In this document: one piece after another, positions 1-64,000 of the stretch
Numbering within the stretch: the stretch's first letter is position 1
Layout: each line of letters begins with the position of its first letter
Source: Kitasatospora cinereorecta
GTDB lineage: Bacteria; Actinomycetota; Actinomycetes; Streptomycetales; Streptomycetaceae
Length of the DNA: 64,000 bases
Direction of reading: 5' to 3'
NCBI RefSeq assembly: GCF_024172095.1
Contig: NZ_JAMZDX010000002.1
Coordinates: 434,001 to 498,000 of the forward strand
Notes under the pieces: model-generated
Told to the model about the DNA's origin: nothing
The model's input: only the letters and a program-made list of their open reading frames with translations
Database searches by the model: none
Program-made: the position numbers and the translations under genes

Positions 1-392
1 GCCCGGTGGACCGCCAGGGCGGCGTACGGGATGTCCGGGGCGTGCTGCAGCGCGAGCGGCATCGCGTCCGGGAGCATGTCGGTGCGTGCCGTGTCGTGCG
101 ACGGCGGCTCGGGCAGCTCCTCGGCGAGCGCGAGGCGGCCGTGCGCGGCGAAGATCGCCTGGCCGTGCGGCCCCGGCAGCGCGCGGTCGCTCCCGGCGAC
201 GTGGCCGAGCGCACCGATGGTGGCCTGGTCCGTCCCGTGCTCCAGCAGGTCCGCGCGCAGCCGCTGCCAGCGCAGCTCGACCGAGCGGTCCGCCTCCTCG
301 CCCTCGCGCGGGGCCTCCCGCGAGGTGTCCAGGTACACCGAGGCGAACGGCCCGGGACGGGCGTACAGCGGGCTGAGGAACGACAGTTTCAT
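1..392 (-). CDS. baeRF-family (Rv2629-like) protein, N-terminal fragment
   Basis: This gene starts at an ATG (complement of 390-392) and runs off the left edge, so only about 130 N-terminal residues are visible. The protein begins MKLSFLSPLYARPGPFASVY and continues LDTSREAP. That opening (an 'SPLY..PGP.A.VYLDTSR' pattern) is typical of the bacterial archaeo-eukaryotic release-factor-like family (baeRF2, Rv2629-like) of actinobacteria, relatives of eRF1 and Vms1. Family members are thought to act on stalled ribosomes or in dormancy, but the biochemical role of this group is not settled. A later stretch, HGQAIFAAHGRL, fits the family's beta-rich N-terminal domain. The assignment rests on recalled family sequence. 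The C-terminal region that would confirm it lies outside the window. Confidence 0.6.
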   Translation of the reverse strand, partial: MKLSFLSPLYARPGPFASVYLDTSREAPREGEEADRSVELRWQRLRADLLEHGTDQATIGALGHVAGSDRALPGPHGQAIFAAHGRLALAEELPEPPSHDTARTDMLPDAMPLALQHAPDIPYAALAVHR

Positions 393-477
393 GGCCGCCT
401 CCCCACGGACGACGGGGGCCGGAAGGGCACCTTCCACGATAGGTGGACCGCCGCGGAAGGGCCCGGGCGGAGCGCGG

Positions 478-497
478 ACCGGCCCGACCGGGCCGGT
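478..497 (-). terminator. hairpin overlapping the stop of the ECF sigma gene
   Basis: Arms ACCGGCCC (478-485) and GGGCCGGT (490-497) pair perfectly around GACC. The hairpin touches the stop codon of the leftward sigma-factor gene, with no T-run. It could act as a GC-rich actinobacterial terminator but is short. Confidence 0.4.
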
Positions 498-1654
498 CAG
501 CCGGCCCGGAGGGCGTTGAGCCGGGCCGCCTGGCGGGTCAGGTGGTCGCGCTCCGCGAGATTGGGCGCGCGGTGCGCCGCCTCGGCGTACAGCCGCGCCG
601 CCAGGGCCAGGTCGCCGTCCCGCTCGTGCAGGTACGCGGCCACCGCGGTGTGCCTCGGCAGGGAGTCGTCCAGCGCCGCGAGCGCCGCCAGCCCGGCCCG
701 CGGACCGTCCGCCTCGCCCACCGCCACCGCCCGGTTCAGCCGCACCACCGGGCTGTCGGTCAGCCGGGCCAGTTCGTCGTACCACTCCACGATCTGCACC
801 CAGTCCGTCTCCTCGGCGCGCGGTGCGTCGGCGTGCAGCGCCGCGATCGCGGCCTGGGCCTGGAACTCGCCCAGCCGGTCGCGGGCGAGCGCCGCCTGAA
901 GGACCGCGACCCCCTCCGCGATCGACGCGGTGTCCCACCGGCCGCGGTCCTGCTCCGCCAGCGGCACCAGACTGCCGTCCGGCGCCGTCCGGGCCGCCCG
1001 CCGGGCGTGGTGCAGCAGCATCAGCGCCAGCAGCCCCGCCACCTCCGGATGGTCGATCCGGGCCGCGAGCTGCCGGGTCAGCCGGATCGCCTCGGCGGCC
1101 AGGTCCACGTCCCCCGAGTAGCCCTCGTTGAAGACCAGGTAGAGGACCCGCAGCACCGTCGCCACCTCGCCCGGCCGGTCGAACCGCACCCCCGCGACCG
1201 TCCGCTTCGCCCGGCTGATCCGCTGGGCCATCGTCGCCTCCGGCACCAGGTACGCCTGCGCGATCCGGCGGGTGGTCAGCCCGCCCACCGCGCGCAGCGT
1301 GAGCGCCACCGCGGAGGCCGGCGTCAGCGACGGGTGGGCGCACAGGAAGTACAGCTGGAGCGTGTCGTCCACGTCCGGCGCGGGGCCGGGCGGCGGCTCC
1401 TCGTCGACCTGGTCCTCGCGGCGGCGCCGGGCGGTGTCCGCCCGGGCCGCGTCGAGGAACTTCCGCCACGCCACCGTGACCAGCCAGCCCTTCGGATCGC
1501 GCGGAGGGTCGGCCGGCCACGCCCGGACCGCCTCCACCAGGGCGTCCTGCACCGCGTCCTCGGCCTCCGCGAAATCGGCTCCGCGGCGGACGAGGACCGT
1601 GAGCACGCCCGGCGTCAGACTCCGCAGCAGCGCCTCGTCCATCGGTGACGTCAC
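497..1654 (-). CDS. ECF42-type RNA polymerase sigma factor with C-terminal extension
   Basis: The 385-residue product has sigma-70 region 2 near residues 10-75 (AEAEDAVQDALVEAVRAW, then GWLVTVAWRKFLDAARAD) and region 4 near 110-165 (PSLTPASAVALTLRAVGGLT, then EATMAQRISRAKR). About 200 further residues, rich in helical TPR-like repeats, follow (for example RLNRAVAVGEADGPRAGLAA). This layout, twice the length of a normal ECF factor and beside a DGPF/YCII-domain gene, is that of group ECF42. I chose the GTG at 1654 because it overlaps the stop of the upstream YCII gene as GTGA, a translational-coupling arrangement; an internal ATG at 1642 is the alternative. There is no anti-sigma gene. In this group the C-terminal extension is thought to carry the regulation. 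Confidence 0.88.
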   Translation of the reverse strand: MTSPMDEALLRSLTPGVLTVLVRRGADFAEAEDAVQDALVEAVRAWPADPPRDPKGWLVTVAWRKFLDAARADTARRRREDQVDEEPPPGPAPDVDDTLQLYFLCAHPSLTPASAVALTLRAVGGLTTRRIAQAYLVPEATMAQRISRAKRTVAGVRFDRPGEVATVLRVLYLVFNEGYSGDVDLAAEAIRLTRQLAARIDHPEVAGLLALMLLHHARRAARTAPDGSLVPLAEQDRGRWDTASIAEGVAVLQAALARDRLGEFQAQAAIAALHADAPRAEETDWVQIVEWYDELARLTDSPVVRLNRAVAVGEADGPRAGLAALAALDDSLPRHTAVAAYLHERDGDLALAARLYAEAAHRAPNLAERDHLTRQAARLNALRAG

Positions 1655-2058
1655 TCCGTGACGGTCGGCGGCATCGACAGGAACGGCCGCAGCTCCAGCC
1701 ACTCGTGGATCGGCTCGCCGCCCGCGCCCGGCGCCGCCGAGAGCTCCCCGGCCAGCTCGACGGCCCGCTCGTGGCTGTCCACGTCGATCACCATCCAGCC
1801 GGCGATCAGATCCTTCGTCTCGGCGAACGGACCGTCCGTGACCGGGGGACGGCCCTCGCCGTCGTACCGCACGAACGTCCCCTCCGGCGCGAGCGCCTGG
1901 GCGTCGACGAACTCGCCGGTCGACTCCAGCTTCGCCGCGAAGTCGCGCATGTACTGGATGTGCGCCGAGACCTCCTCGGGCGTCCAGCGGTCCATCGGCA
2001 CGTTGTTCACCGGGGCCGGGGCGCCGCGGTAGTGCTTCAGCAGCAGGTACTTGGCCAT
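1651..2058 (-). CDS. YCII/DGPF-domain protein, partner of ECF42 sigma factor
   Basis: A 135-residue protein beginning MAKYLLLKHYRG. It carries the family signature DGPFAETKDLIAGW near residues 80-93, which defines the DGPF/YCII-related domain. The fold is a ferredoxin-like barrel; the catalytic or sensing role is unknown. In ECF42 loci one or more such genes accompany the sigma factor and are often its targets. The start at 2058 has the strong ribosome-binding site GAGGAGA six bases upstream. The gene is co-transcribed with the sigma gene and its TGA overlaps that gene's GTG start. Confidence 0.9.
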   Translation of the reverse strand: MAKYLLLKHYRGAPAPVNNVPMDRWTPEEVSAHIQYMRDFAAKLESTGEFVDAQALAPEGTFVRYDGEGRPPVTDGPFAETKDLIAGWMVIDVDSHERAVELAGELSAAPGAGGEPIHEWLELRPFLSMPPTVTE

Positions 2059-2200
2059 CGTCGTTCTCCTCGGTGCGGTGCGACCCATTCTGGTCGCCTT
2101 CACCCCTGGGACGGAGCACGTCCGCGGATCTCGACACGGTCGGCGAAAGAATGTCCCGCGAGTTTTTCCGGCCGCGGCGGACGGGGAGAGCAGGGCGGGG

Positions 2201-3658
2201 TCAGCCGCCGAGGTGGCGGGTGCGGGTGGTGCGGAGGGCGAGGAGGTCGGGGAGGGGGAGGGCGGTCAGGTGGGCGAGGGCGGTGGCGACGGCGGTGGTG
2301 AGGCGGGCGGGGAAGCCGGCGGCGGGGGTCTCGGGGACGGTGTGGTCGATCAGGCCGGCGGCGGCCAGGTCGTGGGCGCGGATGCCCTGGGTACGGGCCA
2401 GCGCGGGGGCCTGGGTGCCGTCGCGGTGGACGATCGCGGAGGCGCCCTCCGGCGGCAGCGGGGCGAGCCAGGCGTGCTCGGCGGCGATCACCCGGTCGGC
2501 CGGGAGCAGGGCCAGCGCTCCGCCGCCGGAGCCCTGGCCGAGGAGGACGGCCACCACCGGGGTCCGCAGGGCGACCAGGGTGTGCAGGCAGTGGGCGATC
2601 TCGACGGCGATGCCGTCCAGCTCGGCGCGGACGGAGAGTTCGGCGCCCGCGGTGTCGACCAGGGTGAGCAGTGGCAGCCCGAGTTCCTCGGCGGCCTGCG
2701 CCCAGCGCCGGACGGCCCGCAGGTCGGCGGCGGTGAACGGGCGCGCGGGCCCGCCGGGGCTCCGGCGCTGCTGCCCGGCGACCAGCACGGGCTGCCCGCC
2801 GATCACCGCGAGGCCGTGGACCAGGGCGCCGTCGCCGCCGAGCAGGACCAGTTCCTCGGCGGTGCGGCGGAGCAGTTCGCGGGCGCCGATCCGGTCGGGG
2901 CGCCGACTGCGCAGCACCGACTCCCAGGCGTCGCCGGCCGTGGCGGGCTCGGCGGCGGGCTCGGCGGCCGCGGAAGGCGCCGCCGGGGCGGTCGGGCGCG
3001 CGGTGAGGACGGCGAGGGCGCCGCGCAGCACCTCGCGCAGCCGCTCGGGCGGGACGACCGCGTCCACCAGCCCGCGGCCGAGCAGGGTCTCCGAGCGCTG
3101 GACGTCGGGTGGCAGGGGTTCGCCGCGCAGTTCCTCGTACACGCGGGGGCCGAGGAAGCCGAGGCGGGCGCCGGGTTCGGCGAGGACCAGGTGGCCGAGG
3201 GTGCCCCAGGAGGCGAAGACGCCGCCCATGGTGGGGTTGCGCAGGTAGGTGAGGTAGGGGAGGCCCGCGGCCCGGTGGGCGTGGACGGCGGCGGTGATCC
3301 GCACCATGCACAGGAAGGCAGCCGCCCCCTCCTGCATCCGGGTGCCACCGGAGACGGGCAGTGCGACCAGGGGCAGGCGTTCGGCGGTGGCGCGTTCGAC
3401 GGCGCGGGTGATCCGTTCGGCGGTGGCGACGCCGATCGAGCCACCGAGGAAGCCGAACTCGGAGGCGACCAGGGCAACGGGGTGTCCGGCGAGGAGGGCG
3501 CAGCCGGTGGTGACCGCCTCGTCCAGGCCGGTCCGCTCGCGGGCCCGCTCGAGCGCGGCCCGGTAGCCGGGGTCGGCGGGAGGCGGGCCGAGCGGCTCGT
3601 CCCAGCAGGTGAAGCTGCCCGGGTCGGCGAGCAGGTCGATCAGCTGACGTGCCGTCAC
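2201..3658 (-). CDS. fused carboxyltransferase (acetyl-CoA carboxylase alpha/beta-like)
   Basis: A 485-residue crotonase-fold carboxyltransferase. The N-terminal half (about residues 30-220) resembles AccD: ALLAGHPVALVASEFGFLGG, VSGGTRMQEGAAAF and NPTMGGVFASWG. The C-terminal half (about 245-470) resembles AccA, with VLVAGQQRR, LPLLTLVDTAGAE and LLGQGSGGGALALLPADRVI. It would move the carboxyl group from carboxybiotin to an acyl-CoA, probably acetyl-CoA. The AccD-type four-cysteine zinc finger is missing, since the protein starts directly with about 30 residues before the carboxyltransferase core. No biotin carboxylase or BCCP gene is near, so it must borrow those subunits. The start is GTG at 3658. 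Confidence 0.85.
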   Translation of the reverse strand: MTARQLIDLLADPGSFTCWDEPLGPPPADPGYRAALERARERTGLDEAVTTGCALLAGHPVALVASEFGFLGGSIGVATAERITRAVERATAERLPLVALPVSGGTRMQEGAAAFLCMVRITAAVHAHRAAGLPYLTYLRNPTMGGVFASWGTLGHLVLAEPGARLGFLGPRVYEELRGEPLPPDVQRSETLLGRGLVDAVVPPERLREVLRGALAVLTARPTAPAAPSAAAEPAAEPATAGDAWESVLRSRRPDRIGARELLRRTAEELVLLGGDGALVHGLAVIGGQPVLVAGQQRRSPGGPARPFTAADLRAVRRWAQAAEELGLPLLTLVDTAGAELSVRAELDGIAVEIAHCLHTLVALRTPVVAVLLGQGSGGGALALLPADRVIAAEHAWLAPLPPEGASAIVHRDGTQAPALARTQGIRAHDLAAAGLIDHTVPETPAAGFPARLTTAVATALAHLTALPLPDLLALRTTRTRHLGG

Positions 3659-3745
3659 CGTCGGTCCTCCGTCGAAGTCGGTGCGCCGAGCCTACGGGAC
3701 CGGGCCCGTGCAACTCCGGCTTGGTGACCGACACCACGCGCCCCT

Positions 3746-3768
3746 AATTGGTATCCGAGATGCGGATT
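3746..3768. promoter_or_regulatory. candidate NsrR box upstream of nsrR
   Basis: A 23-bp imperfect dyad: two 11-bp arms around a central G at 3757, seven of eleven pairs complementary. The core is GTATC-CGA-GATGCG. It lies 17 bp before the nsrR start and aligns without gaps to the dyad before hmpA at 4288-4310. Two 11-bp arms around one base is the geometry I recall for Streptomyces NsrR sites. Confidence 0.7.
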
Positions 3769-3784
3769 AGCTAGGGTCGTCCAC

Positions 3785-4237
3785 GTGAGGCTGACCAAGA
3801 GCACCGACATCGCACTGCGCATCGCCATGCGCCTCGCGGTGCTCGGTGAGGACGCCAATCCGACCACCCGGGAGGTGGCGGACGCGGTGGCCGTGCCGTA
3901 CAACCATGCGGCCAAGGTGGTCAGCCGGCTCCAGCACCTGGGTGTGGTGGAGGCCCGGCGCGGGCGCGGTGGTGGGCTGGTGCTCACCACGGCCGGCCGG
4001 ACCGGCTCGGTCGGGCAGCTGGTCCGCGAGTTGGAGGGCGTGGGCGACGTGGTCGGCTGCGAGGACGACCCGCCCTGCCCGCTGCGTGCGGCCTGCCGTC
4101 TGCGCGGGGTGCTGCGCCAGGCCCAGGAGGCGTTCTACGCCGCGCTCGACCCGTACACGGTGGACGATCTGGTCCGCTCGCCCACCGGGCCGGTGCTGCT
4201 GGGGTTGCCGAGTACGAGGAGTTCGCTTCAGGAGTGA
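3785..4237 (+). CDS. nsrR: Rrf2-family nitric-oxide-sensing repressor NsrR
   Basis: A 150-residue Rrf2 regulator. The winged-helix part covers about residues 1-80 (TKSTDIALRIAMRLAVLG, TREVADAVAVPYNHAAKVVS, RRGRGGGLVLT). It is followed by the iron-sulfur region with cysteines near 92, 97 and 103 (VGCEDDPPCPLRAAC), the spacing used for the [4Fe-4S] cluster of NsrR. Nitric oxide attacks the cluster and releases DNA. The flavohemoprotein gene follows 86 bp downstream on the same strand, as expected for a classic NsrR target. A matching dyad sits before each gene, so autoregulation and control of hmpA are likely. The start is GTG at 3785. Confidence 0.93.
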   Translation: MRLTKSTDIALRIAMRLAVLGEDANPTTREVADAVAVPYNHAAKVVSRLQHLGVVEARRGRGGGLVLTTAGRTGSVGQLVRELEGVGDVVGCEDDPPCPLRAACRLRGVLRQAQEAFYAALDPYTVDDLVRSPTGPVLLGLPSTRSSLQE

Positions 4238-4287
4238 GTCCACCTCCGGTCCGGTTGCGGTCCGGCAGGTGTTCCCGCTTGGCCTTT

Positions 4288-4310
4288 AATGCGCATCTTG
4301 GATGCGAGTT
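4288..4310. promoter_or_regulatory. candidate NsrR box upstream of hmpA
   Basis: A 23-bp dyad with 11-bp arms around T4299, eight of eleven pairs complementary. The inner core CGCATC-TTG-GATGCG is a perfect inverted repeat. It ends 13 bp before the hmpA ATG and just ahead of its ribosome-binding site, so bound NsrR would block transcription. Confidence 0.75.
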
Positions 4311-4323
4311 TGGAGAGAGTCGG

Positions 4324-5514
4324 ATGCTGTCCGAGAGGTCGGCCGAGACGGTCCGCGCCACCCTCCCCGCCGTGGGCGGGGCGATCGGCGAGATCACGTC
4401 GCTGTTCTACGACAAGCTGTTCGCCGCCCACCCCGAGCTGCTGCGCGACGTGTTCAACCGCGGCAACCAGGCCAACGGCACCCAGCGGCAGGCGCTCGCC
4501 GGATCGATCGCGGCCTTCGCCACCGCGCTGCTGGAGCACCCGGACACCCGGCCCGACGCGATGCTCGCGCGGATCGCGCACAAGCACGCCTCGCTCGGCG
4601 TCACCGCGGAGCAGTACCAGGTGGTCCACACCCACCTGTTCGCGGCGATCGTCGAGGTGCTCGGCGAGGCGGTCACCCCCGAGGTGGCGGCCGCCTGGGA
4701 CGAGGTCTACTGGCTGATGGCCAACGCGCTGATCGCCATCGAGCGGCGGCTGTACGAGGAGGCCGGTGCGGACGGCGCCGACACCTGGCGCGAGTACCGG
4801 GTGGTCGCCCGCCTGCACGAGACCGCCGACGTGGTCACCTTCCTCGCCGCACCGCTCGACGGAGGCCCGGTGCCGGCCTTCGCGCCGGGAAGCTACGTCT
4901 CGGTGCAGGTCGAACTGGCCGACGGCGCGCGGCAGATCCGCCAGTACAGCCTCTCCGGCCGCCCGGACGGGATGCTCCAGTTCTCGGTCAAGCGGGTGGC
5001 CGGCGCCCCGGACGGCGAGGTCTCCACCCACCTGCACCGCCAGGTCCACACCGGTGACACCCTGCGGATCAGCGCGCCGTTCGGCGACGTCACCCTGGCC
5101 GACGGGGACACCCCGGTGGTGCTGGCCTCCGCCGGCATCGGCTGCACCCCGATGATCGGCATGCTCGCCCACCTCGCCGCCACCGGCTCACAGCGGCAGG
5201 TGCTCGCCCTGCACGGCGACCGCGACGAGCTCTCGCACGCCTTCCGCGCCGACCTGGAGCAGCTGGTCGCCAAGCTGCCCCGCGCCGAGGCGCAGGTCTG
5301 GTACGAGCGGCCGCTCGGCGAGCGGCCCGCCGAGCGGACCGGGCTGGTCGACCTCGCCGGGGTCGACATCCCGGCCGGGGCGACCGCGTACCTGTGCGGT
5401 CCGCTGCCCTTCCTGCGCTCGGTCCGGGCCCAGCTGCTGGCCGCCGGACTGCGGCCGGCCGACATCCACTACGAGGTCTTCGGCCCGGACCTCTGGCTCG
5501 GCCAGGAGGCCTGA
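4324..5514 (+). CDS. hmpA: flavohemoprotein (nitric oxide dioxygenase)
   Basis: A 396-residue flavohemoglobin that converts NO and O2 to nitrate using NAD(P)H. The globin domain spans about residues 1-135, with the B10 tyrosine in LFYDKLF and the proximal histidine in IAHKHASLG. The FAD domain (about 148-255) has RQYSLSGRPDG, and the NAD domain (about 260-396) has VLASAGIGCTPMIGML and the terminal YEVFGPDLW. Length and order match the family. The ATG at 4324 follows GGAGAGA. Transcription is probably repressed by the upstream NsrR. A strong convergent terminator lies just past its stop. Confidence 0.95.
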   Translation: MLSERSAETVRATLPAVGGAIGEITSLFYDKLFAAHPELLRDVFNRGNQANGTQRQALAGSIAAFATALLEHPDTRPDAMLARIAHKHASLGVTAEQYQVVHTHLFAAIVEVLGEAVTPEVAAAWDEVYWLMANALIAIERRLYEEAGADGADTWREYRVVARLHETADVVTFLAAPLDGGPVPAFAPGSYVSVQVELADGARQIRQYSLSGRPDGMLQFSVKRVAGAPDGEVSTHLHRQVHTGDTLRISAPFGDVTLADGDTPVVLASAGIGCTPMIGMLAHLAATGSQRQVLALHGDRDELSHAFRADLEQLVAKLPRAEAQVWYERPLGERPAERTGLVDLAGVDIPAGATAYLCGPLPFLRSVRAQLLAAGLRPADIHYEVFGPDLWLGQEA

Positions 5515-5526
5515 CCGCCGTCCCGC

Positions 5527-5566
5527 GGCCGCCGTACCCATCGCCCGCGCGGTGGGTACGGCGGCC
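5527..5566. terminator. bidirectional terminator between hmpA and MFS gene
   Basis: A perfect 14-bp stem, GGCCGCCGTACCCA (5527-5540) with its complement at 5553-5566, and a 12-base loop. It lies between two convergent genes, so it can serve both. Confidence 0.85.
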
Positions 5567-5599
5567 CGTCCGTTCCGTCCTTCTTCCCCGGACGGGCCG

Positions 5600-7141
5600 T
5601 CAGGCCTCGTGCACGGCCGGGTCGGCGGCCTCGGTCAGGTCCTCGCGCTCGATCTGGTTCTCCCGGACCAGCCACAGCGCCAGGGCCGCGCCGATCAGGC
5701 TGACCAGCGCGCCGAGGAACAGCACCGTGTTGAGGCCGGACAGGAACCCGGCCCGGGCCGAGTCCGAGAGCGCCTGCCGGATCCCCGGCGGCGCCGCCTC
5801 CAGCGCCTGCGGCAGGCTGCCGGAGGAGGCCGCCTCGACCAGTTGGCGCCGCTGGCTGTGCGTGGTGTTGGCGGTCAGGACACCGAACTGGTCCGTCCCG
5901 CGGGCGATCAGCACCGCACCCCACACGGCGATGCCGACCGCGATGCCGACCTGCCGGAAGGTGTCGTTGATGCCCGCCGCCATGCCGCTGCGCTCCTTGG
6001 GCACCACGCTGACCGCCACGTCCGCGATCACCGGGTTGATCAGGCCGACGCCCGCACCGGCCACCAGGAAGCCGGCGAGCAGGCCGGTCCAGGTGTCGTC
6101 CGCCTGGATGTCGCCCATCAGCCACAGGCCGGCGCCGATCGCGGTCAGGCCCACCCCGAGCATCAGCCGGGCCTGCACCCGCGAGAGCAGCACGCCGGCG
6201 ACCGGCGCCACCAGGAAGCTCAGCACGGTGATCGGCAGGTAGCGCAGGCCCGCCTGGAACGGTGAGAGGCCCAGGTAGTTCTGCAGGTAGAGGGTCAGGT
6301 AGAGGAAGAGCGCGAACAGCGAGCTGGAGACGGCGAACGCGGCCAGCTGCACACCGGTGAACGCGGCGCGCCGGAACAGGCCCAGCGGCAGCATCGGCTC
6401 CGCCACCCGCAGCTCGATCGCCACGAAGGCGGCGAGCAGCACCGCCGAGACGCAGAACAGCGCCAGGATCTTCGGGCTGGTCCAGCCGTCGGCGTTGCCC
6501 CGGACCAGGGCGAGCACCAGCAGGAACAGCGCACCGCTGAACACCGCGACGCCCGCCCAGTCCACCCGGGTGGCGTTCGGGTCCCGACTCTCGCGCACCT
6601 TGAGGAAGGTGATCACCAGCGCCGCCGCGCCGATCGGCACATTGAGGTAGAAGATCGACTCCCACCCCAGCGTGTCGGTCAGCGCCCCGCCGATCAGCGG
6701 ACCGACCGCGACCGCCACGCCGATGGTCGCCCCGTACGCGCCCATCGCCGCGCCGCGCTCGCGCCCGGCGGTGAACTCCTGCGCGATCAGCGCCAGCGAC
6801 ACCGCGAACATGATCGCGCCGCCGACGCCCTGCACCGCCCGGGCGATGTTGAGGAAGGTCGGGTTCGGCGAGACCGCGCACAGGAACGAGGCCACCGAGA
6901 AGATCACCAGTCCGACCGCGAACATCTTCCGCCGCCCCAGCCGGTCGGCGAGCGAACCCGCCGTCAGCACCAGCGCGGCCAGGGTCAGCGTGTAGGCGTC
7001 GAACACCCACTGCAGGTCGGTGAAGTCGGCGTGCAGATCCTTGCGGATCGAGGGCAGCGCCACGTTCACCACGGTGATGTCGAGCAGCAGCATGAAGGTC
7101 GCCACCGAGACGGCGATCAGGGTCCACCACTTGCGTTGCAC
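5600..7141 (-). CDS. MFS transporter, DHA2 (EmrB/QacA-like) family
   Basis: A 513-residue, probably 14-helix proton antiporter for drugs or toxic metabolites. Helix 1 carries LLLDITVVNVALPSI, the DHA2 motif. The loop between helices 2 and 3 reads SLADRLGRRKMF (MFS motif A). GATIGVAVAVGPLIGGALT is the antiporter motif C. The charged tail ENQIEREDLTEA is cytoplasmic. The start is GTG at 7141. It stands 56 bp downstream of the DUF3048 gene on the same strand and may share its transcript. No regulator gene lies beside it. The substrate cannot be read from sequence. Confidence 0.9.
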   Translation of the reverse strand: MQRKWWTLIAVSVATFMLLLDITVVNVALPSIRKDLHADFTDLQWVFDAYTLTLAALVLTAGSLADRLGRRKMFAVGLVIFSVASFLCAVSPNPTFLNIARAVQGVGGAIMFAVSLALIAQEFTAGRERGAAMGAYGATIGVAVAVGPLIGGALTDTLGWESIFYLNVPIGAAALVITFLKVRESRDPNATRVDWAGVAVFSGALFLLVLALVRGNADGWTSPKILALFCVSAVLLAAFVAIELRVAEPMLPLGLFRRAAFTGVQLAAFAVSSSLFALFLYLTLYLQNYLGLSPFQAGLRYLPITVLSFLVAPVAGVLLSRVQARLMLGVGLTAIGAGLWLMGDIQADDTWTGLLAGFLVAGAGVGLINPVIADVAVSVVPKERSGMAAGINDTFRQVGIAVGIAVWGAVLIARGTDQFGVLTANTTHSQRRQLVEAASSGSLPQALEAAPPGIRQALSDSARAGFLSGLNTVLFLGALVSLIGAALALWLVRENQIEREDLTEAADPAVHEA

Positions 7142-7197
7142 CTCGTCACTCTAGGCACACGGGTGGGCCGCCCGCTGTGACCGACGCGGCCGGACCG

Positions 7198-8295
7198 TCA
7201 GGGCGCGGCGGGCTCCAGGACGATCCACACCGGCCCCGGGTGGAAGGGCATCGGCTGCCCGCCGAAGGTGAACGAGGTGCCCGCGGCGGCGTCCGGACGC
7301 GACCACGAGCCCTGGTACGCCCGGCCGTCGCGGAGCACCGTCGCGGCTCCCGACCCCTCCGTCGGCGCGTACGGGGAGAGCACGCCGGGGGAGTCCATGA
7401 AGCCCCGCGGCGAGGTGGTCTCGGCGACCTCCTGGATCACCACGGTCGGCGCCCCCAGCTGCCCGCCGTCGGTGGACAGCGCCGGCTTCCCGTCGAATGC
7501 CACCAGGTAGCGGCCCTCGGCCGCCGACCAGGTGAAGGTGAACGACGCCGACGGCATCCGCGCCGTCGCGGTCGCGGTCGCCACCCCGCCGGGCGGGGCG
7601 TCGCCGAAGCGGAAGCCCACGTCCTGGGCGGGCGCCGAGTCCGGGAACCGCGCCAGCACCGCGGACGGCACCACGTACTCGTTGTACGGCGCCGCCCGGT
7701 CGCTACCGCGCAGGAAAGCCGAGGCGTCCTGCTCCGGGGAGGCGTTCACCACGTCCGCCGCGGCCAGCACCGGCAGGAAGCGGGTCAGTGCACCCGAATA
7801 GGCGAAGTCCACCCGGCCGTACTGCTGGAGGATCGGCAGGTCACTCTCCCGGGCGCTGCGCACCGGGCCGATCCGGTCGCCCGGGGGCAGGTGGTCGGAG
7901 TCGTAGACCGCGAGGAAGCGGGACAGGCCGCCCTCCACCTCGATCGCGTACACCACGTCGGCCGAGCCGAGACCGGTCTGCGGCCGGGCGGGGAGGGCGT
8001 TGTCGACCTTGACGGCCAGGATCCGCCCGGCGCCGCCCGGCAGCCCGGTGAGTGGTGAGAGCGCGCCGGTCGGGGCCGACGGGGCCGCCGGTGTCGACGG
8101 GTTCGTCGGTGTCGACGGCCCGGTCGGCGTCGGTGCGAGCGGCGGTACGGCCACCGGGGCCGGACCCCGCGTCGCCGTGACGGCGAGCACCGCGCCCAGC
8201 ACGGCGGCGGCGCACAGCACGGCGACGACGGCGATCCGGCGGGGGAGGGACCACGAACTCCACCACGCCGGCACCCGATCGAGCAGCGTCCTCAT
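7198..8295 (-). CDS. DUF3048 (YerB-like) membrane-anchored extracytoplasmic protein
   Basis: A 365-residue protein with one N-terminal membrane anchor (about residues 20-42, RRIAVVAVLCAAAVLGAVLA). A Pro/Thr-rich linker (about 50-80) leads into the DUF3048 domain: LSPLTGLPGG, AVKVDNALPARPQTGL, SADVVYAIEVEGGLSRFLAV, DRIGPVRSAR. A C-terminal DUF3048 subdomain includes SFTFTWSAAEGRYLV. Members are cell-surface or lipid-anchored proteins of unknown biochemical function. No lipobox is visible here, so an uncleaved signal anchor is more likely. The ATG at 8295 follows the strong GGAGGTGA site. Confidence 0.85.
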   Translation of the reverse strand: MRTLLDRVPAWWSSWSLPRRIAVVAVLCAAAVLGAVLAVTATRGPAPVAVPPLAPTPTGPSTPTNPSTPAAPSAPTGALSPLTGLPGGAGRILAVKVDNALPARPQTGLGSADVVYAIEVEGGLSRFLAVYDSDHLPPGDRIGPVRSARESDLPILQQYGRVDFAYSGALTRFLPVLAAADVVNASPEQDASAFLRGSDRAAPYNEYVVPSAVLARFPDSAPAQDVGFRFGDAPPGGVATATATARMPSASFTFTWSAAEGRYLVAFDGKPALSTDGGQLGAPTVVIQEVAETTSPRGFMDSPGVLSPYAPTEGSGAATVLRDGRAYQGSWSRPDAAAGTSFTFGGQPMPFHPGPVWIVLEPAAP

Positions 8296-8389
8296 CGGCG
8301 GCTCACCTCCGCGCCTGTCCGGCTATCAGTAAAGACGCCCGCGGACCGGTGCGCAGTTGCCGGAGCGTGCCGCGGATCCCGCGACGGCC

Positions 8390-9337
8390 TCAGTCGTCCA
8401 CGCGCAGCTCGGAGGGGACAGCGATGACGTCCACCAGGGCCTCGCCGCGCAGCACGGTGAGGGCGAGCGGCCGGCCGATCGCGTCGGCCAGCATCAGCCG
8501 CTGGAGCTGCTGGGCGCTCTCCATCGGGCGGTCGCCGGCGGTGAGCAGCAGGTCGCCCGCGTGCAGCCCGGCGAGGGCGGCGGGCGCGCCGGGCACCACC
8601 TCGACGATCCGCAGCCCGGTCCGCCGGCCGGTCCGCTCGCGCAGCGCGGGCGGCACCGGGGTGGGCACCCCGGCCAGGCCCAGGTAGGCGCGGCGGATGC
8701 GGCCGTCGGTGAGCAGGGCGGTGATGATCCGGCGGCTGGTGGCGTTGATCGGGACGGCCAGGCCCAGACCGTTCCCGGCCACCGCGGTGGTGATGCCGAC
8801 GACCGCGCCGTCGGCGGTGGCCAGGGCGCCGCCGGAGTTGCCGGGGTTGAGCGCGGCGTCGGTCTGGATCACGTCGTCGATCACCCGGACGGCGTCGCCG
8901 GAGCGGGCCGGCAGCGAGCGGCCGAGCGCGCTGACCACGCCCGCGGTGACACTCCCGGCCAGCCCGAGCGGATTGCCGACCGCGACCACCAGACGGCCCA
9001 CCCGCAGGTCGGTCGCCTCGCCGAGGCGGACCGGCGAGGGCGTCGCCCCGTCGGCGCGCAGCACCGCCAGGTCGGAGAGCGGATCGGTGCCGATGGTGTG
9101 GAACGGCACGGTGGAGCCGTCGGCGAAGGCCAGCGTCCCGGCGTCGGCGTGCCCGACCACATGGGCGTTGGTGAGCAGGAAGCCGTCCTCGGTGAAGACC
9201 ACCGCGGAGCCGAGCCCGGTGGTGAACCAGCCGCCCCGGCCGCGCCGGCCCACCTGCAGCGCGGCCACCCGGGGCGTCAGGTGCTCCGCGACGGCGGTGA
9301 CGATCCGGGAGTACGCGTCCTCCAGCGGTTCGGACAT
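8390..9337 (-). CDS. HtrA/DegP-like serine protease with PDZ domain
   Basis: A 315-residue S1C protease. The trypsin-like domain (about 20-200) contains the full triad: His in TNAHVVG, Asp in DPLSDLAVL, Ser in LNPGNSGGAL. A PDZ domain follows (about 225-310; RIVEVVPGAPAALAGLHAGD). Unlike most streptomycete HtrA proteins it has no transmembrane segment or signal peptide, so it appears cytoplasmic unless a far-upstream start was missed. I chose ATG at 9337; a GTG two codons earlier (9343) is equally possible. The gene is divergent from the APC permease. Confidence 0.88.
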   Translation of the reverse strand: MSEPLEDAYSRIVTAVAEHLTPRVAALQVGRRGRGGWFTTGLGSAVVFTEDGFLLTNAHVVGHADAGTLAFADGSTVPFHTIGTDPLSDLAVLRADGATPSPVRLGEATDLRVGRLVVAVGNPLGLAGSVTAGVVSALGRSLPARSGDAVRVIDDVIQTDAALNPGNSGGALATADGAVVGITTAVAGNGLGLAVPINATSRRIITALLTDGRIRRAYLGLAGVPTPVPPALRERTGRRTGLRIVEVVPGAPAALAGLHAGDLLLTAGDRPMESAQQLQRLMLADAIGRPLALTVLRGEALVDVIAVPSELRVDD

Positions 9338-9492
9338 GTCCACCAGAACAACAGCGGCGTCACAGGGCTTCCGTACGGCCGAACGTGGCGGGACACTCGA
9401 ATGCCCCGGATCGTCCGGGCGCGCTCCGGCGGGCCCTCAGCGTAATCTGAAGGCCGTTGCCCCGGTTGATCATGCGGAAGGGGGTGGGCCCG

Positions 9493-11061
9493 GTGTCGAC
9501 CTCCCCCGGCCAACCGGATCTCTCCAAGTCGATGTCCACGCAGGGTTCCGGTGCCGGCGAGAAGGGCCTGAAGACCGACGCGCTCGGCCTGGTCTCCTCG
9601 GTCGCCATCGGTCTGGCCTCCACCGCCCCCGCGTACAGCCTGGCCGCCACCCTCGGCATCATCGTGGTCGGGGTCGGCCTGCAGGCGCCGATCGTCACCA
9701 TCCTGGCGTTCATCCCGATGCTGCTGATCGCGTACGCGTACAAGGAGCTGAACGCCGCCGACCCGGACTGCGGCACCACCTTCACCTGGGGCGCCAGGGC
9801 GTTCGGCCCGCGTACCGGCTGGATGGGCGGCTGGGGCATCATCGTCGCCGACATCATCGTGATGGCGAACCTGGCGCAGATCGCCGGCGTGTACGGCTTC
9901 CGGCTGTTCGGCCTGGACTCGCTCGCCGACAGCACCACCTGGACCACCGTGGCCGGCGTGGTGTGGATCGTTGTCATGACGCTGATCTGCTACATCGGCA
10001 TCGAGATCTCGGCGGCCATGCAGCGCTGGCTGCTCTGCCTCGAGGTGGTGATGCTGGTGCTCCTCTCGATCACGGCGCTGGTCAAGGCGTACGGCGACCA
10101 CCCGCCGGCGACCGCGATCCACATCAGCTGGTCCTGGTTCAACCCGTTCAACGTGCCCTCGGCGAGCGCCTTCACCGCCGGCATGCTCGCCGCGGTCTTC
10201 ATCTACTGGGGCTGGGACACCGCCGTCTCGGTCAACGAGGAGACCGCCGACTCGCACCGCACCCCCGGGCGCGCGGCGGTCATCTCCACCGTGCTGCTGC
10301 TGGCCATCTACGCGCTGGTCTCCACCTCGGCGCAGGCGTTCGCCGGCATCGGCACCGAGGGCATCGGGCTCGGCAACCCGGACAACTCCGGCGACGTGCT
10401 CTCCGGCCTCGGCGACGCGGTGTTCGGCGTCGGCGGGTTCGGCGGCTTCCTCAGCAAGCTGCTGATCCTGATGGTGCTGACCTCGGCCGCCGCCTCCACC
10501 CAGACCACCATCCTGCCGACCGCCCGGACCGCCTTCTCGATGGCCACCCACAAGGCCATCCCCAGCCACTTCGCCCGGGTGCACCCGCGCCACCTCACCC
10601 CGACCTGGTCGACCCTCGGCATGGGCCTCGCCTCGATCGCCTTCTACGTGCTGCTCACCGCGATCAGCGGCAACGTGCTGGCCGACTCGATCGCCTCGGT
10701 CGGCCTCGGCATCGCCTTCTACTACGGCCTGACCGGCTTCGCCTGCGTCTGGTACTACCGGCGGGTGCTGACCCGCAGCGCCCGGGACTTCGTCTTCAAG
10801 GGCCTGCTGCCGCTGCTCGGCGGTCTGATGCTGCTCTACTTCTTCGTCTACGGCGCCTTCGACGTGTACGCCGCCCCGGACTACGGCTCCACCTCGATCG
10901 ACCTGCCGATCTTCGGGGAGACCGGCGGCGTGACCGTGATCGGCATCGGCGCGCTGGTGCTCGGCGCGGTGCTGATGCTGATCCAGTGGGCGGTGCAGGG
11001 CTCCTGGTTCCGCCGCCCCGACGTCCCCACCGGCCCGGCGGACCCGGCCGAGGCCCCCTAG
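9493..11061 (+). CDS. APC-superfamily amino acid permease
   Basis: A 522-residue polytopic membrane protein with about 12 helices. The APC N-terminal signature is [20 protein letters not shown] followed by [11 protein letters not shown]. Further family features are [20 protein letters not shown] and [20 protein letters not shown] near helix 6. It is likely a proton- or amine-coupled importer of an amino acid or polyamine; the substrate is not evident. The GTG at 9493 has AGGGGG nine bases upstream, and an in-frame ATG at 9472 is the alternative. Its TAG stop shares the bases CTAG (11058-11061) with the stop of the convergent 2H-phosphoesterase gene, so no terminator separates them. Confidence 0.88.
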
Positions 11062-11630
11062 GGATCGCTCGGGCGCACAGTGCCGGTGCCGAGTGCCGCG
11101 GTGGCGCGGGGTTGCATCGGGCCGTCGGCGCGGCGGGAGAGAAGTACCAGTTCCTCGACCCGGGCGGTGCGGCTGCCGAGGCGGGCGGCGCACTCGGCGG
11201 CAAGGTCCCGGGGGCGCAAGGAGCGGCCGAGGGACAGGTGCGGGGTGAAGGTCTCGCGGTGGCCGCGGCAGCCGGGGAAGCGTTCGACCAGGGCCCGGTG
11301 GAGTGCCGTCCACGGGGCGGCGCCGCCGGCCGCCGGGTCCAGCCAGACGGTGGCGTACGCGCGGTGCCGGAACCAGCGCACCCCGGCCAGCCGGGCGGTG
11401 AACGGCGGGATGCCGGCCAGCGCGGCGGCCAGCGGTGCGGCCGCCCGTTCGAAGGACTCCTCGGGTACGAAGCCGAACAGCACGTTCACATGCGGTGGCC
11501 AGCGGCGGATCTGCGGGTCGTGCTCCCAGCGGATGTCCTGGATCGGCGGCCACAGCTCCGGGGGCGGGAGCCAGGCCAGCGCGGTGCGCGGCGTCGGCGC
11601 CTCGGTGAGCACTCCCGGATCCGTCTCCAC
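11058..11630 (-). CDS. 2'-5' RNA ligase / 2H phosphoesterase family protein
   Basis: A 190-residue protein with the two defining tetrapeptides of the 2H phosphoesterase superfamily: HVNV (in [11 protein letters not shown]) and HLSL (in FTPHLSLGR), each supplying a catalytic histidine. Such proteins open 2',3'-cyclic phosphates or ligate RNA ends; bacterial substrates are mostly unknown. The start is uncertain. I chose GTG at 11630 because it gives a product of normal length (about 180-190 residues); reading continues open upstream without similarity. It is convergent with the APC gene, with overlapping stop codons. Confidence 0.8.
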
Positions 11631-11715
11631 ACCGCCATGATGGCCCCGGCCCGCCGTACCGGCCGGTAGCCTGGCGGCCACCCGCAGAAGCGAGCGAGCG
11701 AGGAGAGCCGTCAGC

Positions 11716-12243
11716 ATGGCCGAAGCACTGATCATCGGCGTCGGGGGCCTGGAGCCCGAGGTGGACCCGACGGCGTTCGTCGCGCCGACCGCGGTGGTGG
11801 TGGGCGCGGTCCGGCTGGGCCCGCGGGCGAGCGTCTGGTACCAGGCGGTGCTGCGCGGCGACGCCGAGACGATCGCGATCGGCGCCGACTCCAACATCCA
11901 GGACAACTGCACCGTGCATGCCGACCCGACCTTCCCGGTGCGGGTCGGCGAGCGGGTGACGGTCGGTCACAACGCGGTGCTGCACGGCTGCACGGTCGAG
12001 GACGACGTGCTGGTCGGGATGGGCGCCCGGGTGCTCAACGGCGCCCGGATCGGCACCGGTTCGCTGATCGCGGCGGGCGCGGTGGTGCCGCAGGGCACCG
12101 AGGTGCCGCCCGGTTCGCTGGTGGCGGGTGTGCCGGCCAAGGTGAAGCGGCCGCTCACCGACGAGGAGCGGCTCGCCGTCAAGGCCAACGCGGACGGCTA
12201 CCTGCTGCTGGCCGAGGCGCACGCCGCGATCCCGCGTTCCTGA
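11716..12243 (+). CDS. gamma-class carbonic anhydrase family (left-handed beta-helix)
   Basis: A 175-residue hexapeptide-repeat protein. Repeats such as [20 protein letters not shown] and [20 protein letters not shown] form a left-handed beta-helix. Zinc-ligand histidines are visible in the family positions: [22 protein letters not shown] (His-x4-His). The arginine and glutamine/aspartate motifs WYQAVLRGD and NIQDNC match gamma carbonic anhydrases and the related YrdA/PaaY group. The likely reaction is CO2 hydration, though many homologues show weak activity. The ATG at 11716 follows GAGGAG. Confidence 0.9.
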
Positions 12244-12249
12244 CCGTGC

Positions 12250-12294
12250 GGCGGGTGCGGTGGCCGGCCGTGACGACCGGCCACCGCACCCGCC
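12250..12294. terminator. bidirectional terminator, 18-bp perfect stem
   Basis: The arm 12250-12267 (GGCGGGTGCGGTGGCCGG) pairs perfectly with 12277-12294 around a nine-base loop. It is centred between the convergent carbonic anhydrase and TAP-peptidase genes. Confidence 0.9.
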
Positions 12295-12309
12295 AAGGCC
12301 GCCGGTCCG

Positions 12310-13920
12310 TCAGGAGGCCGGCACCGGGAAGGGATCCGCGTCCGGCGTGAGCAGCTGGCCGGCGGCCGGTACCGCCTGGTCCACCAGGTAGGAGGTGACC
12401 AGGGCGTTCAGTGCGGCGCTCCGGCCGACCGCGCAGTGCTCGATCATGTCCACGGTGACCAGGACGGCGCTGCCCAGCTCGCGCTGCATGCTCTGGGCGA
12501 ACCGGTACTGGGTGGCCGGGTCGAAGGTGTTGCCGATGACCATCAGCGGGTGGGCGGTCCGCCGGTTCCACGGCCCGGTGTAGCGCTCGACCTCCCAGGT
12601 CTTCGCCGGCCAGGTCGCGCACGGCGGGGCGTCGAAGGCCTGGTAGCGGCCGAAGGTCGGCGCCTCGCGCTCCCACGCGCGGGCGATCAGCGGGAACAGC
12701 TGCGGCGCCGGCGGGTAGGGCTTGTCCAGGCAGTTGACGCCGTAGTAGGAGTCGTCGCTGGTGTACGGGGTGTCCGCCGGGGCCTCGCGCAGTGCGGCCG
12801 GTGCGGCCACCGCCAGCGCGGACGCCTCCTGCACCGGCGGCCGGTCGGCCCGGGAGCCGAGGGCGGGCTGCGGTGCGACCACCTGGTACAGCGCCTGCAT
12901 CGAGCGGGCCAGCGGGGCCTGGCGGCTCTGCGCGTACAGGGCGTTGGCGACCTGGCTGGTGAAGGTGGACAGGGTCACCGCGGAGCCGTCCGGCAGGGTG
13001 ACCGGGCCGGTGCGCAGCCGGTCGCGGACCAGGTCGAACTTGGCCCGGGTGTCGCCGTCTCCGAAGGCGCAGCGCGGGGCGCCGACCGCCTGGCAGCGCC
13101 TCAGGTACTCGGCCAGCGAGACCTCGAAGCCGCCAGCGGCGCGCCGGCGGTCGTACTCCAGGCCGTCGGCGAGGCGCAGTTGCGGGTCGACGTTCCCGTC
13201 GACGATCAGCGCCCGCACCTTGTCCGGGTACAGGTTGGCGTAGGTGGCGCCGATCAGGGTGCCGTACGAGAAGCCGGCGAAGGTGAGCTGCTTGTCGCCG
13301 ACGGCCTGGCGCATCCGGTCCAGGTCGCGGACCACGTTGAGGGTGGACATGTGCGGCAGCAGGGCGCCGGCGTTGCGGGCGCAGGCGGCGGAGTAGTCCC
13401 GGTCGGCCGCCAGGGTGGTGTCGATCTCGGCCCCGGTGACCGGGACGCCGGTGATCCGGCCGAGGACGGCTTCGGCGTCCTCGTCGGTGGTGAAGCAGCG
13501 CAGCGGGTTGCTGCGGGCGACGCCGCGCGGGTCGAAGCCGACCAGGTCGAAGTGGTCGCTCACGCGCTTCTCGAACCGGGTGGTGGTGGCCCACAGGTAG
13601 CCGCTGCCGCCCGGGCCGCCGGGGTTGAGGAAGAGCGAGCCGATCCGCTCCGCCGGGTTGCCGGCGCGGCGGCGCATCATCGCGATGCCGATCTTCTCGC
13701 CGTCGGGCCTGGCGTAGTCGAGCGGGACGGGGTAGACGGCGCAGTCGTAGCCGCCCGGGTCGGGCCGGGTCGGGTCGGGGTTGCACGGGGTCCAGACGAC
13801 CGGATCGACTCTCTTCTCCGGTGCTGCCGGGGCGGCCGTCGCGGCCTGGGCCGTTCCGGCGAGCAGGGCGAGGGCGCCGGTCAGGGCGAGCGCAAGGGTG
13901 GGTATGCGGAGCCGTGGCAA
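12310..13920 (-). CDS. secreted TAP-type alpha/beta hydrolase (tripeptidyl aminopeptidase/Slp family)
   Basis: A 536-residue exported serine hydrolase. The signal peptide is about residues 1-29 (hydrophobic core LALALTGALALLAG, then AQAATAAPA). The alpha/beta fold includes the oxyanion motif LNPGGPGGSG, the nucleophile elbow FAGFSYGTLIG (Ser), the acid in GNTFDPATQY and the histidine in MIEHCAV. The C-terminal TAP-like segment (ALVTSYLVDQAVPAAGQLLT) places it with Streptomyces tripeptidyl aminopeptidases and SlpD/SlpE proteases that remove N-terminal tripeptides from secreted proteins. An AT-rich stretch (13985-14015) upstream probably contains its promoter. Confidence 0.9.
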   Translation of the reverse strand: MPRLRIPTLALALTGALALLAGTAQAATAAPAAPEKRVDPVVWTPCNPDPTRPDPGGYDCAVYPVPLDYARPDGEKIGIAMMRRRAGNPAERIGSLFLNPGGPGGSGYLWATTTRFEKRVSDHFDLVGFDPRGVARSNPLRCFTTDEDAEAVLGRITGVPVTGAEIDTTLAADRDYSAACARNAGALLPHMSTLNVVRDLDRMRQAVGDKQLTFAGFSYGTLIGATYANLYPDKVRALIVDGNVDPQLRLADGLEYDRRRAAGGFEVSLAEYLRRCQAVGAPRCAFGDGDTRAKFDLVRDRLRTGPVTLPDGSAVTLSTFTSQVANALYAQSRQAPLARSMQALYQVVAPQPALGSRADRPPVQEASALAVAAPAALREAPADTPYTSDDSYYGVNCLDKPYPPAPQLFPLIARAWEREAPTFGRYQAFDAPPCATWPAKTWEVERYTGPWNRRTAHPLMVIGNTFDPATQYRFAQSMQRELGSAVLVTVDMIEHCAVGRSAALNALVTSYLVDQAVPAAGQLLTPDADPFPVPAS

Positions 13921-14018
13921 GGATCCTCCTCGATCGCTGCGAGCCCGGTCAGCCTGGCAGCCGCGATGCGGGAGGGGAATACCTCGATTTGTTGATTGCT
14001 TTTCAGTTTATTTACGAG

Positions 14019-14639
14019 TCAAGGGAGTTGGACGATCGGCAGCAGGACCTCGTCCACGATGGCCTCGGCGTCCGGCTGGCCGAGCACCCCGCAGCCCATC
14101 TTGATCCGGTAGATCATCAGGGCCGGCACCACGTCGGTCACCAGCGGGGTGACCGACTCCGGCCGCACCTCGCCGCGCAGCTCGCCGCGGGCCAGCACCT
14201 CGGCGATCAGCCGGGTGGTCGGCTCGACCACCCGGGCCACGACGATCTCCAGGAACGCGTGCGCGCGCTGGTGGTCCAGCTCGTTCATGATCGCGCGGAC
14301 CGCCGCGCCGGTCTCCGAGAACATCGCGGTGCGCATCCGGGTGACCAGCTCGATCAGGTCGCCGCGCAGGCTGCCGGTGTCCGGGGCGGTCCTGGCCGGC
14401 GGCAGGCAGGCCCGCAGGGCGTCCATCACCAGCGCCTCCTTGGAGGGCCAGCGGCGGTAGAGGGCGGCCTTCCCGGTCTGGGCGCAGGCCGCGACGCCCT
14501 CCATGGTCAGCCGGGCGTAGCCGACGGTGGTCAGCTGGTGGAGCGTGGCCTCGAAGATGGCGCTCTCCAGCGCCTCGCCGCGGCGGCGGAGCGGGACGGC
14601 GGCGGCCTCTCCGCGGGCGGCTGGGGATTCGGGGTACAT
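14019..14639 (-). CDS. TetR-family repressor of the adjacent DHA2 exporter
   Basis: A 206-residue TetR regulator. The N-terminal helix-turn-helix is near residues 22-70 (ESAIFEATLHQL, GYARLTMEGVAACAQTGKAA, LYRRWPSKEALV). The C-terminal ligand domain ends in VVPALMIYRIKMGCG and DEVLLPIVQLP. It is divergent from a DHA2 exporter with only 132 bp between the starts, and that space holds several GAAC/GTTC inverted repeats. The standard reading is ligand-relieved repression of the exporter and of itself. The ligand is unknown. Confidence 0.9.
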   Translation of the reverse strand: MYPESPAARGEAAAVPLRRRGEALESAIFEATLHQLTTVGYARLTMEGVAACAQTGKAALYRRWPSKEALVMDALRACLPPARTAPDTGSLRGDLIELVTRMRTAMFSETGAAVRAIMNELDHQRAHAFLEIVVARVVEPTTRLIAEVLARGELRGEVRPESVTPLVTDVVPALMIYRIKMGCGVLGQPDAEAIVDEVLLPIVQLP

Positions 14640-14685
14640 GGCTGCGCACCTTCTCCACGACCCGAGAATGTCCGTTCCGTCCGTA

Positions 14686-14703
14686 ATGAACGGTTGTGTT
14701 CAT
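14686..14703. promoter_or_regulatory. inverted repeat, candidate TetR operator
   Basis: ATGAAC (14686-14691) and GTTCAT (14698-14703) form a dyad with a six-base spacer. It sits 47 bp from the TetR start in the divergent TetR/MFS promoter region. Confidence 0.55.
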
Positions 14704-14729
14704 AATTTTCCGGGTCTAGTGTCGATCGT

Positions 14730-14749
14730 AGTGAACGAAGCCGTTCTCT
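14730..14749. promoter_or_regulatory. second inverted repeat, candidate TetR operator near MFS start
   Basis: AGTGAACG (14730-14737) and CGTTCTCT (14742-14749) match in seven of eight pairs around AAGC. It lies 22 bp before the exporter ATG and shares the GAAC/GTTC half-site with the dyad at 14686-14703. Confidence 0.5.
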
Positions 14750-14771
14750 CCTAGTCCTTCGGGGGACCGCC

Positions 14772-16397
14772 ATGGCAAGCTCACCCGCCCTGGCCAAAGC
14801 TCCTCCCGCGCCCGCCCGACGCGGACAGCATCCAGGGATAGCCCTCACCGTCATCGCCGCGACCCAGCTGATGGTGGTGCTCGACATCACCATCGTGAAC
14901 ATCGCCCTGCCGCACATCCAACAGGCACTGAACTTCTCCACCACCGGCCTGTCCTGGGTGATCAACGCCTACACGCTGACCTTCGGCGGCCTGCTGCTGC
15001 TCGGTGGACGGATGGGCGACATCCTCGGCCGGCGCAGGGTGTTCATCGTCGGCGTCCTGCTCTTCAGCTTCGCCTCGCTGCTCGGCGGCGTCGCCACCTC
15101 CTCCTGGTGGCTGCTGGCCGCCCGCTCGCTGCAGGGCGTCGGCGGCGCCATCGCCTCGCCCACCGCCCTGGCGCTCATCGCCACCAACTTCAAGGAGGGA
15201 CCCGAGCGCAACCGCGCCTTCGGCGTCTTCTCCGCGGTCGCCGGAGCCGGCGGCGCCATCGGCCTGCTGGCCGGCGGCATGCTGACTTCCTGGCTGTCCT
15301 GGCGGTGGGTGTTCTTCGTCAACGTGCCGATCGGCATCGCGATCGCCGTACTGGCGCCGCTGTACATCAACGAGTCCGAGCGCCACCCCGGCCGCTTCGA
15401 CCTCGCCGGTGCCTTCACCGCGACCCTGGGCATGGTCTCGCTGGTCTTCGGCTTCATCCGCGCCTCCGAGCACGGCTGGAGCGACCCGCTCACCCTGGCC
15501 TCGTTCGGCGCCGCCCTCGCGCTGCTGCTGATCTTCCTGGCCAACGAGCAGCGGGTGGCCCAGCCGATCACCCCGCTGCACCTGTTCCGCAACCGGAACA
15601 GATCCGGCGCGTACGCGATGATGCTGTGTCTGGCCGCGGCGATGTTCAGCATCTTCTTCTTCATCACCCTGTTCGTGCAGGAGATCCTCGGGTTCAGCCC
15701 GCTCAAGGCCGGCTTCGCCTTCCTGCCGATCAGCCTGGCGATCATCGCGGCGGCCCAGTTCGCGGCCCGCAGCCAGTTCCGGTTCGGCCCCAAACCCTTC
15801 ATGGTGGTCGGCTCGATCCTGGTCACCGCCGGCGTCCTCTGGTCCACCCGGATCGACCTGCAGACCACGTACGCCAGCGGTGTGCTGGGCCCGACGATCC
15901 TCTTCGGCCTCGGCATGGGCTCGATCTTCGTCCCGCTGATGCTGATCGCCGTCTCCCGGGTCGCCCCGCACGAGACCGGGGCCGCCACCGGCATGCTCAA
16001 CGCCACCCAGCAGGTCGGCGGCTCGCTGGGCCTGTCCATCCTGGTCACCGTGTACGGCACGGCCAGCCGCAACGAGGCCAGCAGCCAGGTCGGCAAGTTC
16101 CTGGCGCAGGCGAGCCCCGCCGAGGCGGCCCGCTTCAAGGCCACCGGCCAGCTGCCACCGCCGTACTCCTCGGAAGTGCTGGTCCACGGCATCTCGCAGG
16201 CGTTCTACATGGGCCTGGTGTTCGCGGCGATGGCCATGGTGATCGCGCTGTTCGTGATCAAGGTCCGCAAGGAGGACCTGCCGGGGTACGAGGCGAGCGA
16301 GAAGGCCGAGAAGGCCGAGCCGGCCGAGGAGCCGGCCCCGGCCGGCGGGTCGCCACCCGCCGGGGAGGCGCCGTCCACCGGTGAGGCTGCCGCTTAG
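14772..16397 (+). CDS. MFS transporter, DHA2 (EmrB/QacA) family
   Basis: A 541-residue, 14-helix proton-driven multidrug exporter. Helix 1 has LMVVLDITIVNIALPHIQQA. Motif A is GGRMGDILGRRRVF. Motif C lies in VAGAGGAIGLLAGGMLTSWL. The cytoplasmic tail after residue 495 is Glu/Ala/Pro-rich and low in complexity (KAEKAEPAEEPAPAGG). The ATG at 14772 follows GGGGGA. Control by the divergent TetR gene is likely. It is distinct from the exporter at 5600-7141, sharing only family-level motifs. Confidence 0.92.
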   Translation: MASSPALAKAPPAPARRGQHPGIALTVIAATQLMVVLDITIVNIALPHIQQALNFSTTGLSWVINAYTLTFGGLLLLGGRMGDILGRRRVFIVGVLLFSFASLLGGVATSSWWLLAARSLQGVGGAIASPTALALIATNFKEGPERNRAFGVFSAVAGAGGAIGLLAGGMLTSWLSWRWVFFVNVPIGIAIAVLAPLYINESERHPGRFDLAGAFTATLGMVSLVFGFIRASEHGWSDPLTLASFGAALALLLIFLANEQRVAQPITPLHLFRNRNRSGAYAMMLCLAAAMFSIFFFITLFVQEILGFSPLKAGFAFLPISLAIIAAAQFAARSQFRFGPKPFMVVGSILVTAGVLWSTRIDLQTTYASGVLGPTILFGLGMGSIFVPLMLIAVSRVAPHETGAATGMLNATQQVGGSLGLSILVTVYGTASRNEASSQVGKFLAQASPAEAARFKATGQLPPPYSSEVLVHGISQAFYMGLVFAAMAMVIALFVIKVRKEDLPGYEASEKAEKAEPAEEPAPAGGSPPAGEAPSTGEAAA

Positions 16398-16421
16398 CCG
16401 TTCATCACCCGCCCCCAGGGG

Positions 16422-17066
16422 TCACGTACGGGACATCGTCACGTGCGTGACCCCGGACGGCGTGGTCACCGACTCGATCCGGAACCGGTCCTCCAGCCCG
16501 TCCAGGCCGTCCCAGAGTCGCACGCCCCGGCCGAGCACGATCGGCACCACCACCACGTGCAGCTCGTCGATCAGATCCGCCTCCAGGAAGGCCCGGACGG
16601 TGCTCGGCCCGCCCCCGATCCGTACGTCGAGCCCGCCCGCGGCCTCCCGGGCCTGCCGCAGCGCCTCCGCCGGATCCGCCTCGACGAAGTGGAAGACCGT
16701 CCCGCCCTCCATCTCCACCGACGGCCGCGGGTGGTGGGTCAGCACGAACACCGGCGTGTGGAACGGCGGGTTCGGACCCCACCAGCCGTTCCACTCGTGG
16801 TCCTGCCACGGACCGCGCTGCGGGCCGAACTTGTTCCGGCCCATGATCTCGGCGCCGATACCCGCCCGCCACGCCCCGGCCATCGCCTCGTCCACCCCGG
16901 CGGTGCCGCCCTCCTTGCCCTGCATCGCCCGGAACGTCCGGGTCAGGAAGAACCACTCGTGCAGGCGGCTGCCCGCGTGCCCGAACGGCGCCTCCGCGCT
17001 CTGTCCCTCGCCGGTACCGAAACCGTCGAGGGACACCGAGAAGTTGTGCACTCGCACCCGGGACAT
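16422..17066 (-). CDS. dihydrofolate reductase-family (RibD C-terminal-like) protein
   Basis: A 214-residue protein of the RibD C-terminal/DHFR-like family. It opens with VRVHNFSVSLDGFGTG, and other family landmarks are GAEIMGRNKFGP, VFVLTHHPRPSV, DVRIGGGPSTVRAFLEADLI and VPIVLGRGVRLWDGL. Members bind NADPH and reduce pterin- or pyrimidine-like substrates, but paralogues like this one usually have no assigned substrate. It is not the housekeeping FolA type, being longer and with a different active-site opening. The ATG is at 17066 and the SARP gene lies upstream on the same strand. Confidence 0.85.
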   Translation of the reverse strand: MSRVRVHNFSVSLDGFGTGEGQSAEAPFGHAGSRLHEWFFLTRTFRAMQGKEGGTAGVDEAMAGAWRAGIGAEIMGRNKFGPQRGPWQDHEWNGWWGPNPPFHTPVFVLTHHPRPSVEMEGGTVFHFVEADPAEALRQAREAAGGLDVRIGGGPSTVRAFLEADLIDELHVVVVPIVLGRGVRLWDGLDGLEDRFRIESVTTPSGVTHVTMSRT

Positions 17067-17143
17067 GACACACCCTTTCCGCCGCCGGCAACCCCGGCCT
17101 TCCTACCACCGGGGCCGCGCGGCCCGCCGCAGGCGCGCCCCGG

Positions 17144-19942
17144 TCAGTCCGCCTGGCGCGTGGCGAACGCCTCCAATCCCTTGAGGCTCAGCCGCCGGTA
17201 GTGGTCGAGCCCGTGCTGCTGCGCGAGTTCGAGAGTCTCCAGGAAGTAGCGCCGTGCCACCTCGGGATCGCCGTGTTCGAGATGCGTCCGGGCGATCGTC
17301 TCGAGCGTGTCGGCGACGTTCCCGTGGCTGTGCTGCGCCCGCCGGATCTCGAGCGCCTCGGCGAGCACGTCCAGAGCCTCCTGCGGACGGCCCAGGCCGC
17401 GCAGCGTGTCGCCCAGATTGCTCAGCGCCGTCGACAACTTCTCCCGCGAACCGGCTGCCCGCCAGCCCGCCACCGCGGCCTGAAACGTCCGCTCGGCACC
17501 CTCCAGGTCGCCGGACTCGAACAGCACGCCCCCGGCCGTCAGCAGATCACCCGGTCGGCTCGTCGACGTCGAGAGCTCCAGGGCCTGCTCCAGGTACGCC
17601 TGTGCCTGGTCGAGCTCCCCGGCCTGCTGGCTCGCCGCAGCGAGGTTCGACAGCACCACGCGCTGGCCCTCGGTGTCGTCGACAGCCCGGAACAGCTCGA
17701 GGGCGGTCCGCAGGTGGTCGAGACTGCGCTCGTTGCGCTGGACCAGGCCGTTCGCCACCCCCAGACGGCCGTGCAGCCACGCCTGGCCTTCGCGGTCGCC
17801 GGCTGCGCGCGTCGCGGCGAGCGCCTCCTCCAGGCACTCCAGCCACACGCCGTTCCACCAGTAGGTCAGGCCGTAGCCGAATAGCGCCGCCGCGGCCCGC
17901 CAGGCGACGTCCGGACGGTCCAGCGCGACGGCGAGGCGGACGGCCGACCGGATCGCGGGCAGCTCGTCGACACACCACTCCAGTGCCGCCACCTCGTCCG
18001 CGAACTCGGGCAGCTCGGGGTCGGCCGGGTCCGCGGCGGCACCAGCCCCGGCGAGCGGCGGAATCGGCCGGGCCTGCGGCGCGATGGTCCGGTTGGCCTT
18101 GGTGACCGCCGCTGCGTACCAGCACACCAGCCGCAACTGGGCCGACCGCCGGGCCTCCTCGGACTCGTCCTCCCGGGCCCGCTCCGCCGCGAACTCGCCG
18201 AGCAGGTCGTGGAAGCGGTAGCGCCCCGACGCTGCCTGATCCAGCAGGTGGGAGTCGATCAGCGCGTCCAGGACGTCCAGCGCGTCGTCCACCGGCGCGC
18301 CCATCAGGGCGGCCGCGGACTCCGCCGAGTGGTGGTGCGGCCACAGGCCCAGCAGCCGGAACGCCCGCGCCGCCTCCCGCTCCACCGGCCGGTCGCCCGC
18401 CAGCAGCGAGCTGTACGAGAACGAGAACGCCTCCCGGACCGCGAGGTGGTCCACCGCGAGCGCCTTCAGCCGGTCCGCCCGGCCGAGCCGGCGGGCCAGC
18501 TCGTCCAGCCGCCAGGACGGCCGGTGTGCCAGCCGGCTGCCGGCGATCCGCAGGGCCAGCGGCAGGCCGGCGCAGGCCGCCATGATCTTCCCGGCGGCCA
18601 CCGGATCGGCCGCCACCCGGTCCTCGCCGCACATCGCCGCCAGCAGGCGGCGCTGCTCCTCCTCGGCCAGCGGACCCAGCGGGATCCGGGTCGAGCACTG
18701 CACCCCCGGCAGCTTGTGACGGCTGGTCACCACCACCGCGGAGCGCCCCGTCCCGGGCAGCAGCGGGGCGACCTGGCGGCTGTCCCCGGCGTTGTCCAGC
18801 ACCACCAGCACCCGCCGCTCGGCGAGCAGTGACCGGTAGAGCGCCGCCCGGTCGTCCACGTGCTCGGGCAGGGTCTCGCCCGCAACACCCAGATCGGTCA
18901 GGAAGCGGCCCAGCAGGTCGTGCGGCGTCCGGGCCGCGGACAGTCCGAAGCCGTGCAGGTCGGCGTAGAGCTGGCCGTCCGGGTAGTCCTCCCGCACGGC
19001 CCGGGCGCCGTGCACCACCAGCGTGGTCTTGCCGACACCGCCCATACCGGTGACCAGCACCACCCGGGCCGGCGCGTCCCGGTCGCCGGGGCGCAGGTAC
19101 AGCGCCAGCGCGTCCAGCTCGCCCTGCCGGCCGGTGAAGTCGCCCGGCGCGGTCGGCAGCTGGGCCGGCACCGGGACGGCGGCCACCGCATCGTCCGGCT
19201 CCTCCTGCGGGAGCGGCCCGTCCGCGGCCAGCACCTCCTGGTGGGCCCGCTGGACGGCGGCCCCCGGCTCCACGCCCAGCTCCTCCACCAGGGTGGTGCG
19301 CAGCTCCTGGTACACCGCGAGGGCGTCGGCCCGGCGGCCGGTGCGGTGCAGGACCAGCATCAGCTGGCGGTGGAAGGACTCCCGCAGCGGATGGTCGGCC
19401 GTCAGCCGGGCGAGTTCGGCGCTCAGCCCGTGGTGGCGGCCGAGCTCCAGCTCGGCGTCGAACCGCCACTCCAGCGCCTCCAGGTGAAGCTCCACCAGGT
19501 GGTCGAGCCCGGTCTCCGACCCGGCCGGCGGGCCGCCCCGCCAGAGGGCGAGCGCCGCCGTCACCTGCTCCGCGACGCGGGGCCAGTCCCGCTCGCCGTG
19601 CGCCGACCGGGCCGTACGCAGGTGCGTGGTGAACACGGCGCTGTCCAGCTCGCCGTCCTCGACCCGCAGGACGTACCCGGACGCGGTGGACCGCAGCCGG
19701 TCCTCCAGGAGCGGGCCGAGGCTCCGGCGCAGCCGGCCGATGTGGTTGTGCAGCGATGCCTGCGCGGTCCGCGGCGGCCGCTCGCCCCATACCGCCGCCA
19801 CCAGCGCTTCGGCGGTGACCGGGCGGTTGGGGTCGAGCAGAAGGTGCGTCAGCAGCGCCCGGTGGGTGGGACTGGTGATCGGACGCGGCTCGCGACCGTC
19901 GTGGACGGTCAGCGGGCCGAGCAGGCCGAACGCGATGGCCAT
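17144..19942 (-). CDS. SARP/AfsR-family transcriptional regulator (BTAD, NB-ARC, TPR)
   Basis: A 932-residue regulator built like AfsR. An OmpR-type winged helix occupies about residues 1-95 (HRALLTHLLLDPNRPVTAEA, TAQASLHNHIGRLRRSLG). A bacterial transcriptional activation domain spans about 98-243. An NB-ARC STAND ATPase follows with Walker A GMGGVGKTT (299-307), Walker B VLVVLDNA (378-385) and the downstream GLPLALRIAGSRLA motif. TPR repeats fill about 690-930. SARPs bind direct repeats upstream of antibiotic or developmental genes. No biosynthetic cluster is in view, so this may act as a global regulator. The start is ATG at 19942. A 357-bp upstream gap holds a G-quadruplex motif. Confidence 0.92.
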   Translation of the reverse strand: MAIAFGLLGPLTVHDGREPRPITSPTHRALLTHLLLDPNRPVTAEALVAAVWGERPPRTAQASLHNHIGRLRRSLGPLLEDRLRSTASGYVLRVEDGELDSAVFTTHLRTARSAHGERDWPRVAEQVTAALALWRGGPPAGSETGLDHLVELHLEALEWRFDAELELGRHHGLSAELARLTADHPLRESFHRQLMLVLHRTGRRADALAVYQELRTTLVEELGVEPGAAVQRAHQEVLAADGPLPQEEPDDAVAAVPVPAQLPTAPGDFTGRQGELDALALYLRPGDRDAPARVVLVTGMGGVGKTTLVVHGARAVREDYPDGQLYADLHGFGLSAARTPHDLLGRFLTDLGVAGETLPEHVDDRAALYRSLLAERRVLVVLDNAGDSRQVAPLLPGTGRSAVVVTSRHKLPGVQCSTRIPLGPLAEEEQRRLLAAMCGEDRVAADPVAAGKIMAACAGLPLALRIAGSRLAHRPSWRLDELARRLGRADRLKALAVDHLAVREAFSFSYSSLLAGDRPVEREAARAFRLLGLWPHHHSAESAAALMGAPVDDALDVLDALIDSHLLDQAASGRYRFHDLLGEFAAERAREDESEEARRSAQLRLVCWYAAAVTKANRTIAPQARPIPPLAGAGAAADPADPELPEFADEVAALEWCVDELPAIRSAVRLAVALDRPDVAWRAAAALFGYGLTYWWNGVWLECLEEALAATRAAGDREGQAWLHGRLGVANGLVQRNERSLDHLRTALELFRAVDDTEGQRVVLSNLAAASQQAGELDQAQAYLEQALELSTSTSRPGDLLTAGGVLFESGDLEGAERTFQAAVAGWRAAGSREKLSTALSNLGDTLRGLGRPQEALDVLAEALEIRRAQHSHGNVADTLETIARTHLEHGDPEVARRYFLETLELAQQHGLDHYRRLSLKGLEAFATRQAD

Positions 19943-20160
19943 GGTCTCCCCAGATCGGATGGTCTGTTAGGCGCATGTTAGTTCGCTGTGGTCGGCGGCC
20001 TGCAGGATGGTCCGCAGGACGCCGGACGCCGCACCGATCGAGGCGGCAGACCACGGGGGAGGAACGCCGATGAACCGTCGATCGACCGCCGCTCAGCGGG
20101 ACACCGTCTGGACCTGACACACCGTTCCCCGCCGCACAACGGCGGGGGCCGGACGCCCAC

Positions 20161-20195
20161 GGGGGGCTGTGGGGGGCTGCAGGGGCACCAGGGGG
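20161..20195 (+). other. G-quadruplex motif
   Basis: Four G-tracts of 6, 6, 4 and 5 (20161-20166, 20171-20176, 20182-20185, 20191-20195) are separated by loops of 4, 5 and 5 bases. This meets the rule for a stable quadruplex on the plus strand. It begins as a tandem ten-base repeat, GGGGGGCTGT/GGGGGGCTGC. It lies about 220 bp upstream of the SARP start and abuts the 41-base hairpin. Confidence 0.65.
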
Positions 20196-20199
20196 AAGG

Positions 20200-20240
20200 T
20201 GAGAGCGGGTCGGGACCGAATCGGTCCCGACCCGCTCTCA
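20200..20240. terminator. 41-base near-perfect hairpin, terminator of the serine hydrolase gene
   Basis: Arms 20200-20219 and 20221-20240 are perfectly complementary (20 bp, starting TGAGAGCGGG) around a single A. The effective loop is AAT. It lies 60 bp past the stop of the leftward serine hydrolase gene. No T-run follows. Confidence 0.8.
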
Positions 20241-20299
20241 TGTCCGCGTTCAGGCCGTGCTGTCGGAGGCGGCCTGCGGCCGGGGCCTTCGCTGCGGGG

Positions 20300-21442
20300 T
20301 CACAGCGCGCAGAACGCGTCGACGGTGGCCTTGCCGGTGTCCTGCTGGCCCTTCGTCCCGGCCATCAGGTGGAACTCGTTGTTGGCGCGCACCACCTGCT
20401 TGCTGCCGTCCTCGCTGGTGAGCCAGTCGCTGTAGTAGCCGAGGACGGCGCCGTTGTGGTTCCAGGCCCACTGCCCGCACGGCAGCTGCACGTGGATGAT
20501 GCCCAGGCCGTACCCGACGGTGCCGTCGGCCGTCACCGGGACGGTGGTCTTCAGCTCGGCCTCCTGCGCCGGTGCCAGGAGCTTCCCGGTCACCAGCGCC
20601 CGGGAGAACGCGGCCAGGTCGTCCACGGTGGACACCATCGCCCCGGCGGGCCCGAAGGTCTGCACGTCGGACACGGTGACGTCGCGGATCACGATCCCGA
20701 CCACCGGGTACTCGTAGCCGTGCAGGTACGTGCCGTGCAGCGCCGGGTCGGCGGTGGGGAAGGTGGTGTCGTGCAGGCCGAGCGGTTCGACGATCCGCTG
20801 CCGGATCTCGGTGGCCGCGTCGTTGCCGGTGACCGCCTTGATCACCATGCCGGCCAGCACGTAGTTGGTGTTGGCGTAGCTCCACTTCGTCCCCGGCGCG
20901 GCGGACGGCTTCTGCTGGGCGAGCGCCAGGTCCACCAGGGTCTGCGGCGGCCAGGGCCGGTTGGGCTGGGTGTTCAGCGCGTAGGTGAGCGCGAAGCCGG
21001 CGTCCTTGGCGTACTCGGGCAGGCCGGAGGTGTGGTTGAGCAGCTGACGGATGGTGATCTTCGTGCCGTCGTAGCCGTTGGCGGCGACCGCGCCCGGCAG
21101 CCAGTGGTCCACGGTGTCGTCCAGCGACAGTCGGTGCTCGCCCTCCAGCTGGAGCAGCACGGTGGCCGTGAACGCCTTGGTGTTGCTGCCGATCCGGAAC
21201 TGCGCCCGGGGATCCGCCGCGACCCGGGTGGCCAGGTCGCCCACCCCCGCGTGGACGTACTGCGCCTCGTCGCCCCGGCGGACCAGGCCGATCACCCCGG
21301 GGTAGCCGTCGGCCACCCCCTGCTGCGCACCGGCCTGCAGCAGACCGGCCGCGGTCGGCGTGTCGGCGTGCGCCGGGCCGATCCCGGCCAGGGCGGCGAG
21401 CACCAGCGCGGCGCCGGCCGCGGTCAGACGTATGGACTTCAT
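20300..21442 (-). CDS. secreted serine hydrolase, beta-lactamase class C / D-Ala-D-Ala carboxypeptidase fold
   Basis: A 380-residue exported protein. Signal peptide at about residues 1-26 (RLTAAGAALVLAALAG, then PAHA). The penicillin-binding fold shows all three catalytic motifs: SxxK in RIGSNTKAFTA, YxN in KWSYANTNYVLAG and HxG in WNHNGAVLGYYS. Relatives are D,D-carboxypeptidases, esterases or beta-lactam-binding proteins, and sequence alone does not decide. The ATG at 21442 follows GGAGGA. The promoter region carries a 20-bp inverted repeat at 21537-21556 that recurs before the XRE-NACHT gene, suggesting that regulator controls this hydrolase. Confidence 0.9.
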   Translation of the reverse strand: MKSIRLTAAGAALVLAALAGIGPAHADTPTAAGLLQAGAQQGVADGYPGVIGLVRRGDEAQYVHAGVGDLATRVAADPRAQFRIGSNTKAFTATVLLQLEGEHRLSLDDTVDHWLPGAVAANGYDGTKITIRQLLNHTSGLPEYAKDAGFALTYALNTQPNRPWPPQTLVDLALAQQKPSAAPGTKWSYANTNYVLAGMVIKAVTGNDAATEIRQRIVEPLGLHDTTFPTADPALHGTYLHGYEYPVVGIVIRDVTVSDVQTFGPAGAMVSTVDDLAAFSRALVTGKLLAPAQEAELKTTVPVTADGTVGYGLGIIHVQLPCGQWAWNHNGAVLGYYSDWLTSEDGSKQVVRANNEFHLMAGTKGQQDTGKATVDAFCAL

Positions 21443-21536
21443 CGGATTCCTCCATCGACGGGTGGTCATCCCACGCCACGGGTTGGTGGCTGCTCCGATG
21501 CTGGTCCGGACCGGCTGTGGTGGACAGGTCAAGCCA

Positions 21537-21556
21537 CCGGCCAGATATGGCCGACC
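21537..21556. promoter_or_regulatory. inverted repeat shared with the XRE-NACHT promoter (copy 2)
   Basis: ACCGGCCA (21537-21544), GATA, then TGGCCGAC (21549-21556; wobble only in the last two bases). It matches the perfect copy at 24062-24081 in 14 of 16 arm positions. It lies 95 bp before the serine hydrolase start, just upstream of a TTGACC that could be its -35. Confidence 0.65.
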
Positions 21557-21557
21557 G

Positions 21558-24011
21558 TCAGGACGTCCCGCTCGGGTCCGCGGTCGGGGCCCCGGTGCGG
21601 GCGTCGGTGGAGGGGAAGCGGGCCGGTGCGTAGCCGGCCCGGCGCCGGCGGAAGGTGTGGGCGAGGTGGTGCTGCAACCGCAGGTGCCGGAACTGGTACA
21701 CCGCCCCCGTCCGGCGCAGCACCCCGCGCCGGTAGGCGTCGTCCAGGAAGGCCTCCGGATCCCAGGGCAGCCGGCCGGTCAACGGCAGCCACACCCGGGA
21801 CAGCACCAGCCACTGCCCCCAGGCGGTGAAGGCGAGGGCGTACGCGAGCCCGCCGCCCAGCCCGGCGACCGTACCGATGACCAGCGCGTCCGAGAGCCGC
21901 CAGTTCAGCGGTCCGAGCCAGCCCTGCAGCGCGTCGACGACCAGGCGCCCGCCGAAGGCGATCACGAGGGTGAACGCCGGTGCCAGCACCAGGACCTGGC
22001 GGACCACCGCCCTGCGATTGGTGGCCAGCAGATCGGCCGGAGTCGCCGCCGACGCCACGTCGACGGGCGCCTCCAGCGCGGCCACCAGCCCGAACACCAG
22101 CCCGGCGGCCAGGCCGAAGATCAGCCCGAAGCACAGCATGTTGATCAGGGTGGCCTCGATCACCGCCGGATCGGTGATCGGGATCCCCGGATAGAGCGCG
22201 CGCTCCAACGTGAGGGCGCAGGCGCAGCCGACGCCCATCACCGAGCCGCCGAGCAGCCCGTCCACGAACCGGCGGCCGAAGGTCCGCACCGACCGGCGAC
22301 CGCCACCCCGGCGGCCCGGCAGCCGCAGGCGGACCCGGGTCGGTTCGAGGGCCCTCCCGCTGCCGACCGCGAGCATCGCCGCGTACACGGACCCGAAGGC
22401 GACCCCGGCCACCGGGCCCATCAGACTGCCCTGCAGCAGGGCTTCGCCGATCCCGCCGGCGGTGACCAGCGGATACACCAGCCAGTTCGGCAGGGCGACG
22501 GCGAGCGCGGTCGCCACCACCACGGCCAGGACCCGGGTCGAGCGCCGCACCGTGTCGCCGAGCTGCCACCAGCCGAGGTCCTGCTGGTCGCGGTCGAGCC
22601 GGACCAGGTGCTGGGCGAGGTGCCCGAGCCAGTACTCGGCGCGCTCGGGGTCCCATTTTCGCCGGCGCGGGCCGGGGGCGTCCGGCTCCGGGACGGCGGG
22701 CCGGTAGACCGCGGGCAGGAACCCCGCCAGCAGGTGCTCCTCCAGCGCCCGTACGGTCGGGAAGCGTGCGGTGTCGAGCAGCTCGGCCGGGTCCCGGTCC
22801 GGTGCGTCGCTGTACATCGTGCGGGCCAGGCTCACCATCAGCGGGGTGGTCAGCGCCGCCGCGAGGTTCGCCCCGCCCGGGGTCCGCGGGTCGCGCAGCG
22901 CGTCCAGGACCCCGTCCCACACCGAACCGCCGCCCGGCTCGCCGTCGGGGGCGGTCGTCCGGTCGGTCCGCGGCAGGTAGGAGCCCAGGTCGTCGAGGGT
23001 CAGATCGGTCAGCTCGATGCCGGCCGCCCACGCCGGCGGCGCGTGCGCCGCCCGGACCGCCTCGGCGAACTCCTCGCGCCGACTGGTCAGCACCAGCGGC
23101 ATCGTGGACGCGTTCAGCGCCTCCAGGGCCTCGCGCCGCAGCCCCTCCGCGATCTCGTCGAACCCGTCCAGCACCGGCAGGATCAGGTCGGCGTCCACCA
23201 GTGCGGCGGCCAGCGAGCCGCGACCGGGGCCCCGTCGGGCCAGATGCGGGTGGTCGCGCAGCAGGCGGGCGATCAGCCAGTCGCGCAGTGCGACGGTCTT
23301 CGGGTCCCACGGACCGAGGCCGCACACGACCGGCACCCGGCCACCGACCGCGGCCGGCGCCTCCAGCAGGTCCAGCACCAGCCTGATCGTCAGCACCGAC
23401 TTGCCGGATCCCGCCCGGCCGAGCACCACCAGCCGGCCGGACGAGACCCGCCGGTAGACCTCCGCCACACTCCGCAGATCACCGCTCAGGTCCAGCTGCC
23501 GCGGCACCCCGCCCGGCCCGAGCCGCTGGACGTTCTCCGCACGGTCCGTCAGCTCCGCGGGCGCCGGCCGCCACCGGACCGGCAGCGGGAACGGATGGGC
23601 GATCCGTCGCTGCGCCTCCTCGTCCCGCCACCGGCGCCGCACCTCGGTCGCCAACTCCAGTGCGGCGTCGGCGAGCGCGGGGTGCACCGGCGGTGCGGCG
23701 GGGGCCCGAGGGGCAGCCGCGGGCGGGGGAGCGGACGGCTCCGCGGGCACCCCGGCCCCGGCGTCGGTCCTGCCCACTTCCGCGGTCTCGGTCCCGGCGA
23801 GGACGTCCGAGAGCTGTTTCCGGTCGTCGGGGCCGATCTCCAGGGCGTCCGCGAGCAGGTTCACCGTGCCCATCCGGTGGTCGGTCGACCTGCCGGTCTC
23901 CAACCGCCGGATGGTGCGGACGCTCACCCCCGACCGCTCCGCGACCTGCTCCTGCGTCAGCCCCGCCCGATTGCGCAGCCCGCGTAACAACGTGCCGAGC
24001 TGATCCGTCAC
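21558..24011 (-). CDS. XRE helix-turn-helix - NACHT NTPase - polytopic membrane protein
   Basis: An 817-residue three-part protein. Residues 1-60 are an XRE-type helix-turn-helix (LRNRAGLTQEQVAERSGVSV, then RTIRRLETG). After a Pro/Ala linker (about 82-110), a NACHT STAND ATPase occupies about 190-430: Walker A GRAGSGKS (198-205), Walker B VLDGFDE (280-286) and sensor-like LTSRREE (309-315). Residues 490-740 hold roughly eight to ten hydrophobic helices in pairs (for example VLAVVVATALAVALPNWLVY, LINMLCFGLIFGLAAGLVFG). The end is a YQFRHLRLQHHLA motif (772-784), common at the C-terminus of actinobacterial NACHT proteins. It could sense a signal at the membrane and control transcription, or act as an immune-type NLR. 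The start is GTG at 24011. Confidence 0.85.
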   Translation of the reverse strand: MTDQLGTLLRGLRNRAGLTQEQVAERSGVSVRTIRRLETGRSTDHRMGTVNLLADALEIGPDDRKQLSDVLAGTETAEVGRTDAGAGVPAEPSAPPPAAAPRAPAAPPVHPALADAALELATEVRRRWRDEEAQRRIAHPFPLPVRWRPAPAELTDRAENVQRLGPGGVPRQLDLSGDLRSVAEVYRRVSSGRLVVLGRAGSGKSVLTIRLVLDLLEAPAAVGGRVPVVCGLGPWDPKTVALRDWLIARLLRDHPHLARRGPGRGSLAAALVDADLILPVLDGFDEIAEGLRREALEALNASTMPLVLTSRREEFAEAVRAAHAPPAWAAGIELTDLTLDDLGSYLPRTDRTTAPDGEPGGGSVWDGVLDALRDPRTPGGANLAAALTTPLMVSLARTMYSDAPDRDPAELLDTARFPTVRALEEHLLAGFLPAVYRPAVPEPDAPGPRRRKWDPERAEYWLGHLAQHLVRLDRDQQDLGWWQLGDTVRRSTRVLAVVVATALAVALPNWLVYPLVTAGGIGEALLQGSLMGPVAGVAFGSVYAAMLAVGSGRALEPTRVRLRLPGRRGGGRRSVRTFGRRFVDGLLGGSVMGVGCACALTLERALYPGIPITDPAVIEATLINMLCFGLIFGLAAGLVFGLVAALEAPVDVASAATPADLLATNRRAVVRQVLVLAPAFTLVIAFGGRLVVDALQGWLGPLNWRLSDALVIGTVAGLGGGLAYALAFTAWGQWLVLSRVWLPLTGRLPWDPEAFLDDAYRRGVLRRTGAVYQFRHLRLQHHLAHTFRRRRAGYAPARFPSTDARTGAPTADPSGTS

Positions 24012-24061
24012 TTGGCGCCCCTCTTCTCGCCGCCGCGGCCGTTCGTGAGCCTACCGTGACG

Positions 24062-24081
24062 ACCGGCCACAGTTGGCCGGT
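24062..24081. promoter_or_regulatory. perfect inverted repeat between XRE-NACHT and zinc-ribbon genes (copy 1)
   Basis: ACCGGCCA (24062-24069) and TGGCCGGT (24074-24081) form a perfect 8-bp dyad around CAGT. It is 51 bp before the leftward XRE-NACHT start and 96 bp before the rightward zinc-ribbon gene. It overlaps the probable -35 of the NACHT promoter (a TAGGCT -10 lies nearer the gene), which suits autorepression. Confidence 0.7.
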
Positions 24082-24176
24082 GCCCTGGCCTGTCCGGCGC
24101 AGCGGCGCGACCTCCACGATCGCTGCCCGGGCTCGCACGGCCCGCACCATCCGGCCCACCGACCCGAGGAGTCCCC

Positions 24177-24404
24177 ATGGCCCACCGCTACTGGTGCGGC
24201 GAGTGCAGCCACCGCACCCCCTGGCTCACCGAGTCCGAGGCCGCACAGCGGCAGATCGAGCACTACGCGGCCGAGCATCCCGGCATCCCGCCCGGCGGCC
24301 ACGTCGAGGTCGACCGGGGCGGCCCCGACCGCGGCTTCGGCTGCCTCCAGCTGCTCGGGATCGCGATCCTGCTGCTGGTCCTCGCGGCGGCCTGCCGCCG
24401 CTGA
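24177..24404 (+). CDS. small zinc-ribbon-like membrane protein, conserved hypothetical
   Basis: A 75-residue protein. The N-terminus has a CxxC (YWCGECSHRTPW) and the sequence then reads AQRQIEHYAAEHPGIPPGG. It ends in a single membrane helix (about 55-72, LQLLGIAILLLVLAAA) with one cysteine. A half zinc-ribbon with the helix suggests a tail-anchored protein. I recall similar short proteins across Streptomyces without assigned function. The ATG at 24177 follows CGAGGAG. It is divergent from the XRE-NACHT gene and shares its inverted-repeat region, so the two may be co-regulated. Confidence 0.75.
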   Translation: MAHRYWCGECSHRTPWLTESEAAQRQIEHYAAEHPGIPPGGHVEVDRGGPDRGFGCLQLLGIAILLLVLAAACRR

Positions 24405-24424
24405 CCGGCGCCGGGTGCCCGCGC

Positions 24425-24814
24425 TCACACCGGGGCGCCGTCCTCGTCCCCGTCCTCCTCGTCCCCGTACTCGTCCTCCAGCCAGACCGGGAACTCGGCG
24501 TCGTCGCGCCGCAGCCGCAGGTCCCACGACTCGGGGCTGAGGCTGTAGCCCTCGCGGATCAGGCTCTCGATCTCCCGCCACGCCTCGAGCAGCGCCTCGT
24601 CCTCGTTCACCGCCGAGTGCCGCGCACCGTGGATCCGGCTCTCCATCGGATCGACGAACCAGACCCGGGCGACCGTCCAGGCGCGCCCGCGCACCGCGAC
24701 CCTGACCGTCCGCGGCCACGCGCCCGGGATGCCGGTCTCGTAGTCCGCGAAGAGCGTGAACGTCTGACCGTCCCGGATCGGCAGACCGAAGATCCCGATG
24801 TGCTTGGTCGTCAT
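24425..24814 (-). CDS. conserved hypothetical protein
   Basis: A 129-residue protein of no recognised family. It begins TTKHIGIFGLPIRDGQTFTL and contains WTVARVWFVDPMESRIHGAR, EAWREIESLIREGYSLSPES and a strongly acidic C-terminus (EDEYGDEEDGDEDG). The middle looks like an all-alpha/beta cytoplasmic domain; no membrane segment is seen. ATG codons at 24814 and 24826 are both possible, and the later one matches the natural-looking start MTTK. It is convergent with the zinc-ribbon gene, with only 20 bp between stops. Confidence 0.65.
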   Translation of the reverse strand: MTTKHIGIFGLPIRDGQTFTLFADYETGIPGAWPRTVRVAVRGRAWTVARVWFVDPMESRIHGARHSAVNEDEALLEAWREIESLIREGYSLSPESWDLRLRRDDAEFPVWLEDEYGDEEDGDEDGAPV

Positions 24815-24920
24815 GCGGACGATCATGTCGCGCCCGCCACCCCGCGAGCCCCGCATCCCGGCCTTCGCCACCATTCGCCAGGGTGATGTCCACGGACCGG
24901 GGAGCAGGCCCGGAAAAGCC

Positions 24921-24949
24921 GAAAGACCCCAGCTCAGCTGGGGTCTTTC
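24921..24949 (-). terminator. intrinsic terminator of tRNA-Leu
   Basis: A perfect stem of GAAAGACCCCAGCT and its complement (24921-24934, 24936-24949), six bases past the tRNA 3' end. Reading leftward it is followed by GGCTTTTCC. Confidence 0.85.
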
Positions 24950-24954
24950 GATGA

Positions 24955-25042
24955 TGGTGTCCGAGGGGGGACTTGAACCCCCACGCCCGATAAAGGGCAC
25001 TAGCACCTCAAGCTAGCGCGTCTGCCATTCCGCCACCCGGAC
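24955..25042 (-). tRNA. tRNA-Leu (anticodon GAG)
   Basis: Read on the minus strand, an 88-base cloverleaf begins GTCCGGGTGGCGGAATGGCA at 25042. The anticodon loop TTGAGGT sits between CTAGC and GCTAG. A long class II variable arm (TGCCC...GGGCG) follows, then a T-arm with GTTCAAGTC, and an acceptor ending CTCGGAC-A. CCA is encoded at 24955-24957. The long variable arm and GAG anticodon identify leucine. Confidence 0.97.
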
Positions 25043-25226
25043 GGGGTGTCGTCCTCGCGGCTCCGTGCCGCGCTGACATGAGTAACAGTAGCAAAGATCG
25101 GGTTCGAGTCCCAAAACCGCCCCCCGAGGGCCCGGCTCGGCTTGGATCCGCGGGTTGGGCCTTGGGGTGGCGGGGGTGCTGGGGGAGGATGGCGGAACCG
25201 ACGAGCTGGAAGCACGAGGTGGAAGC

Positions 25227-26549
25227 ATGAGCGAGGGCAGCGGGCGCACGGTGACGGCCGAGTCGGAGGTCGCCGAGATCTGCCGCGACCTGATCCGGAT
25301 CGACACCAGCAACTACGGCGACGGCTCGGGGCCGGGTGAGCGCAAGGCGGCGGAGTACGTCGCGGAGCAGCTCGCCGAGTTCGGCCTGGAGCCGAAGATC
25401 TACGAGTCGGCGAAGGGCCGGGCCTCCACCGTGGTCCGGATCGAGGGGGAGGACCGTTCGCGGCCGGGCCTGCTGATCCACGGGCACACCGACGTGGTGC
25501 CGGCCAACGCGGCGGACTGGACCCACCACCCGTTCTCGGGCGAGATCGCGGACGGCTGCGTCTGGGGCCGCGGCGCGGTGGACATGAAGGACATGGACGC
25601 GATGACCCTCGCGGTGGTCCGCGACCGGCTGCGCACCGGCCGCAAGCCCCCGCGCGACCTGGTGCTGGCCTTCCTCGCGGACGAGGAGGCCGGCGGCACC
25701 TACGGCGCCCGCTTCCTGGTCGACAAGCACCCGGACCTGTTCGAGGGCGTCACGGAGGCGATCGGCGAGGTCGGCGGCTTCTCCTTCACGGTCAACGACC
25801 AGGTGCGGCTCTACCTGGTGGAGACGGCGGAGAAGGGCATGCACTGGATGCGCCTGACCGTCGAGGGCCGGGCCGGGCACGGCTCGATGGAGAACGACGA
25901 CAACGCGATCACCGAGCTGTGCGAGGCGGTGGCCCGGCTCGGCCGGCACACCTTCCCGCTGCGGATCACCAAGACGGTCCGCGCCTTCCTGGACGAGCTG
26001 TCGGACGCGCTCGGCGTCCCGCTCGACCCGGAGAACATGGACGAGACGCTGCGCGTCCTCGGCGGCATCGCCAAGATGATCGGCACCACCCTGCGCAACA
26101 CCGCCCAGCCGACCATGCTGGGCGCCGGCTACAAGGTCAACGTGATCCCCGGCCAGGCCACCGCGCACGTGGACGGCCGCTTCCTGCCCGGCTACGAGGA
26201 GGAGTTCCTGGCCGAGCTGGACAGTGTGCTCGGCCCCCGGGTGAAGCGGGAGAGCCTGCACTACGACAAGGCGCTGGAGACCACCTTCGACGGCGCGCTG
26301 GTGGACGCGATGCAGACCGCGCTGCGCGCCGAGGATCCGATCGCCCGGGCCGTGCCGTACTGCCTCTCCGGCGGGACGGACGCCAAGTCGTTCCAGGACC
26401 TCGGGATCCGGTGCTTCGGCTTCGCGCCGCTGCAGCTGCCGCCGGACCTGGACTTCGCCGGCATGTTCCACGGGGTGGACGAGCGGGTGCCGGTGGACGG
26501 TCTGAAGTTCGGCGTCCGGGTGCTGGACCGCTTCCTCGACGCCTGCTGA
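25227..26549 (+). CDS. M20/M25/M40-family metallopeptidase
   Basis: A 440-residue di-zinc amidohydrolase. Metal-site motifs are present in order: LLIHGHTDVVP (His, Asp), GAVDMKDMD (bridging Asp), ADEEAGG (general base and ligand Glu) and a late SGGTDAKSF with FHGVDE (C-terminal His). The dimerisation domain is inserted at about residues 195-330 (RAGHGSM). The family removes terminal residues from peptides or deacylates amino acids; homologues are often annotated ArgE/DapE/ACY1-like, but the substrate is uncertain. The ATG at 25227 follows GAGGTGGAAGC. In S. coelicolor I recall a similar gene close to chaplin genes. Confidence 0.9.
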   Translation: MSEGSGRTVTAESEVAEICRDLIRIDTSNYGDGSGPGERKAAEYVAEQLAEFGLEPKIYESAKGRASTVVRIEGEDRSRPGLLIHGHTDVVPANAADWTHHPFSGEIADGCVWGRGAVDMKDMDAMTLAVVRDRLRTGRKPPRDLVLAFLADEEAGGTYGARFLVDKHPDLFEGVTEAIGEVGGFSFTVNDQVRLYLVETAEKGMHWMRLTVEGRAGHGSMENDDNAITELCEAVARLGRHTFPLRITKTVRAFLDELSDALGVPLDPENMDETLRVLGGIAKMIGTTLRNTAQPTMLGAGYKVNVIPGQATAHVDGRFLPGYEEEFLAELDSVLGPRVKRESLHYDKALETTFDGALVDAMQTALRAEDPIARAVPYCLSGGTDAKSFQDLGIRCFGFAPLQLPPDLDFAGMFHGVDERVPVDGLKFGVRVLDRFLDAC

Positions 26550-26783
26550 GACGGTCTGCCCGGTCGGTCTGCCCGGCCGGCCGCATTGTCGGAGGGGATG
26601 ATTTGGGACAGCGGAAACCCGGGTCGGAGGAACGCTTCTGCCGGTAATTCCAGGTCGAGTGAATGTGCGAGCCATCACCGTTGAGAGTGAATGCGTGATC
26701 GCTGCCGTACCCCGTTCGCGGTGCCCTCGTTCACCCATTTGCAGTCCGGGGGAACGGGCTGCGCCATCGACCAGGAGGAACAC

Positions 26784-27026
26784 ATGAAGGCCAAGAAGAT
26801 CGCTGCCGTTGTCGCTGCCACCGGTGGCCTGGTGCTGGCCGGCGCGGGTGCCGCGGCCGCTCACGGCGGGGCTTCCGCCGAGGGTGTGGCCGCCGGCTCC
26901 CCGGGCGTGCTGTCGGGCAACCTGATTCAGATCCCGGTGAACGTGCCGGTCAACGTCTGCGGCAACACGATCAGCGTGATCGGCCTGCTCAACCCGGCGT
27001 TCGGCAACCACTGCATGAACGGCTGA
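26784..27026 (+). CDS. short chaplin
   Basis: An 80-residue secreted surface protein. The signal peptide is about residues 1-27 (AAVVAATGGLVLAGAGAAAA). One chaplin domain of about 50 residues follows: SPGVLSGNLIQIPVNVPVNV, then CGNTISVIGLLNPAFGNHC with its two conserved cysteines. Chaplins assemble into amyloid-like fibres that make aerial hyphae hydrophobic. The ATG at 26784 follows AGGAGG. A CGTTGA at 26679-26684 resembles the -10 I recall for BldN-dependent chaplin promoters, but no matching -35 was found. A strong hairpin terminator follows. Confidence 0.95.
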   Translation: MKAKKIAAVVAATGGLVLAGAGAAAAHGGASAEGVAAGSPGVLSGNLIQIPVNVPVNVCGNTISVIGLLNPAFGNHCMNG

Positions 27027-27060
27027 GCGGATCCCGTCCGCTGGTGACGGTCACGTCACT

Positions 27061-27106
27061 CACGCGCCCCCGCGCGGTGGTTTCTGCCACCGCCTGGGGG
27101 CGCGTG
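27061..27106. terminator. terminator after the short chaplin gene
   Basis: An outer 11-bp stem, CACGCGCCCCC (27061-27071) with its complement at 27096-27106, encloses an inner seven-base stem GCGGTGG/CCACCGC with a TTTCTG loop. It lies 35 bp past the chaplin stop. Confidence 0.85.
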
Positions 27107-27283
27107 CCGTTCCGGCGCGACCACTCGTTCGGGTCGGCGTCGACCTGGGTTTCCGGCGTGTCACTCGATCTGATGAACGGACTGCATCCGGCCGATCCAA
27201 TTGGCGAGTCGGTCGTTGTCTGTTGTACCGGCGAGGGTCTCGTCAGGAATTCCGACAATCAGAAGAAGAAGTCAGGGGAGTCC

Positions 27284-28078
27284 ATGCGACAGGTCGCAAA
27301 GAAGGGCCTTCTCACGGCCATGGCCACCGGCAGCGTTCTGGCCTCCACGGCCGGCTACGCGTACGCCGCGGGCAGCGACGCCCACGGTACGGCCGCCAAC
27401 TCGCCCGGCGTCGGCTCGGGCAACTCGGTGCAGGCCCCGGTGGACCTCCCCGTGAACGCCTGCGGCAACACCATCAACGTGATCGGCCTGCTCAACCCGG
27501 CGTACGGCAACGACTGCTCCAACCAGTCCGGGGGCGGCCACGGCGGCGGCACCCACGCGGGCTCCGGCTCGTCCGCGAGCGGTTCCAGCACCAACTCGCC
27601 CGGCGTCGTCTCCGGCAACCACGTGCAGGCCCCGATCAGCGCCCCGGTCGACGCCTGCGGCAACTCGGTCAACGTGGTCGGCATCGGCAACCCGGCCTTC
27701 GGCAACGACTGCGGCAACCACGGGTCCACCACCGCCCACCCGCCGACCACGCCGCCCCCGTCGCACGGCGACGACTGCCCGCCGGACCACCACACCCCGC
27801 CGCCCACCGGTGACCACACCCCGCCGCCCACCAGCGTCCCGGAGACCCCGTCCACCGGCACCGACCGCACCGGCGGCGGGACCCCGACCACCGTGACGCC
27901 GGTCTCCTCCACCGGGACGGGGAGCAGCACCCAGACCGTCGAGGCCGCGGCGCCCGTCCGCGACCAGCTCGCCTCCACCGGCGCTTCCGGGCTGGAGCTG
28001 CTCGCCCCGACCGGTGCGCTGCTGCTCATCGGCGGCGGCGTGCTCTACCGCCGCTCGCGGGTGAACGCCGGCCGCTGA
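27284..28078 (+). CDS. long chaplin with LAXTG cell-wall sorting signal
   Basis: A 264-residue long chaplin. A signal peptide (about 1-28, ending AYAA) precedes two chaplin domains at about 35-80 and 100-150, each with a cysteine pair (NACGNTINVIGLLNPAYGNDC-type). A Pro/Thr/His-rich wall-spanning linker follows (about 150-230). The sortase signal is LASTG near 229-233, then a hydrophobic helix and RRSRVNAGR. A class E sortase should link it to peptidoglycan, where it anchors short chaplins. The ATG at 27284 follows AGGGGAG. The short and long genes are adjacent, as in the chpC/chpH arrangement. Confidence 0.95.
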   Translation: MRQVAKKGLLTAMATGSVLASTAGYAYAAGSDAHGTAANSPGVGSGNSVQAPVDLPVNACGNTINVIGLLNPAYGNDCSNQSGGGHGGGTHAGSGSSASGSSTNSPGVVSGNHVQAPISAPVDACGNSVNVVGIGNPAFGNDCGNHGSTTAHPPTTPPPSHGDDCPPDHHTPPPTGDHTPPPTSVPETPSTGTDRTGGGTPTTVTPVSSTGTGSSTQTVEAAAPVRDQLASTGASGLELLAPTGALLLIGGGVLYRRSRVNAGR

Positions 28079-28347
28079 GCCGGCTGACGCCGCCGGTCGA
28101 ACAGGCCGGGCCACCGGACGGTCGCGAGGGAGGCGGCGGTCCGGCGGTCCGGCCTTCGACGGTTGCGGGCCTGCGGCGCGCGGCGTGTGACGTGCGGGAG
28201 GGGCGCGACGAGGGGGCTCGGTGGCCCGCTGATGTCCTGGGGACGTGCGCGCGCGAGGCGGGCCCCGTCGCCCGGCTCAGAGGCGCAGGGACGCGGGGCG
28301 CCGGGTGGGCGCTCAGCCGCTGGGCTGCGCCCTCGCGGCGGGTGGTG

Positions 28348-28557
28348 CTACCAGTTGCGGACCTGGCGGATGATCCGGCGCTTGAGGCGGACCGTCCGGC
28401 TCCCGTCCGGGAAGAGGCGGAGCCGGTCGAGCTCCCAGTGCCCGTACTCGGCGTGCTCGGTGAGCAGCTGCCGGGCGGCGTTGCGGCTGGTGCCGCGCGG
28501 AAGGCGCAGCATTTGGTACTCGTACTCCGGCTGCCTGACCGGCTTGGTCGGGATCAA
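28348..28557 (-). CDS. DUF5703-family small protein
   Basis: A 69-residue basic protein. Its core PEYEYQMLRLPRGTSRNAAR and QLLTEHAEYGHWELDRLRLF, followed by RTVRLKRRIIRQVRNW, matches the DUF5703 family of actinobacteria, whose function is unknown. I chose the TTG at 28557 because AGGAGG stands seven bases ahead of it and no ATG or GTG is suitably placed. The 266 bp upstream, up to the insertion sequence, show no gene. Confidence 0.8.
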   Translation of the reverse strand: MIPTKPVRQPEYEYQMLRLPRGTSRNAARQLLTEHAEYGHWELDRLRLFPDGSRTVRLKRRIIRQVRNW

Positions 28558-28820
28558 TGCATCTCCTCCTGCGGTGCGCTGCCTGCAAGCGTACGACCTG
28601 CGGATGGCCCTGCGGCCGGTCGTGCCCGTGCCGGTGGTCCCGCCGGGGCGGGCCCCCGGGGTGAGCCTGTCGTCCTCCGATCTGAGCGTCAATCAGTTTT
28701 GGTGCCGAGGAAATGGATACCCCGTGGGGCGCCCGCAACGCCTTCGGGTGGTGTTCCGGCCGGTCCGGAGGTGTGCGCAGAACCACCCGGATCGGACATC
28801 AGGGCGGAACTTGCCGTGAA
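28558..28820. other. intergenic region between DUF5703 and the insertion sequence
   Basis: No supported gene on either strand, since all frames have non-coding codon use. It should contain the DUF5703 promoter. Confidence 0.5.
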
Positions 28821-28832
28821 TTAGAAGCCATC

Positions 28833-29330
28833 TCATTTGGCCAGCCGGCGATGGCAGATGAGTGCCGCGGCGATGGTGGCGAAGGCTGCGAAGTGGTCGG
28901 CTTTGCGTTCGTAGCGGCGGTGGAGCCGACGGAAGCCGCCCAGCCATGCGACGGTCCGCTCGATCACCCAGCGGTGCCGGCCGAGGCGGCTGGAGGACTC
29001 GATGCCGCGGCGTGCGATGCGGGTCGTGATCTGTCGTCGTCGCAGGTAGGAGCGGATGAAGCGGTGGTCGTAGGCTTTGTCGCCGTGGAGCCTGCCGGGC
29101 CGGCGGCGCCGGGGGCCGCGGCGGGAGCGGATCGGTGGGATCGCCTCGACGAGCGGAATCAGGGCCTGGCTGTCGTGCAGGTTTGCGCCGGAGATCGCCA
29201 GCGACAGGGGTAAACCGGTGCGTTCGGTGAGCAAGTGGATCTTTGACCCGAACTTGCCCCGATCGACAGGATTCGGACCCGTCAGGTCCCCTTTTTCGTG
29301 GCCCGCATGTTCACGGAGTCGACCGCGCAC
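28833..29330 (-). CDS. IS5-family transposase, ORFB part (catalytic C-terminus)
   Basis: The second transposase frame, -1 relative to ORFA. It carries the second catalytic Asp in LHGDKAYD and the IS4/IS5 'YREK'-type region with the catalytic Glu in RWVIERTVAWLGGFRRLHRR. It has no start of its own with a ribosome-binding site, so it is probably made as a fusion with ORFA by -1 slippage in the A5G4 run (complement of 29287-29295). It ends nine bases inside the left inverted repeat. Confidence 0.88.
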   Translation of the reverse strand: MRGRLREHAGHEKGDLTGPNPVDRGKFGSKIHLLTERTGLPLSLAISGANLHDSQALIPLVEAIPPIRSRRGPRRRRPGRLHGDKAYDHRFIRSYLRRRQITTRIARRGIESSSRLGRHRWVIERTVAWLGGFRRLHRRYERKADHFAAFATIAAALICHRRLAK

Positions 29331-29635
29331 CTCGACCAGTCCAGCTCACCCTGCGAGCCGAGCTCGTCCAGGACCAGACGATAGAGCTTGGCCCACACCC
29401 GGGCCGCGGTCCACTCGGTGAAGCGCCGGTGGGCCGTCGGCCCGGACGGGCCGAAACACGGCGGCAACTGGGCCCACGTGCACCCCGATGTCGCCACGAA
29501 CACGATCGCCGCAAGCACTTCGCGGTCCCCGTGCCGGCGTCGGCCACCGCCCTGCGGGCGCGTCGGTGCCGCTGGCACCACCCGCTGGAACAGCTCCCAC
29601 AACTCGTCCGGTACCAGCCGCTCCACGATCGTCAC
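29282..29635 (-). CDS. IS5-family transposase, ORFA part (N-terminus)
   Basis: 117 residues, beginning TIVERLVPDELWELFQRVVP from a GTG at 29635, 18 bp inside the right inverted repeat. It has the DUF4096-like N-terminal region of IS5/IS427 transposases (GGRRRHGDREVLAAIVFVAT, CTWAQLPPCFGP) and the first catalytic Asp in CAVDSVNM. It ends soon after ATKKG, where the reading frame changes to ORFB. Many IS427-group elements make their transposase by programmed -1 frameshifting at such a spot. Confidence 0.88.
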   Translation of the reverse strand: MTIVERLVPDELWELFQRVVPAAPTRPQGGGRRRHGDREVLAAIVFVATSGCTWAQLPPCFGPSGPTAHRRFTEWTAARVWAKLYRLVLDELGSQGELDWSRCAVDSVNMRATKKGT

Positions 29636-29731
29636 GAGAGCAGCCTACAAGCCCAAATGAGATAGCTTCTTAGCGGCCGTAGGTGACAACCGCTGTGCGT
29701 GTCGTCGTCGGGTGGGGATAGCGTCTGCACC

Positions 29732-30343
29732 ATGTCTGATGCCGCGCAGCTGACCATTACCGAGGTACGGGCCGCCGCCGAGGCGGTCAAGGCCGCGATC
29801 GACCGCCATCTGCAGGCTGTCTCCAGCACCGTCGAGGCAGGGGATCCCGCTGTCGCCAGTGCGTACGAGGAGCTCGCTGCGGCGGCGATTGCCTACGACC
29901 AGATCCTGTACGAGGTGTACGACGAGGTGACCCCGTTCGAGGTCCCGGGCGACGAGTCCGGCGGGGCCTACCACGGGCCGGACCACCCGGAGGCGATCAG
30001 CGTGCTGATCCGCCGCGACTACCTGATCACCGACCCGAAGCGGCTGCGCGAGCAGGCCGAGCGGGTGGACTCCTCGCTCACTCCCGGTGGTGGCGAGGGC
30101 AGCGGTGTGACGGCGGCGATCGGGGTGGTGTTCGGGGAGTACGAACCGGACGAGATCGCCGCCCGGGCGGAGGAGTTCGGCCTGGAGGAGGGCGACTCCA
30201 CGCTGTGGGTGTCGGCCGCCGAGCCGTCCGAGCCGGGGGAGTGGCTGCCGGAGCCGTTCGACACCGCCGATCCGGAGCTGCTGATCTGCCGCTTCGACGT
30301 CAGCGAGGTCTACGACGACGAGCTGGACTCGCTGGAGGGCTGA
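29732..30343 (+). CDS. conserved actinobacterial hypothetical protein
   Basis: A 203-residue acidic cytoplasmic protein of unknown function. The N-terminal helices read TITEVRAAAEAVKAAIDRHL and ASAYEELAAAAIAYDQILYE. The C-terminal half has DHPEAISVLIRRDYLITD and ELLICRFDVSEVYDDELDSL. I recall close homologues in many Streptomyces genomes but no described role. The ATG at 29732 lies only seven bases after TAGCGT, a plausible -10, so the mRNA may be leaderless. It starts 60 bp from the insertion sequence. A strong bidirectional terminator follows. Confidence 0.8.
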   Translation: MSDAAQLTITEVRAAAEAVKAAIDRHLQAVSSTVEAGDPAVASAYEELAAAAIAYDQILYEVYDEVTPFEVPGDESGGAYHGPDHPEAISVLIRRDYLITDPKRLREQAERVDSSLTPGGGEGSGVTAAIGVVFGEYEPDEIAARAEEFGLEEGDSTLWVSAAEPSEPGEWLPEPFDTADPELLICRFDVSEVYDDELDSLEG

Positions 30344-30363
30344 CCCGCCGGGTCGACTCCGGG

Positions 30364-30403
30364 AACGCCGCAGGGGCGCGGGTGACCGCGCCCCTGCGGC
30401 GTT
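30364..30403. terminator. bidirectional terminator, 18-bp stem
   Basis: AACGCCGCAGGGGCGCGG (30364-30381) pairs with 30386-30403 around GTGA. It lies between the convergent hypothetical and RecD-like genes. Confidence 0.88.
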
Positions 30404-30428
30404 CTCCGGTGGGGGGACCTCCCCGGGC

Positions 30429-32450
30429 TCACTGCTCGGTGAGGACGGCCCGCAGGCGGGTGGTGCGGGGCTGGGCGGGGCGTTCGGCGACGGCCTGGGC
30501 GAGCGCCGGGCCGGCGGCGTGCACCACCGAGAGGTGGTTCTCGGCGCGGCCGAAGGCGGTGTAGAGCCACTGCCGGGTGAGGCCGGCGGCGGCGTCCTGG
30601 GGCAGGACGGTGACCACGGCGGGCCAGCGCCGGCCGACGGCCTGGTGGGCGGTGACGGCCCAGCCGTGGCGCAGGCGCCCGGCCTGGGCCGGGGTGAGGG
30701 TGATCCGCTCGCCGTCGGCGAGTTCGAGGTGCAGCCCGGTGGCGTCCCCGTCGAGCACCCGGCCGGGCAGGGTGAGGCCGAGCGCGGGCGAGTGGACCAC
30801 CCGGTCGCCGGGGTCGAAGCCGCCGAACCGGCCGGGGCCCGGGTTGAGGCGGGCCTTGGCGGCGGCGTTCAGCGCCCGGGTGCCGGCGTCGCCGCCGTGC
30901 CCGGGGGCGATCAGGACGGTCTGCTCGGACGGGATGGACAGCGCCCGGGGGATGGAGTCGGCGAGCAGCTGGACGGCCCGGTGGACGGCCTCGCCGGCGT
31001 CCTTGACCGCGAGGATCACCACCTCCTTGTCGGGCGCCTCGACGGTCGACAGCTCGCCGATGCCGATGCCGGAGACCAGCTCGCCGATCGGGCCGAAGTC
31101 GGGCGTCCGGGAGGCCACCGCGGGGCAGACCTTCGCGGCCAGCAGGTCGGCGAAGAACCGGCCGGGACCGGCCGACCAGAGCTGGCCGGGGTCGCCGCTG
31201 AGCACCAGGCGGGTGCCGTCGGCGAGCGCCTCCAGCAGGGTGGCGGCGAGTTCGACGTCCAGCAGCGGTGCGTCCAGGACCAGCAGGACGTCCAGGGCGA
31301 GGGTGCCGTCCTCGGCCCGGCCGGGACCGGCGGTGCCGGCCAGCAGCCCGGACAGGGTGGCCACCCGGTCGGTGGCGGCCGAGCCCTCGGGCAGCATCGC
31401 GCGCAGGCTGTCGCGGCCCTGCTCGGTCCAGGTCGCCGCCCAGGTGCGGAGGCCGAGGCCGTGCGCGGTGTGGAGCAGGGCGGCGAGTTCGGCGCGGGCC
31501 GCCTCGCCGCCGGTGTGCAGCACCACGCCGCTCTCGGCGACGGCCCGGACCAGCGCCTTCGCCGAGGACGACCCGGCCGCGTCGGCCGCCTCCTCCCACG
31601 CGGTCGGGCCGGGCTGCACCGGTACCGCCGGCGCCGCCGGACCCTCGTCCTCGGCGCGTTCGTCTTCGTCTTCGCCGTCGTCGCTGTCCTGGACGACGGC
31701 CCCGCCAGCGGCCTCGTACTCCTCGTCCGAGCCCGGGGCGAAGGTGGAGAGCACCCGGACCAGGCCGTCCGCCAGGCTCTCCTCGGCGAGCGCGAGGCGC
31801 TCCAGGGCGAGCACGGTGCGGGTCGGCGGCTCCTCGTCCTCGTCGTTCGCGCCGGGGCGTCCGGGCAGTTCCTCCTGGAAGGCCATCACCCGGCCGTCGG
31901 TGACCACGGCCTGCAGGGCGGTGGCGGGGTCGGGCAGGCCGAGCCGCTCCAGGCCGGTCGCGACCTCGCCGATCTCCTGCGCCGAGTGGCCGCGCAGGGC
32001 GGCCTGCTCCAGCAGCCAGGGCACCAGCGCCTGGGCGCGGCGCGGGTCGCCCGGGCCGGCCCCGGCGCCGAGCAGGCCGCGGGCGAAGCCGTCCGCCTGC
32101 TCGGGGCGGACGCCGGGGAGGGTGAGCACGGCCCACGGGTCCTCGCGCAGCAGCGCGGCGGCGCCCTCGCCGAGCTCGGCGACGGCGGCGGGTGCCAGCG
32201 CGGCGGGGGCGCCGCCGGCGGTCAGCACCTCGGCGGCGGCCCGCAGCGCGGCGGCGCGCTGCTCGTCGTCGCCCGCGGCGGCGGCGCCGGCGGCGGTGGG
32301 TCCGTCGGCCGCGGCCGGGTCCCCTCCGGCGGCCGCAGCGGGGCCGGACGGGCCGGACGACCCCGACGAGCCGACCGCCCGGATCGCCTCGGCGAGCGCG
32401 GCCACCGTGCCCGCGTGCTGCTCGGGAGTCGTGCGCTCCGGTTCGGTCAT
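30429..32450 (-). CDS. RecD-like SF1B helicase-related protein with degenerate Walker A
   Basis: A 673-residue protein. An Ala/Gly-rich N-terminus precedes helix-hairpin-helix-like repeats (about 85-150, DPWAVLTLPGVRPEQADGFA). A core resembles RecD2: the strand before the P-loop (VVLHTGGEAARAELAAL, about 309-325), a Walker B-like LVLDAPLLDV, motif III LVLSGDPGQLWSAGPG and the C-terminal motifs GWAVTAHQAVGRRWPAVV and WLYTAFGRAENHL. The P-loop, normally TGGPGTGKT, reads TGGEAARAE and lacks the Gly-Lys-Thr, and Walker B lacks its Glu. Helicase activity is therefore doubtful. A long acidic insert (about 240-270) separates the halves. The ATG at 32450 has AGGAG nine bases upstream. Confidence 0.8.
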   Translation of the reverse strand: MTEPERTTPEQHAGTVAALAEAIRAVGSSGSSGPSGPAAAAGGDPAAADGPTAAGAAAAGDDEQRAAALRAAAEVLTAGGAPAALAPAAVAELGEGAAALLREDPWAVLTLPGVRPEQADGFARGLLGAGAGPGDPRRAQALVPWLLEQAALRGHSAQEIGEVATGLERLGLPDPATALQAVVTDGRVMAFQEELPGRPGANDEDEEPPTRTVLALERLALAEESLADGLVRVLSTFAPGSDEEYEAAGGAVVQDSDDGEDEDERAEDEGPAAPAVPVQPGPTAWEEAADAAGSSSAKALVRAVAESGVVLHTGGEAARAELAALLHTAHGLGLRTWAATWTEQGRDSLRAMLPEGSAATDRVATLSGLLAGTAGPGRAEDGTLALDVLLVLDAPLLDVELAATLLEALADGTRLVLSGDPGQLWSAGPGRFFADLLAAKVCPAVASRTPDFGPIGELVSGIGIGELSTVEAPDKEVVILAVKDAGEAVHRAVQLLADSIPRALSIPSEQTVLIAPGHGGDAGTRALNAAAKARLNPGPGRFGGFDPGDRVVHSPALGLTLPGRVLDGDATGLHLELADGERITLTPAQAGRLRHGWAVTAHQAVGRRWPAVVTVLPQDAAAGLTRQWLYTAFGRAENHLSVVHAAGPALAQAVAERPAQPRTTRLRAVLTEQ

Positions 32451-32477
32451 GGTGGGCAACTCCTAACGGCCGGCCGC

Positions 32478-33455
32478 CTACAGCTCCGTCCAGCCCTGGT
32501 CCGGGTAGCGGTGCACCGGCGCCGAGACGTCGTCGAGCGCACCGCGGATCTCACCCGGAAGCGTAAGGGCCTCGACCGACAGTGAAGTCTGCAGCTGGGC
32601 GGCGGTGCGGGCACCGAGCAGGGTGGAGGCCACCCCGGGGCGGTCGCGGACCCACGCCAGGGCGACCTTGAGCGGGGTGGAGGCGAGGCCGTCGGCCGCC
32701 GTGGCGAGGGCGTCGACGATCCGGCGGGAGCGCTCGCCCAGGTAGGGCTGGACGAAGCCGGCGAGGTGCGGCGAGGCGCCGCGCGACTCGGGCGGGACGC
32801 CGTGCCGGTACTTGCCGGTGAGCACGCCGCGGCCGAGCGCCGAGGAGGCGATCAGGCCGATCCCGGCGTCCAGCGCGGCGGGCAGCACCTCGCGCTCGAT
32901 GCCGCGCTGGAGCAGCGAGTACTCCATCTGCGTGCCGGCCAGCGGCACCCGGCCGGGGTGGCCGAGCTGCCACGCGGCGGCCTTGCCGAGCTGCCAGCCG
33001 CTGAAGCCCACGACGCCGACGTAGCGGGCCCGGCCGGAGGAGACGGCCAGGTCGAGGGCGTGCAGCGTCTCCTCGGTGGGGGTCTGCGGGTCGTACGCGT
33101 GGACCTGCCAGAGGTCGACGTGGTCGGTGCCCAGCCGCCGCAGCGAGGCGTCGAGGGCGGAGAGCAGGTGGCCGCGGGAGGCGTCGAACCGGCCGGGGGT
33201 GGTGGTGGAGCCGGCCTTGGTGGCGATGACCAGTTCGGACCGCGGGATCAGGCCGTCGGTCAGCCGGGAGAGCAGGTACTCGGCGCCGCCGTCGGCGTAG
33301 ACGTCGGCCGTGTCGACCAGGGTGCCGCCGGCGTCGACGAAGGCCTTGAGCTGTTCAGCGGCCTCGTGTTCGTCGGTGTCCCGGCCCCAGGTCATGGTGC
33401 CGAGCCCGAGCCGGGAGACCCGCAGTCCCGTCCGGCCGAGGTTTCGCTGTTCCAC
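32478..33455 (-). CDS. aldo/keto reductase
   Basis: A 325-residue NADPH-dependent TIM-barrel oxidoreductase. The catalytic tetrad is visible: Asp and Tyr in LVDTADVYADGG, Lys in LVIATKAGS, His in LWQVHAYDP. It opens with RNLGRTGLRVSRLGLGTMTW, typical of the AKR family related to YajO/Tas. The nucleotide-binding end is STLLGARTAAQL. The substrate is unknown. The GTG start at 33455 is 28 bp upstream of the RecD-like gene's direction of travel, so the two leftward genes probably share a transcript. Confidence 0.92.
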   Translation of the reverse strand: MEQRNLGRTGLRVSRLGLGTMTWGRDTDEHEAAEQLKAFVDAGGTLVDTADVYADGGAEYLLSRLTDGLIPRSELVIATKAGSTTTPGRFDASRGHLLSALDASLRRLGTDHVDLWQVHAYDPQTPTEETLHALDLAVSSGRARYVGVVGFSGWQLGKAAAWQLGHPGRVPLAGTQMEYSLLQRGIEREVLPAALDAGIGLIASSALGRGVLTGKYRHGVPPESRGASPHLAGFVQPYLGERSRRIVDALATAADGLASTPLKVALAWVRDRPGVASTLLGARTAAQLQTSLSVEALTLPGEIRGALDDVSAPVHRYPDQGWTEL

Positions 33456-33700
33456 GGATGGCCCTCCGTCTGCCCTCGAACACGTAAACGCGCAGGTGGG
33501 GAGAGGTCCTCCCCCGTGCGGGCCGAGCGTATCGGCGAATCGGGCCGCGCCCGGCGCGACCCGCAGGGGCGGGCGCGCGGGACGCGTCGCGGTCCGGTTC
33601 GCCGGAGGTGACCGAATCTGTTCCTACCGGCCAGTAGCATGGCGGGCGGCCGCGCGGTTACGGTGGCGGCACCACCGACTGGAAGGGCTTGGGCACGCAC

Positions 33701-34747
33701 ATGCGACTCGGTATCAACCTCGGTTACTGGGGCCTCGGCATGGACGCCGACAACATCGCCGTCGCCCAGGAGGCCGACCGGCTCGGGTACGCGGTCTGCT
33801 GGGCCGCGGAGGCGTACGGCTCGGACGCCGCCACGGTGCTCTCCTACGTCGCCGCGAAGACCGAGCGGATCGACGTCGGTTCGGCGATCTTCCAGATCCC
33901 GGCCCGCACCCCCGCGATGACCGCGATGACCGCCGCCACCCTGGACACCCTCTCCGGGGGCCGCTTCCGGCTCGGCCTCGGCGTCTCCGGACCCCAGGTC
34001 TCCGAGGGCTGGTACGGCGTCAAGTTCGACAAGCCGCTCGCCCGCACCCGCGAGTACGTGGAGATCATCCGCAAGGTGATGTCCCGCGAGCGCCTGGTGC
34101 ACGACGGCGCCAACTGGACGCTGCCGCTGCCCGGCGCCCCCGGCAAGCCGATCAAGCTGACCGTGCACCCGGTGCGCGAGCACATCCCGCTGTACATCGC
34201 GGCGATCGGCCCGAAGAACCTGGAGCTGACCGGCGAGATCGCCGACGGCTGGCTCGGCATCTTCTTCGCGCCCGAGCACGCCTCCCTCTCCGTCGACCAG
34301 CTCCGCGCCGGGCGCGCCAAGGCCGGGCTGACCCTGGACGGCTTCGACCTCTGCGCCACCGTCGCCGTCTCGGTCGGCGAGGACGTCAAGGCACTCGCCG
34401 ACACCCAGCGCTGGTACACCGCGCTCTACGTCGGCGGCATGGGCAGCAAGGAGAAGAACTTCTACAACCAGCTGGCCTGCCGGATGGGCTACGAGGCGGA
34501 GGCCGCCGAGGTCCAGCGGCTGTACCTGGCCGGGGAGAAGGACGCCGCCGCGGCCGCCGTGCCGCACGACCTGATCGACGCCACCTCGCTGCTCGGCACC
34601 AAGGAGCGGATCGCCGACCGGATGCAGGCGTACGCCGACGCGGGCGTCACCACCCTCACCCTGGCCCCGGCCGGCTTCACCCTCGAGGAGCGGATGACCG
34701 CGCTGCGCACCGGCGTCGAGGCGCTGGAGCTGGCCGGACTGGCCTGA
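33701..34747 (+). CDS. LLM-class F420-dependent oxidoreductase
   Basis: A 348-residue luciferase-like monooxygenase-fold enzyme. Features are the N-terminal MRLGINLGYWG, the F420-contact region VCWAAEAYGSDAATVLSYVA, the motif RFRLGLGVSGPQVSEGWYG, IPLYIAAIGPKNLELTGEIA and the C-terminal VTTLTLAPAG. This is the family that uses reduced or oxidised coenzyme F420 for hydride transfer. A specific substrate is not evident. The ATG at 33701 was chosen as the natural N-terminus. It is divergent from the aldo/keto reductase gene and convergent with corA. Confidence 0.92.
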   Translation: MRLGINLGYWGLGMDADNIAVAQEADRLGYAVCWAAEAYGSDAATVLSYVAAKTERIDVGSAIFQIPARTPAMTAMTAATLDTLSGGRFRLGLGVSGPQVSEGWYGVKFDKPLARTREYVEIIRKVMSRERLVHDGANWTLPLPGAPGKPIKLTVHPVREHIPLYIAAIGPKNLELTGEIADGWLGIFFAPEHASLSVDQLRAGRAKAGLTLDGFDLCATVAVSVGEDVKALADTQRWYTALYVGGMGSKEKNFYNQLACRMGYEAEAAEVQRLYLAGEKDAAAAAVPHDLIDATSLLGTKERIADRMQAYADAGVTTLTLAPAGFTLEERMTALRTGVEALELAGLA

Positions 34748-34758
34748 CCCCCGACTGC

Positions 34759-34793
34759 CCGCGGCCGTCGGTATGAAGCCCCGACGGCCGCGG
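34759..34793. terminator. bidirectional terminator between LLM gene and corA
   Basis: A perfect 13-bp stem, CCGCGGCCGTCGG (34759-34771) with 34781-34793, and a nine-base loop, between convergent stops. Confidence 0.85.
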
Positions 34794-34810
34794 CGCGGCG
34801 TACACGTGCC

Positions 34811-35788
34811 TCAGAGCCAGCCGGCCCGCTTGAACGCCCGGTGCAGGGCGAGGCAGACCAGCGCCATCAGCGCGACCGCGGCCGGGTAGCCCCAGGGCTG
34901 GTGCAGCTCCGGCATGTGGTCGAAGTTCATCCCGTAGATACCGGCGATCATGGTCGGTACGGCGGCCAGCGCCGCCCACGCCGAGATCTTCCGCATGTCG
35001 TTGTTCTGCTGCACGCTCACCTGCGCGAGGTTGGCGCTGAGGATGTCGGAGAGCAGCCGCTCCAGCCCGTCCACCGCCTCGTTGACCTTGGCCAGATGGT
35101 CGGCCACGTCCCGCAGGTAGGGGCGCAGCTCGGCCGGGACGAAGGGCACCACGCCGCCGCTCAGCCGCTCGGCCGGCTCGGTCAGCGCCGAGGTGGCCTT
35201 GCGGAAGCGGACCGCCTGCCGCTTGAAGCTGTAGATCCGCTCCGCCACGTTGCGGACCCGGCCGGGGGCGAAGACGTCGGCCTCCAGCTCGTCCAGGTCG
35301 CCGCCGAGCGAGGCGGCCACCTCGACGTAGTCGTCCACGATCCGGTCGAAGACCGCGTACAGCACCGCCGCCGGACCCTGCCGCAGCAGGTCCGGCTGCT
35401 TCTCCAGCTCGCGCCGCAGCTCGTTCAGCGGCCGGTCGGAGCCGTGCCGCACGGTCATCACGTAGCCGTCGCCGAGGAAGATCATCACCTCGCCGATCGA
35501 GACCGCGTGCCCGTCCGGGTCGTAGCCCATGGTCTTGAGCACCATGAACAGCGAGTCGTCGTACGCCTCCAGCTTGGGCCGCTGGTGGGCCGTGACGGCG
35601 TCCTCCACCGCCAGGGGGTGCAGTCCGAACTCGGCGGTGACCAGGTCGAACTCCTCCGCGGACGGCTCGGCGAGCCCTATCCAGACGAAGCCGTCCCCGT
35701 AGGAGCGCACCAGGTCCAAGGCATCGGAGAAGTCCTCGGGCCCCTCGGTGCGGTGGCCGTCCCGGTACACGGCGCAATCGACGATCAT
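34811..35788 (-). CDS. corA: CorA-family magnesium/cobalt transporter
   Basis: A 325-residue CorA-type divalent cation channel. The large cytoplasmic domain has long helices (DFSDALDLVRSYGDGFVWIG, VEDAVTAHQRPKLEAYDDSL, LERLLSDILSANLAQVSVQQ). Two C-terminal membrane helices follow. The first ends in the selectivity motif GMN (TMIAGIYGMNFDHMPELHQP), and the second is WGYPAAVALMALVCLALH. Members form pentamers that pass Mg2+ or Co2+. I chose the ATG at 35788 because it gives the usual MIVDCAVYRDG start. The N-terminus could extend 18 codons to 35842 without family support. Confidence 0.93.
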   Translation of the reverse strand: MIVDCAVYRDGHRTEGPEDFSDALDLVRSYGDGFVWIGLAEPSAEEFDLVTAEFGLHPLAVEDAVTAHQRPKLEAYDDSLFMVLKTMGYDPDGHAVSIGEVMIFLGDGYVMTVRHGSDRPLNELRRELEKQPDLLRQGPAAVLYAVFDRIVDDYVEVAASLGGDLDELEADVFAPGRVRNVAERIYSFKRQAVRFRKATSALTEPAERLSGGVVPFVPAELRPYLRDVADHLAKVNEAVDGLERLLSDILSANLAQVSVQQNNDMRKISAWAALAAVPTMIAGIYGMNFDHMPELHQPWGYPAAVALMALVCLALHRAFKRAGWL

Positions 35789-35929
35789 GCGCCCATTCTC
35801 GCGTGTTCCGCCCGGGAGCGGTGGCACCTCCACTGAAGGCACACGCGTCCCGCCCGTTGCGGCGTCCGTCTATGGCTCGCAGGGACGGACGCCTCCCGTG
35901 GTCGCAGCACAGCCTCTAGGCTTGGGCGC

Positions 35930-36634
35930 ATGCCCACGCTGCTGCTCGTCCGCCACGGCCGCTCGACCGCCAACTCGGCCGGGATCCTGGCCGGCTGGAC
36001 CCCCGGCGTCGACCTCGACGAGGCCGGCCGGGCCCAGGCCGAGGAGCTGCCCGGGCGGCTCGCCGGCATCCCGCTCGCCCAGGTGGTCAGCAGCCCGCTG
36101 GAACGCTGCCGGCAGACCCTGGAGCCGCTGCTCGCCGCCCGCCCGGAACTGGGTGCGGCCGCGCTGGACGAGCGGCTCGGCGAGTGCCACTACGGCGAGT
36201 GGACCGGCCGCCCGCTGCGCGAACTCGCCGACGAGCCGCTCTGGCGCACCGTCCAGGACCACGCCTCGGCCGCCGCCTTCCCCGGCGGCGAGTCGCTGCG
36301 CGAACTCAGCCACCGCACCGTCAGCGCCGTCCGCGAGTGGGACGCCAAGATCGCCGTCGAGCACGGCCCGGACGCGGTCTGGCTCGCCGCCAGCCACGGC
36401 GACGTGATCAAGGCCGTGGTGGCCGACGCCCTCGGCCTGCACCTCGACCAGTTCCAGCGGATCTCCGTCGAGCCCTGCTCGATCACCGCGATCCGCTACA
36501 CCCCGCATCGTCCGTTCCTGCTGCGCCTCGGCGACACCGGCGGTCTCGGCTCCCTCGCGCCCCGCCGCGATCACGCCGATCCGGCCGTGCCCAGTGGCGA
36601 CGCGACGGTCGGCGGGGAGACCGGCACCGCGTAG
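35930..36634 (+). CDS. histidine phosphatase family protein (MSMEG_4193-like)
   Basis: A 234-residue phosphoglycerate-mutase-fold phosphatase. The catalytic RHG is in LLLVRHGRSTANS. The second arginine is in VSSPLERCRQT. The partner Glu is in GECHYGEWTGR and the C-terminal His in AASHGDVIKAVV. This family occurs in actinobacteria next to DUF3090 and SCO1664-family genes, as here, and the physiological substrate is unknown. The ATG is at 35930. A Pro/Gly-rich tail of about 30 residues follows the fold. Confidence 0.9.
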   Translation: MPTLLLVRHGRSTANSAGILAGWTPGVDLDEAGRAQAEELPGRLAGIPLAQVVSSPLERCRQTLEPLLAARPELGAAALDERLGECHYGEWTGRPLRELADEPLWRTVQDHASAAAFPGGESLRELSHRTVSAVREWDAKIAVEHGPDAVWLAASHGDVIKAVVADALGLHLDQFQRISVEPCSITAIRYTPHRPFLLRLGDTGGLGSLAPRRDHADPAVPSGDATVGGETGTA

Positions 36635-36692
36635 GGTTTGCGGTGAGAGCGCACCCCCAGACGTCCCCGATTTCCCGACCCGGAGCGAGAGA

Positions 36693-37265
36693 GTGTCCCG
36701 TCAGGTCTTCTTCTACGACCAGCCCGAGCGCTTCGTGGCCGGCACCGTCGGCCGACCCGGCGAGCGGTCCTTCTACCTGCAGGCCAGTTCCCGCGGGCGG
36801 ATCACCAGCGTGCTGCTGGAGAAGGGCCAGGTCGCCGCGCTCGCGGAGCGGATCGAGGAGGTCCTCGACGAGGCCCTGCGGCGGGCCGGCGGCAAGACGT
36901 CCATCCCCGCCGTCGCCCCCGCCGAGATGCTCGACAGTGCCCCGCTCGACCTCCCGCTGGAACAGGAGTTCCGGGTCGGCACCATGGCCCTCGCCTGGGA
37001 CACCTCCCAGGAGTGCCTGGTGGTCGAGGCGCAGGCCCTGACCGAGGAGACCGAGGAGACGGAGGCCGAGGCCGAGGAGACGGTCTTCGACGACGAGAAC
37101 GGCCCCGACATGCTCCGCGTCCGGCTCAGCGGCGCGATGGCCCGGGTGTTCGCCAAGCGCGCACTGGAACTGGTCGCCTCCGGCCGCAAGCCCTGCCCGT
37201 TCTGCAACCTCCCGCTCGACCCCGAGGGCCACCTCTGCCCCCGGGCGAACGGCTACCGGCGCTGA
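36693..37265 (+). CDS. DUF3090 family protein
   Basis: A 190-residue protein of the DUF3090 family. It begins SRQVFFYDQPERFVAGTVGR and includes GERSFYLQASSRGRITSVLL, FRVGTMALAWD and a C-terminal zinc-ribbon-like CPFCNLPLDPEGHLCPR. An acidic Glu-rich insert lies at about 112-130. Function is unknown. The GTG at 36693 was chosen for the family N-terminus. It sits between the histidine phosphatase and the SCO1664-family gene and ends two bases before the latter starts, so the genes are translationally coupled. Confidence 0.9.
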   Translation: MSRQVFFYDQPERFVAGTVGRPGERSFYLQASSRGRITSVLLEKGQVAALAERIEEVLDEALRRAGGKTSIPAVAPAEMLDSAPLDLPLEQEFRVGTMALAWDTSQECLVVEAQALTEETEETEAEAEETVFDDENGPDMLRVRLSGAMARVFAKRALELVASGRKPCPFCNLPLDPEGHLCPRANGYRR

Positions 37266-37267
37266 CC

Positions 37268-38158
37268 GTGGACACCGGCCTTCCAGAGACCGAGCCCGAC
37301 GGCGGCCTCGGGCCCGACGACCGGGAGGTGCCCGGCACCGACCCGGCCACCAGCGCGGCGCTCGCCGCCGACACCGCGGCCGCCCTCGCCCTGCTGCGCG
37401 ACGGCGAACTCACCGTCCACGGCCGGCTCACCGACGCCTCCAACGCCGTCCTCTACTGCACTGCCACCCTGGACGGCCTCACCGCGCCCTGCGTCTACAA
37501 GCCGGTCGCCGGCGAGCGCCCGCTCTGGGACTTCCCCGACGGCACCCTGGCCGGCCGCGAGGTGGCCGCGTACGAACTCGCCGCCGCCACCGGGTGGACG
37601 CTGATCCCGCCCACCGTGCTGCGCGAGGGTCCGCACGGCCCCGGCATGGTCCAGCTCTGGGTCGAGCCCGACCCGGACGCTCCCGAACTGCTCGCCCTCC
37701 AGGACCCCACCGGTCCCGACGACGGCTGGCTGCCGATCGTCCGCGCCGACGTCGGCGGCGGCCGGACCGCCCTGCTGGTCCACCGCGACGACCCCGGACT
37801 GCGCCGCCTGGCCGTCCTGGACGCCGTCCTCAACAACGCCGACCGCAAGGGCGGCCACTGGATCCCCGCCGCCGACGGCCGGATCTACGGCATCGACCAC
37901 GGCGTCACCTTCAACGCCGCCGACAAGCTGCGCACCCTGCTCTGGGGCTGGGCCGACACCCCGCTGCCGCCCGACGCCCTCGACGTACTGCACCGCCTCG
38001 CCGCCGACCTGGACGGCCCGCTCGCCGCCCGGCTCGCCCCCCACCTCACCCCGGCCGAGCTGGACGCACTCCGCGCCCGGACCGGCCGGCTGATCGCCAC
38101 CGGCCGCCACCCGCTGCCGTCGGCTGACTGGCCGTCTATTCCCTGGCCGCCGGTCTGA
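37268..38158 (+). CDS. SCO1664-family protein (PI3/4-kinase-like fold)
   Basis: A 296-residue protein of the SCO1664 family. Kinase-like landmarks are the strand pair [12 protein letters not shown] and [20 protein letters not shown] (Lys of the ATP site), [20 protein letters not shown], the catalytic-loop-like [16 protein letters not shown] (Asn-Asn-x-Asp) and the metal-binding [13 protein letters not shown] (Asp). It is distantly related to phosphatidylinositol-kinase-like and HipA-type folds. The substrate is unknown. The GTG at 37268 is two bases after the DUF3090 stop. mshC follows on the same strand after 88 bp. Confidence 0.9.
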
Positions 38159-38246
38159 TACCGATCCGAAACCCGGACGAGCGGAATCCAGCCGAACCCG
38201 GGCACTGGTTGGTCTTTCAAATGATCGCGAGGTTAGAGTCGGTGAC

Positions 38247-39476
38247 ATGCATGCCTGGCCCGCCTCCGAGGTTCCCGCCCTGCCCGGTCAGGGGCTTCCC
38301 CTGCGCATCCACGACACCGCCACGAGCAGTGTCCGAGAGGTCGTGCCCACCGGGCCGACCGCCCGCCTCTACGTCTGCGGCATCACCCCCTACGACGCGA
38401 CCCACCTGGGCCACGCTGCCACCTACAACACCTTCGACCTGGTGCAGCGGGTCTGGAAGGACGCCGGCCACGACGTCCTCTACGTCCAGAACGTCACCGA
38501 CGTCGACGACCCGCTGCTCCAGCGGGCCATCGAAACCGGCCAGGACTGGACCGAGCTCGCCGAGCGCGAGACCGCGCTCTTCCGCGAGGACATGACCGCA
38601 CTGCGGATGCTCCCCCCGGCCCACTACATCGGCGCCGTCGAGTCCATCCCGTGGATCGTCCCGCTCGTCCAGAAGCTGCTGGAGAGCGGCGCCGCGTACG
38701 ACCTCGACGGCGACATCTACTTCTCCGTCGACGCCGACCCCCGCTTCGGCAAGGTCTCCCGCCTCGGCCGCGAGGAGATGCTCCCGGTCTTCGCCGAGCG
38801 CGGCGGCGACCCGCAGCGCCCCGGCAAGAAGCACCCGCTCGACGCCCTCCTGTGGATGGCCGCCCGTCCCGGCGAGCCCGCCTGGGAGACCGAGCTCGGC
38901 CGCGGCCGGCCCGGCTGGCACATCGAGTGCGTCGCCATCGCGCTGCAGTACCTCGGCATGTCCTTCAACATCCAGGGCGGCGGCAGCGACCTGTCCTTCC
39001 CACACCACGAGATGGGCGCCGCCCACGCCCAGGTCGCCACCGGCGAGCACCCGTACGCCCAGGCGTACGTGCACGCCGGCATGGTCAGCCTGGACGGGCA
39101 CAAGATGTCCAAGTCGCGCGGCAACCTGGTGTTCGTCTCCACGCTGCGACGCGAGGGCGTCGACCCGGCCGCGATCCGGCTGGCGCTGCTCGGCCACCAC
39201 TACCGCAGCGACTGGGAGTGGACCGACGCCGACCTGGAGTCCGCGCAGGCCCGCCTCGCCCGCTGGCGCGCCGCCGTCTCCCGTCCGGACGGGCCCGCCG
39301 CCGAGCCGATGCTCGCCGAGGTCCGCGAGGCGCTCGCCGACGACCTCGACGCCCCGGCCGCCCTGGCCGCCGTCGACCGCTGGGTCGCCCTCCAGGAGCA
39401 GACCGGCGGCGAGGACATCGGCGCCCCGGGCCTCGTCTCCCGCACGGTCGACGCCCTCCTCGGCGTGGCCCTTTAA
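38247..39476 (+). CDS. mshC: L-cysteine:1D-myo-inositol 2-amino-2-deoxy-alpha-D-glucopyranoside ligase
   Basis: A 409-residue class I aminoacyl-tRNA-synthetase-like enzyme that joins cysteine to GlcN-Ins in mycothiol biosynthesis. The ATP motif HLGHAATY is the HIGH equivalent, and KMSKS is present in [11 protein letters not shown]. The cysteine-zinc site includes [24 protein letters not shown] and [11 protein letters not shown]. The opening [14 protein letters not shown] is typical of MshC rather than CysS, as is the short C-terminus lacking an anticodon domain. The ATG is at 38247. This gene alone marks the organism as a mycothiol-producing actinobacterium. Confidence 0.96.
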
Positions 39477-39481
39477 GCCGT

Positions 39482-39557
39482 AGGGGCGCGAGGAACTGCG
39501 CGACCGGCCATGCACTCACGTAGAGCGGTGGCCGGCGGCGCAGTTCCTCGCGCCCCT
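39482..39557. repeat. 76-base palindromic Streptomyces-type intergenic repeat / bidirectional terminator
   Basis: The outer 20-bp arms (39482-39501, AGGGGCGCGAGGAACTGCGC, and 39538-39557) are perfectly complementary. An inner seven-base stem CCGGCCA/TGGCCGG (39504-39510, 39529-39535) sits inside. The GGGGCGCG-GGAACTGCGC sequence is one I recall as dispersed many times in Streptomyces genomes between genes. Here it lies between the convergent mshC and PAC2 genes and should terminate both. Confidence 0.8.
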
Positions 39558-39574
39558 GTTGATGGTTGGCCCGA

Positions 39575-40501
39575 TCAGTCCGAGTCGTCGTCCTCGTCCT
39601 CGTCCGGCTTCGGCCGGTCCGTCGCGTGGCCGGTGATCGGCTTCTCGCCGGTCGGCCCGAGGTTGTCGCGGCGCCGCAAGTAGCGCTCGAACTCGCGGGC
39701 GATCGCGTCGCCGGAGGCCTCCGGCAGCTCCGCGGTGTCCTGGGCCTCCTCCAGCTGCTGGACGTACTCGGCGACCTCGCTGTCCTCGGCGGCCAGCTGG
39801 TCGACGCCGAGCTGCCAGGCGCGGGCGTCCTCGGCCAGTTCGCCCGGCGGGATCCGCAGGTCGAGCAGGTCCTCGACCTTGTTGAGCAGGGCGAGGGTGG
39901 CCTTGGGGTTCGGCGGCTGTGCCACGTAGTGCGGGACGGCGGCCCAGAAGGTCACCGCCGGGACGCCGGCGTGGGCGCAGGCTTCCTGGAGGACGCCGAC
40001 GATGCCGGTGGGGCCCTCGTACTTGCTCTCCTCGAGGTCGAGGGTGCGGGCCAGGGCGGCGTCCGAGGTGACGCCGCTGACCGGCACCGGCCGGCTGTGC
40101 GGGGTGTCGCCGAGGAGCGCGCCGAGGATCACCACGAGTTCGACGCCCAGCTCGTGGGCGAAGCCGAGCAGTTCGTTGCAGTACGAGCGCCACCGCATGC
40201 TGGGCTCGATGCCGCGGACCAGGACCAGGTCGCGGGTGGTGGGTTCGGTGACCCGGACCACGGAGAGCCGGGTGGTGGGCCAGGTGATCCGGCGGACGCC
40301 GCCGTCCAGCCAGATGGTGGGGCGGTTGACCTGGAAGTCGTAGTAGTCCTCCGCGTCGAGCGCGGCGAACACCTTGCCGCCCCAGAGCTCGTCGAGGTGA
40401 CCGAGGGCGGACGAGGCCGCGTCGCCGGCGTCGTTCCAGCCCTCGAAGGCGCAGATCATCACCGGGTCGATCAACTCGGGAAGGTCTTCCAGCTCGATCA
40501 C
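39575..40501 (-). CDS. PAC2-family protein (proteasome assembly chaperone-like)
   Basis: A 308-residue protein of the PAC2 family. Landmarks are PVMICAFEGWNDAGDAASSA, LVLVRGIEPSMRWRSYCNEL, VVILGALLGDTPHSRPVPVS, YEGPTGIVGVLQEACAHAGV and an acidic tail. The fold matches eukaryotic proteasome assembly chaperones, and actinobacterial members are ATP-independent chaperone-like proteins of uncertain role. The start is GTG at 40501. No proteasome genes are adjacent. Confidence 0.92.
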   Translation of the reverse strand: MIELEDLPELIDPVMICAFEGWNDAGDAASSALGHLDELWGGKVFAALDAEDYYDFQVNRPTIWLDGGVRRITWPTTRLSVVRVTEPTTRDLVLVRGIEPSMRWRSYCNELLGFAHELGVELVVILGALLGDTPHSRPVPVSGVTSDAALARTLDLEESKYEGPTGIVGVLQEACAHAGVPAVTFWAAVPHYVAQPPNPKATLALLNKVEDLLDLRIPPGELAEDARAWQLGVDQLAAEDSEVAEYVQQLEEAQDTAELPEASGDAIAREFERYLRRRDNLGPTGEKPITGHATDRPKPDEDEDDDSD

Positions 40502-40658
40502 CCAGTGTCTCCCTCCACCGCCCGTGGAACGCCTCGCTCCACGGTCCTACCTGCCCAGCCTACGGACATTGATGCGCCCCGGGGCCCTCGCAAGGGAGCC
40601 AGACTACCGGCCGCGGCCGACGGGTTCCGCACGGATAACGGCGTGGCCCGTCGGCGGG

Positions 40659-41459
40659 TCATTCGGCGGCGGCGGTGACGGCGGGCAGGTAGCCGTCGGA
40701 CTGGCCGGCGGCGGTGGGGTGGAAGGACTCCCAGAGCGGGAGGAGCACGATCCTGGTCAGCCACTCGGGGCCCTGCGCGGTGCACACTTCGTGGCCGGTG
40801 AAGGCGGGTCGGACGTCGGCGAAGGCGAAGCCGTGCTTCTCGGCGCGCAAGCGGGTCAGGTCGTCGAGGCGATCGGCGAGCGCCGCGAAGCGGGCGCGGC
40901 GGGCGTCGGTGCCGACCCAGCAGGTGGTGCCGGTGGCGAGCAGGTGGGGGTAGCCGGTGACCACGACCAGGGCGTCGGGGGCGTGGCTGTGCAGCGCGGT
41001 GTACAGGGTGTCCAGCCGGTGGGGGAGTTCCTCGGTGAGCCGGCGTTCGGATTCGTCGAGGGCGCGGTCGCAGCCGGTGTCGGAGGTGAGCGGCGGCAGG
41101 CAGGCCCCGGCGGCCTCGGCGAACCCGAGGTCGTTGCCGCCGACGGTCAGGGTGACCAGGGTGGCGTCGGCCGGGACCCGGGGGAGTTGGTCGCGTTCCA
41201 CGTCCGCCGTGGCGGCGCGGTTGCAGGTGGCGTTGACGAAGGCGGCGGGGGAGTGGGCGGCGGCCCACAGCGCGGGGTAGCCGCGGGGCGAGCGGTGGCA
41301 GTCGCCGCTCGCCGGGTCGTACGGGCCGGTGGCGACGCCGGCGGCGTAGGAGTCGCCGAGTGCGGCGTAGCGGGCGGGTGCGGGGTCGGCGGCGGCCGGG
41401 GCGGCGGGGAGGAGGAGCAGCGGGAGCGCCGCGAGGGCGGCGAGCAGGCGGTGGCGCAC
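40659..41459 (-). CDS. secreted SGNH/GDSL esterase
   Basis: A 266-residue exported esterase. The signal peptide is about residues 1-24 (RHRLLAALAALPLLLLPAAP). The SGNH blocks are complete: YAALGDSYAAG (Ser), a glycine block in NATCNRAA, VTVGGNDLGFAE (Asn) and a terminal SFHPTAAGQ (His, with acidic partner upstream). Six cysteines in the mature part (for example SGDC, GACLPP, TTCWVG) can form three disulfides, as in the S. scabies SEST-like esterases. The substrate may be acylated polysaccharide or lipid. The GTG at 41459 follows GGAGAA. It is divergent from the LacI gene and shares its operator region. Confidence 0.9.
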   Translation of the reverse strand: MRHRLLAALAALPLLLLPAAPAAADPAPARYAALGDSYAAGVATGPYDPASGDCHRSPRGYPALWAAAHSPAAFVNATCNRAATADVERDQLPRVPADATLVTLTVGGNDLGFAEAAGACLPPLTSDTGCDRALDESERRLTEELPHRLDTLYTALHSHAPDALVVVTGYPHLLATGTTCWVGTDARRARFAALADRLDDLTRLRAEKHGFAFADVRPAFTGHEVCTAQGPEWLTRIVLLPLWESFHPTAAGQSDGYLPAVTAAAE

Positions 41460-41524
41460 GGGGTTCTCCGAACGGACGGTACACGGTCGATCGCGCACAG
41501 TGTCCGGACGATCGCTCTGCAAAT

Positions 41525-41545
41525 CAACGCAAGCGGCTTGCGTTG
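41525..41545. promoter_or_regulatory. 21-bp perfect palindrome, LacI-family operator
   Basis: CAACGCAAGC (41525-41534), a central G, then GCTTGCGTTG (41536-41545), every arm base paired. It ends 20 bp before the LacI gene and is 66 bp from the divergent esterase start. LacI-family operators are short palindromes of this kind, so autoregulation and control of the esterase are likely. Confidence 0.8.
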
Positions 41546-41565
41546 TTTGCCGTACACTCGGGCGC

Positions 41566-42579
41566 ATGACGCGACGACTTGCCGAGGTGGCCAAGAAGGT
41601 CGGAGTGAGCGAGGCCACGGTCAGCCGGGTGCTGAACGAGAAGCCGGGAGTCTCCGAGGCGACCAGAGCCGCCGTGCTGACCGCGCTGGACGTGCTCGGC
41701 TACGAGCGGCCGACCCAGCTGCGGGGCGAACGGGCCCGGCTGGTCGGCCTGGTGCTGCCGGAGCTGAGCAACCCGATCTTCCCGGCGTTCGCCGAGGCGG
41801 TCGGCGGTGCGCTGGCGGGTCAGGGCTTCACCCCGGTGCTGTGCACCCAGACCGCCGGCGGCGTCTCCGAGGCGGACTACGTGGACCTGCTGCTGGAACA
41901 GCAGGTCTCCGGTGTGGTGTTCTTCGGCGGCCTGTACGCGCAGGGCGACGCGCCGCACGAGCACTACCAGCGGCTGGCCGAGCGCAGCCTGCCGACGGTG
42001 CTGCTGAACGCGGCGATCGAGCACCTGGACTTCCCCCGGGTCTCCTGCGACGACGCGGTGGCGGTGGAGCAGGCGCTGGGCCACCTGCGGCAGTTGGGGC
42101 ACCGGAAGATCGGCCTGGTGCTCGGCCCCGCGGACCACATGCCCTCGCAGCGCAAGCTGGCCGCGGCGCAGGCGGTGGTCGCGCGGCTCGGTCTGGAGCT
42201 GCCCGAGGAGCACGTCGAGCGGGCGCTGTTCAGCCTGGAGGGCGGGCAGGCGGCGACCACCCGGCTGCTGAAGCGCGGGGTCACGGGCGTGGTGTGCGCG
42301 AGCGACCCGCTGGCGCTCGGGGCGGTGCGCGCGGTGCGCCGGGCCGGACTCTCGGTGCCGGACGACGTGTCGGTGGTCGGCTACGACGATTCCTCGTTCA
42401 TGATGTGCACCGACCCGCCGCTGACCACCGTCCGTCAGCCGATCGAGGCGATGGGCCGGGCCGTGGTGGACCTGCTGGTGGGGGAGATCGCCGGCGTCAA
42501 GGTGACCCACGACGAGCTGCTCTTCGAGCCGGAGTTGGTGGTGCGCGGCTCCACCGCGCCGGTGCGCGAACGCGACTGA
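41566..42579 (+). CDS. LacI-family transcriptional repressor of the alpha-glucan locus
   Basis: A 337-residue LacI/GalR regulator. The helix-turn-helix and hinge are RLAEVAKKVGVSEATVSRVL, NEKPGVSEATRAAVLTALDV, LGYERPTQLRG. A periplasmic-binding-protein-like effector domain follows (VGLVLPELSNPIFPAFAEAV, RVSCDDAVAVEQALGHLRQL, VVGYDDSSFMMCTDPPLTTV). The neighbours (GH87, sugar ABC transporter, GH13) suggest that a glucose disaccharide or oligosaccharide is the inducer. The closest described analogues are MalR/CebR-type regulators. A perfect palindrome lies upstream of the gene and a matching half-site lies at the GH87 promoter. Confidence 0.93.
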   Translation: MTRRLAEVAKKVGVSEATVSRVLNEKPGVSEATRAAVLTALDVLGYERPTQLRGERARLVGLVLPELSNPIFPAFAEAVGGALAGQGFTPVLCTQTAGGVSEADYVDLLLEQQVSGVVFFGGLYAQGDAPHEHYQRLAERSLPTVLLNAAIEHLDFPRVSCDDAVAVEQALGHLRQLGHRKIGLVLGPADHMPSQRKLAAAQAVVARLGLELPEEHVERALFSLEGGQAATTRLLKRGVTGVVCASDPLALGAVRAVRRAGLSVPDDVSVVGYDDSSFMMCTDPPLTTVRQPIEAMGRAVVDLLVGEIAGVKVTHDELLFEPELVVRGSTAPVRERD

Positions 42580-42588
42580 CGCCTCCTC

Positions 42589-42626
42589 GGAAACGGGCGG
42601 ACACCTTCGGGTGTCCGCCCGTTTCC
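42589..42626. terminator. terminator after the LacI gene, UUCG loop
   Basis: A perfect 17-bp stem, GGAAACGGGCGGACACC (42589-42605) with 42610-42626, capped by the stable TTCG tetraloop. It insulates the GH87 gene. Confidence 0.9.
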
Positions 42627-42651
42627 GTCTGCCCGCGTTCGGCGCGATCCG

Positions 42652-42698
42652 TTGACATGTTCGTAGCCCTGCGGTAACTCTTGGCTGCCACAACGCAA
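42652..42698 (+). promoter_or_regulatory. sigma-70-type promoter of the GH87 gene with LacI half-site
   Basis: TTGACA (42652-42657), a 17-base spacer, then TAACTC (42675-42680) is close to the principal-sigma consensus. CAACGCAA (42691-42698) lies 10 bp past the -10, about where transcription begins, and equals one arm of the LacI palindrome at 41525-41545. The second arm is not conserved. Confidence 0.6.
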
Positions 42699-42797
42699 AA
42701 AAGCGATAGATCCTTGTCGTTTTCCTGATCACTCTCCCGAATCGCTCCCCGGATTCGGGATCGGTCCACCGGAATCGATCAGAGACAGAGGGACGTC

Positions 42798-45700
42798 ATG
42801 AGATCGAAGCGCATACTCCCGCGGCTGACGGCGTCGTCGGTCGCGGTGGGGATGCTCCTGCTCGCCGGGCCGGTCCTGCCGGCCCATGCCGCGGGCGGGC
42901 CCAACCTGGCGGCCGGCAAGCCGGTCACCGCCAGCAGTGCCAACGGCCAGTACGTGGTCGGCAACGTCAACGACGGTGACCAGTCGACCTATTGGGAGAG
43001 CGGCAACAACGCGCTGCCGCAGTGGGTCCAGGTCGACCTGGGCAGTGCGAGCGCCGTCGACCAGGTGGTGCTCAAGCTCCCGGCCTCCTGGGAGAGCCGC
43101 AGCGAGACGCTGGCCCTGCTCGGCTCCACCGACGGCAGCACCTTCTCCACCCTGGTCGGCGCCACCGCGTACTCCTTCGACCCGGGTGCCGGGAACACGG
43201 TGCGGATCGGCTTCGGCGCCACCACCACCCGCTACCTGCGGGTCCAGGTGGCGGTCAACAGCGTCTGGCCGGCCGCCCAGTTCTCCGAGTTCGAGGTCTA
43301 CGGGGCCTCCAGCTCCTCGGCCGACCTGCTGCAGGGCCGCACCCTGACCGCGAGCAGCGCCAACGGCTCGTACGCGGCGTCCAACGCCGCCGACGGCAAC
43401 CCGGGCAGCTACTGGGAGAGCGCCAACAACGCCTTCCCGCAGTGGATCCAGGGCGACCTGGGCTCGGCGGTGCCGGTCAACAAGCTGGTGCTGAGGCTGC
43501 CGAGCGGCTGGGAGAAGCGCAGCGAGACCTTCAAGGTCCAGGGCTCCACCGACGGCAGCACCTTCACCGACCTGCTGGCCTCGGCGGCGTACACCTTCGA
43601 CCCGGCGGGCGGGAACACCGTCACCATCAGCCTGCCCACCAGCACCACCCGCTACCTGCGGCTGCTGTTCAGCGCCAACTCCGGCTGGCCGGCCGCCCAG
43701 GTGGCGGAGTTCGAGGCGTACGGTCCGAGCTCCGGCGACGTGCAGGCGCCGTCCGCGCCGGGCACGCTGGCGTACAGCCAACCGGCGCCCGGGCAGATCA
43801 GGCTGACCTGGGGCGCGGCCACCGACAACGTCGGGGTGACCGGCTACGACGTGTACGCCGACGGGCAGTTGCTCACCAGCGTGGCGGGCGGTGTGCTGAC
43901 GTACACCGACAGCCGGCCGGACTCGGCGACCGTCTCGTACTTCGTCAAGGCGAAGGACGCGGCGGGCAACCAGTCCGCGGCGAGCAACACGGTCACCCGC
44001 ACCGGCCAGGGCGGCGACACCCAGGCCCCCTCCGCCCCGGCCGACCTGGCGTACAGCCAGCCGGCCTCCGGGCAGATCAGGCTGACCTGGGGCGCGGCCA
44101 CCGACAACGTCGGGGTGACCGGCTACGACGTGTACGCCAATGGCGCGCTGCGCACCAGCGTGGCCGGCGGTGTGCTGACGTACACCGACAGCCAACCGGA
44201 CAGCGCCACCGTGTCCTACTACGTCAAGGCCAAGGACGCGGCGGGTAACCAGTCGGGCAGCAGCAACACGGTCATCCGCACCGGCAGCGGCGGCGGGACG
44301 GGCACCAACCTGGCGGCCGGGAAGCCGATCATCGCCTCGTCCTCGGTCTACACCTTCGTGGCCGCCAACGCCAACGACAACGACACCACCACCTACTGGG
44401 AGGGTGCGGGCGGCAGCTACCCGGACACCCTGACGGTGGCGCTCGGCGCCAACGCCGACACCAGCCAGGTGGTGCTGAAGCTCAACCCGGCCTCGGCCTG
44501 GTCGACCCGGACCGAGACGATCGAGGTGCTCGGCCGCGAGCAGAGCAGCTCGACGTACACCAGCCTGGTGGCGCCGAAGGTCTACACCTTCGACCCGGCG
44601 AGCGGGAACACCGTCACCGTCCCGGTGTCCGCGCGGGTGGCCGACGTCCAGCTGAGGATCACCGCCAACTCCGGTGCCCCGGCCGGTCAGGTGGCCGAGT
44701 TCCAGGTGGTCGGTACCCCGGCGCCCAACCCGGACCTGACCGTCACCGGGATCACCACCGCACCCGCCGCCCCGGTGGAGACCGACACCGTCACGCTCTC
44801 CGCCACGGTGAAGAACACCGGTACGGCCCCGGCGGGCGCCAGCAGCGTCAACTTCTACCTGGGCACCACCAAGGTCGGCACTGCCCAGGTCGGCGCACTG
44901 GCCGTGGGAGCGTCCGGCACCGTCTCGGCGGCGATCGGCACGCAGAGCGCGGGCAGCTACCAGGTGACCGCCAAGGCCGACGAGGCCAATGCCGTCATCG
45001 AGCAGGACGAGACCAACAACAACCTCACCAGCCCGACCGCGCTGACCGTCAGTCCGGTGGCCAGCTCCGACCTGGTGGCCGCGCCGGTCGCCTGGTCGCC
45101 GTCCAACCCTGCGGCGGGCAGTGCGGTCAACTTCACCGTGGCACTGAAGAACCAGGGCACGGTGGCCACGGCCGGCGGCAGCCACGCGGTCACCCTGACC
45201 GTCGCGGACGCCGCCACCGGCGCCGTGGTGAAGACCCTGACCGGTTCGTACAGCGGGGCGATCGCCCCCGGCGCCACCACCTCCCCGGTGTCGCTGGGCA
45301 GTTGGACGGCGGTCAACGGGCGCTGGACGGTGCGGAGCGTGATCGCCGACGACGCCAACGAACTTCCGGTCAAGCAGGGCAACAACACCTCGACCCAGCA
45401 GCTGTACGTCGGGCGCGGTGCCAACATGCCCTACGACACCTACGAGGCGGAGGACGGTGTGCTGGCCGGCGGCGCCGCCGTGGTCGGCCCGAACCGGACC
45501 ATCGGCGACCTGGCCGGCGAGGCCTCCGGCCGTCGCGCGGTGACGCTCAACCAGACCGGCGCCTCGGTGGAGTTCACCACCAAGGCCCCGACCAACACCC
45601 TGGTCACCCGCTTCTCCATCCCGGACTCGGCATCCGGCGACGGCACCAGCTCCACCCTGGACGTCTACGTCGACGGCACGTTCCTCAAGGCCATCGACCT

Positions 45701-47093
45701 GACCTCCAAGTACGCCTGGCTGTACGGCAACGAGACCTCGCCCGGCAACACCCCAGGGGCCGGCAGCCCGCGGCACGTCTACGACGAGGCCAACCTGCTG
45801 CTCGGCACCACGGTGCCGGCCGGCGCGAAGATCCGGCTGCAGAAGGACGCCGCCAACGGCGGGCAGTTCGCGATCGACTTCGTCAGCCTGGAGCAGGCCA
45901 CCCAGATCGCCAACCCCGACCCGGCCAAGTACGTGGTGCCGACCGGCTTCGCTCACCAGGACGTCCAGGACGCCCTGGACAAGGTCCGGATGGACACCAC
46001 CGGCACCCTGGTCGGCGTCTACCTCCCGGCCGGCGACTACCAGACCGCCAACAAGTTCCAGGTGTACGGCAAGCCGGTGAAGGTGATCGGCGCCGGACCG
46101 TGGTTCACCCGCTTCCACGCCCCGACCAGCCAGTCCAACACCGACGTCGGCTTCCGGGCCGAGGCGACCGCCAACGGGTCGACCTTCTCCGGCTTCGCCT
46201 ACTTCGGCAACTACACCTCGCGGATCGACGGTCCGGGCAAGGTGTTCGACTTCGCCAACGTCGCGGGCATCACGATCGACAACATCTGGACCGAGCACAT
46301 GGTCTGCATGTACTGGGGCGCCAACACGGACTCCATGAAGATCACCAACTCCCGGATCCGGGACACCTTCGCCGACGGCATCAACATGACCAACGGCTCC
46401 ACCGACAACCTGGTCTCCAACAACGAGGCCCGGGCCACCGGTGACGACTCCTTCGCGCTGTTCTCCGCGATCGACGCCGGCGGCGCCGACGAGAAGAACA
46501 ACGTCTACGAGAACCTCACCACCATCCTGACCTGGCGCGCGGCGGGGATCGCGGTGTACGGCGGCTACGCCAACACCTTCCGCAACATCTACATCGCCGA
46601 CACCCTGTGCTACTCGGGCATCACCATCTCCTCGCTGGACTTCGGTTACCCGATGAACGGCTTCGGCACCGACCCGACCAACCTGCAGAACATCTCGATC
46701 GTCCGGGCCGGCGGCCACTTCTGGGGCGCGCAGACCTTCCCGGGGATCTGGGTGTTCTCCGCCTCCAAGGTGTTCCAGGGGATCCGGGTCGGCGACGTGG
46801 ACATCGTGGACCCGACGTACAGCGGCATCATGTTCCAGACCAACTACAGCGGCGGACAGCCACAGAACCCCATCACCGACACGGTGTTCACCAACGTGTC
46901 GATCAGCGGGGCGCACCGCAGCGGTGACGCCTACGACGCCAAGTCGGGCTTCGGCCTGTGGGCCAACGAGATGCCCGAGGCCGGGCAGGGCCCGGCGGTC
47001 GGGTCGGTCACCTTCAACCACCTGACGCTGAGCGACAACGCGGTCGACATCCGCAACACCACCTCCACCTTCAAGATCACCGTCAACCCGTAG
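42798..47093 (+). CDS. secreted GH87 alpha-1,3-glucanase (mutanase/mycodextranase), multidomain
   Basis: A 1431-residue secreted enzyme. The signal peptide ends near residue 31 (PAHA). Modules in order are two discoidin-like CBMs (33-172, 177-305; NLAAGKPVTASSANGQY), two nearly identical FN3 domains (313-400, 406-495), a third discoidin-like CBM (503-642), two CARDB-type beta domains (644-745, 756-860), a CBM6/35-like domain (about 879-1030; YEAEDGVLAGG) and a C-terminal right-handed beta-helix (about 1040-1431). The beta-helix has Asp1193 in FADGIN and Asp1216-Asp1217 in TGDDSF. That spacing (+23, +24) equals the catalytic trio I recall for bacterial GH87 alpha-1,3-glucanases (D1045, D1068, D1069). 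It would cut alpha-1,3-glucan outside the cell. The ATG follows AGAGGGA. Confidence 0.88.
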   Translation: MRSKRILPRLTASSVAVGMLLLAGPVLPAHAAGGPNLAAGKPVTASSANGQYVVGNVNDGDQSTYWESGNNALPQWVQVDLGSASAVDQVVLKLPASWESRSETLALLGSTDGSTFSTLVGATAYSFDPGAGNTVRIGFGATTTRYLRVQVAVNSVWPAAQFSEFEVYGASSSSADLLQGRTLTASSANGSYAASNAADGNPGSYWESANNAFPQWIQGDLGSAVPVNKLVLRLPSGWEKRSETFKVQGSTDGSTFTDLLASAAYTFDPAGGNTVTISLPTSTTRYLRLLFSANSGWPAAQVAEFEAYGPSSGDVQAPSAPGTLAYSQPAPGQIRLTWGAATDNVGVTGYDVYADGQLLTSVAGGVLTYTDSRPDSATVSYFVKAKDAAGNQSAASNTVTRTGQGGDTQAPSAPADLAYSQPASGQIRLTWGAATDNVGVTGYDVYANGALRTSVAGGVLTYTDSQPDSATVSYYVKAKDAAGNQSGSSNTVIRTGSGGGTGTNLAAGKPIIASSSVYTFVAANANDNDTTTYWEGAGGSYPDTLTVALGANADTSQVVLKLNPASAWSTRTETIEVLGREQSSSTYTSLVAPKVYTFDPASGNTVTVPVSARVADVQLRITANSGAPAGQVAEFQVVGTPAPNPDLTVTGITTAPAAPVETDTVTLSATVKNTGTAPAGASSVNFYLGTTKVGTAQVGALAVGASGTVSAAIGTQSAGSYQVTAKADEANAVIEQDETNNNLTSPTALTVSPVASSDLVAAPVAWSPSNPAAGSAVNFTVALKNQGTVATAGGSHAVTLTVADAATGAVVKTLTGSYSGAIAPGATTSPVSLGSWTAVNGRWTVRSVIADDANELPVKQGNNTSTQQLYVGRGANMPYDTYEAEDGVLAGGAAVVGPNRTIGDLAGEASGRRAVTLNQTGASVEFTTKAPTNTLVTRFSIPDSASGDGTSSTLDVYVDGTFLKAIDLTSKYAWLYGNETSPGNTPGAGSPRHVYDEANLLLGTTVPAGAKIRLQKDAANGGQFAIDFVSLEQATQIANPDPAKYVVPTGFAHQDVQDALDKVRMDTTGTLVGVYLPAGDYQTANKFQVYGKPVKVIGAGPWFTRFHAPTSQSNTDVGFRAEATANGSTFSGFAYFGNYTSRIDGPGKVFDFANVAGITIDNIWTEHMVCMYWGANTDSMKITNSRIRDTFADGINMTNGSTDNLVSNNEARATGDDSFALFSAIDAGGADEKNNVYENLTTILTWRAAGIAVYGGYANTFRNIYIADTLCYSGITISSLDFGYPMNGFGTDPTNLQNISIVRAGGHFWGAQTFPGIWVFSASKVFQGIRVGDVDIVDPTYSGIMFQTNYSGGQPQNPITDTVFTNVSISGAHRSGDAYDAKSGFGLWANEMPEAGQGPAVGSVTFNHLTLSDNAVDIRNTTSTFKITVNP

Positions 47094-47108
47094 CCTCTCC
47101 GGCCGGAC

Positions 47109-47134
47109 AGGGCGGGCGCGCCGGCGTCCGCCCT
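47109..47134 (+). terminator. terminator after the GH87 gene
   Basis: AGGGCGG (47109-47115) pairs with CCGCCCT (47128-47134), and the inner CGC/GCG extends the stem to about 11 bp. It lies 16 bp past the stop. Confidence 0.65.
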
Positions 47135-47378
47135 CTTCGGCGTGCCCGCGAGCAGGGCCCCGCGAGGGGCCCACGATCGGGCTCGCCGGGCAGCGTTGCG
47201 CAAGTCGACAGTCGCCAGTTTGCAAAAGCTCGTCGACATCTTGCGGCATTCTGTCGACGGCTGCTTAAGTGGTTCTCGCCGTCGGCGATGCCCTTCCGCC
47301 GAACGGCCGCCCCCCACCTGACATCCCGGGCTCTCCCGCGCCTTCGCGCCGCCCACCCGCTCGAAAGGGTCCACCCGC
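47135..47378 (+). other. upstream region of the sugar-uptake operon
   Basis: No gene is seen. It contains TTGCGCAA (47196-47203), three copies of GTCGAC at 47204, 47232 and 47253, and CTTGCG at 47240-47245, which resembles a LacI half-site. These are candidate control elements for the binding-protein operon, but none reproduces the full palindrome found before the LacI gene. Confidence 0.4.
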
Positions 47379-48779
47379 ATGACCTCAGACGTGCTCCTCC
47401 GCAGATCCGTCGCCCTGCTGGCCGCCGCCGGCCTGGCGCTCTCCGCCGCCGCCTGCAGCTCGGGTACCTCCTCGGGCGGCGACGCCGGCAAGGCGGGCTC
47501 CGCCGACGCCGCGGCCCCGCTGGACCCGGCCGCCAAGGTGACCGTCTCGATCGACTGCCAGCCGCCGGTCAGCAAGCCCGCCGAGCGCAAGCAGTGGGCG
47601 GACGACGTCGCCGCGTTCAACAAGCTCTACCCGAACGTCACGGTCGCCTCGAAGGACGGCTTCCCCTGCGAGGAGCCTGCCGCGTTCACCGCCCAGCTCA
47701 AGGGCAGGACCCAGACCGACGTCTTCTACAGCTACTTCACCGACCTGAACCAGGTGCTGGACGCCAACGGCGCCGCGGACATCAGCGCGTACGTCAACGA
47801 GAAGACCGTCCCGGCCCTGAAGGACATCGACCCCTCGGTGCTGGCCACCCTCAAGGCCGACGGCAAGCTCTACGGCCTGCCGACGTCCAACTACAAGATG
47901 GGCCTGCTCTACAACCGCAAGCTCTTCAAGCAGGCCGGCCTGGACCCGGAGAAGCCGCCGACCACCTGGGCCGAGATCCGCGAGGCCGCGAAGAAGATCG
48001 CCGCCCTCGGCAACGGCGTCAACGGCTACGGCGACTACAGCGCCACCAACCAGGGCGGTTGGCACTACACCGCCGAGCTGTACGGCCTGGGCGGCTCGAT
48101 GACCACCGCCGACGGCAAGAAGGCCGCGTTCAACACCGCCGAGGGCAAGCAGGTCCTGCAGAACCTCTACGACCTGCGCTGGACCGACAACGCGATGGGC
48201 GCCACCCAGGGCCTCAAGTGGCCCGACCTGATGACCCGGATGGCCACCGACAAGCTCGGCATGTACGTCGGCGCGCCGGACGACATCACGTACATGGTCC
48301 AGACCCTCAAGGGCAACTACGACGACTACGGCATGGGCCCGATGCCGGGCGGCAAGTCGGCGCTGCTCGGCGGCAACGACTACATCTTCAAGAAGGGCTC
48401 GACCCCGGACCAGATCAAGGCCGGCATCGCCTGGATCAACTTCAAGTACCTCACCATCGGCAAGGGTCAGTTCGACTACGCCCGCACCAAGGGCGACGGC
48501 CTGCCGGTGGGCCTGCCGCAGCCGTTCTTCTTCACCGGCGCCGGCCTCGCCGCGGACAACCGGGCCAAGGCCGCCTCGGCGACCGTCCCGGTGCAGAACT
48601 ACGCGCCGTACCTGGCCGCCTCGGTGCCCGGAAAGACCGAACCGGCCAACGCCCAGCAGATCTACAAGGTCCTGGACAACGCGGTCTCCGCGGTGCTGAC
48701 CGACCGGGGCGCGAACGTCGACAAGCTGCTCGCGGACGCCGAGAGCCAGGTCAACCAGGTGCTCGCCAACCTCCAGTAA
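47379..48779 (+). CDS. extracellular sugar-binding lipoprotein of an ABC transporter
   Basis: A 466-residue family 1 solute-binding protein. The lipobox LSAAAC (about residues 21-26) marks a lipoprotein signal peptide, followed by a Gly/Ser linker. The mature part has typical oligosaccharide-binding features: YPNVTVASKDGFPCEEPAAF, KLYGLPTSNYKMGLLYNRKL, PPTTWAEIREAAKKI and GKSALLGGNDYIFKKG. It delivers sugar to the two permeases immediately downstream. Given the GH87 and GH13 neighbours, nigero-oligosaccharides or other alpha-glucosides are probable ligands. The ATG is at 47379 with AAAGGGT upstream. Confidence 0.93.
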   Translation: MTSDVLLRRSVALLAAAGLALSAAACSSGTSSGGDAGKAGSADAAAPLDPAAKVTVSIDCQPPVSKPAERKQWADDVAAFNKLYPNVTVASKDGFPCEEPAAFTAQLKGRTQTDVFYSYFTDLNQVLDANGAADISAYVNEKTVPALKDIDPSVLATLKADGKLYGLPTSNYKMGLLYNRKLFKQAGLDPEKPPTTWAEIREAAKKIAALGNGVNGYGDYSATNQGGWHYTAELYGLGGSMTTADGKKAAFNTAEGKQVLQNLYDLRWTDNAMGATQGLKWPDLMTRMATDKLGMYVGAPDDITYMVQTLKGNYDDYGMGPMPGGKSALLGGNDYIFKKGSTPDQIKAGIAWINFKYLTIGKGQFDYARTKGDGLPVGLPQPFFFTGAGLAADNRAKAASATVPVQNYAPYLAASVPGKTEPANAQQIYKVLDNAVSAVLTDRGANVDKLLADAESQVNQVLANLQ

Positions 48780-48844
48780 CGGCCCGCGGGGTCCGGCCCG
48801 GGCGCCGGCCCCCGCCCCACCCACCCCTCCTTGGAGCTCCACCC

Positions 48845-49732
48845 ATGGCGGCGATCCGCACCTCCACCCGGCAGCGCGTCCGGCAGAACCTCACGGCGCA
48901 CGGCTTCCTGCTCGGTGCGCTGCTCTGCTTCGGCTACTTCTCCTGGTACCCGATGGTCCGTGAAGTGGTCATGAGCTTCCAGAAGACCAAGCGGGGCCGT
49001 ACCACCTGGGTCGGACTGGACAATCTCGACCGGATCGTCCAGGACCCGGCGTTCTGGCAGGCCTGGCGCAACACCCTGCTGTTCACCGTACTGGCGCTGC
49101 TGCTCGGCTTCGCGGTGCCGTTCGTGGTCGCCGTCCTGCTCAACGAGCTCCGGCACGCCAAGGCGTACCTGCGGGTGCTGGTCTACCTGCCGGTGATGAT
49201 GCCGCCGGTCGCCTCGGTGCTGCTCTTCAAGTACTTCTACGACCCCGGCCACGGCCTGTTCAACCACCTGCTGGCCGGGCTGGGCCTGCCCACCCTGGCC
49301 TGGCTCAACTCCTCGACCACGGCGATGTTCTCGGTGGTGCTCGCGGCCACCTGGATGACCATGGGCGGCGCCACCCTGATCTACCTGGCCGCCCTGCAGA
49401 ACATTCCCGGCGAACTGTACGAGGCCGCCGAACTCGACGGCGCCGGGCTGCTGCGCCGGATCTGGCACGTCACCGTCCCGCAGACCCGGCTGATCCTCTC
49501 GCTGCTCCTGCTGCTGCAGATCGTCGCCACCATGCAGGTCTTCGTCGAGCCATTCCTGCTCACCGGCGGCAACGGCCCCGAGGGGTCCACCACGACCGTC
49601 GTCTACCTGATCTACCAGTACGCCTTCAACTTCGACAACTACGGCAGCGCCTCGGCACTCGGCCTGGTCATGCTGCTCGTGCTGGCCGGCTTCTCCGGGC
49701 TGTACGTGCGGCTGAGCCGCAGCGCCGACTAG
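48845..49732 (+). CDS. ABC sugar transporter permease (MalF-like)
   Basis: A 295-residue inner-membrane permease with six predicted helices. The EAA loop that contacts the ATPase reads GELYEAAELDGAGLLRRIWH. The first helix is FLLGALLCFGYFSWYPMV. It pairs with the next gene's product to form the channel. The ATG at 48845 follows TTGGAG. It lies 65 bp after the binding-protein gene and 14 bp before the second permease. No ATPase gene is present. Streptomyces usually share one ATPase (MsiK) among sugar importers. Confidence 0.94.
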   Translation: MAAIRTSTRQRVRQNLTAHGFLLGALLCFGYFSWYPMVREVVMSFQKTKRGRTTWVGLDNLDRIVQDPAFWQAWRNTLLFTVLALLLGFAVPFVVAVLLNELRHAKAYLRVLVYLPVMMPPVASVLLFKYFYDPGHGLFNHLLAGLGLPTLAWLNSSTTAMFSVVLAATWMTMGGATLIYLAALQNIPGELYEAAELDGAGLLRRIWHVTVPQTRLILSLLLLLQIVATMQVFVEPFLLTGGNGPEGSTTTVVYLIYQYAFNFDNYGSASALGLVMLLVLAGFSGLYVRLSRSAD

Positions 49733-49746
49733 GACGGGAGCCCGCG

Positions 49747-50616
49747 ATGCGCACCCTGATCTCCGACACCCAGCTGAACCGGCCCGGCGGGCGGCGCGCC
49801 TACCGGATCGTGCTCGTCCTGGTGGTCCTCGTCTTCACCCTGGTCTTCCTCGGCCCGCTCTACTGGCTGGTCACCGGTGGGCTGAAGTCCACCCGGGAAG
49901 TGATCCAGAACCCGCCGACCCTCTTCCCGCACCAACTCCACCCCGCCACCTACCGCGAGGCCTGGAGCCAACTGCGGATCGGGCGGCTGCTGTTCAACAC
50001 CCTCTACTACGCCTTCGGCGCGCTCGCCCTCCAGCTGGTCTTCGATGTGGCCGCCGCCTACGCGCTCTCCAAACTGCGCCCGGTGCTGGGGAACCTGATC
50101 CTCGGCATGATGCTGGCCACCCTGATGATCCCGGCGGCGGTGCTGATCGTCCCGCAGTACCTGACCGTGCTCGACCTGCCGCTGCTGCACGTCAACCTGG
50201 TCAACACCCCGTGGGCGATCTGGCTGCCGACGGTGGCCAACGCCTTCAACATCTTCCTGCTGAAGCGGTTCTTCGACTCCATCCCCGAGGAGCTGATGGC
50301 GGCCGCCGCGATCGACGGCGCGAGCCCGCTGCGGGCGCTGTGGTCGATCGTGCTGCCGATGTCCCGGCCGATCCTCGGCGTCGTCTCGATCTTCGCCGTG
50401 GTGAACGTCTGGAAGGACTTCCTCTGGCCGCTGCTGGTGCAGCCCGACCCGAGGAACCAGCCGCTCAACATCGGCATCAACTCCCTCTCGCTGGGCGTCT
50501 CGCAGAACGTGGTGATCGCGGCGCTGGCGATCGCCTCGGCGCCCACCGTCGTGTTCTTCCTGATCTTCCAGCGCAACATCATGGCCGGCCTGACCTCCGG
50601 CGGCCTCAAGGGGTGA
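49747..50616 (+). CDS. ABC sugar transporter permease (MalG-like)
   Basis: A 289-residue permease with six predicted helices. The N-terminal helix is VLVVLVFTLVFLGPLYWLVT. The MalG-type EAA region is IPEELMAAAAIDGASPLRAL. The end, FQRNIMAGLTSGGLKG, is the classic MalG-family C-terminus. It is the second half of the alpha-glucoside transporter channel. The ATG at 49747 comes 14 bp after the first permease stop, and the GH13 gene follows 32 bp later, so all are one operon. Confidence 0.95.
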   Translation: MRTLISDTQLNRPGGRRAYRIVLVLVVLVFTLVFLGPLYWLVTGGLKSTREVIQNPPTLFPHQLHPATYREAWSQLRIGRLLFNTLYYAFGALALQLVFDVAAAYALSKLRPVLGNLILGMMLATLMIPAAVLIVPQYLTVLDLPLLHVNLVNTPWAIWLPTVANAFNIFLLKRFFDSIPEELMAAAAIDGASPLRALWSIVLPMSRPILGVVSIFAVVNVWKDFLWPLLVQPDPRNQPLNIGINSLSLGVSQNVVIAALAIASAPTVVFFLIFQRNIMAGLTSGGLKG

Positions 50617-50648
50617 CCCCCCGTGGACCTCTGAAAGGAACCCCTACC

Positions 50649-52232
50649 GTGGAGCCCTCCGACTGGTGGCGGACCGCGGCGATCTACCAGGTGTACCCGC
50701 GCAGCTTCGCCGACGGCAACGGCGACGGCGTCGGCGACCTGGCCGGGATCCGCGCCCGCCTGCCGTACCTCGCCGAACTCGGCGTCGACGCCGTCTGGTT
50801 CAACCCGTGGTACCCCTCGCCGATGGCCGACGGCGGCTACGACGTGGCCGACTACCGCGACGTCGACCCGGTGTTCGGCACCCTGGAGGAGGCCGAGAAG
50901 CTCATCGCCGAGGCCCGCGACCTCGGCATCCGGACCGTCGTCGACATCGTCCCCAACCACGTCTCCGACCGGCACCCGTGGTTCCGGGACGCCCTCGCGG
51001 CCGGCCCCGGCAGCCCGGAGCGCCAGCTGTTCCACTTCCGCGAGGGCCGCGGCGAGGACGGCGAACTGCCGCCCAACGACTGGCAGTCGGAGTTCGGCGG
51101 CGACGCGTGGACCCGGATCGACGACGGCCACTGGTACCTGCACCTGTTCGCCGCCGCCCAGCCCGACCTCAACTGGGACCACCCGCGGGTCCGGTCCGAG
51201 CACGAGTCGATCCTGCGGTTCTGGTTCGACCGCGGCGCCGCCGGCGTACGGATCGACTCGGCCGGGCTGCTCGCCAAGGACCCGGTCCTGCCCGAGGTCG
51301 ACCCCGGCGCGGGTGTGCACCCGTACGTCGACCGCGACGACCTGCACCCGATCTACCGGTCCTGGCGGGCGGTCGCCGACTCCTACCAGCCGGCCCGGGT
51401 GCTGATCGGCGAGATCTGGGTGCCCGACACCGAGCGCTTCGCCCGCTACCTGCGCCCGGACGAGCTGCACACCGCCTTCAACTTCGATTTCCTGGCCCGC
51501 CCCTGGGACGCCGAGGCGCTGCGCGAGTCGGTCGACACCACGCTCGCCGCGCACGCCCCGGTCGGCGCCCCGGCCACCTGGGTGCTGTGCAACCACGACG
51601 TGACCCGGACCGCCACCCGCTACGGGCGCACCGACACCCGGTTCGACTTCGCGGCCAAGGCCTTCGGCATCCCCACCGACCGCGCGCTCGGCCTGCGCCG
51701 GGCCCGCGCCGCGGCGCTGCTCTCGCTGGCCCTGCCCGGCTCGGTCTACCTCTACCAGGGCGAGGAGCTCGGCCTGCCCGAGGTCGAGGACCTGCCGCTG
51801 GACCGGCTGCAGGACCCGATGCACGCCCGCTCCGGCGGCACCGACCCCGGCCGGGACGGCTGCCGGGTCCCGCTGCCCTGGTCCGGCACCGAGCCGCCGT
51901 ACGGCTTCGGCGCGGGGGAGTCGTGGCTGCCGCAGCCGGCCGACTGGGCCGGTCTGACCGTCGAGGCGCAGCAGCGGGACCCGGAGTCGATGCTCGCGCT
52001 CTACCGGGCCGCGCTGCGGATCCGCCGGGCGGGGATCGGCGGCGACTTCGCCTGGCTGCCCGCGGCGCCGGGGGTGCTGGCCTTCGAGCGCGGCGACGGC
52101 TTCGCCTGCGTGGTCAACCTCTCGGCGGCCGGCGCGCAGCCCCCCGCCCACCGCGAACTGCTGCTCGCCAGTGCCCCGCTGCGCGACGGGTGGCTTCCGC
52201 CGGACACCGCGGTGTGGCTGCGCCGCTGGTGA
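50649..52232 (+). CDS. GH13 alpha-glucosidase (oligo-1,6-glucosidase-like), cytoplasmic
   Basis: A 527-residue GH13 enzyme without a signal peptide. The conserved regions are VVDIVPNHVSDRHPWF (region I), GVRIDSAGLL with nucleophile Asp203 (II), IGEIWV with acid/base Glu255 (III) and CNHDVTR with Asp317 (IV). It starts WWRTAAIYQVYPRSFADGNG, as in GH13 alpha-glucosidases (subfamilies 23/30/31). It should hydrolyse imported alpha-glucosides to glucose. Region II usually reads GFR-D-VA-G/H, so Val-Arg-Ile-Asp-Ser-Ala is slightly unusual. The GTG at 50649 follows AAAGGA. It is the last gene of the uptake operon. Confidence 0.93.
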   Translation: MEPSDWWRTAAIYQVYPRSFADGNGDGVGDLAGIRARLPYLAELGVDAVWFNPWYPSPMADGGYDVADYRDVDPVFGTLEEAEKLIAEARDLGIRTVVDIVPNHVSDRHPWFRDALAAGPGSPERQLFHFREGRGEDGELPPNDWQSEFGGDAWTRIDDGHWYLHLFAAAQPDLNWDHPRVRSEHESILRFWFDRGAAGVRIDSAGLLAKDPVLPEVDPGAGVHPYVDRDDLHPIYRSWRAVADSYQPARVLIGEIWVPDTERFARYLRPDELHTAFNFDFLARPWDAEALRESVDTTLAAHAPVGAPATWVLCNHDVTRTATRYGRTDTRFDFAAKAFGIPTDRALGLRRARAAALLSLALPGSVYLYQGEELGLPEVEDLPLDRLQDPMHARSGGTDPGRDGCRVPLPWSGTEPPYGFGAGESWLPQPADWAGLTVEAQQRDPESMLALYRAALRIRRAGIGGDFAWLPAAPGVLAFERGDGFACVVNLSAAGAQPPAHRELLLASAPLRDGWLPPDTAVWLRRW

Positions 52233-52238
52233 TTTCCC

Positions 52239-52271
52239 GGACAGCTGTCTATGATTCCTGGACAGTTGTCC
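52239..52271. promoter_or_regulatory. two tandem GGACAG(C/T)TGTC boxes, probable TetR operator
   Basis: GGACAGCTGTCT (52239-52250) and GGACAGTTGTCC (52260-52271) are palindromic 12-mers whose starts are 21 bp apart, two helical turns on the same DNA face. They precede the DUF1304-TetR operon by 18 bp, suggesting autorepression by its TetR product. Confidence 0.7.
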
Positions 52272-52288
52272 GGAAAGTGGGAGTGGTC

Positions 52289-52651
52289 ATGCAGGTCCTC
52301 GCGAACGTGCTGGTCGGGGCAGTGGCAGCGCTGCACGGCTGGATCCTGGTGCTGGAGATGTTCCTCTGGGAGCGCCGGCCGGGCCGCGGCCTGCACGGCT
52401 TCGACCCCGAGCTGGCCCGGGCCACCGCCCCGCTCGCCGCCAACCAGGGCCTCTACAACGGCTTCCTGGCCGCCGGGCTGGTCTGGGGCCTGATCGCCGC
52501 CGACCCGGTCGGCTTCCAGGCCCAGGTCTTCTTCCTGTCCTGCGTGGTGGTGGCCGGCCTCTACGGCGCCGCCACCGCCAACCGGCGGATCCTGTTCGCC
52601 CAGGCCCTGCCGGGGGCGATCGCGCTGGCCGCCGTCCTCGCCGCCCGATGA
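52289..52651 (+). CDS. DUF1304 membrane protein
   Basis: A 120-residue protein with four predicted membrane helices, of the DUF1304 family. Landmarks are VLVGAVAALHGWILVLEMFL, LAANQGLYNGFLAAGLVWGL and FFLSCVVVAGLYGAAT. Members are small integral membrane proteins of unknown function. The ATG at 52289 follows AGTGGGAG. The stop overlaps the start of the TetR gene as ATGA, so the two are translationally coupled. Two palindromic boxes upstream suggest control by that TetR protein. Confidence 0.88.
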   Translation: MQVLANVLVGAVAALHGWILVLEMFLWERRPGRGLHGFDPELARATAPLAANQGLYNGFLAAGLVWGLIAADPVGFQAQVFFLSCVVVAGLYGAATANRRILFAQALPGAIALAAVLAAR

Positions 52652-53199
52652 GCGACCCCCGCGCCGAGCGGACCCGCGGCGCCCTGCGCGCCGCGCTGCT
52701 CGCCGAGTGTGCCGAACGCCCGCTGGACGAGGTCAGCGTCTCCGCCGTGGTCCGGCGGGCCGGCGTCGGCCGGGCCACCTTCTACCTGCACCACGAGGAC
52801 CTGCGGGCACTCGCCGTGGACGCCTGCGCCGAGACCGTCCGGGACGCCGTCGACGCCCTGCACGCCTGGCGCGGCCTCCCCGACCCCGCCGTACCGCCGC
52901 CCGCGCTGGTCGACTTCCTGACCGCCACCGCGCAGCGGGCCCGGCTCTACCGGGCGCTGCTCGCCCCGGGCGGCGGCGGGCCGCTCGGCGAGCTGATGCA
53001 CCGCGAGCTGCGCGAGCGCAGCCTGCGCGAACGCGAGCTGCGCGGCGCCCCGCACGCCGACCTGGTCGCCACCGCCGTGGCCGCCACCTTCACCGCGCTG
53101 CTCGCCGACTGGCTGCACGGCCTCGTCCCGGCCGACCCGGCCGAACTCGCCGGGCAGGTCTGGCGGCTGCTGATCGCGCTGCACACCGCCCGGGTGTGA
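52648..53199 (+). CDS. TetR-family regulator coupled to DUF1304
   Basis: A 183-residue TetR regulator. The helix-turn-helix is ERTRGALRAALLAECAERPL, DEVSVSAVVRRAGVGRATFY, LHHEDLRALAVDA. The C-terminal domain includes RARLYRALLAPGGGGPLGEL and LVATAVAATFTALLADWLHG. Its ATG overlaps the DUF1304 stop (52648-52651). It probably represses its own operon through the tandem GGACAG boxes. The ligand is unknown. Confidence 0.9.
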   Translation: MSDPRAERTRGALRAALLAECAERPLDEVSVSAVVRRAGVGRATFYLHHEDLRALAVDACAETVRDAVDALHAWRGLPDPAVPPPALVDFLTATAQRARLYRALLAPGGGGPLGELMHRELRERSLRERELRGAPHADLVATAVAATFTALLADWLHGLVPADPAELAGQVWRLLIALHTARV

Positions 53200-53202
53200 C
53201 CG

Positions 53203-53220
53203 GCCGCCGTCCGCGGCGGC
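53203..53220. terminator. short hairpin between convergent TetR and GH92 genes
   Basis: GCCGCCG (53203-53209) pairs with CGGCGGC (53214-53220) around TCCG. It fills the 22-bp gap between the two stops and is a weak candidate terminator. Confidence 0.45.
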
Positions 53221-53221
53221 G

Positions 53222-55984
53222 TCAGCGGGCCGGTGTCCACCGCTGGGCGGCGGTGCCGTTGCACTGCCAGAGCCGCAGGCGGGTGTCAGTGGCGGTGGTG
53301 CCGTCGGGCGCGTCCAGGCAGTGCGGCGACGGCGTGTTGCGCAGCGACCCGTCGGCCTGCGGCCACCACTGCTGGGCGCCGGTGCCGTTGCAGTCCCAGA
53401 GCTGGACGGCGGTGCCGTCCGCGGTACCGCTGTGGTCGACGTCCAGGCACTTGCCGAGGGCGCGCAGGGAGCCGTCGGAGGCCAGCGTCCACTGCTGGGC
53501 GGCGCTGCCGTCGCAGTCCTGGAGCCGGACGGCGGCGCCGTTGTCGGTGCGGCCCCCGTCGACGTCCAGGCAGCCGCCGCCGGGCCCGGTGACCGGGCCG
53601 GTGACGGGGTGGGCCGGGCCGACGTCGAACGACGGCGGCCGGTCCCCGGCGGCGGCGCCCCACTGCGGGTCCGGCTCGGCGGACAGCGTGAAGGCCAACC
53701 GGCCGCCGGTGCGGACGAAGTCCTCGCTCAGCCAGGCCCGTCCGGTGGGCGTCCCGTCGACCGTGAGCGCGTGCACGTAGGGGTGGTCGACCGAGGCGTC
53801 CGGCGCGTCGATGTCGATGGTGGCGCCGTTGCCCCGGTACACCGTCACCGCGGGGAACAGCGGGCCGGCGAGGACGAGTTCGGCCCGCCCGGGCACCTGC
53901 GGGTAGAGGCCGAGCGCCGCCCAGACCGCCCAGGCGGACATCGCGCCGAGGTCGTCGTTGCCCGGCTCGCCGCCCGGCGAGTCGTCGAACAGCCCGCTCC
54001 ACGCCCGGCGCACCACGTCCTGGGTGCGGTCGGGCCGGCCGGCCTGGACGTACGCCCACGGGGTGTTCAGCGAGGGCTCGTTGCCGAGGTAGGCGTACGG
54101 GGAGCGGTCGCCGGCGTTGAGCTGGGTGAAGAAGTCGTCCAGCCGCCGGGTGACGGCCCCGTCGCCGCCCATCGCGTCGAACAGGCCGCGCAGGTTGTAG
54201 GGGACCATCCAGGTGTACTGGGCGGCGCTGCTCTCCACGTACTCGGCCAGCTGGTCCGGCCGGAAGTCGGGCCAGCCGTGGTCGGCGCGGCGCGGAGCCA
54301 GGTAGCCGACGTCCGCCCGGTAGAGGTTGCGCCACCCGGTGGCGCGGTGCAGCAGCAACTCCCGGGCGGCGCCGTCGCCGAGGCGCTCCGCCAGCGCGGC
54401 GAGGGCGAAGTCGGCGGTGGTGTACTCCAGCGTGGTGGACACCGGCCCGGCCACGTCGGAGGTGTCCACCGGGATGTACCCGGTGTCGTCGTACGGCCCG
54501 TGCCCCGGCCGCTGGCGGGGGTCGGCGCGGCCGGCGAGGGCGGCGCGCAGCAGGCCCGCCCGGTCGAAGTCGTCCGCGCCGAACGCGGCCAGGGTGGCGG
54601 CCATGGCGGGCAGCGGGTCGCCGACCATGACGCCGGTCGGGCCGTTGGCGACTGTCCAGCGGTCGAACCAGCCGCCGGACGTCCCCTGGTCGGTGATCGA
54701 CTGGGCGATGTCGGCGCCCTCCTGCGGCAGCAGCAGGCCCAGCAGCTGGATCTGGCAGCGGTAGACGTCCCAGCCGGAGTAGGTGGCGTACTGGGTGTGG
54801 CCCGACCGGGTGCGGTGGACCTGCCCGTCGAAGCCGAGGTAGCGCCCGTCGGTGTCGCTGAAGGTGTTGGGGTGCAGCAGCGCGTGGTACAGGGCGGTGT
54901 AGAACACCCGGCGCTGCGCGGTGGTGCCGCCGGCCACGGCGATCCGGCCTAGCAGCGCGTTCCAGGCGTCCCGGGCGGCGTCGCGCAGGGCGTCGAAGTT
55001 CGCGCCGGGCGGGACTTCGCCGAGGTTGGCGCGGGCGCCCTCGGCGCTGACGAAGGAGATCGCGACCCTGGCGGTGACCGTCCGGGAGGCGTCGAGGTCG
55101 AAGCCGACCAGGGCGCGGGCGTCGGAGGCGGTCGTCCGCCGGTCGCCGCCGGCCTCGGCGGCACGGGGGCCGGCGGGGCCGTGCGCGGTGGCGTGGCCCG
55201 GGGTGTGCGGGACCACCGTGCTGGACCCGGTGGCGGACTGCCGGGCCGGGTCCGGTCCGGCCGGCCCGAGGATGCCGGCCGTGCGGAACGGCCGGTCGAA
55301 GACAGCGTGGAACCAGATCCGGTAGCGGTTCCCGGTGCCGCAGAAGCCGCCGCTCTCCGTCCAGCCGGAGATGCTGTCGGTGCCCAGCGTGATCGAGCCG
55401 GTGGCGCTGTTGAACGCCCGCCCGGCGTCGACGGTCAGCGCCGCCGTGTGGCCCGCCGGATAGCCGAACCGGGCCACGCCGTAGCGCCGGCCCGCGGTCA
55501 GCTCGGTGGTCACGCCGTTGTCGAGGGCGACCCGGTAGGACCCGGCGGAGGCCGACTCGGCGCCGTGCGAGAAGGTGGCGCTGTCCGCGGGCGTGTCGTC
55601 GAGGACCGGCAGGAACGGCGTGGTGCCGAAGTCGATGCAGCCCGCCCCGGAGAGATGGGTGAGGCTGAAGCCGGTGATCCGGTTGTCCCGGTAGTCGTAG
55701 CCGCCGCCGTTCTGGTACGCCACCGTGTCGGGGCTCCACTGCACCATCCCGAGCGGGGCCGCCGCGCCGGGGAAGGTGTTGCCGGCGGCGCCGCCGTTGC
55801 CGAAGTTCGGGGCGTCCGCCCGGGTGCCGATCAGCGGGTCCACGTACCGGGCCGGGTCGTCCACGGTGGTGTGCGCCGCCCGGCCGCCCGGACCGCCGGC
55901 CCGGGCCGGCCCGGCCACCCCGCCGAGCAGCACCGCCGCGGCCGCGACCGACAGCACCCGGGCGACAGCGGTCGAACGGAACAC
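53222..55984 (-). CDS. secreted GH92 alpha-mannosidase with ricin-type (CBM13) lectin
   Basis: A 920-residue secreted exo-alpha-mannosidase-like enzyme. A signal peptide (about 1-30, ending GPARAG) leads to the GH92 N-terminal domain (VDPLIGTRADAPNFGNGGAA, GNTFPGAAAPLGMVQWSPDT, GFSLTHLSGAGC). The catalytic (alpha/alpha)6 barrel follows (LGFDGQVHR, YATYSGWDVYRCQIQLLGLL, GEPGNDDLGAMSAW; the Gly-Asn-Asp-Asp motif is diagnostic). The C-terminal about 125 residues are a ricin B trefoil with repeated QxW motifs (AAQQWTLASDGSL, AQQWWPQADGSL, AAQRWTPA). GH92 enzymes trim alpha-mannosides, needing calcium. I chose the GTG at 55984, which follows AGGAGG. Confidence 0.9.
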   Translation of the reverse strand: MFRSTAVARVLSVAAAAVLLGGVAGPARAGGPGGRAAHTTVDDPARYVDPLIGTRADAPNFGNGGAAGNTFPGAAAPLGMVQWSPDTVAYQNGGGYDYRDNRITGFSLTHLSGAGCIDFGTTPFLPVLDDTPADSATFSHGAESASAGSYRVALDNGVTTELTAGRRYGVARFGYPAGHTAALTVDAGRAFNSATGSITLGTDSISGWTESGGFCGTGNRYRIWFHAVFDRPFRTAGILGPAGPDPARQSATGSSTVVPHTPGHATAHGPAGPRAAEAGGDRRTTASDARALVGFDLDASRTVTARVAISFVSAEGARANLGEVPPGANFDALRDAARDAWNALLGRIAVAGGTTAQRRVFYTALYHALLHPNTFSDTDGRYLGFDGQVHRTRSGHTQYATYSGWDVYRCQIQLLGLLLPQEGADIAQSITDQGTSGGWFDRWTVANGPTGVMVGDPLPAMAATLAAFGADDFDRAGLLRAALAGRADPRQRPGHGPYDDTGYIPVDTSDVAGPVSTTLEYTTADFALAALAERLGDGAARELLLHRATGWRNLYRADVGYLAPRRADHGWPDFRPDQLAEYVESSAAQYTWMVPYNLRGLFDAMGGDGAVTRRLDDFFTQLNAGDRSPYAYLGNEPSLNTPWAYVQAGRPDRTQDVVRRAWSGLFDDSPGGEPGNDDLGAMSAWAVWAALGLYPQVPGRAELVLAGPLFPAVTVYRGNGATIDIDAPDASVDHPYVHALTVDGTPTGRAWLSEDFVRTGGRLAFTLSAEPDPQWGAAAGDRPPSFDVGPAHPVTGPVTGPGGGCLDVDGGRTDNGAAVRLQDCDGSAAQQWTLASDGSLRALGKCLDVDHSGTADGTAVQLWDCNGTGAQQWWPQADGSLRNTPSPHCLDAPDGTTATDTRLRLWQCNGTAAQRWTPAR

Positions 55985-56125
55985 GGGTCCTCCTGGCACC
56001 GGCCGGCTGGTCGGCAGCCATCCTCCCGGCGCCGGCCCCGCCCGCCCGGGCGGACCGGGCCCGCAGTCGCCCGCTCGGACCAGCCCGTCCCGCCCGCCGG
56101 GTGACCCCGGCCCCCCGGACGGGCC

Positions 56126-57160
56126 TCAGACCCAGCCGTCGCGGTAGGCCGCCCAGTGGTCCGGGGTCGCGGTGAAGTCGACGTACAGGGCCAGGCCGAA
56201 GTTCTGGCGCCCGCCGGAGCCCAGGCCGAGTCGGGCGCCGCGGACCGCCGCACGGACCGTCTCGGCGGCGCCGCGGTGCGAGGAGGTGTCGTCCCAGTAG
56301 GCGGGCAGCCCCATCAGCAGGTCGACCTCCGGCGGCGTGGCCTCCAGCGCCAGCCGGGTCTGCTGGGCGACGTACCCGCCGTACAGCGACTCCACCGGCA
56401 TCGCGGTGTCGTACGACATCACCGCGACCTGGTCCACCCGGCGGGCGACCTGGCCGAAGTACGCCTGGGACCACCACTTGCCGTGGCCGCTGAGCCCGGT
56501 GGTGACCACGTGCAGCCCGGGCAGCGGGTCGATCTGCGGGGCGGCCACCGAGAACGGCACCCCGGCCGCCCGGGTGACCGCGTGCACCTGGTCCAGCAGG
56601 GCGAGGAAGCCGGCCGAGTCGGGCCGCACCGGCTCCATGTCGAAGTGGACGCCGTCGAAGCCCAGCGCCAGCACCTGCCGGGAGGACGCGGTGACCCGGT
56701 CGCGGACGTCGGCCCGGTCCAGGTCCAGCCCCGCCTTCTCCGGCCGCACCACGTTGCCCAGCCAGGACTGCACCCGCACCCCCGGCAGCGCCCGGTGCGC
56801 CTGCTCGACGAACGTCCGGGCCTGCGGGTACAGCGCCGGGTCCAGCGAACCGTCGTGGGCCAGCGGACCGGTGTGCACGTACAGGTCGCGGATGCCCGTC
56901 CCGGCCAGCCGCTGCGCCAGGGCGGCCAGGTCGGCGTCGGTGCGCCGCCCGTCCACCCAGGCGTGGCCGAGCCAGAGCGCGTCCCGCCCGCGCGCGAGCG
57001 CGTCGGCGGCCGGGTCGCCGGCGTACTGCAGACGCAGCGCGGACGCCGCCCCGACCACCGGAAGGAGTAGTAGGACGACAGCGGTCGCCACCGCCACGCC
57101 GATCCGCTGCCAACGCGACCAACCCCTGCGGCGCAGGGCCCGCAACGGCCTGAGCTCCAT
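56126..57160 (-). CDS. membrane-anchored GH18-like TIM-barrel protein
   Basis: A 344-residue protein. The N-terminal helix (about 18-40, RIGVAVATAVVLLLLPVVG) could be an anchor or signal. The rest is a TIM barrel with the segment VLALGFDGVHFDMEPV (about 165-180), reminiscent of the GH18 DGxDxDxE motif, but with His replacing the second Asp (DGVHFDME). Other barrel strands are YVHTGPLAHDGSL, FSVAAPQI and DQVAVMSYDTAM. The Glu needed for GH18 catalysis is present. I do not recognise a characterised homologue. It lies 141 bp upstream of, and on the same strand as, GH92. The ATG at 57160 follows AGAGGTGGGGG. Confidence 0.65.
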   Translation of the reverse strand: MELRPLRALRRRGWSRWQRIGVAVATAVVLLLLPVVGAASALRLQYAGDPAADALARGRDALWLGHAWVDGRRTDADLAALAQRLAGTGIRDLYVHTGPLAHDGSLDPALYPQARTFVEQAHRALPGVRVQSWLGNVVRPEKAGLDLDRADVRDRVTASSRQVLALGFDGVHFDMEPVRPDSAGFLALLDQVHAVTRAAGVPFSVAAPQIDPLPGLHVVTTGLSGHGKWWSQAYFGQVARRVDQVAVMSYDTAMPVESLYGGYVAQQTRLALEATPPEVDLLMGLPAYWDDTSSHRGAAETVRAAVRGARLGLGSGGRQNFGLALYVDFTATPDHWAAYRDGWV

Positions 57161-57307
57161 GATCACCCCCACCTCTCGTGGAACCAGGACGCCCACGATG
57201 CGGAATGGGTTCCGTGCTGCGGCGCCGGTCCGGATACCCTGACCGCGTGCTCCCCCGCTCACGGAGGGGTGCATAGCCGACAGCCGTCGCACCCAGGGAG
57301 CAGCCCC
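57161..57307. other. divergent promoter region of metH and the TIM-barrel gene
   Basis: 147 bp. A GGGTGC...GCACCC hairpin (57275-57297) precedes metH. I compared it with cobalamin, SAM-IV and SAH riboswitches from memory and found no match. Confidence 0.3.
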
Positions 57308-60300
57308 ATGGCAACCGCCGTCCCCTCGTCCACCCCGCAGGACCGCGCGAACGCCCTGCGCGAAGCCCTCGCCACCCGAGTCGTGGTGGCGGACGGAGCG
57401 ATGGGCACGATGCTCCAGGCGCAGGACCCGACGATGGAGGACTTCCAGCAGCTCGAGGGCTGCAACGAGATCCTCAATCTGACCCGCCCGGACATCGTCC
57501 GCTCGGTGCACGACGCCTACTTCGCGGTCGGCGTCGACTGCGTGGAGACCAACACCTTCGGCGCCAACTTCGCCGCGCTCGGCGAGTACGACATCCCCGA
57601 GCGGATCTTCGAGCTGTCCGAGGCCGGTGCCCGGATCGCCCGCGAGTCCGCCGACGCGCACCGGGCCGAGGACGGCCGGCAGCGCTGGGTGCTCGGCTCG
57701 ATCGGCCCCGGCACCAAGCTGCCGACGCTGGGCCACACCACCTTTGCGATCGTCCGCGACGGCTTCCAGCAGAACGCCGCCGGCCTGATCGCCGGTGGCG
57801 CGGACGCCCTGCTGGTGGAGACCAGCCAGGACCTGCTGCAGACCAAGGCCGCGATCCTCGGGTGCAAGCGCGCCCTGGCCGAGGCCGGTCTCGACCTGCC
57901 GATTCTGGCCCAGGTGACGGTGGAGACCACCGGCACCATGCTGCTCGGCTCCGAGATCGGTGCGGCGCTGACCGCCCTGGAGCCGCTGGGCATCGACTAC
58001 ATCGGCATGAACTGCGCCACCGGCCCGGCCGAGATGAGCGAGCACCTGCGCTACCTGGCCAAGAACGCCCGGATCGGCCTGTCCTGCATGCCGAACGCGG
58101 GCCTGCCGGTGCTCGGCAAGGACGGCGCCCACTACCCGCTGAGCCCCGAGGAGCTGGCGGACGCCCACGACACCTTCACCCGCGAGTACGGCCTCGCGCT
58201 GGTCGGCGGCTGCTGCGGCACCACCCCCGAGCACCTGCGCCAGGTGGTCGAGCGGGTCCAGGGTCGCCCGATCGCCCCGCGCGACCCGCAGCCCGACCCG
58301 GCGGCCGCCTCGCTCTACCAGGCGGTCCCGTTCCGCCAGGACACCTCCTACCTGGCGATCGGCGAGCGGACCAACGCCAACGGCTCCAAGAAGTTCCGCG
58401 AGTCGATGCTGGCCGGCGACTGGCAGGCCTGCGTGGAGATCGCCCGGGAGCAGATCCGCGAGGGCGCGCACCTGCTCGACCTGTGCGTGGACTACGTCGG
58501 CCGCGACGGCGTGCAGGACATGCGGGAGATCGCCGGCCGGCTGGCCACCGCCTCCACCCTGCCGATCGTGCTGGACTCCACCGAGCCGGACGTGCTGCGC
58601 ACCGGCCTGGAGGCGCTCGGCGGCCGCGCGGTGCTCAACTCGGTCAACTACGAGGACGGCGACGGACCGGAGACCCGGTTCGGCCGGATCGCCGCGCTGG
58701 CCCGCGAGCACGGCGCCGGCCTGATCGCGCTGACCATCGACGAGGAGGGCCAGGCCCGCACCGCCGAGAAGAAGGTCGCCATCGCCGAGCGGCTGATCGA
58801 GCAGCTGACCGGCGAGTACGGCGTGGACGAGTCCTCGATCCTGGTGGACTGTCTGGCCTTCACCCTGGGCACCGGCCAGGAGGAGTCCCGCCGGGACGGC
58901 ATCGAGACCATCGAGGCGATCCGGGAGCTCAAGCGCCGCCACCCGGCGGTGCAGACCACCCTGGGCCTGTCGAACATCTCCTTCGGCCTCAGCCCGGCCG
59001 CCCGCGTGGTGATCAACTCGGTCTTCCTCAACGAGTGCGTCGAGGCCGGCCTGGACTCGGCGATCGTGCACGCCGCCAAGATCCTTCCGGTGGCCCGGAT
59101 CCCCGAGGAGCAGCGCGAGGTCGCCCTCGACCTGGTCTACGACCGGCGGCGCGACGGCTACGACCCGCTGCAGAAGTTGCTGCAGCTCTTCGAGGGCGTC
59201 AGCGCCGCCTCGGTCAAGGCCTCCAAGGCCGAGGAGCTGGCCGCGCTTCCGCTGGAGGAGCGGCTGCAGCGGCGGATCATCGACGGCGAACGCAACGGCC
59301 TGGAGGCCGACCTGGACGAGGCGCTGACGGCCCGTCCGGCGCTGGAGATCATCAACGACACGCTGCTGTCCGGCATGAAGGTGGTCGGCGAGCTGTTCGG
59401 CTCGGGCCAGATGCAGTTGCCGTTCGTGCTCCAGTCCGCCGAGGTGATGAAGTCCGCGGTGGCCCACCTGGAGCCGCACATGGAGAAGTCCGACTCCGAG
59501 GGCAAGGGCACCATCGTGCTGGCCACGGTCAAGGGCGATGTCCACGACATCGGCAAGAACCTGGTCGACATCATCCTGTCCAACAACGGCTACAACGTCG
59601 TCAACCTCGGCATCAAGCAGCCGGTTTCGGCGATCCTGGACGCGGCGCAGGAGCACCGGGCGGACGTCATCGGGATGTCCGGCCTGCTGGTCAAGTCGAC
59701 GGTGATCATGAAGGAGAACCTGGAGGAGCTCAACCAGCGCGGCCTGGCCGCCGACTTCCCGGTGATCCTCGGCGGCGCCGCGCTCACCCGCGCGTACGTC
59801 GAGCAGGACCTGCACGAGATCTACCAGGGCGAGGTCCGCTACGCCCGGGACGCCTTCGAGGGCCTGCGGCTGATGGACGCGCTGGTCGCGGTCAAGCGCG
59901 GTGTCCCCGGCGCGGCCCTGCCGGAGCTGCGTCAGCGGCGGCACGCCCGGGTGGAGGTGGAGCAGGTCGAGGAGGTCAACCTCGGCCAGATCCGCTCGGA
60001 CGTGGCGGTGGACAACCGGGTGCCGGGCCCGCCGTTCTGGGGCGACCGGATCGTCAAGGGCATCCCGTTCCAGGACTACGCGTCCTGGCTGGACGAGGAC
60101 GCGCTGTTCAAGGGCCAGTGGGGCCTGAAGGCGGCGCGCTCCGGCGGCCCCTCGTACGAGGAGCTGGTGGAGACCGAGGGCCGGCCGCGGCTGCGGATGT
60201 GGCTGGACCGGCTGCAGACCGAGGGCTGGCTGGAGCCCGCGGTGATCTACGGCTACTTCCCGGCCAACTCCAAGGGCGACGACCTGATCGTCTACAACGA

Positions 60301-60811
60301 GGACGGCTCCGAGCGGACCCGGTTCACCTTCCCGCGGCAGCGGCGCGGGAAGCGGCTGTGCCTGGCCGACTTCTTCCGCCCCGAGGAGAGCGGCGAGCGG
60401 GACGTGGTCGCCCTCCAGGTGGTGACCATGGGCAACCGGGTCTCGGAGGCGGCCAACGAGCTGTTCGCCGCCAACTCCTACCGGGACTACCTGGAGCTGC
60501 ACGGCCTGTCGGTGCAGCTGGCCGAGGCGCTGGCCGAGTTCTGGCACGCCCGGGTCCGCTACGAGCTGGGCTTCGGCGACGAGGACCCGCAGGACGTCCG
60601 CGACATGTTCGCGCTGAAGTACCGCGGCGCCCGGTTCTCGCTGGGCTACGGCGCCTGCCCGGAGCTGGAGGACCGCGCCAAGATCGCCGAGCTGCTGAAG
60701 CCCGAGCGGATCGGCGTGGTGCTCTCGGAGGAGTTCCAGCTGCACCCCGAGCAGTCCACCGACGCCATCGTGATCCACCACCCGGAGGCGAAGTACTTCA
60801 ACGCGCGGTAA
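57308..60811 (+). CDS. metH: cobalamin-dependent methionine synthase
   Basis: A 1167-residue four-module enzyme. The homocysteine domain is at about 1-335 with zinc cysteines in MNCATGP and VGGCCGTTPEH. The methyltetrahydrofolate pterin-binding domain is at about 340-640 (IGERTNANGSKKFRESMLAG). The B12-binding domain is at about 650-880, with KGDVHDIGKNLVDI providing the cobalt-ligand His, then LSNNGYNVVNLGI. The activation (AdoMet) domain is at about 900-1167 (YGYFPANSKGDD, FPRQRRGKRLCLADFFRPEE, RFSLGYGACPELED). It methylates homocysteine to methionine. The length is normal for actinobacteria. The start is ATG at 57308. Confidence 0.97.
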   Translation: MATAVPSSTPQDRANALREALATRVVVADGAMGTMLQAQDPTMEDFQQLEGCNEILNLTRPDIVRSVHDAYFAVGVDCVETNTFGANFAALGEYDIPERIFELSEAGARIARESADAHRAEDGRQRWVLGSIGPGTKLPTLGHTTFAIVRDGFQQNAAGLIAGGADALLVETSQDLLQTKAAILGCKRALAEAGLDLPILAQVTVETTGTMLLGSEIGAALTALEPLGIDYIGMNCATGPAEMSEHLRYLAKNARIGLSCMPNAGLPVLGKDGAHYPLSPEELADAHDTFTREYGLALVGGCCGTTPEHLRQVVERVQGRPIAPRDPQPDPAAASLYQAVPFRQDTSYLAIGERTNANGSKKFRESMLAGDWQACVEIAREQIREGAHLLDLCVDYVGRDGVQDMREIAGRLATASTLPIVLDSTEPDVLRTGLEALGGRAVLNSVNYEDGDGPETRFGRIAALAREHGAGLIALTIDEEGQARTAEKKVAIAERLIEQLTGEYGVDESSILVDCLAFTLGTGQEESRRDGIETIEAIRELKRRHPAVQTTLGLSNISFGLSPAARVVINSVFLNECVEAGLDSAIVHAAKILPVARIPEEQREVALDLVYDRRRDGYDPLQKLLQLFEGVSAASVKASKAEELAALPLEERLQRRIIDGERNGLEADLDEALTARPALEIINDTLLSGMKVVGELFGSGQMQLPFVLQSAEVMKSAVAHLEPHMEKSDSEGKGTIVLATVKGDVHDIGKNLVDIILSNNGYNVVNLGIKQPVSAILDAAQEHRADVIGMSGLLVKSTVIMKENLEELNQRGLAADFPVILGGAALTRAYVEQDLHEIYQGEVRYARDAFEGLRLMDALVAVKRGVPGAALPELRQRRHARVEVEQVEEVNLGQIRSDVAVDNRVPGPPFWGDRIVKGIPFQDYASWLDEDALFKGQWGLKAARSGGPSYEELVETEGRPRLRMWLDRLQTEGWLEPAVIYGYFPANSKGDDLIVYNEDGSERTRFTFPRQRRGKRLCLADFFRPEESGERDVVALQVVTMGNRVSEAANELFAANSYRDYLELHGLSVQLAEALAEFWHARVRYELGFGDEDPQDVRDMFALKYRGARFSLGYGACPELEDRAKIAELLKPERIGVVLSEEFQLHPEQSTDAIVIHHPEAKYFNAR

Positions 60812-60876
60812 CCCGGACGCTTCGCTGCGTTCGACACATCCGCGTCGACCAGGCGTATTCTTGATGATCCTGAACG

Positions 60877-60904
60877 GGCCGGTCCGCTCATAAGCGGGCC
60901 GGCC
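60877..60904 (+). terminator. hairpin after metH
   Basis: A 12-bp stem (60877-60888 with 60893-60904, one G-U pair) around the CATA loop, 65 bp past the metH stop. It probably terminates metH before the HAD gene. Confidence 0.7.
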
Positions 60905-60949
60905 TGTGCCATCCCCGGAAACTGTGGGACCGACGGAAGGACAGCCGGT

Positions 60950-61651
60950 ATGACGACCGTCTCCACCACCACCCGCGTCGGCGGATCCGGCTCCACCGGC
61001 CTGCAGGCCGTCCTGCTGGACATGGACGGCACCCTGGTCGACACCGAGGACTTCTGGTGGCAGGCCGAGGCCTCGCTCTTCGCCGAGCTCGGCCACGAGC
61101 TGGACCAGGCGGACCGGGCCCGGGTGGTGGGCGGCCCGATGAGCCGGGTGATCGACTACCTGCTGGCCCGCACCGGGGTCGGCCTCACCCCGGCCGAGCT
61201 GACCGTGCTGATCAACCAGCGCTTCGTCGACCTGCTGGCGGGCGGCGTGCCGCTGATGCCCGGCGCCGAGCTGCTGCTCAACACGCTGAACGCGCACGGC
61301 ATCCCGGCCGCCCTGGTGTCCGCCTCGCACCGGCACATCATCGACATCGTGCTGGGCAGCCTGGGCGCCCACCACTTCGCCTTCTCGGTGGCCGGCGACG
61401 AGGTGGCGCGCACCAAGCCGCACCCCGACCCGTACCTGGCGGCGGTCGCCCGGTTCGGCGCGGAGCCGGCCCGCTGCGTGGTGATCGAGGACGCGCCGAC
61501 CGGTGTGCTGGCGGCCGAGGCGGCCGGCTGCCCGGTGATCGCGGTGCCCTCGGTGGCCGTGATCGAGCCCGGACCGGGCCGCACGCTGCTCACCTCGCTG
61601 GAGCAGGTCGACCTGGAGCTGCTGCGCTCGCTCGCCGTGGCCCGGGTGTGA
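60950..61651 (+). CDS. HAD-superfamily phosphatase, beta-phosphoglucomutase-like
   Basis: A 233-residue HAD hydrolase. The nucleophile motif is LLDMDGTLVDTEDFWW, motif II is ALVSASHRH and motif III/IV is TKPHPDPYL and VIEDAPTGVLAAEAAGC. A helical cap lies at about 32-100. This subfamily acts on sugar phosphates or similar small substrates (beta-phosphoglucomutase, 2-deoxyglucose-6-phosphatase); the exact one is unknown. The ATG at 60950 follows GGAAGGA. From memory, the metH-HAD adjacency is common in Streptomyces. Confidence 0.9.
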   Translation: MTTVSTTTRVGGSGSTGLQAVLLDMDGTLVDTEDFWWQAEASLFAELGHELDQADRARVVGGPMSRVIDYLLARTGVGLTPAELTVLINQRFVDLLAGGVPLMPGAELLLNTLNAHGIPAALVSASHRHIIDIVLGSLGAHHFAFSVAGDEVARTKPHPDPYLAAVARFGAEPARCVVIEDAPTGVLAAEAAGCPVIAVPSVAVIEPGPGRTLLTSLEQVDLELLRSLAVARV

Positions 61652-61953
61652 GATTGGTCTCTTTTTCGAAGATCGGCATTTCCGCCCTGCGGTTCCGTGG
61701 CAACGGACCGTATCCACATGCGGGGAGAAATCGGGCATTGGCTGACATCTCGTCGTTTCGTCCGAGCCGACCTTCCCGCTGAGCGGCCTCCGCTGTAGGA
61801 CTGACCGATATTCGTACGCGGCCCATGTGGCAGGCTACGTCCGATCACGGTCGTACCAACCTCCGCGGCGCCCCGCCACCACCCCCCGGCGGAACCGTGC
61901 GAGGCCACCGGCAACTCCCCAGCCGGCCGCACGCAGTAAGGAACCCATCCCGC
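61652..61953. other. 302-bp intergenic region upstream of the peptide-binding lipoprotein gene
   Basis: No gene or RNA is recognised. A TTTTT run at 61664-61668 follows the HAD stop without a clear stem. A promoter for the following lipoprotein gene should be here, but no strong -35/-10 pair was found. Confidence 0.4.
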
Positions 61954-63564
61954 ATGACTATGCCCAACCGCCTGGCCGTGCTGAGCTGCGCCGCACTGGT
62001 CGCCACCACGGCTGCCGGCTGTGCCTCCGTCGAGAAGGCCGCCGGCGGCGGCGACTCCGGCGGTGGAGCCATCACCATGGGCACCACCAACGTCACCAGC
62101 GTGCTGGACCCGGCCGGCGCCTACGACGCGGGCTCCTGGATGGTGCTCAACAACACGTTCCAGTCGCTGCTGCGCTTCCCCTCGGGCGCCACCGTCCCGC
62201 AGCCGGACGTCGCGGAGTCCTGCGAGTTCACCGGCGCGGACACCATGACGTACCACTGCACCCTGCGGACCGGCCTGAAGTTCTCCAACGGCCACTCGCT
62301 GACCGCCAACGACGTGGTCTTCTCGGTCGACCGGATGAAGAAGATCAACGACCCGTCCGGCCCGTCGGCGCTGCTCTCCACCGTCAAGTCGGTGGAGGCC
62401 AAGGGCGACAACGAGGTGATCTTCCACCTGTCCGCCCCCGACGCGGTCCTCCCGGCCAAGCTCGCCTCGGCCGCCGGCTCGATCGTCGACCACCAGGTCT
62501 TCCCGGCCGACAAGCTGCTGGAGAACTCCAAGCTGGTCGGCTCCGGCCCGTACAAGATCGACTCGATCGAGGAGGCCGCCGGCGAGGGCCACGTCCCCGG
62601 CAAGGTCACCCTCTCGGGCAACAGCCAGTACAAGGGCGAGGTCAAGCTCCAGAACAGCAAGTTCGTGCTGCGCTACTTCGACAAGCCGGACGACCTGAAG
62701 ACCGCGCTGGACAAGGGCGACATCGACCTCGCCGACAACAGCCTCGAGCCCAGCGCCGCCGCCCAGATCAAGAACGACGAGCTGGCCGGCAAGAGCGACT
62801 TCAAGGTCGCCGAGGGCGAGACCGGCGAGACCCGCTACCTGGTCTTCAACACCAAGGACCAGGTCGCCGGCAGCCAGGCCGTCCGCCAGGCCGTCGCCCA
62901 GCTGCTGGACCGCAAGTCGCTGGCCCGCGACGTCTACGCCAACACCGTCCAGCCGCTGTACTCGGTGGTCCCGGCCGGCATCACCGCGCACAACACCGCC
63001 TTCTTCGACCGCTACGGCGAGCCGGACGTCACCAAGGCGAAGAAGTACCTGACCAACGCGCACATCTCCACCCCGGTCAAGTTCACCCTCACCTGGTCGC
63101 GCGCCCGCGCCGGCGCCACCGAGCTGGAGACGGTGAAGAAGCAGCTGGAGGCCAGCGGCCTGTTCCAGGTCACCGTCGAGCAGCAGCCCGACTGGAAGAA
63201 GTACCAGGAAGGCTGGAAGGCCGGCAGCTACGAGGCCTACACCGTCGGTTGGACCCCGGACTACGCCGACCCGGACGACTACATCAGCCCGCTGGTGGTC
63301 GACGGCGGCGCGTTCCACAACGGGTGGGACGACCCGAAGGTCAGCCAGAAGCTGGTGCCGGACTCGATCAAGCTGACCGACCGCACCGCGGGCGGCGCCT
63401 ACGCGCAGATCCAGAACACGGTGGCGGACGCGGTCCCGATGGTCCCGCTGTTCCAGAACAAGTCGTTCTACGTCTCCAAGAGCAACATCACCGGCGTCGA
63501 CGCCACCGTCGACAACACCGGCATCTTCCGCTTCTGGGAGATCGGCCGCGGCGGCAAGAAGTAA
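61954..63564 (+). CDS. peptide/dipeptide-type ABC transporter substrate-binding lipoprotein (family 5)
   Basis: A 536-residue SBP_bac_5 protein. The lipobox TAAGC (residues 19-23) follows a hydrophobic signal (LAVLSCAALVATT). The mature region has family motifs: YHCTLRTGLKFSNGHSLTAN, DVVFSVDRMKKINDPSGPSA and VGSGPYKIDSIEEAAGEGHV. Family 5 proteins bind oligopeptides, nickel chelates or sugars. No permease or ATPase genes follow, because a terminator and a convergent regulator come next, so it is an orphan in this window. ATG codons at 61954 and 61960 are both possible. Confidence 0.92.
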   Translation: MTMPNRLAVLSCAALVATTAAGCASVEKAAGGGDSGGGAITMGTTNVTSVLDPAGAYDAGSWMVLNNTFQSLLRFPSGATVPQPDVAESCEFTGADTMTYHCTLRTGLKFSNGHSLTANDVVFSVDRMKKINDPSGPSALLSTVKSVEAKGDNEVIFHLSAPDAVLPAKLASAAGSIVDHQVFPADKLLENSKLVGSGPYKIDSIEEAAGEGHVPGKVTLSGNSQYKGEVKLQNSKFVLRYFDKPDDLKTALDKGDIDLADNSLEPSAAAQIKNDELAGKSDFKVAEGETGETRYLVFNTKDQVAGSQAVRQAVAQLLDRKSLARDVYANTVQPLYSVVPAGITAHNTAFFDRYGEPDVTKAKKYLTNAHISTPVKFTLTWSRARAGATELETVKKQLEASGLFQVTVEQQPDWKKYQEGWKAGSYEAYTVGWTPDYADPDDYISPLVVDGGAFHNGWDDPKVSQKLVPDSIKLTDRTAGGAYAQIQNTVADAVPMVPLFQNKSFYVSKSNITGVDATVDNTGIFRFWEIGRGGKK

Positions 63565-63579
63565 GGCGAAACGCAGGAC

Positions 63580-63612
63580 GGCCCGCCCGCTCGATCACCG
63601 AGCGGGCGGGCC
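63580..63612. terminator. bidirectional terminator, 14-bp perfect stem
   Basis: GGCCCGCCCGCTCG (63580-63593) pairs with 63599-63612 around ATCAC, between the convergent lipoprotein and response-regulator genes. Confidence 0.88.
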
Positions 63613-63637
63613 GATGCGCGTCTGCCCGTCGCGGCGG

Positions 63638-64000
63638 CTAGATCGCGCCGGGCCGGACCAGGCCGGACTCGTACGCGTACACCGCGGCCTGCACCCGGTC
63701 GCGCAGCTGCAGCTTGGTCAGCACGTGGCCGACGTGCGTCTTCACCGTGGTCTCGCTGACGAACAGCTCGGCGGCGATCTCCGCGTTCGACAGGCCGCGG
63801 GCGACCAGCCGCAGCACCTCCACCTCGCGCTCGGTGAGCACCGACAGCGCCTGCGGCGGCGCCTCGTCCCCGGACGGCAGCTTGGTGGCGTACATGTCCA
63901 GCAGCCGCCGGGTCACCGACGGGGCCAGCATCGCCGCGCCGTCCGCCACCACCCGGATCGCCTGGACCAGCTCCTCGGCCGGGACGTCCTTGAGCAGGAA
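63638..64000 (-). CDS. NarL/FixJ-type response regulator, C-terminal fragment
   Basis: The 3' part of a leftward gene that continues past the right edge; 120 residues are visible. The first residues, FLLKDVPAEELVQAIRVVAD, are the end of a receiver domain (the conserved Lys is in LLKD). A LuxR-type helix-turn-helix follows (LSVLTEREVEVLRLVARGLS, NAEIAAELFVSETTVKTHVG, HVLTKLQLRDRVQAAVYAYE). The cognate kinase would be further right. The upstream boundary and phospho-acceptor Asp are outside the window. Confidence 0.92.
   Translation of the reverse strand, partial: FLLKDVPAEELVQAIRVVADGAAMLAPSVTRRLLDMYATKLPSGDEAPPQALSVLTEREVEVLRLVARGLSNAEIAAELFVSETTVKTHVGHVLTKLQLRDRVQAAVYAYESGLVRPGAI

Follow-up and report, generated by a model that had tools for sequence, protein, structure and literature searches.

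Candidate operators of a predicted membrane-bound XRE-NACHT protein in Kitasatospora cinereorecta and other actinobacteria

Results

The XRE-NACHT locus

In the present study, a stretch of 64,000 nucleotides from Kitasatospora cinereorecta (contig NZ_JAMZDX010000002.1, positions 434,001 to 498,000), herein called the window, was analyzed around a gene whose product carries an XRE DNA-binding domain, a NACHT NTPase domain and predicted membrane helices. The following features are found at this locus (positions are those of the window).

20300 to 21442, minus strand: serine hydrolase, secreted, belonging to the beta-lactamase / DD-peptidase family (PF00144, E 2.3e-58) and a predicted target
21498 to 21503, minus strand: CAGCAT, the -10 box predicted for the serine hydrolase gene, 32 nt beyond the dyad
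21524 to 21531, plus strand: ACAGGTCA, the third half-site, flanking the dyad toward the hydrolase gene
21536 to 21555, plus strand: candidate operator dyad ACCGGCCA-N4-TGGCCGAC, 2 bp past the NACHT stop codon and ahead of the serine hydrolase gene
21558 to 24011, minus strand: XRE-NACHT gene, 817 aa, with XRE helix-turn-helix (residues 4-67), NACHT NTPase (about 194-296) and about six predicted membrane helices (494-728)
23811 to 24002, minus strand: XRE helix-turn-helix domain (Pfam HTH_31, E 1.1e-15), presumed operator-binding part
24048 to 24053, minus strand: TAGGCT, the -10 box predicted for the XRE-NACHT promoter, 8 nt beyond the dyad
24062 to 24081, minus strand: candidate operator dyad ACCGGCCA-N4-TGGCCGGT, in the divergent promoter of the XRE-NACHT and zinc-ribbon genes
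24086 to 24093, minus strand: ACAGGCCA, the third half-site, flanking the dyad toward the zinc-ribbon gene
24115 to 24120, plus strand: CACGAT, the -10 box predicted for the zinc-ribbon gene, 33 nt beyond the dyad
24178 to 24405, plus strand: small zinc-ribbon protein that ends in a hydrophobic tail, also a predicted target

The XRE domain was recognized by both HTH_31 and HTH_3 (E 5e-10), each over its curated Pfam cut-off, and its recognition helix is nearly invariant among homologues. The protein is also a member of the NACHT clade of STAND NTPases, with a Walker A motif (GRAGSGKS) and a Walker B motif (DGFDE) that are kept throughout the family and a NACHT domain whose Pfam match is weak (E 0.0012, 19.1 bits, under the 26.7-bit cut-off). 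The best PDB fold matches of an AlphaFold2 model (mean pLDDT 83.9) were NOD2, NLRP2 and other NLR proteins (E 5.6e-05 to 2.2e-04), with low TM-scores, and this support therefore extends to the NTPase core only. Residues about 490-728 hold six hydrophobic segments and, in the model, six long predicted helices, and 5 to 7 hydrophobic segments were observed in 34 of 36 homologues; the charges of the inter-helix loops weakly support a defined topology. Pfam revealed no effector domain, and the PADLOC match was confined to the HTH part. Concerning the flanking genes, the serine hydrolase has a hydrophobic signal-like segment, and the zinc-ribbon protein, which has no Pfam match, belongs to a family with 20 members among the loci examined.

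The dyad ACCGGCCACAGTTGGCCGGT lies at 24062-24081, where the preliminary description had placed it; the second dyad, ACCGGCCAGATATGGCCGAC, is likewise present, at 21536-21555 rather than at 21537-21556, one base from its earlier position. No further copy had been reported there; indeed, the window holds none at 0 or 1 mismatch, and no other site in the window reached 14 bits with the family matrix. Kinship with the repeat at 39504 was rejected, the arms of that repeat being separated by an 18-nt gap. In the 8.64-Mb genome, the exact pattern ACCGGCCAN4TGGCCGRY occurs at two places only, which are the two window dyads. This strict pattern showed no genome-wide enrichment at up to 2 mismatches (99/108 versus 145/153 in the reversed control). 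The family form ACCGGYCAN4TGRCCGGT was found, at up to 1 mismatch, at 14 places compared with 3 for the reversed control.

Each dyad is part of an element of approximately 32 bp, ACAGGYCA-N4-ACCGGYCA-N4-TGRCCGGT, in which a third half-site, ACAGGYCA, stands 4 bp outside the dyad with equal spacing at both window dyads. In other words, the site is longer than the dyad first noticed and is directional, and the downstream element of the window is inverted relative to the upstream element.

Conservation at homologous loci

A total of 79 homologous loci of 14 kb, chosen by their NACHT gene, were compared, comprising 74 XRE-bearing and 5 XRE-less loci; the gene calls came from a simple composition rule, and some gene starts are therefore approximate. 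In several actinobacterial orders, a site is located approximately 70 bp ahead of the XRE-NACHT gene. By matrix scoring, this counterpart of the dyad at 24062-24081 was observed upstream of 62 of the 74 XRE-bearing homologues, a count that is partly circular because the matrix was built from those same upstream sites, and in none of the 5 XRE-less homologues or the loci of the reversed control. A strong upstream site was missing in the other 12 XRE-bearing homologues, and the XRE-less homologues carried no site anywhere within their 14-kb loci. The conservation before orthologues that the preliminary description had named as a test is borne out, in that a dyad-bearing site precedes most XRE-NACHT genes. 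By its domain and by the palindromic candidate operator at the promoter of its own gene, the protein is probably an XRE / Cro-CI regulator.

A second site, the counterpart of the dyad at 21536-21555, was observed at or just past the NACHT stop codon at 21 loci, the window included. It is inverted at all 21, with the third half-site facing the downstream gene, which encodes a PF00144 hydrolase (5 loci), a PF00756 esterase (7), a WXG100-like protein (6, from Amycolatopsis and relatives) or another protein (3). Where a hydrolase or esterase gene is divergent from the NACHT gene, usually the upstream site alone is found. The element holds one orientation toward its target, because the downstream copies are inverted and the divergent-hydrolase loci are mostly single-site. 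Two elements inverted around the XRE-NACHT gene might also be the ends of a mobile cassette that carries it; this reading is disfavored because loci without the second copy exist, and indeed the downstream copy is missing at many orthologous loci. Moreover, the copies stand at a fixed distance from the promoter boxes of the flanking genes and occur at unlinked genes as well, and we consider a mobile cassette exceedingly improbable.

In two Streptacidiphilus loci (L098 and L054), additional operator-like sites were noticed ahead of small genes that look WXG100-like by eye.

Promoter geometry

The positions of promoter boxes relative to the dyad were scored over 100 sites, with transcription starts inferred from -10-like boxes. 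On the target side, a YANNAT box lies 32 or 33 nt past the dyad in 50 of the 100 sites (0.16 expected per offset), characteristically in the form CANNAT, and on the NACHT side a TANNNT box lies 8 or 9 nt past the dyad in 43. The target-side spacing recurs in whole-genome matches outside the set from which the matrix was built. On the NACHT side the dyad thereby extends over the -35 region of the promoter, and on the target side it sits upstream of the core promoter. All three window promoters fit this family geometry, in line with the earlier suggestion that the protein may control the NACHT, hydrolase and zinc-ribbon genes.

With arms of 8 bp, a loop of 4 nt and one copy just beyond the NACHT stop codon, the dyads could in principle form RNA hairpins, for example a terminator or a processing site after the NACHT gene. 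This explanation is disfavored because 41 of the 100 sites have no Watson-Crick pair at arm position 6/15, mostly with C facing A. The conserved third half-site and the -10 boxes also fall outside any hairpin, the upstream copy lies in a promoter ahead of a gene, and no T-run follows the dyad; RNA hairpins are accordingly very unlikely to account for the sites.

Co-occurrence and unlinked sites

Pattern scans for the extended motif at up to 1 mismatch, performed without the matrix, covered 61 genomes; the presence of NACHT genes was judged from a DNA query, a search that may overlook divergent genes. The motif was found in 13 of the 61 genomes and the NACHT gene was detected in 18, among them all 13, that is, the motif was present in 13/18 genomes with the gene versus 0/43 without a detected one (Fisher 1.3e-9, ignoring shared ancestry). 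Among these 43 motif-free genomes, 22 are of the same genus, and five NACHT-bearing genomes lacked the extended motif at this threshold. Taken with the 14 and 3 places of the family form, these results put the motif above chance frequency, one of the points on which the preliminary description had staked its proposal. A chance origin of the dyads was rejected on the enrichment of the family form, the conservation before orthologues and the co-occurrence with the NACHT gene.

Of 30 whole-genome matches examined, 21 adjoin genes of the XRE-NACHT family. Several of the remaining matches precede genes for PknH_C-domain, WXG100-like or lectin-domain proteins, with the target -10 box at the same spacing, and a clear target was missing at some (e.g. 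L127 and L164). In one genome, a site-bearing hydrolase-esterase operon lies about 7 Mb from the sole detected NACHT gene. In the genome of the window, all four detected XRE-NACHT genes (three paralogues beyond that of the window) carry the site, and it is also found at two esterase genes and at protein kinase genes. Predicted sites of this genome include the contig positions C2:455524, 458063, 886919, 891320 and 1151468; C5:75945 and 76341; and C8:299496, 302377, 306206 and 394442.

These distributions bear on whether a different, unlinked transcription factor owns the dyads and XRE-NACHT is merely one of its targets. The link between the XRE domain and the site comes from sequence comparison, and hydrolase and PknH_C genes bear the site without a linked NACHT gene; both points speak for such a factor. 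However, such a factor would need to track XRE-NACHT across genomes, given that the extended motif is absent from the genomes without a detected NACHT gene, even those of the same genus, and that XRE-less homologues are site-free within their loci. In addition, XRE-NACHT is the sole DNA-binding gene at nearly all site-bearing loci, in a set chosen by the XRE-NACHT gene. We therefore regard an unlinked factor as unlikely.

At one further locus (L129), two near-identical operator-like sites lie approximately 6.7 kb apart (4509 and 11219), one of them preceding a protein kinase gene, and their surroundings look duplicated.

Discussion

Herein, we propose that the XRE-NACHT protein, whose gene lies between the two dyads, uses both as operators and would control its own gene, the zinc-ribbon gene, the secreted hydrolase gene and unlinked envelope genes. 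The conserved site, its co-occurrence with XRE-NACHT, the fixed geometry and the unlinked targets, all observed by computation, are best explained in this way, and we assign this reading a probability of roughly 0.83. First, the protein would be anchored in the membrane by its approximately six C-terminal helices, placing the NACHT ATPase and the XRE domain in the cytoplasm. Second, it would bind the palindrome together with the third half-site, presumably through the XRE domain. Third, sensing at the membrane and a nucleotide-driven switch within the same protein may set the expression of these genes.

The geometry suggests a different sign of regulation on the two sides of the dyad. The protein may repress its own gene, given that positions of about -40 to -21 of the NACHT promoter fall within the dyad. 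Activation of the targets appears somewhat the better-founded expectation, since the dyad occupies about -64 to -45 of the target promoters and the third half-site about -40 to -33, with a weak -10 box and no recognizable -35 box. The protein might instead bind as proposed and repress all of its targets in the manner of the XRE repressors of phages and toxin-antitoxin systems, with release upon an envelope signal, a scenario identical to our explanation except for the direction in which the targets are regulated. A repressor role is established for many well-studied XRE proteins, and the overlap of the dyad with the -35 region of the NACHT promoter fits such a role; however, at the targets, the location of the dyad ahead of the core promoter, the third half-site at the -35 position, the weak CANNAT box and the rigid spacing of 32-33 nt look like activation. 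Repression of all targets is the less likely, though by no means remote, alternative.

Beyond the operators themselves, we lean toward the reading that XRE-NACHT proteins constitute a bacterial NLR-like, membrane-embedded, one-protein switch, in which a NACHT ATPase would sense an envelope signal and read it out directly to the promoters of a dispersed envelope regulon, and in which the several paralogues of a genome would use a common operator code. This regulon would include serine hydrolases, PF00756 esterases, PknH_C proteins, WXG100-like proteins and protein kinases. Judged from the sites ahead of them, genes that encode secreted and cell-envelope proteins appear to be under the control of this family in many actinobacteria.

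Several known systems share part of this architecture. The STAND-class regulators MalT and AfsR/SARP combine an ATP-dependent STAND switch with a DNA-binding domain and TPR-type sensor repeats. XRE-NACHT would likewise unite such a switch and a DNA-binding domain within a single protein, but its XRE domain is N-terminal, its NTPase is of the NACHT clade and approximately six membrane helices are predicted at its C-terminal end, without TPR-type repeats and the usual DNA-binding domains of those regulators. CadC and ToxR are membrane-bound one-component regulators with one membrane helix, a winged HTH and no NTPase; the resemblance to XRE-NACHT would lie in a cytoplasmic DNA-binding domain on a membrane protein, and they differ from it in lacking the XRE domain, the NACHT domain and the set of about six predicted helices. 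The NLR coactivators CIITA and NLRC5 have no DNA-binding HTH and are not membrane proteins, and the transcriptional role of an NLR-type protein is a functional parallel only. Bacterial NACHT proteins have been studied mainly as anti-phage executioners. One of these, bNACHT25, carries a PD-(D/E)XK nuclease effector (PMC12169576). XRE-NACHT has the same central NACHT NTPase, with NOD2 as the best structural match of its model, which would make it an NLR-like bacterial relative of the animal immune receptors. Unlike bNACHT25, it has an XRE domain and a conserved predicted operator and regulon, suggesting that its output is transcriptional. Streptomyces also has XRE regulator genes that come in pairs with one for a small DUF397 protein (PMC10364602); compared with those pairs, XRE-NACHT shares the XRE helix-turn-helix and has a NACHT domain and a predicted membrane portion in place of a DUF397 partner.

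No published description of the XRE-NACHT family was found in the mainly open-licence literature. In several actinobacterial orders, this family combines a NACHT ATPase with a DNA-binding domain, predicted membrane helices and a defined candidate operator, which makes it a tractable candidate for an NLR-type switch with a transcriptional output, and the operator with its promoter geometry offers a ready reporter for finding the signal.

Some further features lie around the locus. A perfect 20-bp inverted repeat with a 1-nt center (20200-20240), probably a terminator, separates the hydrolase gene from an AfsR/SARP-like STAND regulator gene (BTAD, NB-ARC, TPR; 17144-19942, minus strand), which lies just past the hydrolase gene and has no operator copy before it. 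A tRNA-Leu (gag) gene (24955-25042, minus strand) adjoins the XRE-NACHT locus, and two adjacent genes at 26691-28078 (plus strand) resemble chaplins.

What the first reader, a model, noticed from the sequence alone, without database searches (positions are those of the whole stretch)
21558..24011. XRE - NACHT - multi-helix membrane protein: possible uncharacterised bacterial NLR or membrane sensor
Helix-turn-helix (1-60), intact Walker A (198-205) and Walker B (280-286), then about 250 residues of paired hydrophobic helices rich in Gly, then a QFRH-LxxHLA C-terminus. Bacterial NACHT proteins are known phage-defence NLRs, usually with an effector at one end. Here the candidate effector is either a DNA-binding domain or a pore-like membrane domain, and a secreted peptidoglycan-type hydrolase gene sits next to it.
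Basis: partly seen in the sequence, partly recalled or inferred. Interest (0 to 1): 0.7.

Follow-up and report, generated by a model that had tools for sequence, protein, structure and literature searches.

The report
Membrane-embedded NLR-like transcription switch
A bacterial protein built like an animal immune sensor (NLR), but threaded through the membrane and tipped with a DNA-binding domain, sits beside its own conserved DNA landing site and probably switches on neighbouring genes for exported proteins.

Summary
The gene is on the minus strand (21558-24011, 817 aa): XRE helix-turn-helix, intact NACHT ATPase, six membrane helices, terminal winged helix. The AlphaFold model matches NLRP3/NOD2 over residues 115-796 with the ~255-residue membrane block skipped, so the membrane domain is inserted inside the NLR core and is not a tail effector. 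The N-terminal output is a DNA-binding domain with an operator. A palindrome ACCGGYCA-N4-TGRCCGGT lies ahead of the gene in 66 of 78 upstream regions, including all four copies in this genome, against 1.3% of random windows and 0 of 7 XRE-less relatives. A third half-site points to the partner genes, never to the NACHT gene, in 51 of 62 cases. The site recurs before the linked genes: in the window before a D-Ala-D-Ala carboxypeptidase-type hydrolase, elsewhere before secreted esterases, WXG100/PPE-type and other genes. A small zinc-finger/membrane gene is divergently linked in 54 of 74 XRE-bearing loci. Best reading: a membrane-integral NLR-like transcription regulator of exported-protein genes. 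Anti-phage defence is untested; no defence-island signal was seen. Ligand and regulatory sign are inferred.

The parts
21558..24011 (-). XRE-NACHT-membrane-winged-helix protein, 817 aa
23811..24002 (-). XRE/Cro-type helix-turn-helix (residues 4-67)
   Evidence: Pfam HTH_31 E 1.1e-15; recognition helix conserved: T33 in 68, R36 in 66, E38 in 69 of 69 XRE rows
22692..23576 (-). NACHT nucleotide-binding domain and following helical domain (about residues 146-440)
   Evidence: NACHT Pfam in 34 of 34 members; NLRP3/NOD2 structural match
21780..22544 (-). six-helix membrane block (about residues 490-744) inserted in the NLR core
   Evidence: model pLDDT 89, hydropathy, domain model pLDDT 90
21642..21758 (-). 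terminal winged helix with invariant H776 (about residues 752-790)
24062..24093 (+). composite operator: palindrome 24062-24081 (ACCGGCCACAGTTGGCCGGT) plus third half-site TGGCCTGT 24086-24093 pointing to the zinc-finger gene
   Evidence: 0 mismatches to palindrome and to composite
24048..24053 (-). -10-like TAGGCT of the NACHT promoter; the palindrome covers its -35 region
   Evidence: sequence; TANNNT at offset +27 to +30 in 49 of 63 aligned promoters
24177..24404 (+). 75-aa CxxC/HxxxxH protein with C-terminal hydrophobic helix, divergently transcribed partner
   Evidence: homologue in 54 of 79 loci, 54 of 74 XRE-bearing ones
21524..21555 (-). second composite operator in front of the hydrolase (palindrome 21536-21555)
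   Evidence: 2 mismatches to palindrome, 1 to composite
20300..21442 (-). secreted PF00144 serine hydrolase, DD-carboxypeptidase type (SxxK, YxN, HxG present; hydrophobic leader by eye)

Best explanation
The gene encodes a membrane-integral, NLR-like one-component transcription regulator. The six-helix membrane block, inserted in the NACHT core, senses a cue in or at the membrane (inferred). ATP-dependent rearrangement and oligomerisation of the NACHT core (inferred from the family) repositions the N-terminal XRE domains. The XRE domains bind ACCGGYCA-N4-TGRCCGGT plus a third half-site TGRCCTGT (association shown by comparative genomics, binding not shown). The palindrome overlaps the -35 region of the NACHT gene's own promoter, which suggests autorepression. 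The third half-site faces the divergent or downstream partner promoters, which suggests activation of the small zinc-finger membrane protein and of exported proteins: the PF00144 hydrolase here, esterases, WXG100/PPE-type and other genes elsewhere. Likely benefit: switching on envelope-remodelling or antagonistic exported proteins when the membrane is perturbed.
For: Palindrome with <=2 mismatches in 66 of 78 upstream regions (29 exact, 31 one, 6 two) against 1.3% of 1580 random 400-bp windows; 0 of 7 upstream regions of XRE-less relatives. All four full-length copies in this genome carry it although they lie at different chromosomal places. Own genome: 14 palindrome places at <=1 mismatch against 3 for the reversed control; composite at <=3 mismatches 11 against 1, including the promoters of the window hydrolase, a secreted esterase, a WXG100_2 protein and a secreted lectin-domain protein. 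Among 79 loci, 101 sites against 4 for the control; 38 lie outside the NACHT promoter: 8 before esterases, 4 before PF00144, 6 before PPE-like, 2 before WXG-like genes, 5 before orphans, 13 unassigned. Third half-site on the partner side in 51 and on the NACHT side in 0 of 62. Later-fetched loci: 4 of 5 XRE-bearing ones have the site, 1 of 1 XRE-less lacks it, and plasmid locus L130 has it. NLR fold: VIA Z 16.9, 318 residues, rmsd 5.0, to NLRP3 7vtq; Foldseek NOD2 E 1.6e-4. The HTH matches XRE regulators and R-M controller proteins structurally.
Against: No DNA-binding, ATPase or expression data exist here. The consensus was read by eye from the same upstream regions that were scored; the later-fetched positives belong to one clade near training locus L060, so they are not fully independent. 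12 of 74 XRE loci have no palindrome within two mismatches at the expected place. Partner genes vary, and 10 of 74 XRE loci have none of the six tracked partner families. In six other genomes composite sites are few (7 against 3 control hits), so the regulon is mostly local. The activator/autorepressor sign rests only on promoter geometry; the partner promoters have no textbook -35/-10 pair.
Confidence: 0.75

Rival explanations
1. An anti-phage bNACHT-type defence NLR. The membrane block senses infection or forms a lethal pore and the XRE domain only autoregulates expression, as in many toxin-antitoxin and defence loci; the hydrolase is an accessory.
For: NLR fold; patchy distribution, about 8 of 60 genomes of the order with XRE-to-winged-helix matches; relatives on Streptomyces plasmids; membrane block conserved.
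Against: PADLOC hits for the protein are HTH models only, apart from a marginal WYL model at the HTH; nine of ten neighbours gave none or only generic TPR/RecD-like models; no homologue in 50,697 phage records; operators also lie before exported-protein genes, which autoregulation alone does not need; the membrane block is internal.
Confidence: 0.12
2. A pure repressor of a local stress or toxin-like module: the membrane NACHT holds the XRE domains on DNA and lets go on sensing, giving derepression of the partner genes. (This differs from the best explanation only in the sign of regulation, so the two confidences overlap.)
For: Structural neighbours of the HTH include repressors and controller proteins; the palindrome covers the NACHT -35 region.
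Against: The third half-site points to the partner side in 51 and to the NACHT side in 0 of 62, and partner promoters show no consensus -35 by eye: more activator-like, but not decisive.
Confidence: 0.3
3. The palindrome belongs to another conserved regulator and its association with XRE-NACHT is incidental.
For: A few palindrome sites in the own genome are not near any XRE-NACHT gene (L106, L107, L108, L109, L110).
Against: The XRE-NACHT gene is the gene common to the sites at four places of this genome and across many genera; XRE-less relatives lack the site; L072, with a truncated XRE, lacks it too.
Confidence: 0.05

Closest known systems
Metazoan NLR core (NLRP3, NOD2, NLRC4)
   Same: NBD-HD1-winged helix order; VIA Z 16.9 to NLRP3 and 15.8 to NOD2 5irn; histidine in the terminal winged helix invariant (its role in NLRs is recalled)
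   Different: six membrane helices inserted; no leucine-rich repeats; N-terminal XRE DNA-binding domain. Some mammalian NLRs (CIITA, NLRC5) act in transcription (recalled)
Bacterial bNACHT anti-phage proteins (PMC12169576; passages seen)
   Same: central NACHT module
   Different: those described there carry nuclease effectors or short C-terminal domains; the words 'transmembrane' and 'helix-turn-helix' do not occur in that paper's main text; phage defence untested here
Transmembrane transcription regulators, e.g. BcrR (PMC10269533, passages seen) and HigX (PMC13384398, abstract and passages seen)
   Same: DNA-binding domain and multi-helix membrane domain in one protein; envelope-related targets for HigX
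   Different: no NTPase switch: 'NACHT' and 'NTPase' do not occur in PMC10269533, 'NACHT' not in PMC13384398
STAND transcription regulators of the AfsR/SARP and MalT kind (recalled; an AfsR-like BTAD-NB-ARC-TPR gene is at 17144-19942)
   Same: STAND NTPase fused to a DNA-binding domain
   Different: soluble, TPR sensor, winged/BTAD or LuxR DNA-binding domain; here XRE and membrane insert
Controller proteins of restriction-modification systems (C.AhdI, C.Esp1396I)
   Same: XRE fold; recalled use of paired sites to switch from activation to repression
   Different: small soluble proteins

Membership tests
NACHT / NLR-related STAND NTPases | Walker A and Walker B with hhh-D-G-[FL]-D-E type motif | tested here: met
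   GRAGSGKS and LPVLDGFDE; key residues invariant in 75 of 75
NACHT / NLR-related STAND NTPases | NACHT profile match | tested here: met
   34 of 34 members at E<=1, best 4.1e-10; the window protein itself is below the cut-off, 19.1 of 26.7 bits
NACHT / NLR-related STAND NTPases | NBD-HD1-winged-helix fold | tested here: met
   AlphaFold model, VIA Z 16.9 to NLRP3 over 318 residues, rmsd 5.0
Anti-phage bNACHT defence proteins | protection against phage | not testable with these tools
   bench assay needed
Anti-phage bNACHT defence proteins | recognised defence family or clustering with defence genes | tested here: inconclusive
   PADLOC: only models matching the HTH for the protein; one of ten neighbours has a full-length specific match (C3a206 TAP-like), others none or generic
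Transmembrane transcription regulators | DNA-binding domain plus membrane helices in one chain | tested here: met
Transmembrane transcription regulators | sequence-specific binding at target promoters | tested here: inconclusive
   conserved operator in 66 of 78 upstream regions, no binding assay
Amyloid-signalling (BASS) NLRs | N-terminal amyloid motif shared with an adjacent effector | tested here: not met
   absent from this protein; motif-like stretch only in XRE-less relatives and L072, with no partner ORF of 100 aa or more in those loci matching the same regular expression

The most novel reading that the evidence does not exclude
A bacterial membrane NLR works as an inflammasome-like ring that presents several XRE domains to an array of half-sites spaced 12 bp apart (GGYCA at offsets -21, -9 and +3 of the promoter alignment). 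Membrane damage or contact is thereby turned directly into transcription of exported effectors: an NLR whose output is a secretome, with the N-terminal module exchangeable between DNA-binding (XRE) and other signalling heads.
Probability: 0.25. Interest if true: 0.9.

Novelty: new variant of a known kind. Interest (0 to 1): 0.72.

Why it matters
NLRs are usually read as death or defence switches. Here an NLR core carries an internal membrane sensor and a DNA-binding head with a defined operator, so input, switch and output can be tested with one short DNA site. It would extend membrane one-component regulators to ATP-driven switches, give many multicellular actinomycetes a named regulator of exported hydrolases and type VII-type proteins, and offer a route to an NLR ligand at the membrane. 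I found nothing in print on the architecture in the open library searched; subscription journals are mostly not in it.

Tried and rejected
Pore effector at the C-terminus: rejected, because the membrane block is internal. The membrane domain alone had no significant Foldseek match (best E 0.2); the VIA matches (Z 11.2 to a nuclear-pore chain, 8.7 to a plant complex-I chain, 6.1 to the ADP/ATP carrier) are below the tool's own caution level for helical bundles, so no fold is claimed.

Amyloid-signalling reading: motif-like stretches are in XRE-less relatives and L072 only; no partner found; set aside.

Linkage of AfsR-like gene, M20 peptidase and tRNA-Leu: the AfsR query matched only own-genome loci L007/L008 and the M20 query one locus, so the immediate window neighbours are not part of the unit; tRNA linkage in other loci was not searched. 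In four later-fetched loci, though, a divergent LuxR/BTAD-type regulator faces the operator.

L107, L109, L110 own-genome palindromes: probably chance (L110 is intragenic; control gives 3 hits). The esterase family seen near XRE-less L083/L086 may be shadow ORFs and was not followed.

Rows left out: alignment A2 has 75 rows (4 own plus 71 from 70 of the 79 loci); L029, L037, L048, L057, L065, L074, L075, L078 and L079 were left out, some because the frame is broken. Alignment A1 used 34 rows, A3 56. One search's zinc-finger counts (CxxC 52, HxxxxH 55, hydrophobic helix 52) are of 63 profile rows, not loci. Neighbour genes were called by a simple GC-by-codon-position script, so counts of partners are approximate.

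Full report
What is there. The gene lies on the minus strand, window 21558-24011, 817 aa. An XRE helix-turn-helix (4-67) is joined by a Pro/Ala-rich linker of varying length to a NACHT core. The P-loop, Walker B and LTSR motifs keep their key residues in all 75 aligned rows. Pfam's NACHT model is matched by 34 of 34 members at E<=1, although the window protein alone scores under the cut-off.

Structure. The AlphaFold model from 75 sequences has mean pLDDT 89 and pTM 0.80. Its closest solved structures are NOD2, NLRP2 and NLRP3 (Foldseek E 1.6e-4 for NOD2; VIA Z 16.9, 318 aligned residues, rmsd 5.0 for NLRP3 7vtq). The aligned range is model 115-796, 682 residues of which 318 are aligned, so the block 490-744 is taken to be skipped (the aligner gives range ends only): six long hydrophobic helices with glycine-rich faces inserted before or within the terminal winged helix, which carries an invariant FRH (residues 774-776, 75 of 75). 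An even number of helices keeps both the NACHT core and the last winged helix in the cytoplasm (inference). The membrane domain folded alone (pLDDT 90) gave no significant Foldseek match.

Copies and spread. The genome (8.64 Mb) has three more full-length copies at 53-57% identity and one XRE fragment with an operator. A genome scan returned 79 loci from Streptomyces, Kitasatospora, Streptacidiphilus, Embleya, Salinispora, Amycolatopsis, Saccharopolyspora and others; 74 have the XRE end (truncated in L072) and five match only from about residue 100. Of 60 genomes of the order, 57 had some match (often the HTH alone), but only about 8, this one included, had matches from XRE to winged helix, by my reading of the listed rows (the list was truncated). 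Relatives are on 28 plasmid records, five covering at least 80% of the protein; none in phages.

Linked genes. Among the 74 XRE-bearing loci: the 75-aa zinc-finger/membrane protein in 54, a PF00756 esterase family in 38, PF00144 hydrolase in 24, a PPE-like protein in 8, a trypsin-like protein in 8, a WXG-like protein in 2, any of these in 64 (profile search, clustering, Pfam; the trypsin-like, PPE-like and WXG-like names are weak or by eye). A search from the other side, with the 75-aa protein in plasmids, hit five records; in four it stands divergently next to an XRE-NACHT gene (two of the four are the same strain), and the fifth has neither the gene nor the site within 5 kb.

The operator. 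The intergenic region of the window holds ACCGGCCACAGTTGGCCGGT (24062-24081). The consensus ACCGGYCA-N4-TGRCCGGT with <=2 mismatches lies upstream of the gene in 66 of 78 regions, mostly 65-115 bp before the start; random 400-bp windows of the same loci give 1.3%; 0 of 7 upstream regions of the XRE-less relatives have it. L072, whose XRE is truncated and followed by an amyloid-like stretch, also lacks it. The consensus was read from these same regions, so one search is partly circular. Loci fetched later give 4 of 5 XRE-bearing with the site and 0 of 1 XRE-less, but the four are relatives of training locus L060; two further fetched loci (L131, L135) were identical to training loci and are not counted. 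Plasmid locus L130 has an exact site.

Polarity. Next to the palindrome sits a third half-site, ACAGGYCA/TGRCCTGT: CAGGYCA with <=1 mismatch in 53 of 63 promoters, shuffles mean 1.5, at most 6. It lies on the partner side in 51 and on the NACHT side in 0 of 62 palindromes; 11 have neither. In the NACHT direction a -10-like TANNNT follows at +27 to +30 in 49 of 63, so the palindrome covers the -35 region. At partner promoters the order is palindrome, third half-site, then a CANCATCG-like element in most listed cases (by eye).

Regulon. In the window a second composite site (21524-21555, one mismatch) stands about 80 bp before the ATG (21442) of the secreted DD-carboxypeptidase-type hydrolase, which has SxxK, YxN and HxG. 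In this genome 11 composite places (control 1) include the NACHT/zinc-finger promoters of the window and of the C5 copy, the XRE fragment, a vWA/PP2C pair next to the third copy, an esterase with a lectin domain, a WXG100_2 protein, a secreted lectin-domain protein, a protein kinase, a second site much like the kinase's, and a small unknown protein. In 79 loci, 101 palindromes against 4 control hits; 38 lie outside the NACHT promoter, 20 of them before esterase, PF00144, PPE-like or WXG-like genes, 5 before orphans and 13 unassigned. In six other genomes the composite gives 7 places against 3 control hits: the regulon is mainly local. In four later-fetched loci the divergent gene is a LuxR/BTAD-type regulator, so targets are not all exported proteins.

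Mechanism. Shown: architecture, linkage, operator, polarity. Inferred: DNA binding by the XRE domain, ATP-driven switching, membrane sensing, activation of partners and autorepression. The nearest functional analogues are membrane one-component regulators such as BcrR and HigX and, for the switch, NLRs; the combination was not found in the papers searched. Defence against phages is neither supported nor excluded.

Verdict.

Noticed in passing
L082:5461-8058, L083:10742-12826, L086:5815-8133, L087:5809-8136; L072:5938-8370: XRE-less relatives begin with a short motif (N.[IVF]SG...G.VIQA-like) that resembles bacterial amyloid signalling sequences (resemblance recalled); L072 has a truncated XRE plus such a motif, as if caught during the swap.
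   Followed up: partly
G000:C2:1119507-1119806 (L105): A stand-alone XRE fragment with a one-mismatch operator in front: a decayed fifth copy.
   Followed up: no
L065, L037, L078: Copies split over two frames in other genomes, suggesting decay or assembly error.
   Followed up: no
window 26691-27026 and 27044-28078: Two secreted proteins that look like chaplins (recalled, no search made).
   Followed up: no
window 17144-19942: AfsR-like BTAD-NB-ARC-TPR regulator, itself a STAND protein, two genes downstream.
   Followed up: no
window 12310-13920: TAP-like secreted alpha/beta hydrolase; PADLOC model C3a206 E 8.4e-73.
   Followed up: no
L108 (G000:C8:293000-312000): Two near-identical operator regions, one before a Ser/Thr kinase, and one operator before a secreted lectin-domain protein of 514 aa whose C-terminal part has no Pfam match.
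   Followed up: partly
L132, L133, L136, L137: A divergent LuxR-HTH plus BTAD regulator (LuxR part by eye) faces the operator instead of the zinc-finger gene.
   Followed up: partly
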